Shown here: piece after piece, positions 1 to 48,804 of the stretch
Numbering within the stretch: the stretch's first letter is position 1
Layout of the letters: every line of letters begins with the position of its first letter
DNA from: a virus
Virus record (IMG/VR): IMGVR_UViG_3300023118_000009
Location: 1-48,804 of that record
Strand: one strand, 5' to 3'
DNA: 48,804 bases
Notes under the pieces: model-generated
What the model was told of the DNA's origin: nothing
Databases searched by the model: none
The model's input: the letters and a program-made list of their open reading frames with translations, nothing else
Program-made: the position numbers and the translations under genes

Positions 1-2423
1 GGATTTTCCAGCAGCTTGCGCGCTCGCTCAGGCAGCGGCTCGTTTCGAGCGCGAGCGGATAGAACTGCCGCCTGCATTTTCGGCCCGACGCCCTTAACGT
101 TCGAGAGCGGCCCGACGAGAGCCTTGCGCCCGTCGACGAGGCCCACGGTCCACTTGTCCGTCGAGATGTGCATGTCGGCGGGCACGTAGTCGACGCCTTC
201 GGCGGCCATCTCCCGGAGCATCTTAATTTGCTCGCCCGGCTTCGTCGGATCGGCATGGGTAAGGGTCGCGGCTGCGAAGGCAAGGGGGTGATGCGCCTTA
301 AGCCAGCAGCACCAATAGGACACGGTTCCATAAGCGAGCGCATGCGACAGGTTGAACGCCCATGCGCCATAAGCGCAGAGATCGTCCCAGACCTTTTCGA
401 GCACGTCGGCAGGGATGCCTTTCGCAATTGCGCCGGCTTTCCATCGATCGCCGAACTGATCGAAGAACTCTTTGCCGAGTGACTTCGACATCGCCTTGCG
501 CAGCGCGGTGACGTCTTCCCACGAAAGACCGCCGATCTCGCGCCCGATGTTCATAACTTGCTCTTGATAAGCCACCACGCCGAGCGTGCCCTTTAGGTGC
601 GGCTCGAACAACGGGTGCGGGTAGCTCTCGGGCGCCTTGCCGTTCTTAATCTCAATCCACCGGTGCGTGCCGCCCGAGTTGAGCGGCCCCGGACGGGCAA
701 GGGCTGTAATCGCCACGATGTCATTGAAGTCCGCGACCTTAATCGACGAGGAGATGTATTGCAGGGCGAGGCCATTGAACTGGAAAATGCCCGAGAACTT
801 CTGCGCATTGAGCACGTCGAAGGCGGCGGGATCGTCGAGGGGAACGCCGAACAAGTGGTCCCTATGCAAGCCGGCGAGTTCGAGCGCATCCTCAAAAATT
901 GATAGCTGCGTAAGACCCAGCGCGTCGATCTTGAGGAGGTTCAAATCCTCGGCGTCCTTCTTGTCGCACATCGTTGCGCCTGTCCGGGCGTCGACCGCGA
1001 CGTATTCCGAGACGGGCTTATCGGTTATGACAATGCCTGCGGCGTGCTGCGAGTAATGCCTCGGGTGCCCTTCCATCTGTCCGGCGACGAGGATTTCCGG
1101 ATACTCGTCGAGGAGCGCGCGCCCTGCGGGCGTGTCCCGGAGCGTGTCTTCCGTTGCCTGCAGCGCGCGGGCGTCGCCCGAGGATCGTTCAATAATCGCG
1201 TCCATAACGGGATCGACTTTCCACTGCGGAATGTCGAGGGCGCCCGCGCTCTCCTTGAGCGCGCTTCGCGGCTGGTAGAACGCGACGGTGCCGAGGCGGG
1301 CGACATGATCCTTGCCGTACTTCTGCGCGACGTACTCGAACACCATATGCCGCTTCGTATCGCTGAAATCGATATCGATGTCCGGGAGGTCGGAGCGGTT
1401 GAGATCGATAAATCGCTCGAAAATGAGACCGTGGGGGATTGGGTCGATCGTCGTTATTTCGAGGAGGTAGCAGACGAGGGAGCCGCAGGACGATCCGCGT
1501 GCCGGCCCGACGATCATCCTCTCGCGTGCCCACTGGCAGATATCCGCGACGAGATAGAAATAGTCCTCGAACTCCTTATCGCTGATCAGCTGCAGTTCGC
1601 GGTCCAGCCGCGCCGCATAGACGCCGTTGTCGAGGTCGACGCCGAGTTTGCGGGCGCCGGCAATGCACATATTGCGCAGCGTGTCCGGGCGCGGCGGAGA
1701 AACCATCGTCGCCGGCTGGATCGTCGCCGTCGAGAGTTCGAGCACTGCGTCGCGGTTCTTTAGCGCGTCGGCGAGCAAATCGACGGTATTCGGCCCGAGC
1801 CGCTCCGCCATGTCTCCGAGCCATTCCTCGTCGGACATGATCCACTGCGGATAGGATTGCGTCGAGGCGCCGCGCCCGCAAATCGTCTCATAAAGCCCGA
1901 GCCCGCCCTCGGCAGGATAGCGATTATCCGAGACGGCGATCGGCTTGTGTCCCGCCTCGAACCCCCGGCGCAGATATCCCGGCGTCACAGACGGCCCGAC
2001 GCCCACATAGAGGTGGGGCAGGGCGGCGATCTCGGCAATCTGCGACCTATGTCCCATAATTACCGAAACGCCCGCCTCCGCGCACGCCTGCTCGACCGTG
2101 AGCAGGGGCTGATACCGGAACTGCGACGTGGCGAGGGAAATGAGATTGTGCAGCGGGGCGAGGTCGCCTTGCGCAATGAAGGTCCAGTGGTCCGACGAGG
2201 GCTTTTTCGCATGGATACTGCGGGTCACGGCAAGCTCGACACCGAACACCGGGCGGAGGCCACGCTTTTTGCAGAGCTTACCCCACTTTACCCAGCCGAA
2301 GGTGCTCGCCGTGTCGGTTATCGGGGCGACGGCGCTGCCGATCTCCTGCAGCCGGTCGAGGACGTGCTCGACGCGGCCCACGGCGGAGCGGAAGGAATAC
2401 CCGGTGCGAATGCGTGCGCTCAT
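1..2423 (-). CDS. dnaE: DNA polymerase III alpha subunit-like (C-family) polymerase, C-terminus cut by window edge
   Basis: Replicative DNA polymerase of the C family; 807 codons are visible and the frame is still open at base 1. The catalytic core is clear: an ARGSSCGSLV loop, then FERF and the PDIDIDF motif, whose first Asp is about residue 348, followed by a third Asp in LLKIDALGL. RHYSQHAAGIVI and FQFNGLALQY are typical DnaE segments, and KGVGPKMQAAVLS near the left edge looks like the helix-hairpin-helix of the C-terminal part. The N-terminal PHP domain is degenerate: RTGYS stands where HxHS is expected and TDTASTFG where TDHG is expected. It therefore probably lacks PHP nuclease activity, and the DnaQ-like gene upstream may supply proofreading. 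The ATG overlaps the upstream stop as ATGA. Confidence 0.93.
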   Translation of the reverse strand, partial: MSARIRTGYSFRSAVGRVEHVLDRLQEIGSAVAPITDTASTFGWVKWGKLCKKRGLRPVFGVELAVTRSIHAKKPSSDHWTFIAQGDLAPLHNLISLATSQFRYQPLLTVEQACAEAGVSVIMGHRSQIAEIAALPHLYVGVGPSVTPGYLRRGFEAGHKPIAVSDNRYPAEGGLGLYETICGRGASTQSYPQWIMSDEEWLGDMAERLGPNTVDLLADALKNRDAVLELSTATIQPATMVSPPRPDTLRNMCIAGARKLGVDLDNGVYAARLDRELQLISDKEFEDYFYLVADICQWARERMIVGPARGSSCGSLVCYLLEITTIDPIPHGLIFERFIDLNRSDLPDIDIDFSDTKRHMVFEYVAQKYGKDHVARLGTVAFYQPRSALKESAGALDIPQWKVDPVMDAIIERSSGDARALQATEDTLRDTPAGRALLDEYPEILVAGQMEGHPRHYSQHAAGIVITDKPVSEYVAVDARTGATMCDKKDAEDLNLLKIDALGLTQLSIFEDALELAGLHRDHLFGVPLDDPAAFDVLNAQKFSGIFQFNGLALQYISSSIKVADFNDIVAITALARPGPLNSGGTHRWIEIKNGKAPESYPHPLFEPHLKGTLGVVAYQEQVMNIGREIGGLSWEDVTALRKAMSKSLGKEFFDQFGDRWKAGAIAKGIPADVLEKVWDDLCAYGAWAFNLSHALAYGTVSYWCCWLKAHHPLAFAAATLTHADPTKPGEQIKMLREMAAEGVDYVPADMHISTDKWTVGLVDGRKALVGPLSNVKGVGPKMQAAVLSARARNEPLPERARKLLEN

Positions 2424-2617
2424 AGGATTTTTCTCAGTTTGGCGAGGAGAAGGATCAGGAGATCAAACAGCGCGAGGAAAACCGCGATGAAGCAGAAGTC
2501 GACAAGGAAGGGCTTAGGGTTCATCCCTATATCGATCCATCGCATTGCCCAAGTAAGCAGGAAAATGCAGCCGACGACAAAGGCGAAATTGCCCGCGCGC
2601 TCGAGCGGATCGTTCAT
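2420..2617 (-). CDS. small two-helix membrane protein
   Basis: 65 residues with two hydrophobic stretches, around residues 11-25 and 37-58, separated by a short polar loop, and a basic C-terminus (LAKLRKIL). No family is recognised. The start at 2617 (MNDPLERAG) is chosen because it overlaps the stop of the SLOG gene as ATGA; a longer start 8 codons upstream would intrude further into that gene. Its own stop overlaps the polymerase start the same way, so it is translationally coupled inside the replication operon. It could be a small membrane effector; its function cannot be read from sequence. Confidence 0.6.
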   Translation of the reverse strand: MNDPLERAGNFAFVVGCIFLLTWAMRWIDIGMNPKPFLVDFCFIAVFLALFDLLILLLAKLRKIL

Positions 2618-3009
2618 TTTTGCATCTCCACCAATCCCCAAGCGGACACCTTGTCGACGCGGACACCAGCAACGCGCGCCTTGCGCATCATGTCTGCCGT
2701 GCCCCGGCTAGGGGTTCCGCTTTTATCATAGGTCGGGAAGGCGACCACCCTATCCGGGCGCGCATGCGCGAGCATGTAGGAATTGCGGCGCGGTCCGGCA
2801 GATAAACCGAAAGCATCCCAATTCGCCCGGTAGGTCTTGTGCTCAATCCCCTTGAGGATCGCCCAATCACCCGCCATCCGATCCGCACCATTCGGCTCGC
2901 CGCCTTCGGCAAGAAAGGTGATCGGCGTCTCGGCGTGCATGGCGTCGAGCACGTCATAGAGCGTCTTGCGCTTTTCGAAGTCCCTGCCGCCGCAAACGAT
3001 CACCCTCAT
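2614..3009 (-). CDS. DUF2493 (YspA/cpYpsA-related SLOG) family protein
   Basis: 131 residues beginning MRVIVCGGRDFE, the typical N-terminal strand and glycine loop of the DUF2493 branch of the SLOG (Rossmann-like, nucleotide-ligand-binding) superfamily. Further signature parts are AEGGEPNGADRMA, where an acidic pair and GADR line the ligand pocket, AGPRRNSYML, and a C-terminal SRGTADMMRKAR. SLOG proteins bind or process nucleotide-derived ligands; the exact ligand of phage copies is unknown. The start at 3009 is set by the ATGA overlap with the preceding gene; a longer upstream start would run through that gene. It sits among nucleotide-metabolism genes, consistent with a role in nucleotide sensing or modification, which is inference. 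Confidence 0.85.
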   Translation of the reverse strand: MRVIVCGGRDFEKRKTLYDVLDAMHAETPITFLAEGGEPNGADRMAGDWAILKGIEHKTYRANWDAFGLSAGPRRNSYMLAHARPDRVVAFPTYDKSGTPSRGTADMMRKARVAGVRVDKVSAWGLVEMQK

Positions 3010-3263
3010 TCTAAGCCCGCCTCTTTTAGCGCCTCGACCGTGCGCGGAAAGCGCTCCTGTCGCAGCGGCTCCGTTCCGATTGGCATGTAACACGCCTGCA
3101 TGGATACGACGCGCCCACCGATGCCGACGAAACCGGCGTCGACAAGCTCTTCCATCGCCTGTGGCGTGCCCTTCCCGTAAGCCGGATACCAGTTAACTTG
3201 GTCCCGGACGCGGTCGAGGAGTTTCCGGGCGCGGGGCGACAGTTCTTCCTCGGTCATCTTCAT
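3006..3263 (-). CDS. conserved hypothetical phage protein, 85 aa
   Basis: Unrecognised soluble protein. It begins MKMTEEELSPRARKLLDR, followed by a WYPAYGKGTPQAMEELV segment and an AGFVGIGGRVVSM segment. The helix-helix-strand-turn-strand alternation resembles a small winged-helix fold, but no family can be named. The ATG at 3263 forms ATGA with the stop of the upstream ASCH-like gene, which decides it over the ATGs at 3272 and 3257. Both ends are coupled to neighbours, so it belongs to the replication/nucleotide operon. Confidence 0.65.
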   Translation of the reverse strand: MKMTEEELSPRARKLLDRVRDQVNWYPAYGKGTPQAMEELVDAGFVGIGGRVVSMQACYMPIGTEPLRQERFPRTVEALKEAGLE

Positions 3264-3547
3264 CCCTTCCAATAAAAATCAGCGAGGATCGCGAACACCT
3301 CGACAGGCTTGTCGCCGAAATGCTTGTGGGTGATCGTCTTGCGCACGAAGCCGCGAAACGGCAAGTCGATCCGGCGCGAGGCGTCTTCCTTCGGCGGGTA
3401 TCCGCGCGTGATGATCAGGCGGTCATAGGACCGCCCTTCGAGCCGCTTCGCCCAATACGGCGTGCAAAGGCGAAACTCCTCCGTCTTCGTGCCGGAGACG
3501 ATCTCGTCGAAATACTCGCCATTGAGGGCGATTTGCAGGTTGCTCAC
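3260..3547 (-). CDS. ASCH/PUA-fold-like protein
   Basis: 95 residues. The segment LNGEYFDEIVSGTKTEEFR is the characteristic start of ASCH-type (PUA-fold) domains, in which a helix carrying Gly-x-Lys-x-x-Glu-x-Arg precedes a beta barrel; LPFRGFVRKTITHKHFGDKP fits the following strands. ASCH and related PUA-fold domains bind modified bases or nucleotides or act as small RNA-directed enzymes; the activity here is unknown. The GTG at 3547 overlaps the upstream stop as GTGA, which is preferred to an ATG further upstream inside the previous gene. A second protein of similar fold lies at 4491-4808 in the same operon. Confidence 0.65.
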   Translation of the reverse strand: MSNLQIALNGEYFDEIVSGTKTEEFRLCTPYWAKRLEGRSYDRLIITRGYPPKEDASRRIDLPFRGFVRKTITHKHFGDKPVEVFAILADFYWKG

Positions 3548-3810
3548 GACGGATACCCCTCGCGCGCGCCCGGCACCGCAATGCGCCACGCGATAATGTC
3601 GAGCGAGGGATAGGGCTGTGGTCGTTCAGGGCTCTCCCAAACCCAGAAAGCTGCAGCGTCGCGTTGCACTGGATCGACGTTCGCCCACACATACCCGTCA
3701 CGGTCCATGAAATCGATCCGCGCGCCCTCCGGGATTGTCGGGACATGCTGCCCGAGGTGCCGGGTCCACGAACCGTCGAGTTCGGCCGTTGCGAAATTAT
3801 CAGCCCTCAC
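3544..3810 (-). CDS. hypothetical protein, 88 aa
   Basis: No family recognised. It is a small, tryptophan-rich protein (GSWTRHLGQ, GYVWANVD, AAFWVWESPE) that looks soluble and mostly beta. It starts with GTG at 3810, forming GTGA with the stop of the exonuclease gene, and its stop forms GTGA with the ASCH-like gene. Tight coupling on both sides and ordinary codon use support a real gene. Function cannot be assigned. Confidence 0.6.
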   Translation of the reverse strand: MRADNFATAELDGSWTRHLGQHVPTIPEGARIDFMDRDGYVWANVDPVQRDAAAFWVWESPERPQPYPSLDIIAWRIAVPGAREGYPS

Positions 3811-4361
3811 GACAAATCCCCTCTCTTGATTAATTCAACCACGCACCGCGTCAGTGCGGCGACGTCGACTTCGGCGCGGTGCGCGCCGGTAAAGGGCTCG
3901 CCGAAAAGCTCCTGATACAGGTCGACGAGCTTTAGGCGGTGCCCGCGATAGAACTCCGTCGCCTCGACCGTGCAGACGCCGCGCGGCCACTGCACTGAAT
4001 GCCCAGCGCGCGCCATCTCGAAGTCGATGACGGCTTTGTCATAGGAGAGGTTATGGGCATACACGACGTCAGCGCTCTGTATCAGCGCCGCGATCTCCAT
4101 CGCGTGCGCCCGGAACGGCAACTTGCCGACGAGCATGTCGTCGGTGATGCCCGTTATCCGCGTCGTGTCCGGGGGCAGGATGCGGCCCGGATGGATAAGG
4201 TAGTGGGTGTGCTGCGCGAGCAAGTCGTCATAGTTGCCTACCGACTCATCGTTCGGCAACAGGGTCGCATAGAACTCAATGCACTGCGGCTGCTTCCCGA
4301 TCGGCAGGAGAGAGTTCTTAATCAGCGCCGTCGTCTCGGTGTCGAAAATCAACCTACGCAT
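3807..4361 (-). CDS. DnaQ-like (DEDDh) 3'-5' exonuclease
   Basis: 184 residues with the exonuclease motifs in order: Exo I FDTETT near the N-terminus, ITGITDDML, Exo II YAHNLSYD, and Exo III HRAEVDVAAL, which supplies the His and Asp of DEDDh enzymes. The layout matches a stand-alone proofreading exonuclease like the epsilon subunit of DNA polymerase III. With the C-family polymerase at the end of the same operon, and that polymerase having a degenerate PHP domain, it is the natural candidate proofreader. The ATG lies 8 bases inside the preceding small gene. Confidence 0.9.
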   Translation of the reverse strand: MRRLIFDTETTALIKNSLLPIGKQPQCIEFYATLLPNDESVGNYDDLLAQHTHYLIHPGRILPPDTTRITGITDDMLVGKLPFRAHAMEIAALIQSADVVYAHNLSYDKAVIDFEMARAGHSVQWPRGVCTVEATEFYRGHRLKLVDLYQELFGEPFTGAHRAEVDVAALTRCVVELIKRGDLS

Positions 4362-4494
4362 TTTCCGAGCCCTTCTTTGCCGCTTCCCAAAACACCGTCC
4401 ATTGCCGAACGGAAGTGTGCGACGGGCGGTCGATCCGCACGCCGAGAATGTAAACGTGGTCCGGGAATACCTGAATGTCGTCAGGGTGCATCAT
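4354..4494 (-). CDS. hypothetical protein, 46 aa
   Basis: Very small protein starting MMHPDDIQVFPDH with central HVYILGVRIDRPS and QWTVFWEAAKKG. No family recognised. The start at 4494 is fixed by an ATGA overlap with the stop of the DUF3850-like gene; the open frame extends further upstream, but there it only shadows that gene. It overlaps the exonuclease start by 8 bases, so it appears translationally coupled. Confidence 0.5.
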   Translation of the reverse strand: MMHPDDIQVFPDHVYILGVRIDRPSHTSVRQWTVFWEAAKKGSENA

Positions 4495-4808
4495 CGCGAA
4501 ATCCCCTGATACGTGCCGACGGAGCAAAGCCGGATTGACAGGACGCAATAGTCCGGGTGCAGCACGGCGGAGGATAGGGCGCACGGCGTGTCGCGGCTCG
4601 TGATATGCGTTACCTCGACCTCGCATTCGCGCCCGGTATAGGTGCCGTTCGTCGGATCGAACTCCATCAGGCGGAGCAGCTGGCCGCGCTCGAACGTGCG
4701 GTCCTTCGCGCACCGAATGTCGGCAGTGCGCTGGCCAGTAATAATGTCCGCAAAGAACCACGGCCACGACTTTAGTTCAATGAGGGTGTCGACGGGTGCG
4801 TTGCTCAA
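4491..4808 (-). CDS. DUF3850 (ASCH-superfamily) domain protein
   Basis: 105 residues. The segments LIELKSWPWFFADIITGQRTA, FERGQLLRLMEFDP and TGRECEVEVTHIT follow the DUF3850 pattern (ELK, x, FxxxxxGxKxxEIR, GDxLxLxEwDP, TGRxxxxxVTyI), a phage-frequent member of the ASCH/PUA-fold superfamily. The canonical Glu of the ExR motif is replaced: TADIR is seen. The start is TTG at 4808, overlapping the upstream stop as TTGA. Such proteins are thought to bind nucleotides or modified bases; no specific activity is established for this one. Confidence 0.8.
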   Translation of the reverse strand: MSNAPVDTLIELKSWPWFFADIITGQRTADIRCAKDRTFERGQLLRLMEFDPTNGTYTGRECEVEVTHITSRDTPCALSSAVLHPDYCVLSIRLCSVGTYQGISR

Positions 4809-5482
4809 AGGCTTTCCTCCCGCTGGCGCCGCTTCTCGGCGGAGATCGCGTCGAGTTCCTTGAGCATCATCGAATAGACCGCGATGTCGTCGAGGCTATC
4901 GTCATGGCCGCCGCGATTGAAGTTCTCGCCGTAGCGCGTCATCTTCGCCGCGATCTGCACGAGGATGCCGAGCCGGTTCATGTCGTCCGGGTTGCTCGTA
5001 TCGAGCTTCTGCCCTGCGAGCATGAGCGAGAACATCGGCCCGAAGCGCTTGTAGTTGTCGCCGTAGAGCGCGTTGCGGGTGCGGTAAATCTCCGCCTTCG
5101 CGTGCAGTTCGGTGGCGACGAAGCTCTCCGGGTCGGAGGAGGGCAGGCTGGCGCGGAGCATGTCGGCGGCCTTCTGCATGGGGGCTTCGGACATTGGCTT
5201 TTCCTTCGGTGCATAGGGATCGCGGGCGGGATGGATCGGCTTCGCGCCGACATAGGGCGCGGTCGGCGGGAAATGTGGCTGCGGCTCGCGCAAGCCTTCG
5301 TAGTGCGCCTTGCGCTCCGGCGGGCTGTCGTCCGTCGCGATCTTTAGAAGCTCAGATAGCGGACGCTTTACCCGAGAGCCATGGAACCTATGCGGGCAGA
5401 TTTCCACCTCTCCGCCGTGGGCCATCGCCGGGTGCTGCTCCGGATCGGTCGACCCACAGCGCGGACATTTGTCGTCAAGCAT
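4805..5482 (-). CDS. zinc-ribbon plus DUF1599-like (nucleotide modification associated) protein
   Basis: 225 residues. The N-terminus has a probable zinc-binding knuckle, CPRCGS with a distal CPHRFH. After a proline-rich linker (around residues 70-100) comes an all-helical domain with RNALYGDNYKRFGPMF, QIAAKMTRYGENF and HDDSLDDIAVYSMML. This YGDNY, K-x-x-R and DSLxDxAxY arrangement is that of the DUF1599/DUF6378-like, MazG-related family, described in comparative work as associated with nucleotide modification in phages. The start at 5482 (MLDDKCPRC) lies one base after the HAD gene stop; an earlier start would enter that gene. The substrate is unknown; a nucleotide substrate is inferred from the family. 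Confidence 0.75.
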   Translation of the reverse strand: MLDDKCPRCGSTDPEQHPAMAHGGEVEICPHRFHGSRVKRPLSELLKIATDDSPPERKAHYEGLREPQPHFPPTAPYVGAKPIHPARDPYAPKEKPMSEAPMQKAADMLRASLPSSDPESFVATELHAKAEIYRTRNALYGDNYKRFGPMFSLMLAGQKLDTSNPDDMNRLGILVQIAAKMTRYGENFNRGGHDDSLDDIAVYSMMLKELDAISAEKRRQREESL

Positions 5483-5483
5483 G

Positions 5484-5939
5484 TCAATAATCTCCGTTGG
5501 CGACTTGCAGGACGCGGAAGCCGGCATTGCGGAATGCCTCGACCACCTTGTCTCGATCGTCGAGTATGAAGGCGATTTGTTCGAGCGCCGTGGCGCGATC
5601 GTCGAACGCCTCGTCGATCAGCGCGAGCTTGACGTCAGCATCGCTGCGGAAGTCGTCGTCCGGGCGCATGAGCAGCAAATCGATATGCTGCTGAACCTCT
5701 TTCTCCCGGAGATGCGCGAGCGTGCGCTCCCGGTAGCGCTCTGGGCGCCCGGTGCATGCGACAATCACATAGTGCGCGATCGAAAGGTCTTCGACCAGCT
5801 GCGCAATATCCTCGTGCAGCGCATCGTCGACGAGCGCGGCATGATACTCGTTGAAGTCTCCGCCGAGGAGGTGCTTGCGGTGCGAGTGGTCGCAGAGGGT
5901 GCCGTCGAGGTCGACGATGACGTGGGTTTTATTGCTCAT
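5484..5939 (-). CDS. HAD-superfamily phosphatase, polynucleotide 3'-phosphatase-like
   Basis: 151 residues. HAD motif I is VDLDGTLCD (nucleophile and acid Asp at about 10 and 12), motif II is ACTGRPERYRERT, and a FILDDRDKVVEAFR segment supplies the distal acidic pair. The TGRPxxYRxxT form is shared with the 3'-phosphatase domain of T4 polynucleotide kinase and with phage HAD proteins. No P-loop kinase domain is attached. Likely substrates are nucleotide or DNA 3'-phosphates. It lies between the ThyX-like and DUF1599-like genes, which supports a nucleotide-processing job. Confidence 0.85.
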   Translation of the reverse strand: MSNKTHVIVDLDGTLCDHSHRKHLLGGDFNEYHAALVDDALHEDIAQLVEDLSIAHYVIVACTGRPERYRERTLAHLREKEVQQHIDLLLMRPDDDFRSDADVKLALIDEAFDDRATALEQIAFILDDRDKVVEAFRNAGFRVLQVANGDY

Positions 5940-5943
5940 CGCT

Positions 5944-6705
5944 TCAGCCTTTCTTCACGAGGTCAGCGGCCTTTGCGAGCCGCCCAGACATGCCCTTGTA
6001 GAGCGCGCCCCGCAAGTTTTCCAGCGCGGCAAGTTCCTTCGCAACCCCTTCAATAATCTCAATCGCCGCCGCCTGCGGCGGGACAAAGAACGGCGCGGCC
6101 CACGGCCATACCCGCAGAACTTCGCCTTTCATCTGCGCGCAGACGTCCCGGAAAGGCCCCTGCACGCGCAAACTGTCCCGCGCCCGGCAAAGCTCGACGA
6201 GGCCGCGCAGATTGTACTTGTTGACGAGGTTGCAGTGAACGCCGATCGGGAGGAGGTCGCGCGCGTCTTCGAGCGGCATGCCTTCCTCGACCGCTTCCGA
6301 ATAGCGCTTGATCGCATTGCGCATGCGGCTGTCATGCCGATCTGCCTCGAAGGCGTCCCGCCCGACGCGATCCCACGTCACGTCCGACATATCCGTCACG
6401 CGCTGCGACTGCATGGCGAACGAGGCGGTGCGGGTCCGGGTGATCTGCTGGGCGGTCGCGCGGGAGACATTTTCCACGAGGAAAGTGACGTCCGCGAACT
6501 CCCACGACGACGGGATCGTCGTCGCCATATAGGCGACCTCGGCGAGGATGTCCGCGTCGGACATGATCAGCGAGTCCATGAACCCGCGCAGTCCGCCCGG
6601 CGACATTTTCAGCCGCGTGTTCTTCGTGAAGGCAAGGATGCGGGCGGCATAGAGCGGGTCGGGCGAGCCGGCTCCGGTGTAGTCGATAAGGCTAACCCGA
6701 GGCAT
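5944..6705 (-). CDS. thyX: ThyX-family (flavin-dependent thymidylate synthase-like) enzyme with altered active site
   Basis: 253 residues with the ThyX fold order. FADVTFLVENVSRATAQQ aligns with the FTF-x-I-x-x-VSR core, followed at once by RTRTASFAMQSQRV at the place of the RHR(x)7S motif, then EDARDLLP and NLRGLVELCRARDS with FRDV, matching the NxRSLxHFxxLR region. Two family hallmarks differ: the His of RHR is Thr, and the His of the upstream SxxEH segment is Phe (SSWEF). Canonical ThyX converts dUMP to dTMP using FAD, methylene-tetrahydrofolate and NADPH. The substitutions near the flavin/folate pocket suggest changed chemistry, for example hydroxymethyl transfer, but that is inference. 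The start at 6705 (MPRVSLIDYTG) overlaps the flavoprotein gene by 14 bases; ATGs further upstream lie deeper inside it. Confidence 0.82.
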   Translation of the reverse strand: MPRVSLIDYTGAGSPDPLYAARILAFTKNTRLKMSPGGLRGFMDSLIMSDADILAEVAYMATTIPSSWEFADVTFLVENVSRATAQQITRTRTASFAMQSQRVTDMSDVTWDRVGRDAFEADRHDSRMRNAIKRYSEAVEEGMPLEDARDLLPIGVHCNLVNKYNLRGLVELCRARDSLRVQGPFRDVCAQMKGEVLRVWPWAAPFFVPPQAAAIEIIEGVAKELAALENLRGALYKGMSGRLAKAADLVKKG

Positions 6706-7672
6706 GTGCTTTTCTCCGGCTGTAGGAACTGCCCGAGGCAATTCGCTGGATGACGCGGACATCATTCACGATGTCGTCGAGGAGCAAGCCGGGGCGCCAA
6801 GTCGCGAAGCGCCCGAGCGAATAGACGTTGTGGACTTCCGAGGCCCAAAGGATGAACCGCTCCCGCGCATCGTTGTCGATCGGCAGGATTTTCATATATT
6901 TCTGCGCTCGGACGACGATCGTCGTCGGGTCGATCGAGTCTGCGGGCAAGCCGAAAAATTCCAGAACCGCGCTTAGTTCGATCGCATAGTCGATGCTCGG
7001 AGCGACATTCAGCGCGACTTCCTGCGCCTGCGGGATCGACAATCCCGGCAAGGCATACTCGACGATCAATTCATCGCCCTGCAGCGATGCCCGATAGGCG
7101 CGGATATGCGGCGATGGCAGATAGAGCGACGCATGCGCCTGCACGTCCCGCAGACGGGCGCGGATCGTGAAGCCGTGCACTGCCGAGAACGGCGGAAGGT
7201 CTTCCGGGTAGTCGAGCAGCCGGGCGGCGATCGGCATCGGCACGGTGGAGATAACCGGGAACGGGCTCCGGGTCTTTTCTGGCGCCCACTGCCAGCCGAG
7301 GAGAACGTGCCCGGACACCTTGCTGGCCATGCGCTCTGTAAAGTCCGGCGGCGCGATCCAGCGCTCCTCGACTTCGCCCTTTGCCGAGGCGATCGACCGC
7401 AGCATGGCGGAGCCGGTCGCCTTCGTCGAATAGGCGAGCGCATCGCCGATCGGGTTCCCGGCGTAGGGGACGGACGCCTTGACGACGTCGACCTTGCGGA
7501 AGGGAATGTTCAGCGCATCGCCGACGACAGGCGAACGGAAGCGGAGCACGGCGGAGTGATTATGCGGAAGTTCCGCCAGCGCCTCATAGACGTGCGAGCA
7601 TTCATCCCGGAGGATGGCTGCGGCGAGGAGGCCGGCTGCGCCGGCTCCGACAACGCGGAAGGGTTGGCTCAT
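6692..7672 (-). CDS. FAD/NAD(P)-binding Rossmann flavoprotein
   Basis: 326 residues. The N-terminal FRVVGAGAAGLLAAAIL is a dinucleotide-binding GxGxxG fingerprint. The C-terminal VYSLGRFATWRPGLLLDD resembles the second FAD-contact motif (G-R-x-A-x-x-x-P) of UDP-galactopyranose-mutase/amine-oxidase-like flavoproteins. The middle has no motif that I can name. It immediately precedes and overlaps the ThyX-like gene, implying a shared pathway. Flavoproteins that rework modified thymines are known in some phages, but which reaction this one performs is not visible. The ATG at 7672 shares a base with the upstream stop (TGATG); a GTG three bases earlier is the alternative start. Confidence 0.8.
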   Translation of the reverse strand: MSQPFRVVGAGAAGLLAAAILRDECSHVYEALAELPHNHSAVLRFRSPVVGDALNIPFRKVDVVKASVPYAGNPIGDALAYSTKATGSAMLRSIASAKGEVEERWIAPPDFTERMASKVSGHVLLGWQWAPEKTRSPFPVISTVPMPIAARLLDYPEDLPPFSAVHGFTIRARLRDVQAHASLYLPSPHIRAYRASLQGDELIVEYALPGLSIPQAQEVALNVAPSIDYAIELSAVLEFFGLPADSIDPTTIVVRAQKYMKILPIDNDARERFILWASEVHNVYSLGRFATWRPGLLLDDIVNDVRVIQRIASGSSYSRRKAHASG

Positions 7673-8253
7673 CACGCCTTCCCCTTCTTTGCCTTCGGCT
7701 CCTTCGGCACGGTGAAGGACGCCTTACGCCCGACGAAGCAGCCGAGTTTCGCCGGCTCGATATCCTCGCCTGCGGCGAGCTTCTCCCGGACGAACGCCAT
7801 GAGCGTTTGCGGGTGAACCGTCTCGTCGAGGATCGGTTCGAAGCCAGCTTTGCGAATATCGGCGGCAAGGGACAAGGCGACATTGTGCTCAGACTTGCCG
7901 AACGACAGAGACACGAGGGTCCGGATAAGTTCCTCGCCGCCATAGGAGTTAAGCGTTGCGAACGCCTCCTTGCGGCGCTCCTCATCCTTCGGGATGCTGC
8001 CCTGAACGAATGTCTCGACCTTCACTGACTTGCCGTCGGGCATCTTGAACTCGTCGAGGCCGACGGCGGCCATCGCCTCCGGGATAATCGTCATGCGCAG
8101 TTCGTGCAGACGGCCCGTCTTGAGCTTGAGCAACTGCTCAATGCCCTCGATTTCTTCCATAAGCGTCACGCCTTCCTGCGCGAGCTTGATCATTGGCGCA
8201 AGCGCCTGCCCGTCGTGCGCGGCAGGAATATCGAACGCGGATACGTCATTCAT
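7672..8253 (-). CDS. conserved phage protein of early/replication operons
   Basis: 193 residues starting MNDVSAFDIPAAHDG. A helical N-terminal half (MEEIEGIEQLLKLKTGRLHELR) precedes a conserved-looking core: IIPEAMAAVGLDEF, VQGSIPKDEERR, SLSFGKSEHN, VHPQTLMAFVRE and GCFVGRKASF, ending in a lysine-rich tail. I recognise this as a widespread phage protein type usually placed beside ssDNA-binding or recombination genes, but no activity is known to me. It follows the presumed ssDNA-binding gene after a stable hairpin, so its expression may be lower than that gene's. Confidence 0.75.
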   Translation of the reverse strand: MNDVSAFDIPAAHDGQALAPMIKLAQEGVTLMEEIEGIEQLLKLKTGRLHELRMTIIPEAMAAVGLDEFKMPDGKSVKVETFVQGSIPKDEERRKEAFATLNSYGGEELIRTLVSLSFGKSEHNVALSLAADIRKAGFEPILDETVHPQTLMAFVREKLAAGEDIEPAKLGCFVGRKASFTVPKEPKAKKGKA

Positions 8254-8283
8254 AGCTGATATGTCTCCAGGAAAGGGGAGGAG

Positions 8284-8305
8284 GGGGCGACCCGAAGGTC
8301 GCCCC
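8284..8305 (-). terminator. stable hairpin with UUCG loop between first and second gene of left operon
   Basis: GGGGCGACC and GGTCGCCCC form a perfect 9 bp stem. Read on the minus strand the loop is TTCG closed by C-G, the extra-stable tetraloop type. No T-run follows on the minus strand (CTCCTCCCC), so it is more likely an attenuator or mRNA-stability hairpin than a full intrinsic terminator. It lies 6 bases past the stop of the first gene. Confidence 0.6.
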
Positions 8306-8311
8306 GCAGGC

Positions 8312-9157
8312 TCACATGCGGTCGGTATCGCCCGAGGGCTGCGCCGAGCTTTCGCTCGCAACGCCGGCAAGGTCGCCGCGCGCCTCGCCCTTCTCGATGG
8401 TCTTGCGGAACTCGACGATATCGTCGAGGATTTCACGCCAGTTTTTCGGCGCGAGTTCCTGCAGCGTGTCGCCGCGATCAATCTTCCACCCCATCCACTT
8501 GCCCTTGTTATTGCCTTCCGGGACGGTGGAGAGATTGTAGGAGCGATAGAAAAGCGGCGGGGTGAACTCGGTATGATCCGGACGGGCGACCTTCTCCGTC
8601 GTCGCGAGCGTGAGCAGAAGACGCGCCTTCTTAAGCTGCGTCGACACCATCGGAATGAAGACTTTCTGGTAGCCCTTCGTCACGTTCAGGGCGTACAACT
8701 GGGCCGTCTCGGCGATGTAGTTGCCATTCGGCAGGACGGAACGACCGTTCGCGTCTTCCTCGGTCTGGTCATAGATTTCATCGCTCTGATGAATCTTGAT
8801 AAGACCCTTGCCGCTCTCGCGCGGTGCCCACTCGATATAGACCTTCGAGTAATGCACCGGGATAATCGTCACGCCGTCCGGGAAGCCCTCGCCGAGCCCC
8901 ATGTCCCAGATCATACCGACGCGGGCATCCTTGTCATATTCCGGCTCGCCCTGCGTGACCTGCGGGGACAAGCCCTGCAGGATGCCGAGGCGAGGGATAA
9001 GGAGGTCGGCGGCGGTGACGTTCTCGAAGCCGGTCGAAATGCCTTCGAACGCGGCGAGGTCGGTAGAGAGAGCCGTCGAGGCGGTCTGCGTAGCGGGGAG
9101 GTTTTCGGTTGCAGCGGGCGCGGCCTTCGAGGCGGCGGCAGTGTTGCGCGGTGCCAT
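8312..9157 (-). CDS. probable phage ssDNA-binding-like protein
   Basis: 281 residues. After a low-complexity Ala/Thr-rich N-terminus (about 1-45) comes DLLIPRLGILQGLSPQVTQG, the conserved start of a common phage early-protein family whose members are often annotated as ssDNA-binding or recombination-associated. A beta-rich middle follows (VTIIPVHYSKVYIEW, QLYALNVTKGYQKVFIPMVSTQ, KWMGWKI), and an acidic, unstructured C-terminal tail (SESSAQPSGDTDRM), as in many ssDNA-binding proteins. It is the first gene behind the minus-strand promoter, consistent with high early expression. The function is family-level inference; the gene itself is certain. Confidence 0.72.
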   Translation of the reverse strand: MAPRNTAAASKAAPAATENLPATQTASTALSTDLAAFEGISTGFENVTAADLLIPRLGILQGLSPQVTQGEPEYDKDARVGMIWDMGLGEGFPDGVTIIPVHYSKVYIEWAPRESGKGLIKIHQSDEIYDQTEEDANGRSVLPNGNYIAETAQLYALNVTKGYQKVFIPMVSTQLKKARLLLTLATTEKVARPDHTEFTPPLFYRSYNLSTVPEGNNKGKWMGWKIDRGDTLQELAPKNWREILDDIVEFRKTIEKGEARGDLAGVASESSAQPSGDTDRM

Positions 9158-9223
9158 GTATGTTCGTCCCTTTGCCGGCTTGAGGCGGGGCCAATCCCCT
9201 GTCCTACTTTTGCGGCGACCTTC

Positions 9224-9260
9224 AAGGTGCGCCTCTTCAGATGAAAAGAAAAGCGGAATT
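9224..9260 (-). promoter_or_regulatory. conserved promoter element driving the left (replication) operon
   Basis: Reading the minus strand, an A-rich tract is followed by GCTTTTCTTTTCATCTGAA, then 18 bp after CTTTTC a weak -10-like hexamer CACCTT at 9229-9224. Positions 9256-9235 match, base for base, the copy in front of the SNF2 helicase gene over 22 bases. It lies 67-100 bases upstream of the first left-operon ATG. Confidence 0.65.
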
Positions 9261-9333
9261 TTTCGAGTGCGGCAACCCGTTGCAAATGCTACATTCTTCA
9301 GCCAGATCGAAATTATTTTCAGGCAAATTGATA

Positions 9334-9371
9334 AAAGGGCTTTTCTTTTTAATCGATCTGGCGCCTTATGT
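9334..9371 (+). promoter_or_regulatory. conserved promoter cassette, copy 1 of the plus-strand block
   Basis: AAAGGGCTTTTCTTTTT (9334-9350), a G-rich spacer end, then CCTTATGT about 18 bp after CTTTTC. A short leader carrying AACGGAGATGCACCGAC leads straight into the ATG at 9399. The same promoter plus leader pattern recurs at 11374, 12648 and 16373. It is divergent from the left-operon promoter within the 241-base intergenic region 9158-9398, which is otherwise AT-rich and holds no gene. Confidence 0.7.
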
Positions 9372-9398
9372 CTCTACCGACAACGGAGATGCACCGAC

Positions 9399-9593
9399 AT
9401 GAACAAAGTGGTTGAGTTGATGTACCTCGAACAAGTCGAGAACGATGCTTGGCGCGCGTTAATGACGGGCTCGCCAGAGGATGCTCGCACAGTCTTCGGG
9501 GAGGAGGGTAAAAACTACCTCGCTTGGTGCAAGGCTGCGGATGCCTGCCGAAGCCACCGCGAAGCTAACAAAACGGCACAGCCGACAGGCTGA
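9399..9593 (+). CDS. small hypothetical early protein, 64 aa
   Basis: Starts MNKVVELMYLEQVENDAWR and contains FGEEGKNYLAWCKAADACRSH, predominantly helical. No family recognised. The ATG at 9399 has a good ribosome-binding site (CGGAGA about 9 bases upstream) and is the first gene behind the conserved promoter cassette, which argues for strong early expression. The open frame extends upstream as a shadow of the minus-strand gene, so the start is taken at the leader. Confidence 0.7.
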   Translation: MNKVVELMYLEQVENDAWRALMTGSPEDARTVFGEEGKNYLAWCKAADACRSHREANKTAQPTG

Positions 9594-9629
9594 TTTTTTA
9601 CTCAAAACGAACCCACAGGGAACACGAAA

Positions 9630-10286
9630 ATGACCGCTTACCGCTTCGACAAGACCGCCGGCACCGTCTTCGCGCACGTCTCGCTGAAGGATGCCCGCAG
9701 CTTCGGCAACACCTTCGACACGTTCGACAACGTCGGCGACCTGCAAAACAACAAGAACATTTCTCTGACCGATCTCGTCAACATCTACAATATGCACAAG
9801 GCGCCCGACGCGCCGAACGTCGCGAAGTTTGCCGACAAGACCGCCGCCGCCCGCCGCGTGTTCGCGGCTCTGGAGGCAAAGTTCACCCTCACCGCGCAGG
9901 AACTCGTCGACGTCGTCGAGAGCAAAGCGCCTGTCGCCGAGGCTCCCCCCGTCGTCGTCCCGGAAGCCCCGACGCCCCGTGCGAGCGTCTTCAACAAGGG
10001 AACGACGGAAACGGTCGTCGTCAAAAAGGAAACACTTAAGCAGGCGGTCCAGAAGGTTCTGGACAAGAAGCAGACGGGCCGCAAGAAGGGCTCCGGCAAG
10101 TTCGCGGGAAAGCAGCTTTTCCCGCTCGTCGCCGAGAACCCGCGCCGCGCCGGCTCCTTCGGGTATCACAGCATGAGCCTAATCCTCGCCGTGCCCGGCC
10201 TGTATTACAGCACGTATATCGAGAAGGGTGGTCGCCCGCAGGACCTGCAGTGGGATATCGATCGCAAGTTCGTCGAGGTAAAGTGA
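9630..10286 (+). CDS. hypothetical protein with possible DNA-binding modules
   Basis: 218 residues in two parts joined by a Pro/Val-rich linker (around 105-125). The N-terminal part has SLTDLVNIYNMHKAPD and KFADKTAAARRVFAAL, a pattern seen in phage and proteobacterial proteins with helix-turn-helix-like character. The basic middle KKQTGRKKGSGKFAGKQ is followed by AENPRRAGSFGYHS and YIEKGGRPQDLQWDIDRKF, reminiscent of a small modular domain rich in GGR-WD signatures. The ribosome-binding site AGGGAA precedes the ATG. Nucleic-acid binding is plausible from the basic middle; I cannot name the family. Confidence 0.7.
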   Translation: MTAYRFDKTAGTVFAHVSLKDARSFGNTFDTFDNVGDLQNNKNISLTDLVNIYNMHKAPDAPNVAKFADKTAAARRVFAALEAKFTLTAQELVDVVESKAPVAEAPPVVVPEAPTPRASVFNKGTTETVVVKKETLKQAVQKVLDKKQTGRKKGSGKFAGKQLFPLVAENPRRAGSFGYHSMSLILAVPGLYYSTYIEKGGRPQDLQWDIDRKFVEVK

Positions 10287-10399
10287 TCCTCTAGCCCGGC
10301 GGGCGGTGGCTTCGTAACACCCGCAGACGGAGCGCGAGGGGTTGATTGCTTCCCCTACCTCCAGCGTCATAGTGCCAGCTGGTCGCGTGATCCGGGCAC

Positions 10400-10433
10400 G
10401 CGGCGGAACCGGCTGCAACGACGGTTCCGCCGC
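10400..10433 (+). terminator. intrinsic-terminator-like hairpin
   Basis: GCGGCGGAACCG and CGGTTCCGCCGC form a perfect 12 bp stem around a 10-base loop, followed by ACCCTTCTTTCTCT, a pyrimidine-rich but imperfect T-tract. It sits in the 180-base gap between the genes ending at 10286 and starting at 10467, and would end or reduce transcription from the copy 1 promoter. Confidence 0.7.
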
Positions 10434-10466
10434 ACCCTTCTTTCTCTAGAAACTGGAGATGCTGAA

Positions 10467-10730
10467 ATGTCCCGACGTCCCGAAATCGTGCAGGCGCTCG
10501 ACAGCACGACGAGCATTAAGGCGCACCCCGCCTTCGGTCGCGTATCGCTGACCATCTACACCATGACCGGCGCGGAACCCGTCGACATCGTGCTCCATAT
10601 GGAAACCGCGCTCCGCGTCCTGCCCTATATCGACGGCGGTATCGACGCGATGATTGAAATTCAGGACCAGTTTCGGCTGGCGCCGAAGGTCAATCGCTTC
10701 GTGCGGGCATGGCGGGAGTTGGTGTCATGA
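10467..10730 (+). CDS. hypothetical protein, 87 aa
   Basis: Starts MSRRPEIVQALDSTTSIK; the middle AEPVDIVLHMETALRVLPYIDGGIDAMIE is helical, and the C-terminus is basic (KVNRFVRAWREL). No family recognised. The ribosome-binding site CTGGAGATG lies upstream. Its stop overlaps the next ATG as ATGA. Confidence 0.65.
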   Translation: MSRRPEIVQALDSTTSIKAHPAFGRVSLTIYTMTGAEPVDIVLHMETALRVLPYIDGGIDAMIEIQDQFRLAPKVNRFVRAWRELVS

Positions 10731-11071
10731 AGCGCCGCGAAATGCACGTCGTCCACAAGGCAACGGGCGAGACGGCCCTCGGCGTTAAGGCACCTTCCGG
10801 CTGCGTGCTCGTGCAGTTCGACCGCTTCGAGCACCCGCAGTCCCATGGGTGGCACCTCTACCCGCGCCGGGCGTTCCGCGCCTTCGTCCGCCGCAGCATG
10901 CGGAAGCGGATCACAATTCCCGTCAACCCCTATCCCAAGCTGACCGGCATACGATGGGTCAGCGAGGCACCGATCCTGTCCGAAAAGGCACGGATCGCGC
11001 TGATGGATCGGTGCCCGTCGCCGGACGATGAAATCATCGACGCGGTGTTCTTTAGCGGTCGGAGCAAGTGA
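10727..11071 (+). CDS. hypothetical basic protein, 114 aa
   Basis: Starts MKRREMHVVHKATGE; mixed alpha/beta with a cluster of aromatic and arginine residues (HGWHLYPRRAFRAFVRRSMRKR) followed by an acidic C-terminal part (SPDDEIIDAVFF). The basic patch could bind nucleic acid. The ATG at 10727 is chosen for its ATGA overlap over an ATG 18 bases upstream. No family recognised. Confidence 0.65.
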   Translation: MKRREMHVVHKATGETALGVKAPSGCVLVQFDRFEHPQSHGWHLYPRRAFRAFVRRSMRKRITIPVNPYPKLTGIRWVSEAPILSEKARIALMDRCPSPDDEIIDAVFFSGRSK

Positions 11072-11072
11072 G

Positions 11073-11393
11073 ATGCCACGCTCAATCCGCATCTGCGAGA
11101 ACCGGAGCACGTCCGGTTGGGGATGCCCTCCCGACGTCGCAAAGGCTCTCCTGTCCCTTCTAGACGGGCGCACCTTCCGGAGCCATCCCGCGCCGTTCTC
11201 GAAGACGGAGAGGGGCAAGGCGCGCCGACAGGAGCGGAAGTTCCGGGAGGAGCATCGCGACGCCCTACGGTCGTTCTGCCCCTGCGACGGGATCACTGAG
11301 CGGGTAAGCATAATTCAGGCCGCGCGGGACGCGGCTTATGCGACGGAAGCAGAAAAATATCACCTTTCTCGAAAAAGAGCTTTTCTTTTCTAG
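11073..11393 (+). CDS. hypothetical protein, 106 aa
   Basis: Starts MPRSIRICENRSTSGWGC; the middle is Arg-rich (KARRQERKFREEHRDALRSF) and the end IIQAARDAAYATEAEKYHLS. The last residues (RKRAFLF) are encoded by the conserved promoter element of the next transcription unit, so the C-terminus is constrained by the promoter sequence. No family recognised. Confidence 0.55.
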   Translation: MPRSIRICENRSTSGWGCPPDVAKALLSLLDGRTFRSHPAPFSKTERGKARRQERKFREEHRDALRSFCPCDGITERVSIIQAARDAAYATEAEKYHLSRKRAFLF

Positions 11394-11409
11394 GGAGGTG
11401 GCGGATACT
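11374..11409 (+). promoter_or_regulatory. conserved promoter cassette, copy 2
   Basis: AAAGAGCTTTTCTTTTC, then 18 bp from the end of CTTTTC (11385) to GATACT (11404-11409), the best -10 match among the copies; GGTGGCG immediately precedes the -10. The leader AAACGGAGACGACGAAC runs into the ATG at 11438. It overlaps the 3' end of the previous gene. Confidence 0.75.
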
Positions 11410-11437
11410 GTCTTCATTGGAAACGGAGACGACGAAC

Positions 11438-11710
11438 ATGAACAACGCCCGACGCAAGCTGCTCGCCAAAATCCTCGACGATGCTGCGCCGATCGCCGGC
11501 CTGATCGAAGACATCAAGGCTCGCCTAGAGGAGATCAAAGACGCCGAGCGCGAGGCATATGACAATATGCCGGCGAGCCTGCAGGAAGGCGAACGCGGCC
11601 AGCAGGCGAGCGCCGCAGCCGACGCCCTCGACGAAGCATTCGACGAGCTTGAGGAGGCGTTCAACGCTTTCGACAATCTCGCGGGTCACATCGAAACCGC
11701 CAGCGAGTGA
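11438..11710 (+). CDS. acidic coiled-coil protein, 90 aa
   Basis: Starts MNNARRKLLAKILDDAAP. The rest is almost wholly helical and strongly acidic (IEDIKARLEEIKDAERE, DALDEAFDELEEAFNAF) with heptad-like hydrophobic spacing, so a coiled coil is likely. It lies directly behind promoter copy 2, with the same leader as other cassette genes. The ATG at 11438 is used because an upstream in-frame ATG falls near the predicted transcription start. No family; DNA mimicry or inhibitor roles are possible but unsupported. Confidence 0.7.
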   Translation: MNNARRKLLAKILDDAAPIAGLIEDIKARLEEIKDAEREAYDNMPASLQEGERGQQASAAADALDEAFDELEEAFNAFDNLAGHIETASE

Positions 11711-11739
11711 CCTCGACCTCGCGCACTAGGAGAAAAATA

Positions 11740-11988
11740 ATGATCTCGATCAAGAAAACCGCCATCTCAATCTCTTTCCCGGAAACCCGGCTCACGAACT
11801 CCGTCCATATTTTCTTCACCCTCCTCCGGCATGCCAACGGGCGACTGCGGTTCTGCCCGACGATCGGGTATGTCGCGATGTGCGAAAAGCCGCTGCGCGG
11901 GATGCGGGTCGGATATCTGTCTGCGTTCTCTCCCGGCCCCGGCGAGAAGGTCGCGACGCACGTCGACACTGGATGCTTTGCCGACTGA
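11740..11988 (+). CDS. hypothetical protein, 82 aa
   Basis: Starts MISIKKTAISISFPETRL; beta-rich with GRLRFCPTIGYVAMCEKPLRGMRVGYLSAF and an acidic end. The ribosome-binding site AGGAGA sits 8 bases before the ATG. The stop codon and following bases (TGACCTCGACCTCG) repeat the sequence at the end of the preceding gene exactly. No family recognised. Confidence 0.6.
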   Translation: MISIKKTAISISFPETRLTNSVHIFFTLLRHANGRLRFCPTIGYVAMCEKPLRGMRVGYLSAFSPGPGEKVATHVDTGCFAD

Positions 11989-11998
11989 CCTCGACCTC

Positions 11999-12024
11999 GT
12001 GCCCCGGCGTTTCCGCCGGGGCAC
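11999..12024 (+). terminator. strong GC hairpin between small genes
   Basis: GTGCCCCGGCG and CGCCGGGGCAC form a perfect 11 bp stem with a TTTC loop. No T-run follows (TGGGGCGCG), so it may be a processing or stability hairpin, or a factor-assisted terminator. It lies 11 bases after the stop at 11988 and 38 before the next ATG. Confidence 0.6.
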
Positions 12025-12061
12025 TGGGGCGCGATCTCCGCGTCTATTCAGGAGAATACCC

Positions 12062-12469
12062 ATGGCCATGATCCGCCTCGCCGAGGCTTGTGAGAACATC
12101 CGCGCCGCGCATGCCTATGGCCTGCTCACGGCCCAACAGACGGATTTGCGCCTCCGGGTCTGCGTCTATGACGGGCGCAGCCTCATCCCGGACGCTCCCT
12201 ATTGCGGCTGCGCGATCGGCGTGACGTGGGCTCCTCTGGTCTCGGCGCGAACGATCGACGGGTTTTTCCAGAACGATCGGGCGATAAAGATTTTGGTGAC
12301 GCAGGGCGTCGTCGAAGTCCCCGTAACGGAACTCAACGCGATCGACCGCCTGCAGACGTCGCATGACGCTTGGTGCAATGCCCCGCCGAAATCAAGGGAC
12401 GCCTTTCATTACGAAAAGCAGTTCCTCGCGGACCTTGCCCGGATCGAGCTTCTGCATAATCTGCTCTGA
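12062..12469 (+). CDS. hypothetical protein, 135 aa (parent of a truncated copy downstream)
   Basis: Starts MAMIRLAEACENIRAAHAYG; its N-terminal ~40 residues are repeated in the short frame at 12506. The rest (VGVTWAPLVSARTIDGFF-like region, then VEVPVTELNAIDRLQ and a helical end) is mixed alpha/beta. Ribosome-binding site CAGGAGAA. A DALYGLL-type helix followed by LRVCVYDGRSL suggests an N-terminal module that can stand alone. No family recognised. Confidence 0.65.
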   Translation: MAMIRLAEACENIRAAHAYGLLTAQQTDLRLRVCVYDGRSLIPDAPYCGCAIGVTWAPLVSARTIDGFFQNDRAIKILVTQGVVEVPVTELNAIDRLQTSHDAWCNAPPKSRDAFHYEKQFLADLARIELLHNLL

Positions 12470-12505
12470 TCAGCAACCCTTTCCCTTCCGCAATGGAGAA
12501 TGCCC

Positions 12506-12640
12506 ATGACCACGATCCTGCACATTGCCGACGTCTGCGCGAATGCTCGGGCCGCGCACGCTTACGGCCTGCTCAATGCCCAACAGGACGACGTCCGCCT
12601 CCGGGTGTGCGTCTATGACGGGCGCATTTATTTGCGCTGA
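12506..12640 (+). CDS. truncated tandem duplicate of the preceding gene, 44 aa
   Basis: The frame starts at ATG 12506 with ribosome-binding site TGGAGAA. Its protein aligns with the first ~40 residues of the 12062 gene: ARAAHAYGLLNAQQ versus IRAAHAYGLLTAQQ, and VRLRVCVYDGRI versus LRLRVCVYDGRS. It then ends after IYLR at a TGA, immediately before promoter copy 3. It is either a remnant of a tandem duplication cut by insertion of the promoter-SprT cassette, or a functional short form. Confidence 0.6.
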   Translation: MTTILHIADVCANARAAHAYGLLNAQQDDVRLRVCVYDGRIYLR

Positions 12641-12647
12641 TCAGCGT

Positions 12648-12684
12648 TAAAGGGCTTTTCTTTTAATCTAGGGTGGCGCATTGT
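12648..12684 (+). promoter_or_regulatory. conserved promoter cassette, copy 3
   Basis: TTAAAGGGCTTTTCTTTT, a spacer ending GGGTGGCG, then CATTGT at 12679-12684, exactly 18 bp after CTTTTC. The leader AACGGAGACACGCCGAC ends at the ATG of the SprT-like gene (12714), nearly identical to the copy 1 leader. Confidence 0.72.
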
Positions 12685-12713
12685 CTCCCTAGATGCAACG
12701 GAGACACGCCGAC

Positions 12714-13295
12714 ATGACCCGCGAAGAATGGCTCCTCAAGATCGTCGACCGCGCCCGCCCGATCTTTGCCGAACTCGGCGCCGAACTGCCCGAGAATATC
12801 CGCCCGAACCTCGCGCCTCCGCACAAGAAGATGAAGGCGATCGGCCTCTGCTGGCACGGCTCCGCCGTCGCGGACGGCGGTCGGGAAATCTGGATTTCCT
12901 CGGAGTATGATCAGCCGATGGAAGTTTGCGGCATCCTCGTGCACGAGCTTGCACACGCCGCGCTGCCGGATCGCACCGGACACAAGGCGCCGTTCGTGAA
13001 GCTCGCCCGCGCCTTGCACCTCGAAGGCAAGGCGACCGCAACGAGCATCGGGCAGGCGTTTTTCGCGGTTTGGGAAGACTTCGTCGCCGAACTCGGGCCG
13101 ATCCCCGGCGCGAAGTTCAATGGAAATTTTCCGACGACGGGCCGCAAGCCGCAGGAGACAATCCCGCTGAAGAACCTGCGTTGCCCGGACTGCGGGTTCT
13201 TCGCAAAGGTCAAGGAGGATAGCCTCGCCGTCGGTCGCCTGCGGTGCCCGCTGGACGACGAAATGCTCCTGACGAAAGACGAGGGCGGAGAGTGA
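12714..13295 (+). CDS. SprT-like zinc metalloprotease
   Basis: 193 residues. The catalytic helix LVHELAHAAL holds HExxH, with a further His in GHKAPFVKLARAL as in SprT/Spartan-type proteases. The C-terminus has a zinc ribbon (RCPDCGFFAKV and LRCPLDDE). The family acts on DNA-bound proteins (Spartan) or is uncharacterised in bacteria and phages. The start at 12714 (MTREEW) is chosen for its ribosome-binding site in the conserved leader; the ATG 21 bases upstream lies at the predicted transcript start. Its stop overlaps the next GTG as GTGA. Confidence 0.85.
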   Translation: MTREEWLLKIVDRARPIFAELGAELPENIRPNLAPPHKKMKAIGLCWHGSAVADGGREIWISSEYDQPMEVCGILVHELAHAALPDRTGHKAPFVKLARALHLEGKATATSIGQAFFAVWEDFVAELGPIPGAKFNGNFPTTGRKPQETIPLKNLRCPDCGFFAKVKEDSLAVGRLRCPLDDEMLLTKDEGGE

Positions 13296-13750
13296 GCACA
13301 ATCCCATGCGGGAACACTCCGGGCGGCATCCCGCATGAAAGCGGGGTGCTCCTCTGGGAAGAGTTCGACCGCCTTCCGCTGCGGGTTAAACAAGCGCTCT
13401 GGACCGCTTCGCTAAATGTGCAGCCGAACCCGCGCAACCCGATGCACCTCGTCGACTTCGAGCGGTGGAAGGCGCAAATGGACCACGAACTCCGTCGCCT
13501 CGCCTATATCGAATACGGCCCGGAACACCCGAACGCTCAGGAGAGCCCGCAATGGGTAGCGCCCGATACATTATCGTCGCTCGGAACGACGTCACCAACG
13601 AACTCCGTCTCCCCCTCGGTGACCTCACCCTGTACGGATGCGAGCCTGAAGGCGAGGAAGACCTCGCCCGGCACATTGCGAGCCAGTTCGACGAAGACTG
13701 GTCGATCGCAATTTATGCACCGATGGGGTCGATCTGGTCCGGAACGATAA
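13292..13750 (+). CDS. hypothetical protein with long out-of-frame overlap
   Basis: GTG start at 13292 in a GTGA overlap with the SprT-like gene. The first ~87 residues look like a normal protein (SGVLLWEEFDRLPLRVKQAL, MHLVDFERWKAQMDHELRRL). No stop occurs in this frame until 13750, so the last ~65 residues, Ser/Thr/Arg-rich, overlap the gene starting at 13552 in another frame. Either the tail is genuinely dual-coded, or a stop near 13550 was lost by a small mutation or sequencing error. No family recognised. Confidence 0.5.
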   Translation: MSTIPCGNTPGGIPHESGVLLWEEFDRLPLRVKQALWTASLNVQPNPRNPMHLVDFERWKAQMDHELRRLAYIEYGPEHPNAQESPQWVAPDTLSSLGTTSPTNSVSPSVTSPCTDASLKARKTSPGTLRASSTKTGRSQFMHRWGRSGPER

Positions 13751-13770
13751 AGAAGGAACGGCCCGAATGA
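13552..13770 (+). CDS. hypothetical protein, 72 aa
   Basis: Starts MGSARYIIVARNDVTNEL with strong ribosome-binding site CAGGAGAG. Alternating strands and helix (LPLGDLTLYGCEPEG, DLARHIASQFDEDWSIAIYAP) read like a genuine small alpha/beta protein, unlike the overlapping tail of the gene at 13292. Its stop overlaps the next ATG as ATGA. No family recognised. Confidence 0.65.
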   Translation: MGSARYIIVARNDVTNELRLPLGDLTLYGCEPEGEEDLARHIASQFDEDWSIAIYAPMGSIWSGTIKKERPE

Positions 13771-13982
13771 ACCCTCTGATCAGCAAGCGGGTTTCCCGCG
13801 CCGAGGCCGATCGCACGGTCGCGATGTTTGCCCGGCTCCGCCCGTCGCTCGGCGCGCACATGGCCGTGCGGCTCACGGAAGAAAAGGACGCCGACGGCGG
13901 AGAGCTTGTCGACGTATGCATGTGGAACGACGGCGCGCGGGATATCCCTGCATGGGCGCTCGAAATGGAGAAGGCGAAATGA
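13767..13982 (+). CDS. hypothetical protein, 71 aa
   Basis: Starts MNPLISKRVSRAEADRTVAM; a basic N-terminal helix precedes an acidic beta part (AVRLTEEKDADGGELVDVCMW). ATGA overlaps join it to both neighbours. No family recognised. Confidence 0.6.
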   Translation: MNPLISKRVSRAEADRTVAMFARLRPSLGAHMAVRLTEEKDADGGELVDVCMWNDGARDIPAWALEMEKAK

Positions 13983-14149
13983 GCGAGAAAAACATCGTCG
14001 TTATTTTCATCGGCGCGATGATCGGTTTTGCTCTTGTCAGTGCAATCCTTCTCGGAGACCTCGCCTTCTCGGGTCACGACGCCCCGGCACTCTCCGCCTG
14101 CAAGGAGCTTCACAGCATGCCGGTTTGCATGCGCAGCCTCTACCCATAG
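13979..14149 (+). CDS. small single-span membrane protein, 56 aa
   Basis: MSEKNIVVIFIGAMIGFALV is an N-terminal transmembrane segment or uncleaved signal. About 25 residues follow, with two cysteines (SACKELHSMPVCMRSLYP) that could form a disulfide outside the cytoplasm. The start at 13979 is set by the ATGA overlap; an earlier in-frame ATG is inside the upstream gene. It is the last gene before the AT-rich inverted-repeat region. Confidence 0.6.
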   Translation: MSEKNIVVIFIGAMIGFALVSAILLGDLAFSGHDAPALSACKELHSMPVCMRSLYP

Positions 14150-14153
14150 CAGG

Positions 14154-14269
14154 CGTCTTTCAAAAAACGTAACCGGAGTTGATTTCCAATCCTTAACAAT
14201 ATATATCCTAATCCCTATTAAATCCCCTAAGAATAGGAATTAGGTAAAAAGACGTTTTTTGGAAGGACG
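14154..14269. repeat. nested inverted repeats in an AT-rich island, candidate replication origin or structured regulatory region
   Basis: Outer arms 14154-14170 (CGTCTTTCAAAAAACGT) and 14252-14269 (ACGTTTTTTGGAAGGACG) pair apart from one G-T wobble and one bulge. Inner arms 14207-14219 (CCTAATCCCTATT) and 14232-14244 (AATAGGAATTAGG) pair with one mismatch around a 12-base loop. Between them lies the very AT-rich ACAATATATAT. The island is non-coding, contrasts sharply with its GC-rich surroundings, and sits directly upstream of the helicase promoter. Origin function is inference. Confidence 0.6.
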
Positions 14270-14272
14270 TCG

Positions 14273-14309
14273 AAGTCCGCTTTTCTTTTCATCTGAAACA
14301 GGGGATAAG
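14273..14309 (+). promoter_or_regulatory. conserved promoter element, copy in front of the SNF2 helicase
   Basis: TCCGCTTTTCTTTTCATCTG with GATAAG at 14304-14309, 18 bp after CTTTTC. Unlike copies 1-4 it has no AAAGGG tract but shares 22 identical bases with the minus-strand left-operon promoter, so these two form a subclass. The helicase TTG start lies 30 bases beyond the -10. Confidence 0.7.
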
Positions 14310-14338
14310 AAAAGCTCTCGACGTGCGGAGCAATAGCC

Positions 14339-16096
14339 TTGAAGCTTTCTATTGACGTCAAAAATACAGAGGCCGTGGGCGCCTTCGGGCCGCTTGCGGC
14401 CTCTCTCATGTCGACGCTCGAAGGGCGCAAGCATTGGGCATCCTCGACCCGTCTCAAATTCGAGACGACGGAGCACAATCTCCGCACGATGCGCGAGGCG
14501 TTCACCTCGCTACAGGAGGTCGATCTCCGTTCAGGCGACGAGTTCGAGGCGTTCGCCGGCCTGCCCGGCGCCGATGTGTACGCTGAGAGGGAGAAGGCGG
14601 GCGGGAAGTTCGCAGCACGAGACAGAGAGCCCCCGCCGTCGTCCATTCTGCTCCCGAGCGAGAGGCGGAGCTTTAAAGTCGAGAGAACCGGCGCATGGCC
14701 CTTCCGCGTCGAGCCATTCGACTATCAGCTGGCCAACTTCGAGGAGTTCAAGGACGACCCCGCGTTCGCCATTTTCTCGGAGCAAGGGACGGGCAAGACG
14801 AAAACCGCGCTGGACATCGTGTCCTATCGCTACTTCGCGAAGATGATCGATTGCGTCATCGTCCTGTCGAACCCGAAGGGCGTGCATGCGCAGTGGGTCG
14901 AGGAGGCATTGCCGGCGCACCTTTGGCTCGGTATCCCGCTGCAGGCGGACTACTGGGACGGCAAGAAAGCGCCGCGCTGGGTCGGCAAAAGGTTCGACGG
15001 GCTGCAGGTATTCTCCGGCAATATCGACATGGTATCGCACCCCCGCAGCCGGGCGGTACTGCAGGCGCTCGTCGATCTGCACGGCAAGCGTTGCATGTTC
15101 ATCATCGACGAGAGCGACAGCATTAAGAATGCGTCTGCGACCCGTTCGAAGGAAGCAAAGAAGCTCGGTGACCTCTGCGGCTTCCGGCTCATTATGACCG
15201 GCACGCCGATCGCAAAAGACCTGACAGACGAGTGGGCGCAGTTCAAATTCCTGAACGAACGCTTCATCGGGCACCGCTACAAGACCAGCTTTCAATCCGA
15301 GTTCTGCCGCATGGGCGGGTTCGAGGGCCGCGCCGTCATCGGGCACCGGAATCTAGAGAAGTTCAAGGCGCTGACGCAGCCGCACATATTCCGGGCGACG
15401 AAGCGCGAGTTGAACTTGCCGCCGAAAATGTATGACACGATTGCGTTCGATCTGTCCGACGAGCAACGGCGCTATATGAAGGAACTCAAGGAGAGCTTCC
15501 TCGCGCAATTGGACAACGGGCAGATTGCCAGCGTCGCGAACGCCGCCGCGCTCCTCGTGCGCCTGCAGCAAATTTCCTGCGGCTATGCGGTCGACGAGCA
15601 CGGCACCGTGTTCGAGACGGAGAAGAACCCGCGCCGGGACGTGCTCGTGTCCGCCATCGAAAAGCTGCCCGGCAAGGTGATCGTTTGGTGCAGGTTCAAC
15701 GCCGACATCGAGTTGCTACGCACGACCTTCTCGAACTCCTGCACCGTCATTTATGGTGCAACGAAGCAGAAGGACCGTGAGCACGCAAAGGAGGCGTTCC
15801 TCGACCCGGAGGGGCCACGCTACCTCGTCGCGAACCCCGCCGCAGCCGGCAAGGGTGTCGACGGGCTGCAGAAGGTATGCGACACGGCGATTTATTATTC
15901 GAATAGCTTCAATGCTATTGAGCGCTGGCAGAGTGAAGACCGTATCCACCGGATCGGCATGGGGGAGACGGCGAGCTATATCGACCTCATAGCGCGCGGC
16001 TCTCCCGACCGATCTATCCTGACCAACCTGAGGGCAAAGAAAAGCCTGTCCGACCTCGTGCTCGACGATATCCGCCACATTGTAGAGGAAATTTGA
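14339..16096 (+). CDS. SNF2-family DNA helicase/translocase
   Basis: 585 residues. After an N-terminal ~115-residue region of unknown fold come superfamily 2 motifs: Q-like FDYQLANFEEF, Walker A SEQGTGKTKT, motif Ia VIVLSNPKG, DExx-type IIDESDSIKN, motif III MTGTPIAKD, and in the C-terminal lobe VIVWCRFNADIELL, ANPAAAGKGVDGL and RWQSEDRIHRIG (motif VI with its arginine fingers). Phage SNF2 proteins remodel forks or recombination intermediates, as does UvsW-type helicase. It starts at TTG 14339 with GCGGAG upstream. It is the largest gene of the plus block and the nearest to the putative origin. Confidence 0.93.
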   Translation: MKLSIDVKNTEAVGAFGPLAASLMSTLEGRKHWASSTRLKFETTEHNLRTMREAFTSLQEVDLRSGDEFEAFAGLPGADVYAEREKAGGKFAARDREPPPSSILLPSERRSFKVERTGAWPFRVEPFDYQLANFEEFKDDPAFAIFSEQGTGKTKTALDIVSYRYFAKMIDCVIVLSNPKGVHAQWVEEALPAHLWLGIPLQADYWDGKKAPRWVGKRFDGLQVFSGNIDMVSHPRSRAVLQALVDLHGKRCMFIIDESDSIKNASATRSKEAKKLGDLCGFRLIMTGTPIAKDLTDEWAQFKFLNERFIGHRYKTSFQSEFCRMGGFEGRAVIGHRNLEKFKALTQPHIFRATKRELNLPPKMYDTIAFDLSDEQRRYMKELKESFLAQLDNGQIASVANAAALLVRLQQISCGYAVDEHGTVFETEKNPRRDVLVSAIEKLPGKVIVWCRFNADIELLRTTFSNSCTVIYGATKQKDREHAKEAFLDPEGPRYLVANPAAAGKGVDGLQKVCDTAIYYSNSFNAIERWQSEDRIHRIGMGETASYIDLIARGSPDRSILTNLRAKKSLSDLVLDDIRHIVEEI

Positions 16097-16098
16097 CT

Positions 16099-16371
16099 AT
16101 GGACGACACTGCCACAATGCCTGTTGACTTCGGCCTGTCCGATCGGGAAACGATCCTGTTTGACAAGTTTGCGTCTGACGTGTCCTGCACATCAGACGCA
16201 CTCCAACAGGAACTGGAAAAGCACGACCTCGGATCGGCGAACCCGAAGGCGCTGGTCATTCTCGTCAAGTACCTGTCGGCGAAGGTCGCCCCGCACGGAT
16301 ATATCATCGAGCGCACCAGCAAAATTGGGCGCGGCGCAAAGGCGGTCTACAGCATGACCAAGAGATTTTGA
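16099..16371 (+). CDS. small winged-helix-like protein, 90 aa
   Basis: Starts MDDTATMPVDFGLSDRE. The C-terminal half (ALVILVKYLSAKVAPHGYIIERT then GAKAVYSM) resembles the recognition helix and wing of OmpR-type winged-helix domains, without a receiver domain. The ATG at 16099 follows GAGG by about 10 bases; a TTG at 16093 in TTGA overlap with the helicase is an alternative. A DNA-binding regulator is plausible but not proven. Promoter copy 4 begins right after its stop. Confidence 0.6.
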   Translation: MDDTATMPVDFGLSDRETILFDKFASDVSCTSDALQQELEKHDLGSANPKALVILVKYLSAKVAPHGYIIERTSKIGRGAKAVYSMTKRF

Positions 16372-16372
16372 A

Positions 16373-16409
16373 GAAAGGGCTTTTCTTTTTATTTCGGATG
16401 GGGCATAAA
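16373..16409 (+). promoter_or_regulatory. conserved promoter cassette, copy 4
   Basis: GAAAGGGCTTTTCTTTTT, a spacer ending GGATGGGG, CATAAA at 16404-16409 exactly 18 bp after CTTTTC, then a leader AACAGGGAGACGCCGCC ending at the GTG at 16439. The leader resembles those of copies 1-3. Confidence 0.75.
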
Positions 16410-16438
16410 CCGTGTAGTTGAAACAGGGAGACGCCGCC

Positions 16439-16762
16439 GTGAGCAATAATCCGATCGCCTCGCATATCGCTTTTGACATGATCGAGCATCCCTATCGGGA
16501 AGTCATCGTGACGCTGGCGGAAGCGCCCGCGTTTCAGGAGAACAACATTTGCCGCCTCGCTCGTGTGATCTGGGCCGAGGGTTCCTGCATCGCATCGCCT
16601 TGGTCCTATGGCAAACTCTGGTACTTCGGTGGCACCAACATCGTCAGTCGCATCGGCGCCGGTGCGTCGGGAGATTTGACCGTGTGGGAGCACCCCGTCG
16701 CCCCGCACGACCGTAAGGCGGTCGCTGCTCTTGTTGCCTCCCGCACGGAGGTGGCAGCGTGA
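16439..16762 (+). CDS. hypothetical protein, 107 aa
   Basis: GTG start at 16439, directly after the conserved leader (AGGGAGA). Contains HPYREVIVTLAEAPAFQENN, VIWAEGSCIASPWSYGKLWYFGG and a helical end (DRKAVAALVASR); mixed alpha/beta and soluble. Its stop overlaps the next GTG as GTGA. No family recognised. Confidence 0.65.
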   Translation: MSNNPIASHIAFDMIEHPYREVIVTLAEAPAFQENNICRLARVIWAEGSCIASPWSYGKLWYFGGTNIVSRIGAGASGDLTVWEHPVAPHDRKAVAALVASRTEVAA

Positions 16763-17202
16763 AATACCTTTTCGCCAACCTTGACCTGAACAATACCGCG
16801 ATCGCGAACGCGATCGGCGACGAGAGCGCGGCGCGCCTGCTAAATTTCTTCGGATGCGATTGGAAGCCTTCGAAGAAACCTACCCACTTCGAGCAATTTT
16901 GGCGCGAGAGCATACAGCGCCGGGCGACGGACAAAATCCTCGGCGAGGTCGCACAAGAGCGCTACGCCACCATTTCCTCGCATGTCGCGGAATACAAGCT
17001 CGACGCGCCGTCGATCTCCGAGCGCGAGACACTCGACCGCCTCGAATTTCTTGCGCAAGGGCAGTCGCAGGATGCCGGCGGCAACGCCCGCTGCGCCGAA
17101 CTGCGCGGGCAGGCCCGTCTAGTCCGTGAGCGGATTAAAGCTCGCGCCATGCAAACCGCAGAGCGCGCGATCCGCGCGGCTGCTTTCACCCTGAAGGATT
17201 AG
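16759..17202 (+). CDS. hypothetical protein, 147 aa
   Basis: GTG start in GTGA overlap. The N-terminal part (KYLFANLDLNNTAIANAIGD, FFGCDWKPSKKPTHF) is followed by a long charged helical region (RYATISSHVAEYKLDAPS, ARCAELRGQARLVRERIKAR) that may be a coiled coil. No family recognised. It is four bases upstream of the Nmad5-like gene, so likely in the same transcript. Confidence 0.6.
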   Translation: MKYLFANLDLNNTAIANAIGDESAARLLNFFGCDWKPSKKPTHFEQFWRESIQRRATDKILGEVAQERYATISSHVAEYKLDAPSISERETLDRLEFLAQGQSQDAGGNARCAELRGQARLVRERIKARAMQTAERAIRAAAFTLKD

Positions 17203-17206
17203 AGAA

Positions 17207-17821
17207 ATGGCACAAACGCGCCTTACGAACGATACGCGGGAGAATATCCGCACCGCGCTGATCAACCAGCGCTTCGCCGACGAATACACGGCCCTGCGGG
17301 CTGAGTTCGCGGCCTTCGCGCTCGACGTCTACAATGACGTATTCAACCCATCGACCCGCCGGAAAATGGAAGAACTGCCGGCGGGCTGGCTCCAGAAGGA
17401 TGACGACATTAAGATCAACTTCGACGTACCGGGCGAGCGCGGATATTGCCAGCTGAATTTCAACGGCACCGTCTCCGGCCTTTCTTCGAGCATCGGCACG
17501 TGCCCGGAGACGGTTCACCGTCTGTTCCCGCACAATAAGCATGGCGTTTGCTGCAAGAGCTATGAGCGTGGGCACGCCCTGTCGATCCGCTATGCGGCAC
17601 TCACGGAACGTCGCATAGACCTCGAAGCGACGAAGGATGCGGCGAAGACGAAACTTACCGCCGCCCTTTGGTCCCTCACCACGGTCGAAAAGCTGATCGA
17701 AATCTGGCCCGACGCCGAGCCCTTCGCGGCGCCGTTCCTCGCCGGCAAGGTGCCGAACCTGCCCTCGGTGCCCGTTGCGGCGCTGAACGAAATCCTTCGT
17801 CTTCCCGTTGCTGCGGAGTAG
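17207..17821 (+). CDS. Nmad5-like (nucleotide modification associated domain 5) protein
   Basis: 204 residues. The N-terminus MAQTRLTNDTRENIRTALI, then LALDVYNDVF-like helix (FALDVYNDVFNPSTRRKM) and LPAGWLQKDDDI, with the C-terminal WSLTTVEKLIEIWPDAEPF, follow the pattern I know for the Nmad5 family, catalogued in phage nucleotide-modification neighbourhoods. No catalytic activity has been shown to me for the family, so the role is inferential. It supports the view that this phage handles non-standard nucleotides, together with the ThyX-like and DUF1599-like genes of the left operon. Confidence 0.65.
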   Translation: MAQTRLTNDTRENIRTALINQRFADEYTALRAEFAAFALDVYNDVFNPSTRRKMEELPAGWLQKDDDIKINFDVPGERGYCQLNFNGTVSGLSSSIGTCPETVHRLFPHNKHGVCCKSYERGHALSIRYAALTERRIDLEATKDAAKTKLTAALWSLTTVEKLIEIWPDAEPFAAPFLAGKVPNLPSVPVAALNEILRLPVAAE

Positions 17822-17825
17822 GTCC

Positions 17826-18314
17826 ATGACGCTCGAAGAACTCAAGGCGGCTTTTGCCGATCTCCACGACTTCATGGGCGGCTCGCCGCGCGAGGTTTCC
17901 CTCGTGCTCGGATCAAATTTCACGGACCCTTCCCTGACGCTGACGGAGGACAGTCGTTATCGCTCCGGGCGCGTGCGGGAGCCCTTCACCGTTTCGGTCA
18001 GGGGAGAAACGTTCGAGGAAATGTTCGCAAAGGCGCGCGTCATCTGGGACGAGCACCGCATGACCGCCGACGAGGGTTCTATCCGGGAAATGGCCCTCGA
18101 TATTATCCAGCTCACCTATGAGTTCGGCGAGTGCAATGAAGCCGCCTTGCGACAGAACGGCAAGTTTTCCGCCCGGCAGATTGACGACTACAAACAACTC
18201 GCGATCGACCGCGCCAACACGATGGCGGAGCGCGGCCCGTTCTCTGTCGTCGAGGCCGCATCCAGCAACGGCGCCCCGGCTTACGGCATCGGTGACGAGG
18301 AGATACCGCTTTGA
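17826..18314 (+). CDS. hypothetical protein, 162 aa
   Basis: Starts MTLEELKAAFADLHDFMG. A strand-rich first half (REPFTVSVRGETFEEMFAKA) is followed by long helices (SIREMALDIIQLTYEFGE, ARQIDDYKQLAIDRANTMAE). The pattern SVRGETFEEMFAKARVIW resembles small phage proteins of unknown function. The ATG at 17826 follows the previous stop by four bases; its own stop overlaps the next TTG as TTGA. Confidence 0.6.
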   Translation: MTLEELKAAFADLHDFMGGSPREVSLVLGSNFTDPSLTLTEDSRYRSGRVREPFTVSVRGETFEEMFAKARVIWDEHRMTADEGSIREMALDIIQLTYEFGECNEAALRQNGKFSARQIDDYKQLAIDRANTMAERGPFSVVEAASSNGAPAYGIGDEEIPL

Positions 18315-18508
18315 ACGCCTTTCTGGTCTTCCTGTCCATCATTCTCGCCGCGCTCTCCTATGTGTGCGCGATCGTGTTCGGAATGCAGCGCAGCGATGTC
18401 GACCTCGGCAAGATGCCGAAGCATGCCGGCTGGCTCACGTTCGGGATTTCGGCTATGTTCCTTGTCGTGTCGCTGATTCTTATGCGCAACGCTGGGAGGG
18501 TGTTCTAA
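18311..18508 (+). CDS. two-span membrane protein, 65 aa
   Basis: TTG start in TTGA overlap. Hydrophobic segments at about 4-24 (FLVFLSIILAALSYVCAIVF) and 42-57 (TFGISAMFLVVSLILM) flank a basic loop (DVDLGKMPKHAGW). A second two-span protein follows in a TAATG overlap, suggesting the two work as a pair. No family recognised. Confidence 0.6.
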   Translation: MNAFLVFLSIILAALSYVCAIVFGMQRSDVDLGKMPKHAGWLTFGISAMFLVVSLILMRNAGRVF

Positions 18509-18690
18509 TGGGCGCGGCCCTTCTCATGCTCTCTGGGGTTCTCGTCGCCTTCGCCTCCGTTGTTATGTTCAGCGCGGGCGGAGAATTGGCGGCGGGGCAC
18601 GCAAAGAGCGCACGGTTCAGCACCCGTCTCGCCGTCGGCATTCTCGTCTGCTCCTATGGGCTCATGGCAACGGCATGGTGGGTGCTATGA
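18508..18690 (+). CDS. two-span membrane protein, 60 aa
   Basis: Starts MGAALLMLSGVLVAFASVVM, with a second hydrophobic segment LAVGILVCSYGLMATAWWVL at the C-terminus and a basic loop between (GHAKSARFSTR). It overlaps the previous stop as TAATG and the next start as ATGA. It is paired with the preceding two-span protein; the pair's function is unknown. Confidence 0.6.
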   Translation: MGAALLMLSGVLVAFASVVMFSAGGELAAGHAKSARFSTRLAVGILVCSYGLMATAWWVL

Positions 18691-19205
18691 GCTTGCATGC
18701 AAACGGCGAAGGGGAACGCATGGCGGCGGAGATCGCCGTTATGATCGACATGGGCTGCAGGGTCGACCCCTGCGGCTCCCGCGTTACCTGCGATCCTGTC
18801 CCGGAGGCGTCGGATATCGACTTCCTCGTCGAGGTGCCAAGGAGCGACGGCACCGTATCGAAAATCGTACTGCTGCTGACCAGCTACGGGTTCGAGTGGG
18901 AAGGGAGCGAGCACTACCAGACGATGATAAGCGACGGGTTCATGTCGTGGCGACTTTCGTCGCCGCACCCGTGCTCGGGCAAGGGAGACAGCATCAACCT
19001 AATAGTCACGAGCAATCCCAACTTCGCCGCCCGGCACCGGTGCGCGACGTCCCTCTGCAAACGGCTCAACCTCCTGCACAAGCCCGACCGCATCGCGACG
19101 TTTCGTGCGGTCCTTTACGGGATCACATGGGATGCCGGCAAGGATTTGGTCTTGCCGCCGCAGCCGGTTCCTTTCGACGTGCAACCCTTCGACGGAGAAT
19201 TTTAA
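18687..19205 (+). CDS. nucleotidyltransferase-fold (Pol beta-like) protein
   Basis: 172 residues. CGSRVTCDPVPEASDIDFLVEV contains the hallmark of the family: G-S, then about 12 residues later D-x-D in a hydrophobic strand. A third acidic residue is not obvious; DSINLIVTSN carries a candidate Asp on the next conserved strand. NTases of this size transfer nucleotides to proteins, RNA or small molecules, or serve as toxins. The small two-span genes upstream and the MazG-like gene downstream do not settle which. The start at 18687 follows from the ATGA overlap; an ATG 12 bases upstream is an alternative. Confidence 0.7.
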   Translation: MSLHANGEGERMAAEIAVMIDMGCRVDPCGSRVTCDPVPEASDIDFLVEVPRSDGTVSKIVLLLTSYGFEWEGSEHYQTMISDGFMSWRLSSPHPCSGKGDSINLIVTSNPNFAARHRCATSLCKRLNLLHKPDRIATFRAVLYGITWDAGKDLVLPPQPVPFDVQPFDGEF

Positions 19206-20314
19206 TGAACATGGAAGACGAACGCATCAAGCGCCTTTGCCGGGAGCATTTCATCCGCATGTTCCCGGAGTTCGCGCCGATGAAAGCTGACATCATGCGC
19301 GGCACCCTCGACGGATCGCCGACGCTCTGCGGCATGATCGAAGGGGCGCGCGCCGTCGGCATGCCGGAGCTTCTGCCCTACCCGAAATCGTTCCAGCAGC
19401 GCGTTAAGCCGTGGATGCTGCAATGCTTCGGAATGGAAGTCGCGTCCGACCGCCTCGAACGCGGCGACAGGCTGCTGGAGGAGGTGCTCGAACTCCTGCA
19501 GGCGGTCGATTATCCGTTCGAGCGCATCTATCCTCTGATCGATTATGTTTTTCACCGTCCGGCCGGACATCTTCCGCAGGAAGTCGGCGGGGTTATGGTC
19601 ACCCTTGCGGCCTTCTGTCTCGCGCACGGCCCGGATATGCACGCCTGCGGCGATACGGAACTCGAACGCATTTCCGACCCGGAGATCGTCGTGAAAATCC
19701 GGGAGAAGCAGAAGGCGAAGCCGCGCGGGTCCGCGCTTCCTGTCGCGGCGCACGGAACCCCCGCCCATTCCACCTTCGACAATCTCCCGCGCGCAGGACT
19801 TCCTATGGAACCGATGCTCCGGGACGATCCGTCTCTCGACGCGACGGACTTCGCGCACCCGGCATGGTGGCGCGGGAACGATGCGGGCGTCGGCACGATT
19901 TGCGGCAAGGTCACGGAGCTTCTCGACGGCAAGCCTCTTGCGGGTGTTGCACGGGAGCCGTGGCAAACCGTCCGGGTTCGTGTCGCAAATCTCGTGCAGA
20001 AGTCCACAGCCGTGGGGCAGGACGGGCAAACGGAACTTGCGATGTGGAAAGCTAGGGCGGAACGCGCGGAAGCCGCCCTTCAGCCGCTCTGCGACATCGC
20101 TAAGGCATACAAAGAGAATGGTCTTGACGACTTCCGCCCGGAGTGTGATGCATCCGGGAAGTTCCCGAAGGTCGCGCCGGGACAGAGCGAGCTTTATTCC
20201 GGGCGCGGCGGAAAGCAGCTTCTGGTTCTTGAAGACGCGCTGCACGCTGAGCGCGTGATCGATCAGGCCGTCGTCTCCGCCGAATATTCAGAAACCCCCT
20301 TCGGAGGGATTTGA
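19205..20314 (+). CDS. protein with MazG-like NTP pyrophosphohydrolase domain
   Basis: 369 residues. Around residues 80-140, ERGDRLLEEVLELLQAVDYP and PQEVGGVMVTLAAFC match the EExxE and ExxD helices of all-alpha NTP pyrophosphatases (MazG/DUF550 type), though the second motif reads EVGGV, not ExxD. The N-terminal ~75 residues (CREHFIRMFPEFAPMKADIM) and the long C-terminal region with a predicted helix (LAMWKARAERAEAALQPLC) have no motif I recognise. A nucleotide-pool role is inferred. It starts in a TAATG overlap with the NTase gene. Confidence 0.65.
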   Translation: MNMEDERIKRLCREHFIRMFPEFAPMKADIMRGTLDGSPTLCGMIEGARAVGMPELLPYPKSFQQRVKPWMLQCFGMEVASDRLERGDRLLEEVLELLQAVDYPFERIYPLIDYVFHRPAGHLPQEVGGVMVTLAAFCLAHGPDMHACGDTELERISDPEIVVKIREKQKAKPRGSALPVAAHGTPAHSTFDNLPRAGLPMEPMLRDDPSLDATDFAHPAWWRGNDAGVGTICGKVTELLDGKPLAGVAREPWQTVRVRVANLVQKSTAVGQDGQTELAMWKARAERAEAALQPLCDIAKAYKENGLDDFRPECDASGKFPKVAPGQSELYSGRGGKQLLVLEDALHAERVIDQAVVSAEYSETPFGGI

Positions 20315-20316
20315 TT

Positions 20317-20583
20317 ATGAGCCGCATTGGAAGCATCGCAGGCGCCGGCCTCGCAATGGCGATCGCCGCAGCCCGTTCCGCCGGAATGTCGGTCAACCTT
20401 GTTCCGAGCCCGCCGGACCCGCACGACACGTCTAAGCCGTCCGCGCGGGAGCGCCCGAAGGCGATCTATGTCGCCCCGTCGCTCACGAAGCACGTCCGCA
20501 ATCGCAAGGAGGGGCGGGGCGCTGCGGAGCGTCGACGGAAGCAAATGGCAAAGATTGCCGCGAAACGGGAGGGCAAGGCATGA
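20317..20583 (+). CDS. small basic protein, 88 aa
   Basis: Starts MSRIGSIAGAGLAMAIAAARS, a weakly hydrophobic N-terminal helix. It then becomes very basic (TKHVRNRKEGRGAAERRRKQMAKIAAKREGKA), which suggests binding to nucleic acid or acidic surfaces. Ribosome-binding site GGAGGG upstream; a TTG at 20311 (TTGA overlap) is the alternative start. No family recognised. Confidence 0.55.
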   Translation: MSRIGSIAGAGLAMAIAAARSAGMSVNLVPSPPDPHDTSKPSARERPKAIYVAPSLTKHVRNRKEGRGAAERRRKQMAKIAAKREGKA

Positions 20584-20855
20584 TCAGCGTCAAGAGTCAA
20601 ATTGACTGGCCGCCCGAGGTCTTCATAGGCCGGACGTGCATCCGTCACCCGACAGGGGAGGAAAGCGGGAACTACTCGACGAAGGCCGGCGATGGTCGTG
20701 AGCGGTATATCCCGGCTGCGTCCTTGGTCACTGACGAGATGATCGAAAAGGCCGCGCGGGCAATCATGGCGAGCGCCGCCATAAAGTGGGATAGCCCAAT
20801 AAGGGCGGAAGCGCTGCGCCACGCCCGCTCCGCATTAAAGGCGGTGATCCGGTGA
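20580..20855 (+). CDS. hypothetical protein, 91 aa
   Basis: Starts MISVKSQIDWPPEVFIGRT; the middle holds RERYIPAASLVTDEMIEKAARAIMASAA, a helical motif frequent in small phage proteins of unknown role. ATGA and GTGA overlaps on either side. No family can be named. Confidence 0.6.
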   Translation: MISVKSQIDWPPEVFIGRTCIRHPTGEESGNYSTKAGDGRERYIPAASLVTDEMIEKAARAIMASAAIKWDSPIRAEALRHARSALKAVIR

Positions 20856-21067
20856 CCTACATCACCCCCGCCGTCCCGCTCGCGATCGGCGATCCTGTCG
20901 AGGTCGAGCGGTTCAAAATCGAGCACGGCAAGTCGTCGAAAATCTGGGTGCCCGCAACCGTCTGCGTTGTCGAGCGCTTCTATATCGGCGTCGCCTTTGC
21001 CGACGGGAGCAAGGCGCACATTCTCCCGTCGCACTGGCGACGCGTCATGAAACCTCTGAAGGTGTAG
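20852..21067 (+). CDS. hypothetical beta-rich protein, 71 aa
   Basis: GTG start in GTGA overlap. Five strands can be traced (LAIGDPVEVERFKIE, IWVPATVCVVERFYIGVAFADGS, AHILPSHWRRVM), the arrangement of a small SH3-like or Tudor-like barrel. No family recognised. Confidence 0.6.
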   Translation: MTYITPAVPLAIGDPVEVERFKIEHGKSSKIWVPATVCVVERFYIGVAFADGSKAHILPSHWRRVMKPLKV

Positions 21068-21070
21068 CTT

Positions 21071-21394
21071 ATGGCGAACCATCCCAACCCCTGCCGCGTG
21101 CGCGGCGTTCTCTATCCGTCGCAGACTGCCGCCGCTCGGGCTCTCGGCGTGACGAAAACTACCGTCGGCATGGCCCTTAACCGAGGCGCGATTGACACCA
21201 TTGGCCTCGGAAAGAATAGCACCTTGCGCACGCCGATCCGGGTCGGCGGCAAGTCCTACCGATCGCAGTATGAAGCCGCGTCGGCCCATGGCATTGGCTA
21301 CAGCAATTTCAAATACCTTGTTCACAAGGCGAAGCTCGCCGGGCGCGGCGGCAAGCTGCCGACGCCGTTCGGGCTCTTGGAGGTGCCGCTATGA
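21071..21394 (+). CDS. protein of two NUMOD1-like helix-turn-helix repeats, copy A
   Basis: 107 residues with two units: RGVLYPSQTAAARALGVTKT then GGKSYRSQYEAASAHGIGYS, each of the form G-x-x-Y-x-S-x-x-x-A-A-x-x-x-G followed by a recognition-like helix. This is the NUMOD1-type modular DNA-binding unit usually attached to homing endonucleases, but no nuclease domain is present here. The next gene is a paralogue. Role: sequence-specific DNA binding is inferred from the module. Confidence 0.65.
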   Translation: MANHPNPCRVRGVLYPSQTAAARALGVTKTTVGMALNRGAIDTIGLGKNSTLRTPIRVGGKSYRSQYEAASAHGIGYSNFKYLVHKAKLAGRGGKLPTPFGLLEVPL

Positions 21395-21795
21395 GCCCGA
21401 ACTTCAAACCGATCGAAATCCGGGGCGTACTCTACCCTTCACGCAAGGCGGCTGCAGAAGCCCTCGGCGTTATCCCGTCGGCGGTGAGCAATGCCTATCG
21501 GGCGGGGACGGAGCAGACTTGCGGGCTCGGATACAAGGCGCCCGTCTCATGCATTATCGACGGAGTGCATTATCCGTCGATAGTCGCCGCATCGCGGGGG
21601 ACGGGCATCCCTTATAACAAGCTCTGGGATACCTTGCGCCGGCAAGAAAAAGCCCTGCCGCACGAGGCGGCAGGGCAAGTCTCACAGGGGGAAATGCACG
21701 CAGACGAGCCCGAGGGCTCGCGTCTTCACTTCTCCGGGAAAGGCCCGGCCCTATTCGGCGATATGCCGAATGTCGATAATGTCGGCGCGCTCTAG
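21391..21795 (+). CDS. protein of two NUMOD1-like repeats, copy B, with tail encoded across a terminator
   Basis: 134 residues. Repeats RGVLYPSRKAAAEALGVIPS and DGVHYPSIVAASRGTGIPYN parallel those of the preceding gene (ATGA overlap). After about residue 88 the frame runs through the minus-strand terminator hairpin (encoding KALPHEAAGQ) and then antisense into the end of the convergent membrane-protein gene, so the last ~45 residues are probably unconstrained extension. No nuclease motif. Paralogy indicates a tandem duplication. Confidence 0.6.
   Translation: MSPNFKPIEIRGVLYPSRKAAAEALGVIPSAVSNAYRAGTEQTCGLGYKAPVSCIIDGVHYPSIVAASRGTGIPYNKLWDTLRRQEKALPHEAAGQVSQGEMHADEPEGSRLHFSGKGPALFGDMPNVDNVGAL
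21652..21676 (-). terminator. Rho-independent terminator of the late (structural) operon
   Basis: On the minus strand, GCCCTGCCGC and GCGGCAGGGC form a perfect 10 bp GC-rich stem with a 5-base loop, followed immediately by TTTTTCTT, a classical intrinsic terminator. It is 74 bases after the last late gene's stop at 21751. It lies within the plus-strand gene 21391-21795. Confidence 0.88.
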
Positions 21796-22278
21796 CTGCG
21801 ATCCGATCACAATTGCGGCGGTCATGATGGAGATCGCAATCGCGGCCCCCATCCAGATAATCGAGCGCGTCGGCACCTTGCCGTTAATCGCCTTGGGCAC
21901 GGCAATGTGATGCATTGCGGCGATGGCGGTGAGGAACGTCGCGAATTGCCAGAACCCCATATTGGTCCACTCATCCGGACGATTGTTGTGGCGCCAAATA
22001 AGGCTCTGGATCGATCCGTACAGGTCCGCCGCGAACGCGAGCCAAATCCCAATGACCAATCCGTCGCTCGGGTCGCGCTCGTTTTCCCAGCAGAGGTTCG
22101 CGATGCTCCATCCGAAGATGACCACGACGAAGAACGACAGGGCCATCCGGGCGGATTGCGCGACGATCGCGACCCACTCTGGAAGGCTTGTCGGAATGAC
22201 GATCCAGTACGTAGCGATCGCGATAAGGTTCAAGGCGACGATGACGCGAGGCGAGGGCAGGTTGAAGCTCTTTTTCAT
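21751..22278 (-). CDS. four-span membrane protein
   Basis: 175 residues. Hydrophobic segments at about 11-32 (VIVALNLIAIATYWIVIP), 41-62 (ARMALSFFVVVIFGWSIANL), 110-127 (FWQFATFLTAIAAMHHIAVP) and 141-160 (WMGAAIAISIMTAAIVIG). It is the last gene of the late operon, after the spanins and two small proteins. A lysis role such as holin is possible by position, but four spans and the length are not diagnostic. Its 3' end overlaps the convergent gene by 45 bases. Confidence 0.65.
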   Translation of the reverse strand: MKKSFNLPSPRVIVALNLIAIATYWIVIPTSLPEWVAIVAQSARMALSFFVVVIFGWSIANLCWENERDPSDGLVIGIWLAFAADLYGSIQSLIWRHNNRPDEWTNMGFWQFATFLTAIAAMHHIAVPKAINGKVPTRSIIWMGAAIAISIMTAAIVIGSQLERADIIDIRHIAE

Positions 22279-22475
22279 GTCTGGCTATCATCCCAATGCC
22301 GGTTAAGGGTCCGGATTGCACCTTCCGCCTGCACCCGCAAATCCCTCGCAAATCCCGAGTTCCGACGGGAATTTCGGATGCTGCGTTCCGCCACCCGCTT
22401 ATGCTCATCGACAGTAGCATTGAATTGGTCCGTCGAGGGAACGCCTTTGAACAAATTAATCAATCCCTGTAGCAT
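22275..22475 (-). CDS. hypothetical soluble protein, 66 aa
   Basis: Starts MLQGLINLFKGVPSTDQF; helical and charged (EHKRVAERSIRNSRRNSG). The ATG at 22475 is chosen because GGAGG lies 10 bases upstream; an ATG at 22490 is the alternative and overlaps the previous gene. Its stop overlaps the next ATG as ATGA. No family. Confidence 0.55.
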   Translation of the reverse strand: MLQGLINLFKGVPSTDQFNATVDEHKRVAERSIRNSRRNSGFARDLRVQAEGAIRTLNRHWDDSQT

Positions 22476-22476
22476 C

Positions 22477-22815
22477 TTACCGCCCTCCATGTTCGCGGGC
22501 GAGGGTGATAAGGCTCTCGATTTTGGTCAGCAGGGTCTGAATATTCGCCAAAACACTTTCCAGCTTACCGAGGGTAAGCATCTGCACGTGGTGATGCTCC
22601 GTCGCGGAGGATAGCATTTCGTCTTGGCTCTCGAACGATGCCTCATTCGCCTTTGTCGACAGTGCGAGCGCGGCGGCAAACTTTTCGATCGTCCCGAGGT
22701 GCAGGGATAGGAGCTTGGTATTCAGCGCCGCTTGCGCGATGTTCAGCAGGATTGACGCTGCGGCTAGGTAGAACGGTGGGCCCCCATCGAGGATGGCCTT
22801 CGCAAGAGCCTCCAT
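22477..22815 (-). CDS. membrane-anchored coiled-coil protein, 112 aa
   Basis: Starts MEALAKAILDGGPPFYLAAA; one hydrophobic segment at about 14-34 is followed by a long helical, heptad-patterned region (TIEKFAAALALSTKANEASF, MLTLGKLESVLANIQTLLTK). Position directly after the spanin genes suggests a lysis-associated role, for example holin or antiholin, but no family motif is seen. The start at 22815 is one base after the Rz1-like stop. Confidence 0.6.
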   Translation of the reverse strand: MEALAKAILDGGPPFYLAAASILLNIAQAALNTKLLSLHLGTIEKFAAALALSTKANEASFESQDEMLSSATEHHHVQMLTLGKLESVLANIQTLLTKIESLITLAREHGGR

Positions 22816-22816
22816 C

Positions 22817-23140
22817 TCACTTCGCGCCCCGGTACGCCGCATCACGCGCCGCCTGCCAGCGGTCGCAAACCGTGCGCTCCCGTACAAGGCTTTTCGTGAA
22901 GGCGATGTACTCGGCGGACAGGAGCGCGAGGTCGGGATCGTCCGGGATATCGGGCTGACGTGCGGCGACGTCTTCCGGCGTCAGCGCCTTGCACTCGGGA
23001 GGCTGCTTCGGCAGATTGATGTTAATTAGCTTTGCCGTCCCGGAAGTCCCGCAGGCGCCGGCCAATGTTGGCAGGGCCAGCACAAGAAGGAAGCTTGCCG
23101 CGCGCCGCGCGCTCCGTCGCCAATTGCTGCCGCAGAACAT
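22817..23140 (-). CDS. Rz1: outer-membrane spanin (Rz1-like lipoprotein)
   Basis: 107 residues. The basic N-terminus (NWRRSARRAA), hydrophobic SFLLVLALPTLAGAC with a lipobox ending at Cys30, and the following Pro/Asn-rich stretch (INLPKQPPEC) fit an o-spanin lipoprotein. It starts inside the Rz gene in another frame and overlaps it by 119 bases, the arrangement typical of Rz/Rz1 pairs, then extends about 200 bases past it. An earlier in-frame ATG exists but would put an arginine-rich non-signal sequence in front. It partners with the inner-membrane spanin to fuse membranes at lysis. Confidence 0.75.
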   Translation of the reverse strand: MFCGSNWRRSARRAASFLLVLALPTLAGACGTSGTAKLININLPKQPPECKALTPEDVAARQPDIPDDPDLALLSAEYIAFTKSLVRERTVCDRWQAARDAAYRGAK

Positions 23141-23408
23141 TGAGCCGTCCCTTTTCCGATGCGGCTTCCGTCGCCGTTTCCTGCCGAGCCTTGTCCGCAG
23201 CCGCAGCCGCATCATTTGCGGCCTTTATATCGCGTTCAGCGCTGGCCGTCTTCGCCCTCTCAATGGCGAGTTCGTTTTTATGCCGCTCCTGCAGCTTGCC
23301 ATATTGGACGGCGCCGAGGAGCACCGCGCCGATAAGCAGCAACCCGCCGAGCGTCGCGGCAAGCGCGCGCCCTGCGGGTGTTGCAAGGAGGCCGAGAAAG
23401 AACGTCAT
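23022..23408 (-). CDS. Rz: inner-membrane spanin (Rz-like)
   Basis: 128 residues. One N-terminal transmembrane segment (ALAATLGGLLLIGAVLLGAV) is followed by a charged periplasmic coiled coil (KLQERHKNELAIERAKTASAE, KARQETATEAASEKGRL), the classic i-spanin plan. The C-terminal part is the region overlapped by the Rz1 gene. The ATG at 23408 overlaps the endolysin stop as ATGA. Confidence 0.8.
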   Translation of the reverse strand: MTFFLGLLATPAGRALAATLGGLLLIGAVLLGAVQYGKLQERHKNELAIERAKTASAERDIKAANDAAAAADKARQETATEAASEKGRLNVLRQQLATERAARGKLPSCAGPANIGRRLRDFRDGKAN

Positions 23409-24679
23409 GCCGTGTCCGCTCCGCTGCGCACCGCGTCGATGGCCTTTTTCTCTGCACGGTTCGCCTGATAGTACTGGAACCCGGCGAGGATCGTGACGGC
23501 GCCGAGGAGCGCGGGCACGCCATAGGACAGGATTTCCGCCTTGTAGTCGGACACCATGTCCCAAGCCACTCCGAGTTGGTCAGCAATGCCGATAATCGCG
23601 GCAGAGATCAGCGCACCGAACCCCTGCACGGCTCCCCAAAACTTGCTCTTTCCCGCCGCTTCGGCGGCAGGGGGAAGGGTGCCGGCTTCCTTGAGGGAGG
23701 CGACGGTCGCATTGGCGCGCTCGGGCGCAATCTTGCGCTCCGGGACGCCGTGCGTGTTGATCCAGTCCATAGTCTCCTTGTCCGGGAGCCCGGAACGCGG
23801 GAGCCCGTTGTCGAACTGGAAAGCCGTCATGCCGGCGATCGACCGCCCGCCCCATTCCGGCTCAATATTTCCGAACTCATAATAGCCCTTCGCCTTCATC
23901 TCCGTCTTGAGCGCGTTCACAACGAAGTCCGGGAGCGTCGGGATTGCGCCGGGCTCCGGAGCGGTACGCGCCTCCTCGACGGCGATCACGTCGGCGGGCT
24001 CTTGGCTCGACAGGTCGAGAACGGGGACAGGGGCGCGCGTAGCGGGCGTTTTTGCTTTTCCGGGCACATAGTCCTCGAAAGCGAAAGTCGCCGCCCCGCG
24101 CCACGTCTGCGCATCGGCAAGGCCGTTCGTCCCGCCATTGATCACCTTCCGGAGGCCGCGATAGTCCTTTCGGTCGACGAAGGTGTTGCAATTCCGATTG
24201 GCCCACTCGCGCACGGCAGTGCGGAACGCGGTCGCCGGCTCCCGCAGTGCCTCGGGATTATCCTCGAACCCCATTTTGCGGTAGTTGGTCCGGCCCGTCG
24301 TCTGCATGAGACCGCCGCCGCGCATGTCCCAGCCGTCGTTCGGCTCCGTATTGCCGAGGTTCTTTTTGCCCCACGCCCCGCCATAGACAAAATTGGCGAT
24401 TGCCTTCTGGCCCTGCTTGACGAGCGCTGCAGCCTTTGCCGGCGTGAGCCCGTTGCGCGTGCCGAATACCTGCACGAGGCGCGGCGCACTATAGGCCATG
24501 CTCTCGGCTGTCTTCGTCAGGCCAGCACTCTCCGTGGCGATCTCTCCGAAGAACGCGATGACGCGGGCGCGGGTATTGATGCCGTTCGCCTCGGCATAAT
24601 ACCAGTTGTCGAGGATCGCCTGAACGATCTCTGGCTTGGCCTTCGGGGCGAACTTCTTAATCTGGGCCCTTGTGATCAT
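23405..24679 (-). CDS. GH19-type endolysin with peptidoglycan-binding-like domain and C-terminal membrane hairpin
   Basis: 424 residues. Catalytic domain about 1-190: IAFFGEIATESAGL with the catalytic Glu, FVYGGAWGKKNLGNTEPNDG, and WDMRGGGLMQTTGRTNYRKM are chitinase class I/GH19 lysozyme signatures. After a linker, FVVNALKTEMKAKGYYEFGN and RSIAGMTAFQFDNGLPRSG look like a peptidoglycan-binding helical repeat. The C-terminus carries two hydrophobic segments (ALISAAIIGIADQL and YGVPALLGAVTILAGFQYY) with a basic end, unusual for a soluble endolysin. The start at 24679 (MITRAQ) is chosen for AAGGA upstream; 24688 is an alternative. Confidence 0.85.
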   Translation of the reverse strand: MITRAQIKKFAPKAKPEIVQAILDNWYYAEANGINTRARVIAFFGEIATESAGLTKTAESMAYSAPRLVQVFGTRNGLTPAKAAALVKQGQKAIANFVYGGAWGKKNLGNTEPNDGWDMRGGGLMQTTGRTNYRKMGFEDNPEALREPATAFRTAVREWANRNCNTFVDRKDYRGLRKVINGGTNGLADAQTWRGAATFAFEDYVPGKAKTPATRAPVPVLDLSSQEPADVIAVEEARTAPEPGAIPTLPDFVVNALKTEMKAKGYYEFGNIEPEWGGRSIAGMTAFQFDNGLPRSGLPDKETMDWINTHGVPERKIAPERANATVASLKEAGTLPPAAEAAGKSKFWGAVQGFGALISAAIIGIADQLGVAWDMVSDYKAEILSYGVPALLGAVTILAGFQYYQANRAEKKAIDAVRSGADTA

Positions 24680-24699
24680 ATTCTTCATCCTTGAATTTG

Positions 24700-26421
24700 T
24701 TATACGCCGCCAACGGTCGAGAGCGCGGCGGCGCGGGTCCATGGGGGCACGTCCATGTGCCACCATTGGGCGATGTGGCCGAATAGGGGAGCGGTGCCGG
24801 TGTTCGATGAGCCGATGCGTCCCGAAGTGACGCTTGGCACAGCGCCGGACAAGTCGATGACGCCAGCCATGACGCCATTCACGAATAGACCGAACTTGTT
24901 GTTTTCCCAAAGCGCAAGGCAACGGAACGCCGCGCCAGTGACTACAAATGCGGAGGTGATCAGAGCTTGAGATACACCGCCGACAGTGACAGTAAACCGG
25001 ATGGCTCCGGTTGATATAATCTGCACGTTGATATTGTTAGTCGCATCCCCCAGCCACCAGAGCACTTCTGCCGGCGACACGCCATTAACGTGGGCACTGT
25101 CGCCTTCCCAAATAAACGCGCCCTGCGTCTGATCGTATCCGACGAAGGGGACGGGGTCCGCCTTCAATGAGAAACCGGTTGCTACGGTAGAGCCTACTGT
25201 GCCGCCGCCCCACGCTCGAACCCATGTCGTGGTTGAGGTGGCAGTGAAGACGAGAGATGATGTTTGACCCGCGAGCATCGCTAGCGTGCCTAGGCTCGTA
25301 TCCCCCTGCGTCACGCCGGCATTTAGCGTCAGTGCTACGGGGCCAGCGCCTCTGACCCCCTGAAAAACGTATTTCGTTCCGATCACGGTCGCTATGGAGA
25401 AGTTGAGCGTTGGGTCTTGCCCACCCGCCCTAGTAAAGGTGAATGTCCCGGCCGGGCTCTGCACTACCGACCCGGTGCCGCTGATAATCGCGGTCGACGG
25501 GTCAAGCAGTTCCGCGCCAGCGCCAACCGGCCCGAAGTTCAAGAAGTCCTGCGCGCGGGCGACAGCGGTTCCACTTGTAAGGATTGGAGATGTGGCGAAA
25601 TTCCCGGCTTCTAGTTGAGGTAAACCGATGCGAATGGTGAAGTCATAGGAATTACCGATGGTTAGAGCAAATCGAACCCTAGTCTGTACCCCTGTAGCTG
25701 CTAATGTCGGGGTGCGTGTCTGCAATATGCGTTTGGTTTTAAGTGCCCCCGCAGGGATTACGCTTACAGGTATTGCGGTTCCGGATACATTCGCGTCACC
25801 AGCCACCCAATATAAACGATGATCCGCAGAATTGGGCGGCATTGTTAGAGCGGCAAACCCCGCAAATACACTGCCAGTGTAAGCCGATCCCGAAGCAATC
25901 GCAGCAGAATAGGCGGTGCTAAGGAGTATGAACGCCTCTGTTCCACTCGCTATACCGGCGTATTTAACATCGATATAGTTAATGCCATCCTCAACACCAA
26001 AAGAAAGTGTTCTAGTAAGGCCGCCGTCTAAAGTACTCCAACCCCCAGTCGGCAAAGTGCCGGGCGCACCGGCTATACCCCCGACCATGGTGTTATTGAG
26101 AATGACGTTGGTGCGCGGCCCTTCCATCGAGAGGCCGAGCGCCACGGCGGCGGGCGAGAAGTCGAACGCCTCGGCATTGATCGCCGCCGTCGACAGCACC
26201 GCTGCGCTGTTGAGATAGCTCTTGGCCGTCGTGCGGGTGAAGACGCCGCTGGCCGACGCCTTGAATGCCGCATTGTCGTTCTTTGGCCCCTGGTGCCAGA
26301 ATTGGTTTGTGGTATATTTTGCGCCTAGAATGGCGGGACGGCCATCATCGCCGCGCGGAACCCAAGACGGCGTTCCGTCCCCTCGAATAATCGGCGGAGC
26401 GCGCCCGAGAACGGCAGTCAT
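24700..26421 (-). CDS. tail fibre/receptor-binding protein with lectin-like C-terminus
   Basis: 573 residues. The N-terminal ~270 residues contain ALGLSMEGPRTNVILNN and GLPQLEAGNFATSPILTSG with TAVARAQDFL, a signature of phage head- or tail-fibre carbohydrate-binding modules. Residues about 280-400 form another beta module, and the last ~150 (AFRCLALWENNKFGLFVNGV, SGRIGSSNTGTAPLFGHIAQ) read like a concanavalin-A/LamG-type jelly roll. This suggests surface polysaccharide binding. Its ATG overlaps the upstream gene's stop as ATGA, so the two are probably co-translated. Confidence 0.75.
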   Translation of the reverse strand: MTAVLGRAPPIIRGDGTPSWVPRGDDGRPAILGAKYTTNQFWHQGPKNDNAAFKASASGVFTRTTAKSYLNSAAVLSTAAINAEAFDFSPAAVALGLSMEGPRTNVILNNTMVGGIAGAPGTLPTGGWSTLDGGLTRTLSFGVEDGINYIDVKYAGIASGTEAFILLSTAYSAAIASGSAYTGSVFAGFAALTMPPNSADHRLYWVAGDANVSGTAIPVSVIPAGALKTKRILQTRTPTLAATGVQTRVRFALTIGNSYDFTIRIGLPQLEAGNFATSPILTSGTAVARAQDFLNFGPVGAGAELLDPSTAIISGTGSVVQSPAGTFTFTRAGGQDPTLNFSIATVIGTKYVFQGVRGAGPVALTLNAGVTQGDTSLGTLAMLAGQTSSLVFTATSTTTWVRAWGGGTVGSTVATGFSLKADPVPFVGYDQTQGAFIWEGDSAHVNGVSPAEVLWWLGDATNNINVQIISTGAIRFTVTVGGVSQALITSAFVVTGAAFRCLALWENNKFGLFVNGVMAGVIDLSGAVPSVTSGRIGSSNTGTAPLFGHIAQWWHMDVPPWTRAAALSTVGGV

Positions 26422-27395
26422 GCAATCGGACCTTCCACGACCCAGCGCACTGCCGCATCGACGAGCACAACGCCGAACTGAACCGCGCCATATTGCGTCG
26501 ATACCTTAGTGCCAGCGGGAATGGACGCGAGCACGGATGCGCCTGCCCCCGCCACCCACGAAACATCACCCGCCGCCATGCGCCGGCCAAACGCCCTGTA
26601 ATCATAGCTCAATGCCGGAAGCGTAACGACACAGCCGCCCGCATTGGTAAAATGGTGCATCTTGTTCTTATTGATCTCCAAAAGCGCGTAGGTCGCCCCG
26701 GAGACAATAATCGGCTGGGCGTTGATCTCTGCTTCAATGCCCTCGACCGTAGAGCGATCGTTGCCAGTGGCCACTCGGTCTTGTCCCGTGGCGGTCCTGT
26801 CGAGGGCAGTATCCGCCGCCGCCTGCACCGCCGCCTCCGCTGCAGCTTGCGCGGCAGGCGACAGGGTGCCCCCGACGTCCGTCGCATCGGCGATATCGGC
26901 GGTAAGTCCTGCGGGCGAGATGTAAAGCCCGACGGGAGGCATATCTCCGCCGCCGCCGATCCAATCGTCAATGCGCTGCACGACCCGAGAGCCAGAGACG
27001 ACATTCGAGATGATCGCTGACCAGCCTCCATACCCCTGCAATCCGGGGATTTGCACGGCGGCGGGATCGGTGCCGAAATAGTCGTCTTCGTCGCCGACAC
27101 GGATCGTGAAAACGGGGAGCTTCTCCCGGAGCCCGCCGCCCGGAAGGCGCCAAAATGCGCCGACGGCGATCGCGCCGAGCGGCAGGCATTCCGCGTACTC
27201 CTCGAAGTTCCACAGCACCGTGTCGAGCCCGTCGAGCGCGAGCTTATCTGGGTCGGCGAGCGTGGTGAGGACGATATCCTCCCGGCCCGGCACAAGAATA
27301 CGCATCTCGACAGCGGGGCTTAGGTCCGCGCCTTCGAACAAGATGCGGACCCACGGCGAGTTCGTGCTCCGGTAGATATAGATCACGTTCGCCAT
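26418..27395 (-). CDS. tail fibre/baseplate-associated protein
   Basis: 325 residues. The first ~170 (VIYIYRSTNSPWVRILFEGA, MRILVPGREDIVLTTLADP) form a beta-rich domain. A low-complexity alanine/threonine helical spacer follows (AAQAAAEAAVQAAADTALDR, about 180-205), then a C-terminal module with NKMHHFTNAGGCVVTLPA resembling fibre-tip domains. The plan (attachment domain, trimeric helical neck, beta tip) fits a tail fibre. The start at 27395 is chosen over GTG 27404; the ribosome-binding site is weak. The 67-base gap upstream is AT-rich and could hold a promoter. Confidence 0.65.
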   Translation of the reverse strand: MANVIYIYRSTNSPWVRILFEGADLSPAVEMRILVPGREDIVLTTLADPDKLALDGLDTVLWNFEEYAECLPLGAIAVGAFWRLPGGGLREKLPVFTIRVGDEDDYFGTDPAAVQIPGLQGYGGWSAIISNVVSGSRVVQRIDDWIGGGGDMPPVGLYISPAGLTADIADATDVGGTLSPAAQAAAEAAVQAAADTALDRTATGQDRVATGNDRSTVEGIEAEINAQPIIVSGATYALLEINKNKMHHFTNAGGCVVTLPALSYDYRAFGRRMAAGDVSWVAGAGASVLASIPAGTKVSTQYGAVQFGVVLVDAAVRWVVEGPIA

Positions 27396-27462
27396 GCTGC
27401 TCACATTCTATGGATTTGAAAGGTGGTATTCCGCACAATTTATCTTCTCTTTGCAGGATGCA

Positions 27463-28611
27463 CTAGGCGCCTAGCTCCGCACGGCCTCCCCATGATATTC
27501 GATACGGATTTGACCCTATCGCCGTGAAACTGAGTGCGACGTGATTGTCATCCAGCGCGTACATTTGCACGGAGGCAACGTTGCCCGTTTGAGTGTTCAA
27601 GGCAAGCCCGCTCCCAGTAAATGTCCCAGGCTCCATCGGCATCAATGGTACGATCGGGATCGACACGACCACAGTCCCGGCAACACTTGGGACGACATAC
27701 AAGAACCCTTCATCTTTGTAGACCGTGGGGTCTACATCATAAAACGATTTGGCGTTACCTACCGTGTTAACATTCGTGACGGCAACAGGAACAAACGACC
27801 TCGCCCCCTTGTTCACGTTGGCTTTGCGTCCGGACCAAGCCTTAGCCCAAAGGCGTCCCGCGTACTCAGTTCCCCTTCCGGCAAGGTGAACCTTGCTCGC
27901 TCCCCAGCAGTCTTCGGGGAGCACGGACAGGTCCACGAACTGGCGGCAGCTATCACGAAGCGCCCATATCTGCAATGGCAGGTTATAGGGCTTCAATTCC
28001 GCACGGTATGGGCTTATGCTCGAACGCACAAATGGCGTCGTGTACGGGAACCACGAATAACCCCGCAAGGCGAGGTGATGCGCATGGTTGGCCTGAATGA
28101 ATGCGAGAGAGGAGAGGCCCCAGAACGCCTCGTTCTCTCCCTGCATCATCAGATATCCGCTTATCTCCGAAACACCCGCCGCCGCAAGGAATGGTGGCAC
28201 GTTGTTGTCGCGGACCTTCCGCATGTTCCAAAAAACACGACCGTATACGTCAGTGAAGCCGCCACCTAGAATGGGGCACCCTGGCTTAGTACCCGGCGGG
28301 GCGTTTACGGAAGGATAGTTGACCCTCCACTGTGACAAGAACTGCGCACCCTTGGCAAAAGAGGCAAGACAGAAGTCAATGTCCGGGTGCTCCTTAGCGA
28401 TCTCCGCCATTGCAACATAGCTCGGGCGGGTTGGCGTGGAAGCATCGGGGCGAAATAGCGCGATCGCGACATAGGTATCGCTGTGGACCGCGCCATCCCA
28501 ACCCCATATTTCCAGATTATCCGGCCACTCATAGTTGTGCGGGAATTGCCCCTCCAAGTCATTGGATTGGCTTTCCGCAACGAAAGCCATGCGCGGTCGT
28601 AGGTTAGACAT
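27463..28611 (-). CDS. SGNH/GDSL-type esterase (sialate O-acetylesterase-like) tail protein
   Basis: 382 residues. Block I FVAESQSND carries the nucleophile Ser (QSN context of SASA-type esterases), YLMMQGENEAFW is the W/MQGExE oxyanion block, and KVHLAGRGTEYAGRLWAKAW contains the distal His with HLxxxGxxxYA. The last ~95 residues are beta-rich and may bind sugars. Location among fibre genes indicates a virion enzyme removing acetyl groups from host surface polysaccharide. The start at 28611 (MSNLRPRM) overlaps the previous gene by 8 bases; a longer start enters that gene. Confidence 0.8.
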   Translation of the reverse strand: MSNLRPRMAFVAESQSNDLEGQFPHNYEWPDNLEIWGWDGAVHSDTYVAIALFRPDASTPTRPSYVAMAEIAKEHPDIDFCLASFAKGAQFLSQWRVNYPSVNAPPGTKPGCPILGGGFTDVYGRVFWNMRKVRDNNVPPFLAAAGVSEISGYLMMQGENEAFWGLSSLAFIQANHAHHLALRGYSWFPYTTPFVRSSISPYRAELKPYNLPLQIWALRDSCRQFVDLSVLPEDCWGASKVHLAGRGTEYAGRLWAKAWSGRKANVNKGARSFVPVAVTNVNTVGNAKSFYDVDPTVYKDEGFLYVVPSVAGTVVVSIPIVPLMPMEPGTFTGSGLALNTQTGNVASVQMYALDDNHVALSFTAIGSNPYRISWGGRAELGA

Positions 28612-29905
28612 ACTGACCGCCCGAAGCGGTGTTCCCCGCCGTAGTGCCGGGGAAGAAGTTGGCGCCACCTGGCGACACCTGAATTACGCCGTTCAAGAAT
28701 ACGCCGTACCGTTGCCCCACGAACGTACCTACAAATGTCAGGCTCGCGAAATTGCATCGAGACTGATCAACCCACACGAACCCATTATTGTAGGTCGGCG
28801 TGCCAACGATGGTGACAGTCCATGGGCCCGACCCCGCCGCGCTAAGGATAGACAGCGCCGTGGCGTAGAAGGGGGAACTAGACGACCCAACGAGCTTGAT
28901 AGGCCCGAGGATGAATAGTTGACCGCCGTTATACGTGACACTGTGGTAAGACCCCGCACCGCCCGAAGTAAAGGACAGCGTAACGTTAGTTAGCGTGGTA
29001 ACCCCGCCGAAATCCGTGAGCAGCAAAAAATCGGTAAAGGGCACGGCCGAGGCTCGCTCAAGCTTGAGCCCCACCAAGGCCAGCGTGCTTATTTTGTTGC
29101 TGATGTTCCAAGACTGCGAGCCGACAGCTTGGAACGAAATTATATAGTTGTCTTGGTTCGCCGGGTCGCCGCGCAGGACTACGGTACCCGTGTAACCTCG
29201 GAACGCGGCACCTACATAGGTGCCCGCAATGCCAAGCTGCAGAGTGACCGTAAAACCGTTAGGGTCGTACTGCTGCTGCACGGCGTTCCATGCTGCTTGA
29301 ATTGTAGCGAACGCCCCGCCAGCCGTATTGGCGAGGCCGTTATTGGCGTCGTTTCCATCCGTCCGAATGTAGAGGGTTAGATCACCAGACAGTTTGATGC
29401 GCAAATCGCTATAGGCAAACCCGAGCATCCGCCAAGCGGTGCCCGTGCCAATGAGATTGACGATTAGACCAGATCGCAAATCGCGCGCGCCAAGAGGCGC
29501 ACCGCCATAAGCCTGTATTGGCAACGCTCCGGCTCCGACATTTAGCGTCGCGGCTCCCGTATTGTCTGCGGCAATTTTTATCCGCAAGGGCATGCCAATA
29601 GTCTGAGAATTATTCGTGACGACGGGATTAAGGGCCGTCGTCAGGGCGTTCGCGGTGCCGCCAACGGTGGCGACATAATTCATCGCCTGCTGGCGCAGAG
29701 AGCGCGCCAGCTGTTCTAGATCGGTATCATCAGGAGTAACGCCCGAGCTACTGATTACCTCTGCAATCTGGCCTGTAGCATACCAATTCAGCCAGTTAAA
29801 CAGTTCGATATCGGCGGGGCCGCAGGCGAAGCCGCCGGCAAGCTCGGGAGCGGTCGGGATACGCTTCGGGCCAGCGGCCGAAAAGGGCAGATTGATGGCG
29901 CTCAT
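28604..29905 (-). CDS. tail fibre/spike protein with beta-helix repeat region
   Basis: 433 residues. The N-terminus (MSAINLPFSAAGPKRIPT, IELFNWLNWYATGQIAE) is a fibre attachment domain. TLYIRTDGNDANNGLANTAG with GGAFATIQAAWNAV is the right-handed beta-helix (pectate-lyase-like) entry motif. The rest is a series of short strands (GTVVLRGDPANQDNY, ALVGLKLERASAV) as expected of parallel beta-helix rungs. A depolymerase or binding role is inferred. Stop TAA; it overlaps the SGNH gene by 8 bases. Confidence 0.8.
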   Translation of the reverse strand: MSAINLPFSAAGPKRIPTAPELAGGFACGPADIELFNWLNWYATGQIAEVISSSGVTPDDTDLEQLARSLRQQAMNYVATVGGTANALTTALNPVVTNNSQTIGMPLRIKIAADNTGAATLNVGAGALPIQAYGGAPLGARDLRSGLIVNLIGTGTAWRMLGFAYSDLRIKLSGDLTLYIRTDGNDANNGLANTAGGAFATIQAAWNAVQQQYDPNGFTVTLQLGIAGTYVGAAFRGYTGTVVLRGDPANQDNYIISFQAVGSQSWNISNKISTLALVGLKLERASAVPFTDFLLLTDFGGVTTLTNVTLSFTSGGAGSYHSVTYNGGQLFILGPIKLVGSSSSPFYATALSILSAAGSGPWTVTIVGTPTYNNGFVWVDQSRCNFASLTFVGTFVGQRYGVFLNGVIQVSPGGANFFPGTTAGNTASGGQYV

Positions 29906-29920
29906 TTCAGGCCTCTCGCG

Positions 29921-30634
29921 TCAAGGGCAGGAATACACATAAGGATCAACAGGGCATAGCCATTCAGAACCGTCGCAGAGCCCGCCCCACCCCGCGCCGA
30001 ACCCGAAAATCCCCGTTACTGCATTGGACGCCATAGCCTTGACGCCGGGAGCAATCGGGAGGGCACGAAAGGCGATCGAACGGACCATAGTTTCGTAGGC
30101 ATTTAGCGCGCGACCCGGCACAATTGCAACCTTGCCACCTCCGAGATTTATCACCTGCGCCGTGCTCCCCCAGAGCGTATTTACCGACGCCTCAAGAGAC
30201 TCAATGTCATATAGACCGAGAGCCTGATAACGGCGAACTTTAAGGATCGCGCGATACACATCGTCATCGTCCACACAAATCGTACTCGTCGCCGTGTCAC
30301 GGCAGTTGATCCAAGTTCCGCCTTCGCAAAGGCCGACGATCTCGAACGGCCCGGAATATGATCCGCCGCAGGTGAACCCGAAAACAGGAGACACGGTACA
30401 GACGCAGTGGCAACGCGGGAAGCCGAGGCGTTTCCCGAGAAGTGTCAACTGGTCCCCTATCGCCGTATCCAGATCAAAATAATCAGGGATCACGCAGACG
30501 TCGCCGATCGCTTCCTCGACTTGCTGCAGGTACGCCCGAAGCAGCCCAAGGAGATTGGGGCTTTCGCGATACGTGTCGAGAACACGATTAACACCAGCCT
30601 CGACAATCGTTCCAGGGGTGGGGCAATCTACCAT
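29921..30634 (-). CDS. DUF2612-type baseplate protein
   Basis: 237 residues. DLDTAIGDQLTLLGKRLGFPR is the hallmark segment of the DUF2612 family found in phages with simple contractile tails, next to the baseplate J gene as here. Many cysteines (CHCVCTVSPVFGFTCGG, CEGGTWINCRD) are unusual. RAILKVRRYQALGLYDIESL and IVPGRALNAYETMV follow the family pattern. It likely links the baseplate wedge to fibres, as in other small-baseplate myoviruses. Confidence 0.85.
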   Translation of the reverse strand: MVDCPTPGTIVEAGVNRVLDTYRESPNLLGLLRAYLQQVEEAIGDVCVIPDYFDLDTAIGDQLTLLGKRLGFPRCHCVCTVSPVFGFTCGGSYSGPFEIVGLCEGGTWINCRDTATSTICVDDDDVYRAILKVRRYQALGLYDIESLEASVNTLWGSTAQVINLGGGKVAIVPGRALNAYETMVRSIAFRALPIAPGVKAMASNAVTGIFGFGAGWGGLCDGSEWLCPVDPYVYSCP

Positions 30635-30635
30635 A

Positions 30636-31526
30636 TCAAGCGTTCACGATAGTGATATTAGCAGCGATAAACGAAGCGATTTCATCGAACGAAATGCCGA
30701 GCGGCATGACTGCATCTCCGGCACGCGATCCTGTAACGGAGACGACTTCAACGTTCGGGAACCGGGCTTCGATTGCCGAACGCACAAGGAAAACGGAAAT
30801 GTCCTCGCCGTTGATCGGGCGGCGGGCGGTTTCCATGTCCAACAGGAAGCCTTCTTCAATCGCCGAAAGAGCAGCCGGAGGGCACCCATTCGAATCAGCC
30901 GAGCGATTAACGGTTATCAGGAGCGTGATCGGAACCGCAACGGGGCGGGAAAAATAGATGGTTCGACAGAAGCCGTCGACAGAGCTATCGATCCGCGTGT
31001 TGCCATAGGTCGAAATTCCCGGAACGACATAGCGTCGAATGGTGGTGGCGATCTCCGTATCATCTCCGCCGAGAACGGCAACAGCGACCGCATGTCCTGG
31101 CAAGCCATCGTCATCCGACACATCAAGGTCGTTTACGAAAACATGAGCGTAAGTGACGCCATCAATATTCACGATCGCGCGCTGCAGGTCTTGCATGTCG
31201 ATGCGCGCACGGTCGAGGTTCGTGATGGCCTGTCGATAGGACGCATCTCCCTCGTCCACGGCTCGCTCAATAAGGCGCAACTTGCCGAGCGCATCTAGGC
31301 GCACGCTCTCTGCCTGGTCCGGATCATAGGACTGATACACGTCTTCGCCGTGCTCATACAGGATCGCGGCAGCTTCGGAAAAGATGCCATTCAATTGGCC
31401 GAGCGGAGATTGTGGCGTCTGAATAACGCCGGGTCCAAACACATTAATGGCCGCCTGCTCAATCTCTGCGAGAACAACGGCAAGCGGCTTCTTGTTAAAT
31501 CCTGTCGGGACGACGCCATAGATCAT
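30636..31526 (-). CDS. baseplate J-like wedge protein
   Basis: 296 residues. SPLGQLNGIFSEAAAILYEH, QAESVRLDALGKLRLIER, and RQAITNLDRARIDMQDLQRAI with NIDGVTYAHVFVND match the baseplate_J (gp47/Mu gp47/P2 J) pattern; a C-terminal MPLGISFDEIASF is also typical. It forms the inner wedge of the baseplate. ATGA overlap with the gp25-like gene upstream; one base separates it from the DUF2612 gene downstream. Confidence 0.88.
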   Translation of the reverse strand: MIYGVVPTGFNKKPLAVVLAEIEQAAINVFGPGVIQTPQSPLGQLNGIFSEAAAILYEHGEDVYQSYDPDQAESVRLDALGKLRLIERAVDEGDASYRQAITNLDRARIDMQDLQRAIVNIDGVTYAHVFVNDLDVSDDDGLPGHAVAVAVLGGDDTEIATTIRRYVVPGISTYGNTRIDSSVDGFCRTIYFSRPVAVPITLLITVNRSADSNGCPPAALSAIEEGFLLDMETARRPINGEDISVFLVRSAIEARFPNVEVVSVTGSRAGDAVMPLGISFDEIASFIAANITIVNA

Positions 31527-31882
31527 ACCGATACCCTCGCATTATAGACCGTGAAGACTGAAACATCGCGCACGAGGAGTTCTCTCGTCGCGCGGGAATA
31601 TCCAATGTTGAAATCCGCAAGCTCCGTGACGCCGTGAGTATCGAGGATTTCCCCTTTGATAACCGCCTCGGACAACGCGGGATCGTATCCCTTACCAAGG
31701 ATTTCCTGTAGCCATGGCACGCCTGCTGTATTGTCAAGAAACCACTCCCCCTCGAACGTCTTCAGACGCTGCCGGACATGCTGGCCAACCGCTTCCGCGT
31801 CGAGAACAACAGCAAGCGACCCATCATCCCGCAAAAATAGGTCATTTGTGCGCTGATCAATCGCAATGCCAATATGGCTCAT
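31523..31882 (-). CDS. gp25-like baseplate wedge protein
   Basis: 119 residues: TNDLFLRDDGSLAVVLDAEA, VGQHVRQRLKTFEGEWFLDN, VPWLQEILGKGYD. The Q-x-x-x-x-R-L-x-T-x-x-G-E-W-x-x-D signature is that of the gp25/lysozyme-like wedge family (DUF2634 group). It lies next to baseplate J as in other contractile-tailed phages. The ATG overlaps the upstream stop as ATGA. Confidence 0.85.
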   Translation of the reverse strand: MSHIGIAIDQRTNDLFLRDDGSLAVVLDAEAVGQHVRQRLKTFEGEWFLDNTAGVPWLQEILGKGYDPALSEAVIKGEILDTHGVTELADFNIGYSRATRELLVRDVSVFTVYNARVSV

Positions 31883-32547
31883 GTAATCCTCATGGCGTTT
31901 ACCTTGGCGGCTAGCTCAAGATACTGCGCCCTATTGAATAGCGCATGCCCAGTGCCAGCGGAAGACCCATAATTGATTTCCAGCGCATCTGCGCCGAGAA
32001 GGTCGAGGAGTTCGCCGATAATCGACATCAAGTCACCCTGTGATCCTTTGATCTCAATCTCCCCAGACGGCGACATTTTAATGCCATACTGCCCCGCCTC
32101 GTCGGCCCGAATGTGGGTGTTCTCGCTATCGAAATTTTGGATCGGATCGGATAGGCTTTCACCTCCGTCGAGATGCGCCTCCATATCGGCGAGGGAGAAC
32201 GATCGCGCGTCGGACGGAGCGCCGTCGCCGCTTTCATGGTAATCCTCGCTCGACCGCATCATTGGGCGAAGCGATACCATGTCACCCGCGCCGACAGGGT
32301 ATGTTACTGCACCCTTTTTCGTGCGCGGAAACCGGACGGGGACTTCCAATAGCTGCGGCATATCGGTGGCGACGCCGTTAAACTTTGGCTTGTATGTGGG
32401 TTGAATTGTCGCGGTCTGCTTAATTGGATCAAACGACACAATGCGCCCATTGATCTCGCCCCACTGCGACAGGCGCTCCGCATTCTGCGACGCGGATCGA
32501 TTATCGTCGGCCCAGTTCGTCCGCTTCCCGAGATATCCCGCACTCAC
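31879..32547 (-). CDS. Gp138-type baseplate spike (central puncturing) protein
   Basis: 222 residues. The N-terminal OB domain is recognisable from GRIVSFDPIKQTATIQPTYK and PVGAGDMVSLRPMMRSSEDY, followed by DARSFSLADMEAHL and a beta-strand-rich tip (ENTHIRADEAGQYGIKMSPS, GEIEIKGSQG), a Gp138-type trimeric spike plan. It would pierce the host outer membrane when the tail contracts. ATGA overlap with the hub gene. Confidence 0.85.
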   Translation of the reverse strand: MSAGYLGKRTNWADDNRSASQNAERLSQWGEINGRIVSFDPIKQTATIQPTYKPKFNGVATDMPQLLEVPVRFPRTKKGAVTYPVGAGDMVSLRPMMRSSEDYHESGDGAPSDARSFSLADMEAHLDGGESLSDPIQNFDSENTHIRADEAGQYGIKMSPSGEIEIKGSQGDLMSIIGELLDLLGADALEINYGSSAGTGHALFNRAQYLELAAKVNAMRIT

Positions 32548-33437
32548 GGCTTAATCCCCTGATCAACCTTGCCGCCCTTGATCGCCTCGGCGCCGATACC
32601 AACCTGAAACTGCCCCTCTCTGTTATCTCCGGAGAAGGTGCATTCCGAAATGCGATATTCCCCGCCTTCTGCATTCATTTCGAGCACACTCGACTGGACT
32701 GTAATCCGACGCCCTGGACGAATTTCCGGGTCTAGGAGGATGGTGATTTCAATTCCGTTGTCCGTGATAGTGGGGACGCCGACGAGGCCCGTCTGTGGCG
32801 TGATATAGGTCGACCCGCCGATCGCATCGTCGGCGGGGACGATTTCCATAACGCCATTCTGGATTGACCAATAGAACCCCTTGCCCCGGCCGATCGTATC
32901 GGCTTCGCGCTTGCATCCCCCGCACATTGCATAGGGCCGAACGAAATCCTTCATCCCCTGCGGGAATTTCCATTCCCCCCGCTTCACGCCTTGCTTCTCG
33001 AACTGCTTATAGAGTTCGTCCATGACCGTTTCGACCTTCGTCCCTTTTGGAAACGATTTGCTGATCGTCCCCTTGCGGAATGCAGCGTCGCCGTCACCGC
33101 ATGTCAGCGTGGTAACGATCTCCGTACCTTCCCGAGTGTGCTTAGGGTCGCGGATTTGGCCCTGAAAAATAATGCCCGTATTGCCTTCCGATCCGACCGC
33201 ACCGCCATACCCGGCTTCGAGGGTGATTTGGTCGAACTCCTTGCCCATCGCATTGCGCGTGCTCTCGGCGAGATTATATATCTGGATCGTTGCCGAGTTC
33301 GCCTGCGACGAAATTGTCTTGCTCACCTCGAAGGCGATTTTTAGCTCATGCTGCGCAATTGGGCCGGGGTTGATTATGATTCCTCCCCCACCGCTCCCCG
33401 TCGCCGTTAGACGAACCTTGCGCAAATATTTCATCAT
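32544..33437 (-). CDS. baseplate hub protein (gp27/phage D-like)
   Basis: 297 residues. ELKIAFEVSKTISSQANSAT, IQIYNLAESTRNAM and ITLEAGYGG are the start of hub proteins of small-baseplate myoviruses; GIIFQGQIRDPKHTREG and TLTCGDGDAAFRKG follow. It includes a CGGCKREAD motif. It likely forms the central trimer holding the spike, which is the next gene downstream. The ATG at 33437 overlaps the plug gene's stop as ATGA. Confidence 0.8.
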   Translation of the reverse strand: MMKYLRKVRLTATGSGGGGIIINPGPIAQHELKIAFEVSKTISSQANSATIQIYNLAESTRNAMGKEFDQITLEAGYGGAVGSEGNTGIIFQGQIRDPKHTREGTEIVTTLTCGDGDAAFRKGTISKSFPKGTKVETVMDELYKQFEKQGVKRGEWKFPQGMKDFVRPYAMCGGCKREADTIGRGKGFYWSIQNGVMEIVPADDAIGGSTYITPQTGLVGVPTITDNGIEITILLDPEIRPGRRITVQSSVLEMNAEGGEYRISECTFSGDNREGQFQVGIGAEAIKGGKVDQGIKP

Positions 33438-33754
33438 GCCGTTGCCGCCTCAACCTCTTCATCCGTCGCAGAATAAAGCCGCACGAGCCCCGCAGGGAGG
33501 TCCGTCCGGTTCGGCTCTGCTCCGTCTGTCACCGGTGCCGCAAACATTACGCCAATGTCGAACCGGTATGGCTGCAGGAGATCGACACCGGTGACAATCC
33601 GACGCCCCGATAGAACTGGGAGATTGTCAATCGACAAATCGAAGCTCCAACGATCCGAAACGCCATTGTAGCGCAAGCGCAAGGAAACCCGGCGCCTGTT
33701 CAAAACAGCGCCGAACATCTGGTCAGGTTCATCGAGTATTGGGAACTCAATCAC
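33434..33754 (-). CDS. baseplate plug family protein (DUF6983-like)
   Basis: 106 residues: NRRRVSLRLRYNGVSDRWSF, DLSIDNLPVLSGRRIVTGVD, LLQPYRFDIGVMF. The pattern of Y-N-x-x-x-x-x-W-x-x-D and G-x-R-I-V-x-G-x-D is that of the plug protein described in simple baseplates such as cyanophage Pam3. It sits between the hub and the next baseplate gene, in the usual order. Confidence 0.78.
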   Translation of the reverse strand: MIEFPILDEPDQMFGAVLNRRRVSLRLRYNGVSDRWSFDLSIDNLPVLSGRRIVTGVDLLQPYRFDIGVMFAAPVTDGAEPNRTDLPAGLVRLYSATDEEVEAATA

Positions 33755-34320
33755 AGCCGGAATGCTCCTCGCAGAATGGAAGTCGCTTGCTCTGCAATAA
33801 CGCCGCGCACCGCTGCATCTCCTCGCTGAATCAACCCTGCGGCACGATCAACAACGGAAAAACCCGCAGAGAGCGCCGCAGACGGCGTTACAGCCCGCAG
33901 GGCATCTAATCCGCCCGGAAGGGCAGTGCTTGGGCTCTCGCCCACCGCTGGGGCCGCAGTGCCCGAGGAAACGATAATCGCCTCCTGCAGTTCGATAACA
34001 CTTCGAAGGGTGCGGCTCCACTCCCAGTCTCGCCCCGCCTCCAAGCCGGCAATAAGCATGTTCCGATAGACATAAAGGCCGGTAACGATCGTGAAGGGAA
34101 TGCGGGTTTCCTGGAACCTGACAAGGGAGGCAAAGGTCGCCGCGCCCGCCCCGTCGCCGATTTCCAAAACGAGCCGCTTTGCCTCGATATAAGCGTGATC
34201 CGTGATCTTTGCGCCGCTCTCAATCGGGATTTCAGAAATCGCGAGACGATGCGACGGGGCTTCCCGAATGATGCAGTCAATGCGGACAGGTCCGATTACA
34301 CGGCTATAAGCGATTATCAC
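33751..34320 (-). CDS. baseplate-associated protein behind the tape measure
   Basis: 189 residues, GTG start in GTGA overlap with the tape measure gene. VRIDCIIREAPSHRLAISEI and KITDHAYIEAKRLVLEIGDG are typical of a tail protein family that follows the tape measure in contractile-tailed phages (Dit-like or LysM-less tail-end connector). The C-terminal third is Ala/Ser-rich. The precise role is inferred from position. Confidence 0.7.
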   Translation of the reverse strand: MIIAYSRVIGPVRIDCIIREAPSHRLAISEIPIESGAKITDHAYIEAKRLVLEIGDGAGAATFASLVRFQETRIPFTIVTGLYVYRNMLIAGLEAGRDWEWSRTLRSVIELQEAIIVSSGTAAPAVGESPSTALPGGLDALRAVTPSAALSAGFSVVDRAAGLIQRGDAAVRGVIAEQATSILRGAFRL

Positions 34321-36080
34321 TGGACAGGCCCTTCCTGCATGCGCGACGGCGCAGCATTAGCGCCCTTATCCACCGCTGCCGCAATACCCTCGCCCACGGC
34401 ACGCCCGGCGCCAGCCTCGTTGATTGTGCCGATGCTGATCGGGGCGGACACGGTCACGGGATACTGGCGATTGTCCGTGCGATTGTCTGTGACCATCGCC
34501 TCCGCTGGCCCCTGCCCGGATGCATCGATTGCGGACAGGATTTGCGAGAGCCACGACTTGTCCATCGCCGGTTGCGCAATAGCGACCTTGCTCGCCGCGT
34601 GATCCGAGCCGATGCCTCCCGAGGAGGGCAGCGCGCCGCGCTGCGCCCCGTGCGCTCCGGGCGCACGATTGGTCTGCGACGCAGACCCTTCAGGGGCTCC
34701 GTAGGCATAAGCGGGGGTCTGCGATACCGGCCGATTGATGCGACGACCGAGCGAAGCATATTGTTCCGTCGGGAGGGTTTGCGACGCCTCCGCCTCCTGC
34801 GGCGTCGACGCATAGCCTCCGCGTCGGGCCATCTTCGTGCGTTCTTCTTCGTCGAACGAATTTTTGAGCTTCCACCAACGCTGCGACGCTTCGTCCTTTA
34901 CGCCGGCTTTCACGAGGCCGCGATCGATTGCCGATCCGAAATCCATCGCATCGGTGGCAGCTTCGAGCGCTCCGCCGACCGTCGGTGCGACCTTGCCGCC
35001 GAGCGACTTCATGAAGCTGTCCCACGAGGTGGACAGGTTCTGAATTTTGGCCTCGGTATTGTCGAGGATGCGCGCAAGGTCGCGCATGGTGCCGCCCGAG
35101 ACGTCGCCCGAATTCAGCGCCTTCATGAAACGTTCCATCGCGTCGGCCGACGTGATTAGCGTCGTCATACCGAGACGGAATTGCTCATCCGCAAAAAGCT
35201 GAGGAAGCTTCGAGAGATCGCCTTTAAGAGCTTCCTTCGACAGCCGCACGAATGTTTCAATCGTTTCCTCGCCTGCGGCCTTGCCCTTCTTCATTCCGGC
35301 TTCGAGGTCGATCCCGAAATCCTTGAACGCCTTGATGCTCTGATTGGATAGCATCTTGCCGAAAATGTTTTGTGCCTGCGTTGCAGCGGTGCTGGCATCG
35401 CCCGTCCTCTCGCGCAAGGTCTGCATGATGGCGATAAGGCTTTTCAGCCCCTCATTGCCTTCATATCCTAGCGTCGAGAATGAATTGGCCAGCTGCGGAA
35501 TAAATGCCGCCATGTCCTTGAGTTCGAACTGGCCAGCCTTACCGCCTGCGACCATGATGTCGAAGGCGGCCTGCATGTCCTTCGCTTGAATCTTCAGCGC
35601 GCCGGACGCCTTAATCGCCGTATTCGCGACATCGTTCACCGCCGCGCCGGACGCTTGCGCGGTCGCGAGTACCGAAGGCAGGAACGCCATGCTTTGTTCG
35701 AGCGACAAGCCGGAGGCGGTGAGGGTATCGAGCCCCTGAATAGCATCATCCGTCGAGAGCGCATAAAGCTTCGCCATGCGCTGAACTTGGTCGCCTGCGG
35801 CCTTCGTTGCGGCTGTCGACGCGCCGGCCGTGATGCCGATGCGCTCTAGGGTGCGCTCGAAGCCGGCATAGTTGACGACGGCAGACTTAACGAGCGCCGC
35901 GCCGGCTGTAACAGCAAGCCCCATACCGACGCCGATGCGTCGGCCGACAACGGCCATACGACTGGCGGAGCCAGTCGCATCCTTCTCCGCCCCATCGAGC
36001 CCCGCCTTATACTCCTTGAGCTTTTCCTTCCCCTCAATCTTGTATCCAAGGACGGAAATCAGTTCATCAACGACGCTCAT
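34317..36080 (-). CDS. tail tape measure protein
   Basis: 587 residues. The N-terminal helical region (GKEKLKEYKAGLDGAEKDAT) and hydrophobic GVGMGLAVTAGAALVKSAVV precede a TP901-type core (FERTLERIGITAGASTAATK, QVQRMAKLYALSTDDAIQGL, FELKDMAAFIPQLANSFSTL) about residues 70-260. The C-terminal third is low complexity. Tape measure length sets tail length; 587 residues imply a fairly short tail. It is encoded directly after the chaperone pair. Confidence 0.9.
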   Translation of the reverse strand: MSVVDELISVLGYKIEGKEKLKEYKAGLDGAEKDATGSASRMAVVGRRIGVGMGLAVTAGAALVKSAVVNYAGFERTLERIGITAGASTAATKAAGDQVQRMAKLYALSTDDAIQGLDTLTASGLSLEQSMAFLPSVLATAQASGAAVNDVANTAIKASGALKIQAKDMQAAFDIMVAGGKAGQFELKDMAAFIPQLANSFSTLGYEGNEGLKSLIAIMQTLRERTGDASTAATQAQNIFGKMLSNQSIKAFKDFGIDLEAGMKKGKAAGEETIETFVRLSKEALKGDLSKLPQLFADEQFRLGMTTLITSADAMERFMKALNSGDVSGGTMRDLARILDNTEAKIQNLSTSWDSFMKSLGGKVAPTVGGALEAATDAMDFGSAIDRGLVKAGVKDEASQRWWKLKNSFDEEERTKMARRGGYASTPQEAEASQTLPTEQYASLGRRINRPVSQTPAYAYGAPEGSASQTNRAPGAHGAQRGALPSSGGIGSDHAASKVAIAQPAMDKSWLSQILSAIDASGQGPAEAMVTDNRTDNRQYPVTVSAPISIGTINEAGAGRAVGEGIAAAVDKGANAAPSRMQEGPVQ

Positions 36081-36262
36081 TTCTTCGCCTTTGCCTTCTC
36101 TGCCGCTTCCTCAGCGAACGCCGCGCGTAAGTCGAGGGCTTCATGCATGTCGAAAAGCTGACATATTGTTATGCGCTCACACTCAAGCCACGAACACAGC
36201 GGCGGGTTAGAAAGGGCAGGCCGGTAGAGAAAAAAGTCGAGGTTCGGCGCAATCCCCTTCAC
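36077..36262 (-). CDS. small tail assembly chaperone partner (DUF6889-like), 61 aa
   Basis: GTG start (36262) in GTGA overlap with the larger chaperone gene. WLECERITICQLFDMHEALD is a short helix-rich motif, followed by an Ala/Lys-rich tail (AEEAAEKAKAKK). In place of the frameshift product of other phages, the second chaperone is made by a coupled overlapping gene, since both frames end normally. It overlaps the tape measure start as ATGA. Confidence 0.75.
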   Translation of the reverse strand: MKGIAPNLDFFLYRPALSNPPLCSWLECERITICQLFDMHEALDLRAAFAEEAAEKAKAKK

Positions 36263-36720
36263 TCGCGCGGCAGAAATCCCGCCTTGAACATTTCGAGGAG
36301 CCCAATCCCCGCGCCTCCGGTAAAAAAATCACCATACGTCGACCCCAGAACCCAGCGCGCGACGGGGAGAATATCAGAAAGGTTCTCGGTGAAGTCGCCA
36401 TCGAAAATGATCGGGGAATAGGAGCCGATCGCTTCGTCGCTCGGGCGTTGAATTTCGGCCAACTCGACGATGCGACGCAAAAGGTCCGTGAAGCCCATCG
36501 GTCCCATTTGCAGCATGATGCCTGAGATCGCCGTCAGAAATGCGGCGTCGCCGAATAACTTCCCCTCTGCGGCTTCGTCTTGGTTCGCGGCGACAATCAC
36601 GGGGAGGTGTGGCGCGAGGGGGCCGGCGGCGGCGATTATCTCCGCAAGAAGCGGGATCGCCAGCATTGCGGAGACGGTGCCGAGGCGATATTTCACGCCG
36701 TTGATTGTTTTCTCGGCCAT
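36259..36720 (-). CDS. tail assembly chaperone
   Basis: 153 residues starting MAEKTINGVKYRLGTVSAML. Helical, with IMLQMGPMGFTDLLRRIVEL and LPVARWVLGSTYGDFFTGG; position between tube and tape measure matches tail chaperones. The ATG at 36720 is taken since the longer open frame would run through the plus-strand promoter element, which starts at the very next base (36721). Confidence 0.78.
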   Translation of the reverse strand: MAEKTINGVKYRLGTVSAMLAIPLLAEIIAAAGPLAPHLPVIVAANQDEAAEGKLFGDAAFLTAISGIMLQMGPMGFTDLLRRIVELAEIQRPSDEAIGSYSPIIFDGDFTENLSDILPVARWVLGSTYGDFFTGGAGIGLLEMFKAGFLPRE

Positions 36721-36756
36721 AAAAGAACTTTCCTTTTCCTGTGACCCGTGCATATC
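36721..36756 (+). promoter_or_regulatory. conserved promoter cassette in the tail operon, opposite orientation
   Basis: AAAAGAACTTTCCTTTTCC with CATATC at 36751-36756, 17 bp after CTTTCC (one-base variant of CTTTTC). It resembles the plus-strand cassettes at 9334, 11374, 12648 and 16373 and precedes the lone plus-strand gene at 36790. It abuts the start codon of the chaperone gene on the other strand. Confidence 0.6.
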
Positions 36757-36789
36757 CTGCGTCGGAACCCTATCCAATGGAGTGCAGAG

Positions 36790-36933
36790 ATGCTCACGGC
36801 GATTGTTATTCTTATGGTGCTTATTCTTCTGGCGCTACTTGCCCCGAAGGCGGTTCGAGGGATTTTTGTAATCGCTCTGGTTGCCATCGGGACGCTTGTC
36901 GTCATCGCGGGTATTGCCTACCTCCGCGCATGA
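36790..36933 (+). CDS. small hydrophobic protein encoded against the tail operon (moron-like), 47 aa
   Basis: MLTAIVILMVLILLALLAPK then two hydrophobic halves (RGIFVIALVAIGTLVVIAG) split by a short basic turn (KAVR) predict two membrane spans. It is the only plus-strand gene in the 27 kb late region, has its own conserved promoter and a ribosome-binding site (GGAG about 9 bases upstream), and ends four bases before the convergent tube gene's stop. This is the arrangement of a moron. Function unknown. Confidence 0.65.
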   Translation: MLTAIVILMVLILLALLAPKAVRGIFVIALVAIGTLVVIAGIAYLRA

Positions 36934-36937
36934 TATA

Positions 36938-37369
36938 TCAGATCGGGATATACGGCTCCCAGTCCGGCGTAACGAGCACCCACTCGCGAACGGTCGCATT
37001 CACGCCGGAGCCATCCGTCGGAGCGGCCTGAATGAAGGCGTGCGCCGTAGCTCCGCCCTCCCCGCTGTCAACGTCCATCTTGGACACTGGGAACGGTGTA
37101 ACGCGAATGCCGGGCGCGCGCTGCCGCGCCCACTTCTGCATGAGAAGCTTGTGCGTCGGCGACGTATGCATAAGCCGCAAGGTGAGAGTGTGCGGCGTGC
37201 CGGCGCGCTGCGAAAAGATGCCATCACCGTTCGCACCGGTGACGAGCGATCCGATATCGTCGACCGGAGCAGCGACGAATGCATCGTCGCCATCCCAGAA
37301 GCCGGTTGCCGCCTGACCATCAACGACCACGGCGACGTTCTTGAAAGAATAACCAGTTGCCTTAGCCAT
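36938..37369 (-). CDS. tail tube protein (DUF3277-like)
   Basis: 143 residues starting MAKATGYSFKNVAVVVDGQA. GFWDGDDAFVAAPVDDIGSL, LTLRLMHTSPTHKLLMQKW and GIRVTPFPVSKMDVDSG follow the DUF3277 tube family seen next to DUF3383 sheaths. It forms the inner tail tube. An ordinary ribosome-binding site precedes the ATG. Confidence 0.85.
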   Translation of the reverse strand: MAKATGYSFKNVAVVVDGQAATGFWDGDDAFVAAPVDDIGSLVTGANGDGIFSQRAGTPHTLTLRLMHTSPTHKLLMQKWARQRAPGIRVTPFPVSKMDVDSGEGGATAHAFIQAAPTDGSGVNATVREWVLVTPDWEPYIPI

Positions 37370-37381
37370 GTTCGTTTATCC

Positions 37382-38521
37382 TCAGAAGGCCATGTTATAG
37401 TTGATGGTGGTGTAATGGATCGCGCCGGAATAGCGGAAGCGAACCGAAATCGCCGGAGCGATGCGCGATTTGCGCTGGCTCTCGGTCACCGAGAACACCG
37501 ACGGAACGGTGATAATGACCGCAGGGGAATAGAGCCCTGTCTCCGGGTCGAGGTCCGAGGCAACTAGGCCCGCCTGCGATGCCATACGCATAACGGTGCG
37601 TGCGGCGCTCGCAATCTGCTCCATGCCGACATCAGTGTACGGGATGCGGGCGTTATTAAGGAGGATGGCGAGAACTTCCTCCTCGGTTCGGGCGATAATC
37701 CAATCCGTCGCATGGACCTCGTCGATGAAGACGTTCGGCGTGAGGGTCGAGCCTTCGACGACGAAGAACTGGCCGCCGATGTCGACATATGCGTTGGCCA
37801 TGTGGCCGACGGAGATCGACTGACCGATCGCCGGGGTGAAGCCGGTGATGATCTGCACCGCCGCCGAGCCTTCGTTGATCGGGGCAAGGCTGGCAATGTT
37901 CTTGAACTTCGCGGTGTAGGCGGAGTTTGCATCGTCGAAATTGAACGTGCCGAGCTTCGCCGCAAGGGCAAAGCCGGGGTTCTCGGCGGTGTCTGGGTGA
38001 TAGAACGTCGCGGTGCGGTCCACGGTGCCCTTGTACTTCGCAGAAATACAGGTCGTGTCCGCAAGCGTCTTCGTCAGCACGTTGTTCGTGGTGATGATTG
38101 CAAGGCGGTTCTTTGCCTGCGTCCACTCGACAACGCCCTCGGCCATGACGGTATCACGGAGCGCCATGTCGACGTCGATCCAGTACCACTCAGCATCATA
38201 CGCATAGATCGCGTCAAGCGCGGTCTTCATCGCGGCATTCGTCGCGGTCGCAGAGGGGATGAAGCCGAACTTGATCTGGATCGGGCGCGGGTTCTGCGAG
38301 AACGCAGCCTCGCCGGCCTTGTAAGGCTCTGTGCCAGCGGTCCAATCCGCCGCGACCTCCTCCATGGAGCCATACACTTTCGTCAGGTACGTGGCATCAA
38401 GCTTGCCCACCGAAGTCGCCTTCGTGAGCAGGATCGGAACGCCGAAGCCGCGACGGCTCGGGAACTGCTGGTTGCGGGTCATCGTGACATTGACCACGCG
38501 GGAATAAGGTAGACGTGCCAT
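37382..38521 (-). CDS. tail sheath protein (DUF3383 family)
   Basis: 379 residues. SRVVNVTMTRNQQFPSRRGF at the N-terminus, then FIPSATATNAAMKTALDAIY, GQSISVGHMANAYVDIGGQF and a C-terminal SRIAPAISVRFRYSGAIHYT with TINYN fit DUF3383 sheath proteins. It surrounds the tube and contracts at infection. It sits directly upstream of the tube gene in transcription order, the standard order. Confidence 0.9.
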   Translation of the reverse strand: MARLPYSRVVNVTMTRNQQFPSRRGFGVPILLTKATSVGKLDATYLTKVYGSMEEVAADWTAGTEPYKAGEAAFSQNPRPIQIKFGFIPSATATNAAMKTALDAIYAYDAEWYWIDVDMALRDTVMAEGVVEWTQAKNRLAIITTNNVLTKTLADTTCISAKYKGTVDRTATFYHPDTAENPGFALAAKLGTFNFDDANSAYTAKFKNIASLAPINEGSAAVQIITGFTPAIGQSISVGHMANAYVDIGGQFFVVEGSTLTPNVFIDEVHATDWIIARTEEEVLAILLNNARIPYTDVGMEQIASAARTVMRMASQAGLVASDLDPETGLYSPAVIITVPSVFSVTESQRKSRIAPAISVRFRYSGAIHYTTINYNMAF

Positions 38522-38571
38522 CGGGCAACCCTTTCAGCGAGTAAAGCCCAGCGATGGGCGTGGTATTAAGC

Positions 38572-39114
38572 TCAGATACGCACGTACAGGAAACTCGTTT
38601 CCTCGATAACGTCGATGATGAAGCCATCCTTGACGATACCGCGTATATAAATGTCGCACTGCGCTCGCGCGCGCCACTTATTGTTTACCCAGTCCGGAAC
38701 GTTTCGGATAGGGGAAACTTCATGGACCGTGAAGACGGGCATTAGGGGCTCGTTGATCTGCGCCAGCTGCGCAGCGGCGCGAAGCGGGCGCAAAATGTCC
38801 ATCGGTGTTGCAGGAGCCGGCGAGCGCAGCGTGTTCGAGACAGGATCGATCCGCGACAGACCGTAGGCATGAACGGAGAAATGCCATTCCGTCTCAATCT
38901 GTGGCGTCGCCTTAACACGCTCCTCGCCCTCGTGCTGAACGTTCTCATAGAGCGTTTCTTGTGCGTGGTCCCGTACTTCGATCGACTTGATAAAATTTGC
39001 GACAACGTGGGCCGTATCGAGGATAGGCTCCTCGGGATATGCCTTCAGAACGGGCGGCACGAGCAGCCCGTTAAGCCATGAGACGAATGCTCCGTGGACT
39101 TCATCGTCCGTCAA
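38572..39114 (-). CDS. neck/tail terminator protein
   Basis: 180 residues. AFVSWLNGLLVPPVLKAYPE, TEWHFSVHAYG and DILRPLRAAAQLAQINEPLM with FTVHEVSPIRNVPDWVNN match the gp12-like neck terminator family (LIC_12616-like) encoded just before the sheath. It closes the tail end at the neck. ATGA overlap with the preceding gene. The 50-base gap after the stop holds only the leader of the sheath gene. Confidence 0.8.
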   Translation of the reverse strand: MTDDEVHGAFVSWLNGLLVPPVLKAYPEEPILDTAHVVANFIKSIEVRDHAQETLYENVQHEGEERVKATPQIETEWHFSVHAYGLSRIDPVSNTLRSPAPATPMDILRPLRAAAQLAQINEPLMPVFTVHEVSPIRNVPDWVNNKWRARAQCDIYIRGIVKDGFIIDVIEETSFLYVRI

Positions 39115-39455
39115 GTCTTCAGCCTCCCGATTGCCGCCCGATAAAATCCGCCCTCATAACGAGGCCAGAGAGCGAGAACACGATATGCCTGCCCGAGGTG
39201 CAACACAATGTCATCAATCTCAACAGGCGTTCGGGAATAAAGCATCCGCAAGCCGTCCAACGCGATACCTTCGAGGCGATCCTTAATCGCGTCGCCGTAC
39301 TTCTCCAAAACGAGCGCGAGAAGCGTTCCTGAAAATCCCGTCTCCACCATGCCGCCCGGCACAACGTCCCCTTGCGCGGTGTAAGTTGGATCGGCCTTGC
39401 GCCGCAACACAAGGGGGATGGCCTCTTTGTCGATCGCAACCGCGACGTCGATCAT
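39111..39455 (-). CDS. head-tail joining protein, 114 aa
   Basis: Starts MIDVAVAIDKEAIPLVLRRK. Strand-rich; DIVLHLGQAYRVLALWPRYE and FYRAAIGRLK resemble a small head-closure (stopper) fold. No family can be named. ATGA overlap on both sides, position between the gp10-like and terminator genes supports a connector role. Confidence 0.65.
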   Translation of the reverse strand: MIDVAVAIDKEAIPLVLRRKADPTYTAQGDVVPGGMVETGFSGTLLALVLEKYGDAIKDRLEGIALDGLRMLYSRTPVEIDDIVLHLGQAYRVLALWPRYEGGFYRAAIGRLKT

Positions 39456-39922
39456 TTTTCCACCTTATACCGCACGTCGCCGCGCATCTCGCCCGTATCG
39501 ATTAGCGGGTTCGACGAGCCCTTCAGCTTGATCGTAACCGGGCTATTCGGGGGCGATGACAGTGACGTAATTTCCGCCTTAATGTCATCTTGGGCAAGGT
39601 TCCCGAGCTTTCGGAGAACCGTCTCGGTTTTCTCCTTGCCCTTCAGAATTTTGGCAGCGCTGCTTCGCAGGGCGGCACGGTATTTGCCGGCATTCGCGCG
39701 CATCGCATTCCGCATAAACGGACGCTCAGGGATCGGCCCGCCCCATCCCCCGCCCGAGGCCCCTCCGCGCGTGCCGAACTCGTTCCAGACCGCCTTATTA
39801 ATCGACCCAGACGGGCTTTCGCCCGCAACGAAACCGACCTTCACCCGGCGCGGCCCTTCGATCGTGTCCGGGAGGCGTTCGTGCCGGCGACGGACAACTC
39901 GAACCGTAGGGACGATTGCCAT
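39452..39922 (-). CDS. HK97 gp10/Mu gpG-like tail completion protein
   Basis: 156 residues. VKVGFVAGESPSGSINKAVW then NEFGTRGGASGGGWGGPIPE and RPFMRNAMRANAGKYRAAL are the conserved core of gp10-type completion proteins: the NEFGT and RPFMR motifs. The C-terminus (VTIKLKGSSNPLIDTGEMRG) also matches the family's PLxDTGxM. It caps the head side of the tail. Confidence 0.85.
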   Translation of the reverse strand: MAIVPTVRVVRRRHERLPDTIEGPRRVKVGFVAGESPSGSINKAVWNEFGTRGGASGGGWGGPIPERPFMRNAMRANAGKYRAALRSSAAKILKGKEKTETVLRKLGNLAQDDIKAEITSLSSPPNSPVTIKLKGSSNPLIDTGEMRGDVRYKVEK

Positions 39923-39928
39923 GGCTGA

Positions 39929-40294
39929 TCACACAATTAGAACGGCAGGGAAAGTTGCCCGCACGAGGGCAAGATATTCGCTTCCATAGGGCGTGCCGTA
40001 GTATCCGGAGCCCTTGCTCGACGGCCCGGACATCTCGACCTCGACGTCGCCGACCTTGCGGCGCTTCTCGACGCCGTTGGTGATGAAGTCGCCGCCCTGC
40101 GTCGTCAGGAGATGCGCGGCGAGATACATGCGGGCGCGCTTCTTTACCGGGTCGACCCAGCAGGGATTGGCGAAATCCTCCTCGGTTTCGGAGAGGATCA
40201 TCTGAATAAGAGCGTCGCCCCGATCGGCGAGTTCAGGGAACCTGATCTTGAAGTACTTGAAATCTTCAATCGGGGCGACGGGAGAGCACGACAT
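39929..40294 (-). CDS. DUF4054 head-tail connector
   Basis: 121 residues. FKIRFPELADRGDALIQMIL, YLAAHLLTTQGGDF, then YYGTPYGSEYLALVRATF are the DUF4054 signature: a helical bundle attached to the portal. The ATG shares a base with the previous stop (TGATG). Confidence 0.87.
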   Translation of the reverse strand: MSCSPVAPIEDFKYFKIRFPELADRGDALIQMILSETEEDFANPCWVDPVKKRARMYLAAHLLTTQGGDFITNGVEKRRKVGDVEVEMSGPSSKGSGYYGTPYGSEYLALVRATFPAVLIV

Positions 40295-40764
40295 CAGGGG
40301 GTGTTACCCGCGTCATCGGTGCCGGCATCGGCCGCAGGGGCGTCCGTGCTAACTCCGGGAACGTCGCCGGAGGCCGCAGGGGTGGCGAGCAGCGTGCGAA
40401 GACGCCCCGCGCCCCACTGCTTGCCGTAGGACACGCCGCGCTCAGCAGCGAGCGCCTGTAGCCCCTTCAGGTCGAGCGCTTCGAGGTCCAAGCCGGCAAT
40501 CGCCGGGTTGAGCGGCTGCTGGCCGGGGTTGCTCGCAGGAACGCCCGCTTTGGGGGTGCCGTCGTTCGTCCGCTTCGCGGGCTCGACGAGCTTCTCGGTG
40601 GACTTGCTGCCGGGCACGAGCACCTCGGCGGCAATCCACGCCTTCACAACGTCGTGATTTTCGAGAATATTCCAGTCTCGAACTTCCGTGGCGTCGTGCG
40701 GCTGCAGCGTCTGACCGTTCGGAAGGGTCAGCGCGGTGGTCCAAGTGTTGGTGACCTTCGTCAT
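40294..40764 (-). CDS. hypothetical structural-region protein with SAP/HeH-like helix motif, 156 aa
   Basis: Starts MTKVTNTWTTALTLPNGQTL. The middle is Pro/Asn/Gly-rich. LDLEALDLKGLQALAAERGV and GKQWGAGRLRTLL form a short helix-extended loop-helix like the SAP/HeH motif sometimes found in phage head proteins. The C-terminus is a low-complexity Ala/Asp stretch. Located between the capsid and the connector, it may be a head-associated protein; this is position-based. Confidence 0.65.
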   Translation of the reverse strand: MTKVTNTWTTALTLPNGQTLQPHDATEVRDWNILENHDVVKAWIAAEVLVPGSKSTEKLVEPAKRTNDGTPKAGVPASNPGQQPLNPAIAGLDLEALDLKGLQALAAERGVSYGKQWGAGRLRTLLATPAASGDVPGVSTDAPAADAGTDDAGNTP

Positions 40765-40775
40765 GTGATGTTTCC

Positions 40776-41708
40776 TCAGATGCCGTCGACGTAACGGACT
40801 TCAGCGGGACGACGAATGTCGACGCCACCGAGGCGGAAGACGCCCGGAACGATCCAGTGGAGCGGACCATCCTGCCACACCGGCATGAAGCGGTGGGGCA
40901 TCGGGATATGCACCTTCAACACGTTCGGATCGCGGCGATACGCGACCATGCGCTGAATATTGCCGGCACCTGCCGTCGAGAGAGCGCGCACCGGCTTGAT
41001 GGTGAGCGGACGGCCCGACAGGGCGGTGTAGGTGTTGTTCTGGCGCAGCCATTCCAGCAGCGTCATGGTGGTATCGCCGAGACGGCGGGTCGCCAGAAGG
41101 GTCAGGCGCTCGGGCGACAGGAGGAGGGTGTCCGAGAGGGACGTGTATTTGGTGCCCGCAGGAGCGGCCAGCAGGATCGCGTTCACATCGGCGAGGATTT
41201 GGGCGTCGGTCGCGGCCGGCCAGTTGCCGGTAACAGCCGCCACCGGGGTTACCGCAGGCGAGTTGATCAGGCCAACGAAGTTCTTCCGGGCGTCGCCGAT
41301 CATGACGACGTCATCGACGAACTCTTCATAGGCGCGTCGGGCGGCAGCAGCATCGGTCGAGGAGAGGTTCACACCGTCGCGCATGGCAACGTTGACCTCC
41401 TCCCAGCCATAGCCATAGCCGATGCCTGCGGTATAGACGGCGGTCTTGAACTGCGACAGTTCGGAGCCGGCGAGCGGGATATCGTCCGAGTTGCCGTTGA
41501 TCCAGTTCGCGCGACCGAACTTGTCGCTGGAGTAATAGGTCACGGTCTGAGCGAACGGGTGCGCGCTCGTGTCGACCGGGACAAGGCCGGGATACTGAAT
41601 ATCCGGGTATACGGTCTCGTTCACTTCGCGTTCGACGTGCGTCGACTGCGAGACGATGAAGGAGGTTGCCGCCTGAGCGTCAAAGGTAAAGTTGTGCATG
41701 GCTCTCAT
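40776..41708 (-). CDS. major capsid protein (DUF2184 family)
   Basis: 310 residues. QSTHVEREVNETVYPDIQYP, VPVDTSAHPFAQTVTYYSSD, GWEEVNVAMRDGVNLSSTDA with AARRAYEEFVDDVVMIGD, and C-terminal IPMPHRFMPVWQDGP match DUF2184 capsid proteins with the HK97 fold. The start at 41708 has AGGAG five bases upstream; an ATG at 41699 is an alternative. It follows the decoration protein in transcription order. Confidence 0.9.
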   Translation of the reverse strand: MRAMHNFTFDAQAATSFIVSQSTHVEREVNETVYPDIQYPGLVPVDTSAHPFAQTVTYYSSDKFGRANWINGNSDDIPLAGSELSQFKTAVYTAGIGYGYGWEEVNVAMRDGVNLSSTDAAAARRAYEEFVDDVVMIGDARKNFVGLINSPAVTPVAAVTGNWPAATDAQILADVNAILLAAPAGTKYTSLSDTLLLSPERLTLLATRRLGDTTMTLLEWLRQNNTYTALSGRPLTIKPVRALSTAGAGNIQRMVAYRRDPNVLKVHIPMPHRFMPVWQDGPLHWIVPGVFRLGGVDIRRPAEVRYVDGI

Positions 41709-41719
41709 TGGCTCCTGTA

Positions 41720-42172
41720 TCAGCCCAGACGGACTTTGGCGAGGGCGCCAATTCCAGCGGAACTATCCCACCGCGCATTCGCAATCTGAATGGCGCTGGA
41801 GGCGTTGGTCTTCGCGAAGGCGGCGGTGGCCGGGATAACGAAGACCGGATCACCGGCGACGACCGCGACGGAGGCGACGACCCAGATAACGCCCTTCTTC
41901 ATGATGCGCGCGCTCTCATAGCGGGCGAATGCATCGGGATTTTCCGGGGTGCGGCTGCGCTCGCGCACGGTGATACCGAGAACTTCGGTCGAAGCCCCGG
42001 CAAACAGCTTGCAGCCGTCGTCGAGGGTGCCCTGCATGACGGGCTTGCCGAAGCCGATCGCGGCAACGTCTTCGACGTTGCGGGAGATCAGCGTGACGGG
42101 CTCCATGTTGGCGATCTGGCCAACGCGGGCAGCGTCGATTTTCTCATTGTAGACGGTCTGAACTGCCGGCAT
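41720..42172 (-). CDS. structural cement/decoration protein (DUF2190-like)
   Basis: 150 residues starting MPAVQTVYNEKIDAARVGQI. ANMEPVTLISRNVEDVAAIG, FGKPVMQGTLDDGCKLF, GVIWVVASVAVVAGDPVFVI and ARWDSSAGIGALAKVRL are typical of the small cement or head decoration proteins encoded between protease/scaffold and capsid. It probably stabilises the capsid. Confidence 0.82.
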   Translation of the reverse strand: MPAVQTVYNEKIDAARVGQIANMEPVTLISRNVEDVAAIGFGKPVMQGTLDDGCKLFAGASTEVLGITVRERSRTPENPDAFARYESARIMKKGVIWVVASVAVVAGDPVFVIPATAAFAKTNASSAIQIANARWDSSAGIGALAKVRLG

Positions 42173-42177
42173 TGGGA

Positions 42178-43329
42178 TCAGCCTTCCTTCGCGGGATTGG
42201 TGTTCTTCCAGCCGTCGCTGAGACGCTTCTCATAGGCGGACTGGCCGTTGTCCTTCTTGTCGCCGACGAGGGTCGGGATGAAGGGTTGACGCTGCTGGTC
42301 GCCGAGATGCTTGCGCACTGGGTCGCCCTTCGCGTTCTCGACGAGGCCATCGAAAAGCGCCTCGACGTATTCATCGGACTTGCCGGCGACCTTCGCATCG
42401 CCCATCGCCTTCGAGACGGCAGCGCGGCGAATGTCGGCGACGGACTTGCCGCGCGTCTCAATGTCGTTGGCGACGAGGGAGACATCGGCGAGCACGGCGG
42501 AGCGGGCTTCAACAAGGGCGTCGATCGCGGCGTCGTCGAGCTTGGCGCCCTGCAGCTTCGCAATCTCGGCGTCCTTCGTGCCGATCTCCTTGTCCTTCGC
42601 GGCGAGGAGGACGGAAGTGTCGGCGGTCGAGCGCTGCAGGTCCGCCTTGAGGGTGTCACGCTCGGACAGGAGCTTATTCACCCCCTGCGCGGCGGTATCG
42701 GACATCTCAAAGGAGATACCGTCGATGGTGATTTTAAGCATGGGCGGCAAATCCTTATTGTCGCTGGTGAGTGGAAGGGGACGGACGCCCCAATCGCCCG
42801 GCGCGTTGTCGCCGATCCGGACGTCTTCGCCCGCCCGCCCACGCTGCACGATCGCAATGTGATTGATGCGGATATTTCGCTGTTGAGCGTCGAACGCCCC
42901 GAACTCGGATACGCCAGGGGTAAAATCGAGGTCGCAAGTGTAACCTGCGGAAAGCTGGCGCTTGCCGCTCTCGACATCGGCAATCGCGGCGCCGTCGGAA
43001 ACCATGAGAGGGATGCGGACACGACCACCGTCCCGGACAACTTCGTCGGCAGTGTTGCCGACCGCGTGCTGACGCCAGTTGTCCGAGGTCACCGCCTCTT
43101 TCGGATGATCATTTGTGACCGGGCGGTGGGCATAGCTCGCGATACTCTCCGGGGCGAACACCTCGTCGGCGCTGCGCAGAACACGGACCATCGCCAGTTC
43201 CGGCTTGCCGACCTCGTGCCCGGCATACATCTGGATGCCGATGCGGGCGACGCGGGCATCGGTAAGCAACGCCCCATCGGCGCGACGCTTCGTCCCGGAA
43301 ATCTCGACTGCATCAACGAATTGCATCAT
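42178..43329 (-). CDS. DUF2213 fused prohead protease and scaffold
   Basis: 383 residues. The N-terminal ~190 is the DUF2213 protease-like domain: SYAHRPVTNDHPKEAV (candidate His), RQLSAGYTCDLDF (candidate Ser) and NHIAIVQRGRAGEDVRI. After LPPMLKITIDGISFEM comes a coiled-coil scaffold region (VNKLLSERDTLKADLQRS, AKDKEIGTKDAEIAKLQG), and the end carries KAMGDAKVAGKSDEYVEALF. Fusion of protease and scaffold is normal for this family. The 140-base gap before it (43330-43469) has no gene but a hairpin and a promoter-like motif. Confidence 0.87.
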   Translation of the reverse strand: MMQFVDAVEISGTKRRADGALLTDARVARIGIQMYAGHEVGKPELAMVRVLRSADEVFAPESIASYAHRPVTNDHPKEAVTSDNWRQHAVGNTADEVVRDGGRVRIPLMVSDGAAIADVESGKRQLSAGYTCDLDFTPGVSEFGAFDAQQRNIRINHIAIVQRGRAGEDVRIGDNAPGDWGVRPLPLTSDNKDLPPMLKITIDGISFEMSDTAAQGVNKLLSERDTLKADLQRSTADTSVLLAAKDKEIGTKDAEIAKLQGAKLDDAAIDALVEARSAVLADVSLVANDIETRGKSVADIRRAAVSKAMGDAKVAGKSDEYVEALFDGLVENAKGDPVRKHLGDQQRQPFIPTLVGDKKDNGQSAYEKRLSDGWKNTNPAKEG

Positions 43330-43443
43330 GCGCCCTAAAGGTCAGCTTGAGAATTTGCATTGAGCACGAAACCGCCCTCGCCCGCAAGTCTTCGACTGGG
43401 AAGATAATCGGGTTCGATCAAATAAGAAAGGGGCATCATTCAG

Positions 43444-43467
43444 CAGTAAAAGGGCTTTTCTTTACTG
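43444..43467. promoter_or_regulatory. hairpin enclosing the conserved CTTTTC promoter core in a head-operon gap
   Basis: CAGTAAA and TTTACTG form a 7 bp stem whose loop AGGGCTTTTC is the core of the conserved promoter element, giving AAAAGGGCTTTTCTTT at 43448-43463. The hexamer 18 bp beyond CTTTTC is GATGAC, a poor -10, and no plus-strand gene follows, so it may be a decayed promoter, a regulator binding site, or a hairpin just 3 bases after the stop of the minus-strand minor head gene. Confidence 0.45.
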
Positions 43468-43469
43468 TG

Positions 43470-44351
43470 TCAAAACACGATGACGCCTTGCGCATAGCAG
43501 CGGCACTGGATCGGCTGACCCGGAGGGAGCCCGCCCTCGGCGCCGGTTGCCTTGCCATAGGCATATTCATTGCCCTGCAAGGCTTGATGCAGCTGGCGGA
43601 CCCGTTCGTCCTGCGCCGTGCGCCAGACATATCGGTCAATGCCGGCTTGCTGCTGGCGAATTTTGGTGAGGTCGCTATTCAGCTTCCCAATCTGGTCCCG
43701 AGCGATGAGTTTTGCCCGGTTATCCGAGAGCCCGAACTCTTTCGCAAGCTGCGCCCGATATTCCTTCGCAGGCGTGCCCGACATGACGGCGGAAAGGGTG
43801 CGGTCCTTGATCTTTTTGTAGGTGTCGTCGGCGAGCCCCTTGATTAGGTTCGCATTGCGCTGCGAAGCGAGGTCGAGATAGCCGCCGAGGTCTTCCTCCC
43901 GCACGACGGCGGTTAGGTCAATTCCCAGCGCCTTCTTGGCGATCGACATGAACTCCTTGTCATAGCGCACCGCTTCGAGAGCGATGATGGTCGAAACGGT
44001 CGTTTCTGCAACGGCGACGAGGCGTGCGGTCGCTTCCTCGAACCCGGACCATTCGCCCTCCTCGACGTCGACCGTTAGCCCGGCGTCGAGACGCAAGGCC
44101 GTGCGGGCATAGGCGGGGAGGATATTGTCGCCGACATAGGCAAGCATGCCCCGCAGCATCGCCCGGAGCGCCCGTAGGTAGGCGATCTCGGAAGACCACG
44201 ACGGATGCGGTGGATCGAGAAGTATCCGCGTGCCCTTCGTCCTGTCGACTAGAGCGCGGATATTGTAGTTGGTCATCGTGAGCAACCCGCCTGCCGTGCG
44301 ACGACGGCGACGAGTGCCCGCGTCGAAGGTGAAGACGGGGAACTTGCTCAC
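43470..44351 (-). CDS. phage minor head protein (Mu gpF-like)
   Basis: 293 residues. The middle helical part ends in AKLIARDQIGKLNSDLTKIR, and the C-terminal YVWRTAQDERVRQLHQALQG with PPGQPIQCRCYAQGV is the gpF (SPP1 gp7-type) domain signature with its conserved H and C/R pattern. It associates with the portal and DNA ejection. GTG start at 44351; an ATG 25 codons later (MTNYNIRALV) is the alternative. Confidence 0.86.
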   Translation of the reverse strand: MSKFPVFTFDAGTRRRRRTAGGLLTMTNYNIRALVDRTKGTRILLDPPHPSWSSEIAYLRALRAMLRGMLAYVGDNILPAYARTALRLDAGLTVDVEEGEWSGFEEATARLVAVAETTVSTIIALEAVRYDKEFMSIAKKALGIDLTAVVREEDLGGYLDLASQRNANLIKGLADDTYKKIKDRTLSAVMSGTPAKEYRAQLAKEFGLSDNRAKLIARDQIGKLNSDLTKIRQQQAGIDRYVWRTAQDERVRQLHQALQGNEYAYGKATGAEGGLPPGQPIQCRCYAQGVIVF

Positions 44352-44354
44352 GCC

Positions 44355-46208
44355 TCAATCCTCTTTGACTTCTTCGAATATTTCCGGACCAAGGAGAATT
44401 TTCCCTTGGTACGCCTCAACCTTAGCAAGGTCGATAGGCGAATAGGAAATGGTAATATGCGGCTGGTAGTCCGGGTGGCTCTCACTCGCCCCAAGCTCGA
44501 TGAACTCCTCGTGCCGCCATTTCAACTGGCGCGAAGCGAAAAGAAGCGCCTTCGCCCCGTCGTCAAACTCCTCGACGAGACGCGGCCCGCCTGCAGGAAG
44601 CGGCAGGTTTGTGTCCCAGCTATCGCCAGCAATGAACCAGTCGATCGGCGCCCGGCTGTAGAGGATCGTTACATGGAGATCGGGCACGATGTCCCGGAAG
44701 CCCTGCCCCTCTGCCCAGCGCACAATGTCCGCCTTGTTGAGCACGTCGCGGCGAATGTAGAGCGTGCGCGGTTCTGCGTCGCCGATCTGCTTCGGTGGCT
44801 GCGGTCCGGCCTTCGCCGTCTTCTCGGCGAGTTCAGCGCCCGCGATCGGAGTGCGGAGCGCAGCCTCCTTTGCGGCGAGTTCGAGCGCATACTCGGGCGC
44901 GGCCTCCGCCTCCTCAATCTGCGACGTGAACTCCGGGAACACGGCGAGTTCGACAAGGGAGTTGGCGGCAACGTTCTTGAGCGCCTCATCCGGGAATAGG
45001 CCAGTGGTCTTAAGCGTGTTCGTCGTCTCGGCGACAATCTTGCCCGTCTCGGCGCGCTCCTTGTCGGATACCTGCCAGAGCGACGACCAGCGGTGATGCA
45101 CCTCGGGCGGACGCTCTCCGAGCGACGAGCGGACGATGCACTCGTCTAGGATGGTCAGCGCAGAGGATAGCTCCCGCTGCTCCGCCCGGATGCGATCGAA
45201 ATAGTTGCGGAGGTCCGCGTCGCCCGAGGAGTTCATGCCGCCCGGCGACTGCGACAGGAACCGCGTCGCGGGAATATCGCACGCGGCAGCGGCGACGCTC
45301 ATGTACTGCTGAAGCAGTTCAGGGAACTGGGCGAAGGACAGGGTTTTCTGCGACCAATCCTCTCCGCCCTTGCCGTCTTCGCCCGCGCTCTCCAGCAGGA
45401 CTGCGTTGATCATGCTCTTGAGGGTATTGGCGAGGGTAAAGCGCTGCGTGAGCAAGGCCGTCCCTGCGGGCGTCGCGAGCGACACGGACAGGTTCGGCAC
45501 GCGGATAATATCGACCTTCGCCTCGGGCATCATCGCGAGAACATGCGCCTGCGATGCCGATGCGCCCATAACGGCGTCATAGACCACTTGTAGGATGCTA
45601 TCGCCCCACCCATCATTCGTCATCTGGATCGGGTCGACACGCGGTGCGCCAATGAGGCGGACGATGCGGGAGGGGTGAATGCGGACATTGCCGCCCTCGG
45701 AGGCGAGCCCGTACCACTCTGGCTGGCCGAAGCGCGGATTGGCGATGTCACGGATCAGCGGCCCGACGGTGAGATCGTCCTTCGACAGGACGTGGACGAA
45801 GGCGAGCCCGTCCTTCTCGACACGCTCCGGGTCGAGTTCCAGAGCGATGTTGCCGGGCTTCTTGAGCCCGATATAGAGCGCCGATCCGCCGTACAGGCGG
45901 GAGCGCTGCAGGCCGGCGAACGTCTTCCCGGTCATCCCGAGCCGGCGCTCCGTCTCCTCGATAAGCTCAATATCGGTCGCGTCGATGCCCTGCCAGTTCC
46001 GCCACTCGCGCGTCATGTCGAACGGGATAATGTCCACGGCTTTGCGGGACACCCAGTCCCCTCGGTGCATCGACGACAGGGTCAGAGGATCGACGAGCCG
46101 GAGCGTGAACGAATTGTTCGCGGATTTGTCCTTGCCCGTCCCGAGGCCAGAGACGAGGTTGATGAGGGTATCGCTTAGGGTGATGCCCTTGCCCGCTTCG
46201 TCCGTCAT
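44355..46208 (-). CDS. portal protein (DUF1073) with C-terminal 2H phosphoesterase-like (Acb1-like) domain
   Basis: 617 residues. The portal part, about 1-430, shows SMHRGDWVSRKAVDIIPFDM, TREWRNWQ, QRSRLYGGSALYIGLKKPG, NDGWGDSILQVVYDAVMGAS and RFLSQSPGGMNSSGDADLRN, all DUF1073 landmarks. After a charged linker, the last ~130 residues contain two histidine motifs, DLHVTILYSR (His about 512) and QPHITISYS (His about 584), as in 2H phosphoesterases such as Acb1. Homologous portal fusions are known in this family. Whether it hydrolyses cyclic nucleotides here is unknown. ATGA overlap with terL. Confidence 0.87.
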   Translation of the reverse strand: MTDEAGKGITLSDTLINLVSGLGTGKDKSANNSFTLRLVDPLTLSSMHRGDWVSRKAVDIIPFDMTREWRNWQGIDATDIELIEETERRLGMTGKTFAGLQRSRLYGGSALYIGLKKPGNIALELDPERVEKDGLAFVHVLSKDDLTVGPLIRDIANPRFGQPEWYGLASEGGNVRIHPSRIVRLIGAPRVDPIQMTNDGWGDSILQVVYDAVMGASASQAHVLAMMPEAKVDIIRVPNLSVSLATPAGTALLTQRFTLANTLKSMINAVLLESAGEDGKGGEDWSQKTLSFAQFPELLQQYMSVAAAACDIPATRFLSQSPGGMNSSGDADLRNYFDRIRAEQRELSSALTILDECIVRSSLGERPPEVHHRWSSLWQVSDKERAETGKIVAETTNTLKTTGLFPDEALKNVAANSLVELAVFPEFTSQIEEAEAAPEYALELAAKEAALRTPIAGAELAEKTAKAGPQPPKQIGDAEPRTLYIRRDVLNKADIVRWAEGQGFRDIVPDLHVTILYSRAPIDWFIAGDSWDTNLPLPAGGPRLVEEFDDGAKALLFASRQLKWRHEEFIELGASESHPDYQPHITISYSPIDLAKVEAYQGKILLGPEIFEEVKED

Positions 46209-47557
46209 GCGCCGACCACTCCCATCATTCCGTAGGTGGAGCGCCGCGCGCTCTCGACCGCATACCGCAGGGCGTCGATGACATGGTTCTTCTTGTCTTC
46301 GAGCACGGGCAGAACCTCGTTTGTAAGCGGATCGGTCTTGAATGCATAGAGGGTCAATTCTTCGATTGTGTGCTTACAGCGCGGATGCACCACGATGTCA
46401 TAGGACTTGATGAACTCAATGCCGTCCTTAACGGAGTTCGGACCCTTCAGAGCACCGACCATGCGCGGGAAGCCGTGCCGTTGCATGTAGGAAATCGTTT
46501 CAGGGCGCGCGCTATCTGCCCGGATCGGCCACTCTAGGGCGCCCGGAATGCCCGGATAGAGCAGCTTCCCGAGCCCCTGCACCTTCTCGGCGGCAACGGG
46601 GTTGAGGCGCCTTAGCTCGGCATCCTCGGCGCCGGCAAACAGGAAGGGGAGATAATCCGTCTCGCACCCGACCTTGTAGACCTCGTGGTCGATGTAGAAG
46701 GTTCGCCCGACGATGAAGCCCCGCACGAGGACAGACGGGTCGATCGAAAAGCCCCAATCCGCGCCATAGTAGAACCGGGCAATATCAAAATCGTCAGTCT
46801 CAAACTCGTCGACGGTCCAATTGCGGAAGACGCGCGCCTCGGAGTTCGTCTGATACCCGCCGCCCCAAATGTGCTGGTATTTCTCCGGGTCGCGGCGGAG
46901 GTCATAATCCTTCTCAGCGACGAGGGACGTTTCCTTGAACCAAGGATTGTCTGACCAGTTCGCCTCGACGACGATGCTATCCGGCATGGCGTTCGGCCCC
47001 CGAAGGAGCACGTCGATTGGATCGGTCTTAAAACGCGGGTTCCACGACGCCCAAATCTGCGCATCCGTGACCTCGCCCGTGTGGATATTGATATTCCGCT
47101 TGCGCATCGTCGGGCGCAGAAGGTCGAGAGAGCGCTGGGAGACGGTCTGCGCCTCCTCTATCCATGCAACGTCATAGCCTTCGAGGGACTTAATGCTCTC
47201 GGCAGTATGGTTTTGCATGCCCTGAAAGATAATCAGCCCGCCTCCTGGCGTCTTAATCTCGGACTTCTGGACGTCGAACATGAGACCGACGCCGAATTTC
47301 TGGATTTTATCTTCAATTAGACGCTTGACAGATTGTTCTAGGGACTTCTGCACTTCGCGGATGCAAACGGCCCGCAGGCCAGTGCCCCAAATACTCGGCG
47401 CGCGGATCGCGAGGTCGATCAGGTCTTCGCCGAAGAAATGCGACTTGCCCGATCCTCGCCCGCCATGAACGCCCTTGTATCGGGCGTTGCCGAGAAGCGG
47501 CTCGAACACCTCGGCGGTGTCGATCGACAGCGTTCCGTTAATCAGGCTTACGGACAA
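46205..47557 (-). CDS. terL: terminase large subunit
   Basis: 450 residues. ATPase: Walker A GGRGSGKSHFFGE, Walker B VAWIEEAQTV, motif III-like ASWNPR. Nuclease: YYGADWGFSIDPSVLVRG (first Asp), IRADSARPET (second), and KKNHVIDALRYAVES (third) as in PBSX/terminase_3 enzymes. It packages DNA into the prohead through the portal. It starts with TTG at 47557, overlapping the small subunit by 20 bases. Confidence 0.95.
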   Translation of the reverse strand: MSVSLINGTLSIDTAEVFEPLLGNARYKGVHGGRGSGKSHFFGEDLIDLAIRAPSIWGTGLRAVCIREVQKSLEQSVKRLIEDKIQKFGVGLMFDVQKSEIKTPGGGLIIFQGMQNHTAESIKSLEGYDVAWIEEAQTVSQRSLDLLRPTMRKRNINIHTGEVTDAQIWASWNPRFKTDPIDVLLRGPNAMPDSIVVEANWSDNPWFKETSLVAEKDYDLRRDPEKYQHIWGGGYQTNSEARVFRNWTVDEFETDDFDIARFYYGADWGFSIDPSVLVRGFIVGRTFYIDHEVYKVGCETDYLPFLFAGAEDAELRRLNPVAAEKVQGLGKLLYPGIPGALEWPIRADSARPETISYMQRHGFPRMVGALKGPNSVKDGIEFIKSYDIVVHPRCKHTIEELTLYAFKTDPLTNEVLPVLEDKKNHVIDALRYAVESARRSTYGMMGVVGA

Positions 47558-48110
47558 TGCGGCGCTCCACGTTCTGCACGAGCAACGGCCCGCCGCCTGC
47601 GCCGGATAGTTCCACCATTTCCTTCGTCACGCCGAGATGCTTGGCCAGCGTGTCGAGAGCGCCCTTTTTGTCATGGTGCTTGAACTTCGAGCGCGTGGTC
47701 TTGACGATCTCATCGCCTTCCTTCCGCGTCGTCGTCTCGAAGGTGATCTCGGAAATCGCGGCGGTCTGGTCTTCTGTGATGTCGTCCCAGTGCCTCTGCA
47801 CCGGGGCGCCGTCCGGCCCAGCGATGGCGAAATCCCGGCTATTGCTGAACGCCAAACGCGCCAGTTCCCGGATGACGTTTTCCTTGGTAACGGCATATCG
47901 ATCAGATGTGGCAGCCTTTGCCACCTGTAAATTGTAACTGATATTTGGTTTACTCAACAGAGAACTGGCCTGAGAGGCTGCGGCCTTCTCGGCATAGCCT
48001 GCACGGATAGCGGCCTGCCGACCGTTGAAGTCCAACAGGTACTCACGGACGAACGCCTGTTGCTTCTCAGTCAGCGGCTCCAGCTGCTCCGGTGTCGGTG
48101 CGTCGGTCAT
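47538..48110 (-). CDS. terS: terminase small subunit
   Basis: 190 residues. LTEKQQAFVREYLLDFNGRQ with AAIRAGYAEKAAASQASSLL is the helix-turn-helix DNA-binding domain of the terminase_2 family; the C-terminus (HHDKKGALDTLAKHLGVTKE) is the oligomerisation and large-subunit contact region. It recognises the packaging site. The ATG overlaps the upstream small gene's stop as ATGA. Confidence 0.92.
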   Translation of the reverse strand: MTDAPTPEQLEPLTEKQQAFVREYLLDFNGRQAAIRAGYAEKAAASQASSLLSKPNISYNLQVAKAATSDRYAVTKENVIRELARLAFSNSRDFAIAGPDGAPVQRHWDDITEDQTAAISEITFETTTRKEGDEIVKTTRSKFKHHDKKGALDTLAKHLGVTKEMVELSGAGGGPLLVQNVERRIVRKPD

Positions 48111-48283
48111 GATTTCCGCTTCAATATCGCCCGGATGCGGGCCGCTTCGTTCGAGACGCCTTTGCGCCCTTCTTTGATGCTCACGTCGAGTTGCTGCTTC
48201 GCCTTTGCTACGTTCCCGACCGCAAACGACATCGCTGCACCCTTAAGCGCCCGGCGTGCCGCTCCGCAGGACGAACAACTCAT
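48107..48283 (-). CDS. small hypothetical protein, 58 aa
   Basis: MSCSSCGAARRALKGAAMSF, then NVAKAKQQLDVSIKEGRKGV and a helical end. The N-terminal CxxC could bind a metal. The frame is linked by ATGA overlaps to the lipoprotein gene upstream and terS downstream, which supports it despite its size. No family recognised. Confidence 0.6.
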   Translation of the reverse strand: MSCSSCGAARRALKGAAMSFAVGNVAKAKQQLDVSIKEGRKGVSNEAARIRAILKRKS

Positions 48284-48423
48284 TTGCGGCTCTGCTCCAT
48301 CTGCCGCAGGGCTTCGGTATACCCCGCCCAGTTGTCATGACCAAAGCGCTCCGTTGAAACGCACCCGCTTAGGAATGCGCCGCACGCCGACAGAAAGACG
48401 ATGAATAGAGCCAGACGTATCAT
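48280..48423 (-). CDS. small lipoprotein, 47 aa
   Basis: Signal MIRLALFIVFLSACGAFLSG followed by Cys21 (lipobox LSGC), then a short soluble stretch (STERFGHDNWAGYTEALRQM). It is the size of small o-spanin-like or unknown phage lipoproteins; a full spanin pair already exists at 22817-23408, so another membrane role is more likely. ATGA overlap with the next gene. Confidence 0.65.
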   Translation of the reverse strand: MIRLALFIVFLSACGAFLSGCVSTERFGHDNWAGYTEALRQMEQSRK

Positions 48424-48442
48424 GCGCAGAATATGCCCCCTC

Positions 48443-48804
48443 TCAGCGCAGCGGGCAAGGCCACTCGAACCGACCCGGCTCGAACTTCCCGTTACGGACG
48501 ATTTGCATGCACTCGCCGATCGGCCACCCTGCCTTCCACCGCATTAAGTATTCGCGCTCTACTGTCCGCAAGACATACCCGTCCCACTTCTTGCCAGCGG
48601 GCACGCCGACGATAACGAGGGACTGCCCTCCCGCTCGACGAAACATCTCGTGCCACCCAATCTGCACGCCACGGATTTCCTTGCTGCGCAATAAACCATT
48701 TTCGAGCCACCCGAGCTTCGCCTCGACAGGGATCAAAAAACCGTCATTCATATACTGCAGGTCGGGCACGCCCATACCTCCTCCCGACCTCGGTTCAAAC
48801 GCCT
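48443..48804 (-). CDS. PD-(D/E)XK (VRR-NUC-like) nuclease, N-terminus cut by window edge
   Basis: The frame is open to the right edge; the visible part begins AFEPRSGGG and continues MGVPDLQYMN, IPVEAKLGWLENG, then EIRGVQIGWHEMFRRAG. D, E-x-K and Q of the PD-(D/E)XK fold are in order and spacing typical of VRR-NUC or Holliday-junction-resolvase-like nucleases. An internal ATG at 48775 would remove conserved residues before GVPD, so the true start probably lies outside. A role in recombination or DNA repair is inferred. Confidence 0.78.
   Translation of the reverse strand, partial: AFEPRSGGGMGVPDLQYMNDGFLIPVEAKLGWLENGLLRSKEIRGVQIGWHEMFRRAGGQSLVIVGVPAGKKWDGYVLRTVEREYLMRWKAGWPIGECMQIVRNGKFEPGRFEWPCPLR

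Follow-up and report, generated by a model that had tools for sequence, protein, structure and literature searches.

A flavoprotein and a ThyX-like protein that has lost the flavin- and folate-handling histidines: a phage gene pair that probably makes a modified pyrimidine

The gene pair analysed here lies in a 48.8-kb virus record (IMG/VR record IMGVR_UViG_3300023118_000009, positions 1 to 48,804; the window, meaning this whole stretch of DNA) of a myovirus-like phage with sheath, baseplate, portal and terminase genes. The pair and its neighbours are all encoded on the minus strand:

3 to 2423, minus strand: DnaE, DNA polymerase III alpha subunit, interrupted by the left edge of the window (open frame 3-2462; clusters with the DnaE of relatives)
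3807 to 4361, minus strand: DnaQ-like 3'-5' exonuclease, DNA polymerase III epsilon-like (PF00929, E = 6.7e-12; phrog_192)
4805 to 5527, minus strand: protein with a CxxC-type N-terminal region and a C-terminal DUF6378-like domain (PF19905, weak, below cut-off; phrog_4889)
5484 to 5939, minus strand: HAD phosphatase of the PNKP type, beginning 4 bp past the ThyX-like stop (PF25109, E = 1.9e-25; phage and bacterial Pnkp in the PDB)
5944 to 6705, minus strand: ThyX-like protein, 253 amino acids (PF02511, E = 2.2e-25; alignment to T. maritima ThyX; AlphaFold2 pLDDT 94.9)
6692 to 6705, minus strand: 14-bp overlap of the ThyX-like and flavoprotein genes (ORF coordinates)
6692 to 7675, minus strand: flavoprotein of PHROG 4828, FAD-type, with a predicted UDP-galactopyranose mutase (UGM)-like fold (phrog_4828, E = 1.2e-51; GAGAAG motif; AlphaFold2 pLDDT 90.9; Foldseek)
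7672 to 8481, minus strand: Pam3 gp33-like protein, abutting the flavoprotein start (longest ORF, true start probably more internal; PF23984, E = 1.8e-19; phrog_2378; in 78/121 loci)
8312 to 9157, minus strand: Pam3 gp34-like protein (PF23977, E = 2.3e-47; in 83/121 loci)

The flavoprotein gene is the upstream partner of the ThyX-like gene and starts either with a GTG at 7675 (327 amino acids) or with an ATG at 7672 (326 amino acids). The ThyX-like coding sequence starts with an ATG (N terminus MPRVSLIDYTG...) immediately preceded by an SD-like GGAGAAA; its open frame can be extended to 6765, and relatives align from the methionine of the 6705 start. The preliminary description of this DNA had reported a 14-base overlap with a GxGxxG flavoprotein gene, which we confirm. 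The two Pam3-like genes (7672-9157) have no assigned function, and roughly two thirds of loci keep them 5' of the pair.

The ThyX-like protein had also been described as a divergent ThyX homologue in which RTR replaces RHR and SSWEF stands in place of the usual SxxEH. This is borne out by the Pfam Thy1 profile (PF02511), which it matches with 90 bits against a gathering score of 24.8, and by alignment to T. maritima ThyX, where RTR (residues 90-92) corresponds to R78-H79-R80 and SSWEF (residues 66-70) to T55-P-F-E-H59. The claim that two histidines are thereby removed was correct and understated the change, as His53 is replaced by Ile and His178 by Arg, and Glu86 and Tyr91 are also replaced (T. 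maritima numbering throughout). When 120 family members were aligned, His53 was lost from all of them (Ile in 113, otherwise Leu or Asn), as were His59 (Phe in 116, otherwise Met) and His178 (Arg in 120/120), while His79 was Thr, Ser or Asn in 119/120 and Tyr91 mostly Val; the RHRxxS-type motif with His79, accompanied by His53, is not a feature of this family. Conversely, Gln75, Arg78, Arg80, Arg90, Arg147, Arg165, Arg174 and Gln180 are invariant (120/120 each). Canonical controls aligned identically (T. maritima ThyX and seven phage enzymes, n = 8) retain His53, His79 and Ser88 (8/8 each), and also Arg90, Arg147 and Arg174. Since the residue changes are held across 120 homologues and the eight canonical enzymes keep His53 and His79, they are not due to chance; a chance or annotation artefact is further ruled out by a well-supported clade, the family branching apart from the canonical ThyX sampled with a support of 100/99 and a long branch. 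A degenerate pseudoenzyme peculiar to this phage is ruled out by the family-wide conservation of the residues.

In ThyX, His53 stacks on FADH- or the folate and hydrogen-bonds Tyr91 (PMC11940539), Arg174 activates dUMP, Ser88, Arg90 and Tyr91 matter for methylene transfer, and the methylene donor is a flavin N5 carbinolamine (PMC8316439). The census and these published roles together suggest that the family has kept the residues for nucleotide binding and C5 activation and lost those that handle flavin and folate, by stacking on them or as general acid. By alignment, Gln75, Arg78, Arg90, Arg147 and Arg174 can be assigned to dUMP binding or activation, the roles of Arg174 and Arg90 being taken from PMC8316439 and those of Gln75, Arg78 and Arg147 from the PolB complex. 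Two sub-types are distinguished at positions 85-87, AMQ (that of the window) and AQQ, which could mark different substrates.

For the predicted ThyX-like structure, the best 50 listed PDB matches are all ThyX or the UMP/dUMP methylase PolB (Foldseek, probability 1.0). The family is thus like ThyX (PF02511, TIGR02170; T. maritima TM0449) in predicted fold, length and assigned nucleotide-binding residues, whereas it differs in the replacement of His53, His59, His79, His178 and Tyr91, in forming a separate clade, in its linkage to a second flavoprotein gene and in its sub-equivalog score. PolB (PDB 4p5a/4p5b), which acts as a C5-methylase in polyoxin synthesis, is a ThyX homologue that has taken on another pyrimidine substrate; it is an FAD methylase active as a purified protein and has His83 among its dUMP contacts, whereas the motif histidine is missing from 119/120 members of the phage family. 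The top matches of the flavoprotein model are UGM (probability 1.0, TM about 0.58), with other FAD proteins ranking next, and it has the two-domain UGM-like FAD fold as far as the prediction goes. With UGM and related FAD proteins it shares GxGxxG (GAGAAG near the N terminus; 90/97 family members) and a C-terminal GR motif (GR-x-A/G-T-W/H-R, 93/97), but its identity to UGM is about 13% and the locus has no sugar-nucleotide context. No UGM Pfam match was obtained, and a PDB profile search gave no match at E<0.1 (best E 0.3). The resemblance to UGM is one of predicted fold, and membership is not supported by sequence searches.

Homologues of each protein were found by tblastn in several hundred phage records, largely the same phages, including Pbunavirus, Wifcevirus, Myosmarvirus, Carpasinavirus, and Rhizobium and Vibrio phages; the cassette also occurs in podoviruses and in a jumbo Rhizobium phage. 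When 84,980 bacterial and archaeal genomes were scanned, the only three matches were on small MAG contigs, so that the family is essentially phage-restricted. In IMG/VR the flavoprotein gene is upstream in 86/86 scorable ThyX-like loci and the ThyX-like gene downstream in 79/79 scorable flavoprotein loci, one further locus in each set being too short to score, and the two genes mostly overlap or are separated by at most 25 bp. Because these loci were selected for their resemblance to the family of the window protein, the counts apply to this family and not to ThyX at large. The genes annotated 'thymidylate synthase' in Pbunavirus, Wifcevirus, Myosmarvirus and Carpasinavirus belong to the same family, their products sharing about 28-31% identity with that of the window, and have the same upstream flavoprotein and the HAD/DUF6378 cassette. 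Neither a plasmid-borne pair (no plasmid occurrence was found) nor a defence system (no PADLOC match) was retained as a candidate. In a distance-matrix test for co-evolution of the pair, the ThyX-like protein and the flavoprotein correlate weakly beyond close relatives (Spearman 0.20, against 0.69 for the flavoprotein and DnaQ); ThyX-like distances track neither flavoprotein nor DnaQ distances well, a hint that alleles of the ThyX-like gene may have been exchanged.

The usual gene order is ThyX-like, HAD phosphatase, DUF6378, then DnaQ and DnaE. Among 99 non-redundant loci whose downstream sequence covers at least 3.5 kb, the PNKP-type HAD phosphatase is present in 90 and the DUF6378-like domain in 93. 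The two domains are fused in several relatives (L002, L005, L006, L009, L010 and L012). DnaQ is found in 103 and DnaE in 95 of 121 non-redundant loci. Wifcevirus FEC19 carries the full cassette. A PDB profile search with DUF6378 gave no matches, which leaves its role as a nucleotide pyrophosphohydrolase a guess. A short-chain dehydrogenase (SDR) gene and a glyoxalase-like gene each occur in about 40% of loci, including several of the named phages, and neither was found in the window locus. Where present (L005, L006, L009, L010, L012 and about 40% of IMG/VR loci), the SDR gene, often with the glyoxalase-fold gene, lies between HAD/DUF6378 and DnaQ, and the products are possible tailoring enzymes; comparison of loci revealed no link between the AMQ/AQQ sub-type and SDR gene presence. 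The conserved cassette lacks the glycosyltransferases and pyrophosphorylases known from hypermodification pathways, which counts against the modified-pyrimidine reading given below.

The pairing, the residue pattern, the predicted folds, and the linkage to a nucleotide-type phosphatase, to DUF6378 and to the phage's own PolIII-type polymerase are the evidence that the two genes form a module. We consider it probable, at roughly 60%, that the product of this two-protein module is a C5-modified pyrimidine deoxynucleotide destined for the phage genome, and not dTMP. Such a role had been put forward in the preliminary description, and it remains the best fit to the context, including the linkage in 86/86 and 79/79 loci; the hydroxymethyl chemistry proposed with it becomes one option among several. 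The pair would act as an obligate enzyme module of virulent phages, in which the ThyX-like tetramer would still bind dUMP or a close pyrimidine nucleotide, activate its C5 through Arg174, and receive a one-carbon unit from a reduced flavin N5 adduct, located either in the altered ThyX-like site or in the partner flavoprotein. With the His53/Tyr91/His79 arrangement gone, the exocyclic methylene intermediate would be attacked by another nucleophile instead of being reduced to methyl, a diversion that the flavoprotein would perform or complete; its best fold match, UGM, is an enzyme whose N5 chemistry has been likened to that of ThyX (PMC8316439). The HAD and DUF6378 proteins might, as a guess, trim competing or modified nucleotide pools, and the polymerase would incorporate the product, which would block restriction. 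If water trapped the methylene intermediate, 5-hydroxymethyl-dUMP would follow; this specific intermediate is doubtful, attack by a different nucleophile or additional processing by the flavoprotein being as possible.

Wifcevirus phages withstand almost every restriction system they have been tested against, and no mechanism that protects them is known (PMC11990801). The title of a 2025 preprint, which a Pbunavirus paper cites (PMC12390725), speaks of nucleases targeting hypermodified phage genomes, and Pbunaviruses carry the ThyX-like/flavoprotein pair. The cassette of Wifcevirus FEC19, this restriction resistance and, as far as a title can tell, the hypermodification linked to Pbunavirus together favour a modified pyrimidine as the most likely product. 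The preprint may have identified the base, or the genes, already.

The preliminary description gave as an alternative a dTMP synthase with a relaxed motif. In such an enzyme the lost histidines would be compensated elsewhere, and the flavoprotein would be a dedicated reductase or flavin supplier boosting dTMP for replication. The full predicted ThyX fold, the Thy1 match and the conserved dUMP-site residues are what this explanation expects, and canonical phage ThyX also vary at positions 78-80 (KHK, KHQ). Among 20 genomes searched, ThyA was found in none and the ThyX-like gene was the sole thymidylate-synthase-family gene found in 19, which is expected of a dTMP supplier too and counts against the modified-pyrimidine reading. 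Nevertheless, His53 and His79, present in all eight controls, are lost from 120/120 and 119/120 members, respectively, and the protein scores 81.0 bits with the NCBIfam thyX equivalog model TIGR02170, under the cut-off of 87.9. In addition, we know of no characterised ThyX that depends on an additional flavoprotein, a thymidylate synthase is already encoded by known hosts such as Pseudomonas, and the remaining one of the 20 genomes, an IMG/VR phage (G005), holds, besides the pair, a further, more canonical-looking ThyX (motifs RHW and FQEFSQR) next to a ribonucleotide reductase (L176:2762-3517). This alternative is weakened by these observations, and we regard it as unlikely.

The substrate of the pair could be DNA or another nucleotide. 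A pair that modifies DNA or RNA rather than a free nucleotide, after replication, as TrmFO or MnmE/MnmG do on tRNA, would be consistent with a partner predicted to be a two-domain FAD protein and with the related N5-adduct chemistry of folate/flavin RNA enzymes such as TrmFO (PMC8316439), but it is very unlikely, as the positions aligned with the dUMP phosphate-binding Arg90 and Arg147 are invariant, which points to a mononucleotide, and the best folds are ThyX and UGM, not TrmFO or MnmG. That the ThyX-like protein has abandoned methylene transfer and binds or sequesters a pyrimidine nucleotide, while the flavoprotein, like UGM, has some other small molecule, for instance a nucleotide sugar, as its substrate, would agree with the loss of Tyr91 and the flavin/folate histidines and with UGM being the closest flavoprotein fold, but is very unlikely given the invariant Arg174 (C5/N3 activation) and the pairing in all scorable loci, which suggest joint catalysis, and a conserved cassette devoid of glycosyltransferase.

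The production of a modified pyrimidine by the pair would have a parallel in thymidine hypermodification (Pseudomonas phage M6, ViI, SP10), which shares the idea of a C5 pyrimidine modification begun by a thymidylate-synthase-type enzyme. The M6, ViI and SP10 pathways use ThyA-type hydroxymethylases and DNA-level tailoring. Membership in an M6-type pathway is ruled out, profiles of both proteins giving no matches in the M6 genome stretch searched. In the literature searched, no work connecting these ThyX-like genes with base modification in phages was found. We tentatively propose, as a possibility that falls somewhat short of an even chance, a new pathway in which a ThyX paralogue without flavin/folate histidines and a UGM-fold flavoprotein make a new C5-substituted pyrimidine, present genome-wide in many virulent phages including therapeutic Pbunaviruses, with a one-carbon or larger unit possibly passed between two flavins.

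The 'thymidylate synthase' genes of hundreds of phages, including Wifcevirus and Pbunaviruses used in phage therapy, probably have a different function. With its strict partnership and its shared residue losses, the pair is a candidate cause of the unexplained resistance of Wifcevirus to restriction, and it is possibly also behind the hypermodification named in the preprint title that was cited for Pbunavirus; under the modified-pyrimidine reading, the base would protect the virus.

Some minor observations concern other genes near the pair. In the cassette of Vibrio phage VA-RY-3, the place of the SDR and glyoxalase-like genes is taken by a gene with a sulfotransferase domain (PF13469, E = 6e-7; L003:9336-10088), two genes past the ThyX-like gene. 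In the window, two small minus-strand genes past the cassette (4491-4808 and 3260-3589) give weak ASCH/PUA-like signals (phrog_986, phrog_625), and ASCH/PUA-like domains can bind modified bases. A YspA/YAcAr SLOG-family protein, a possible nucleotide binder, is encoded at 2614-3093 on the same strand (PF10686, E = 1e-19).
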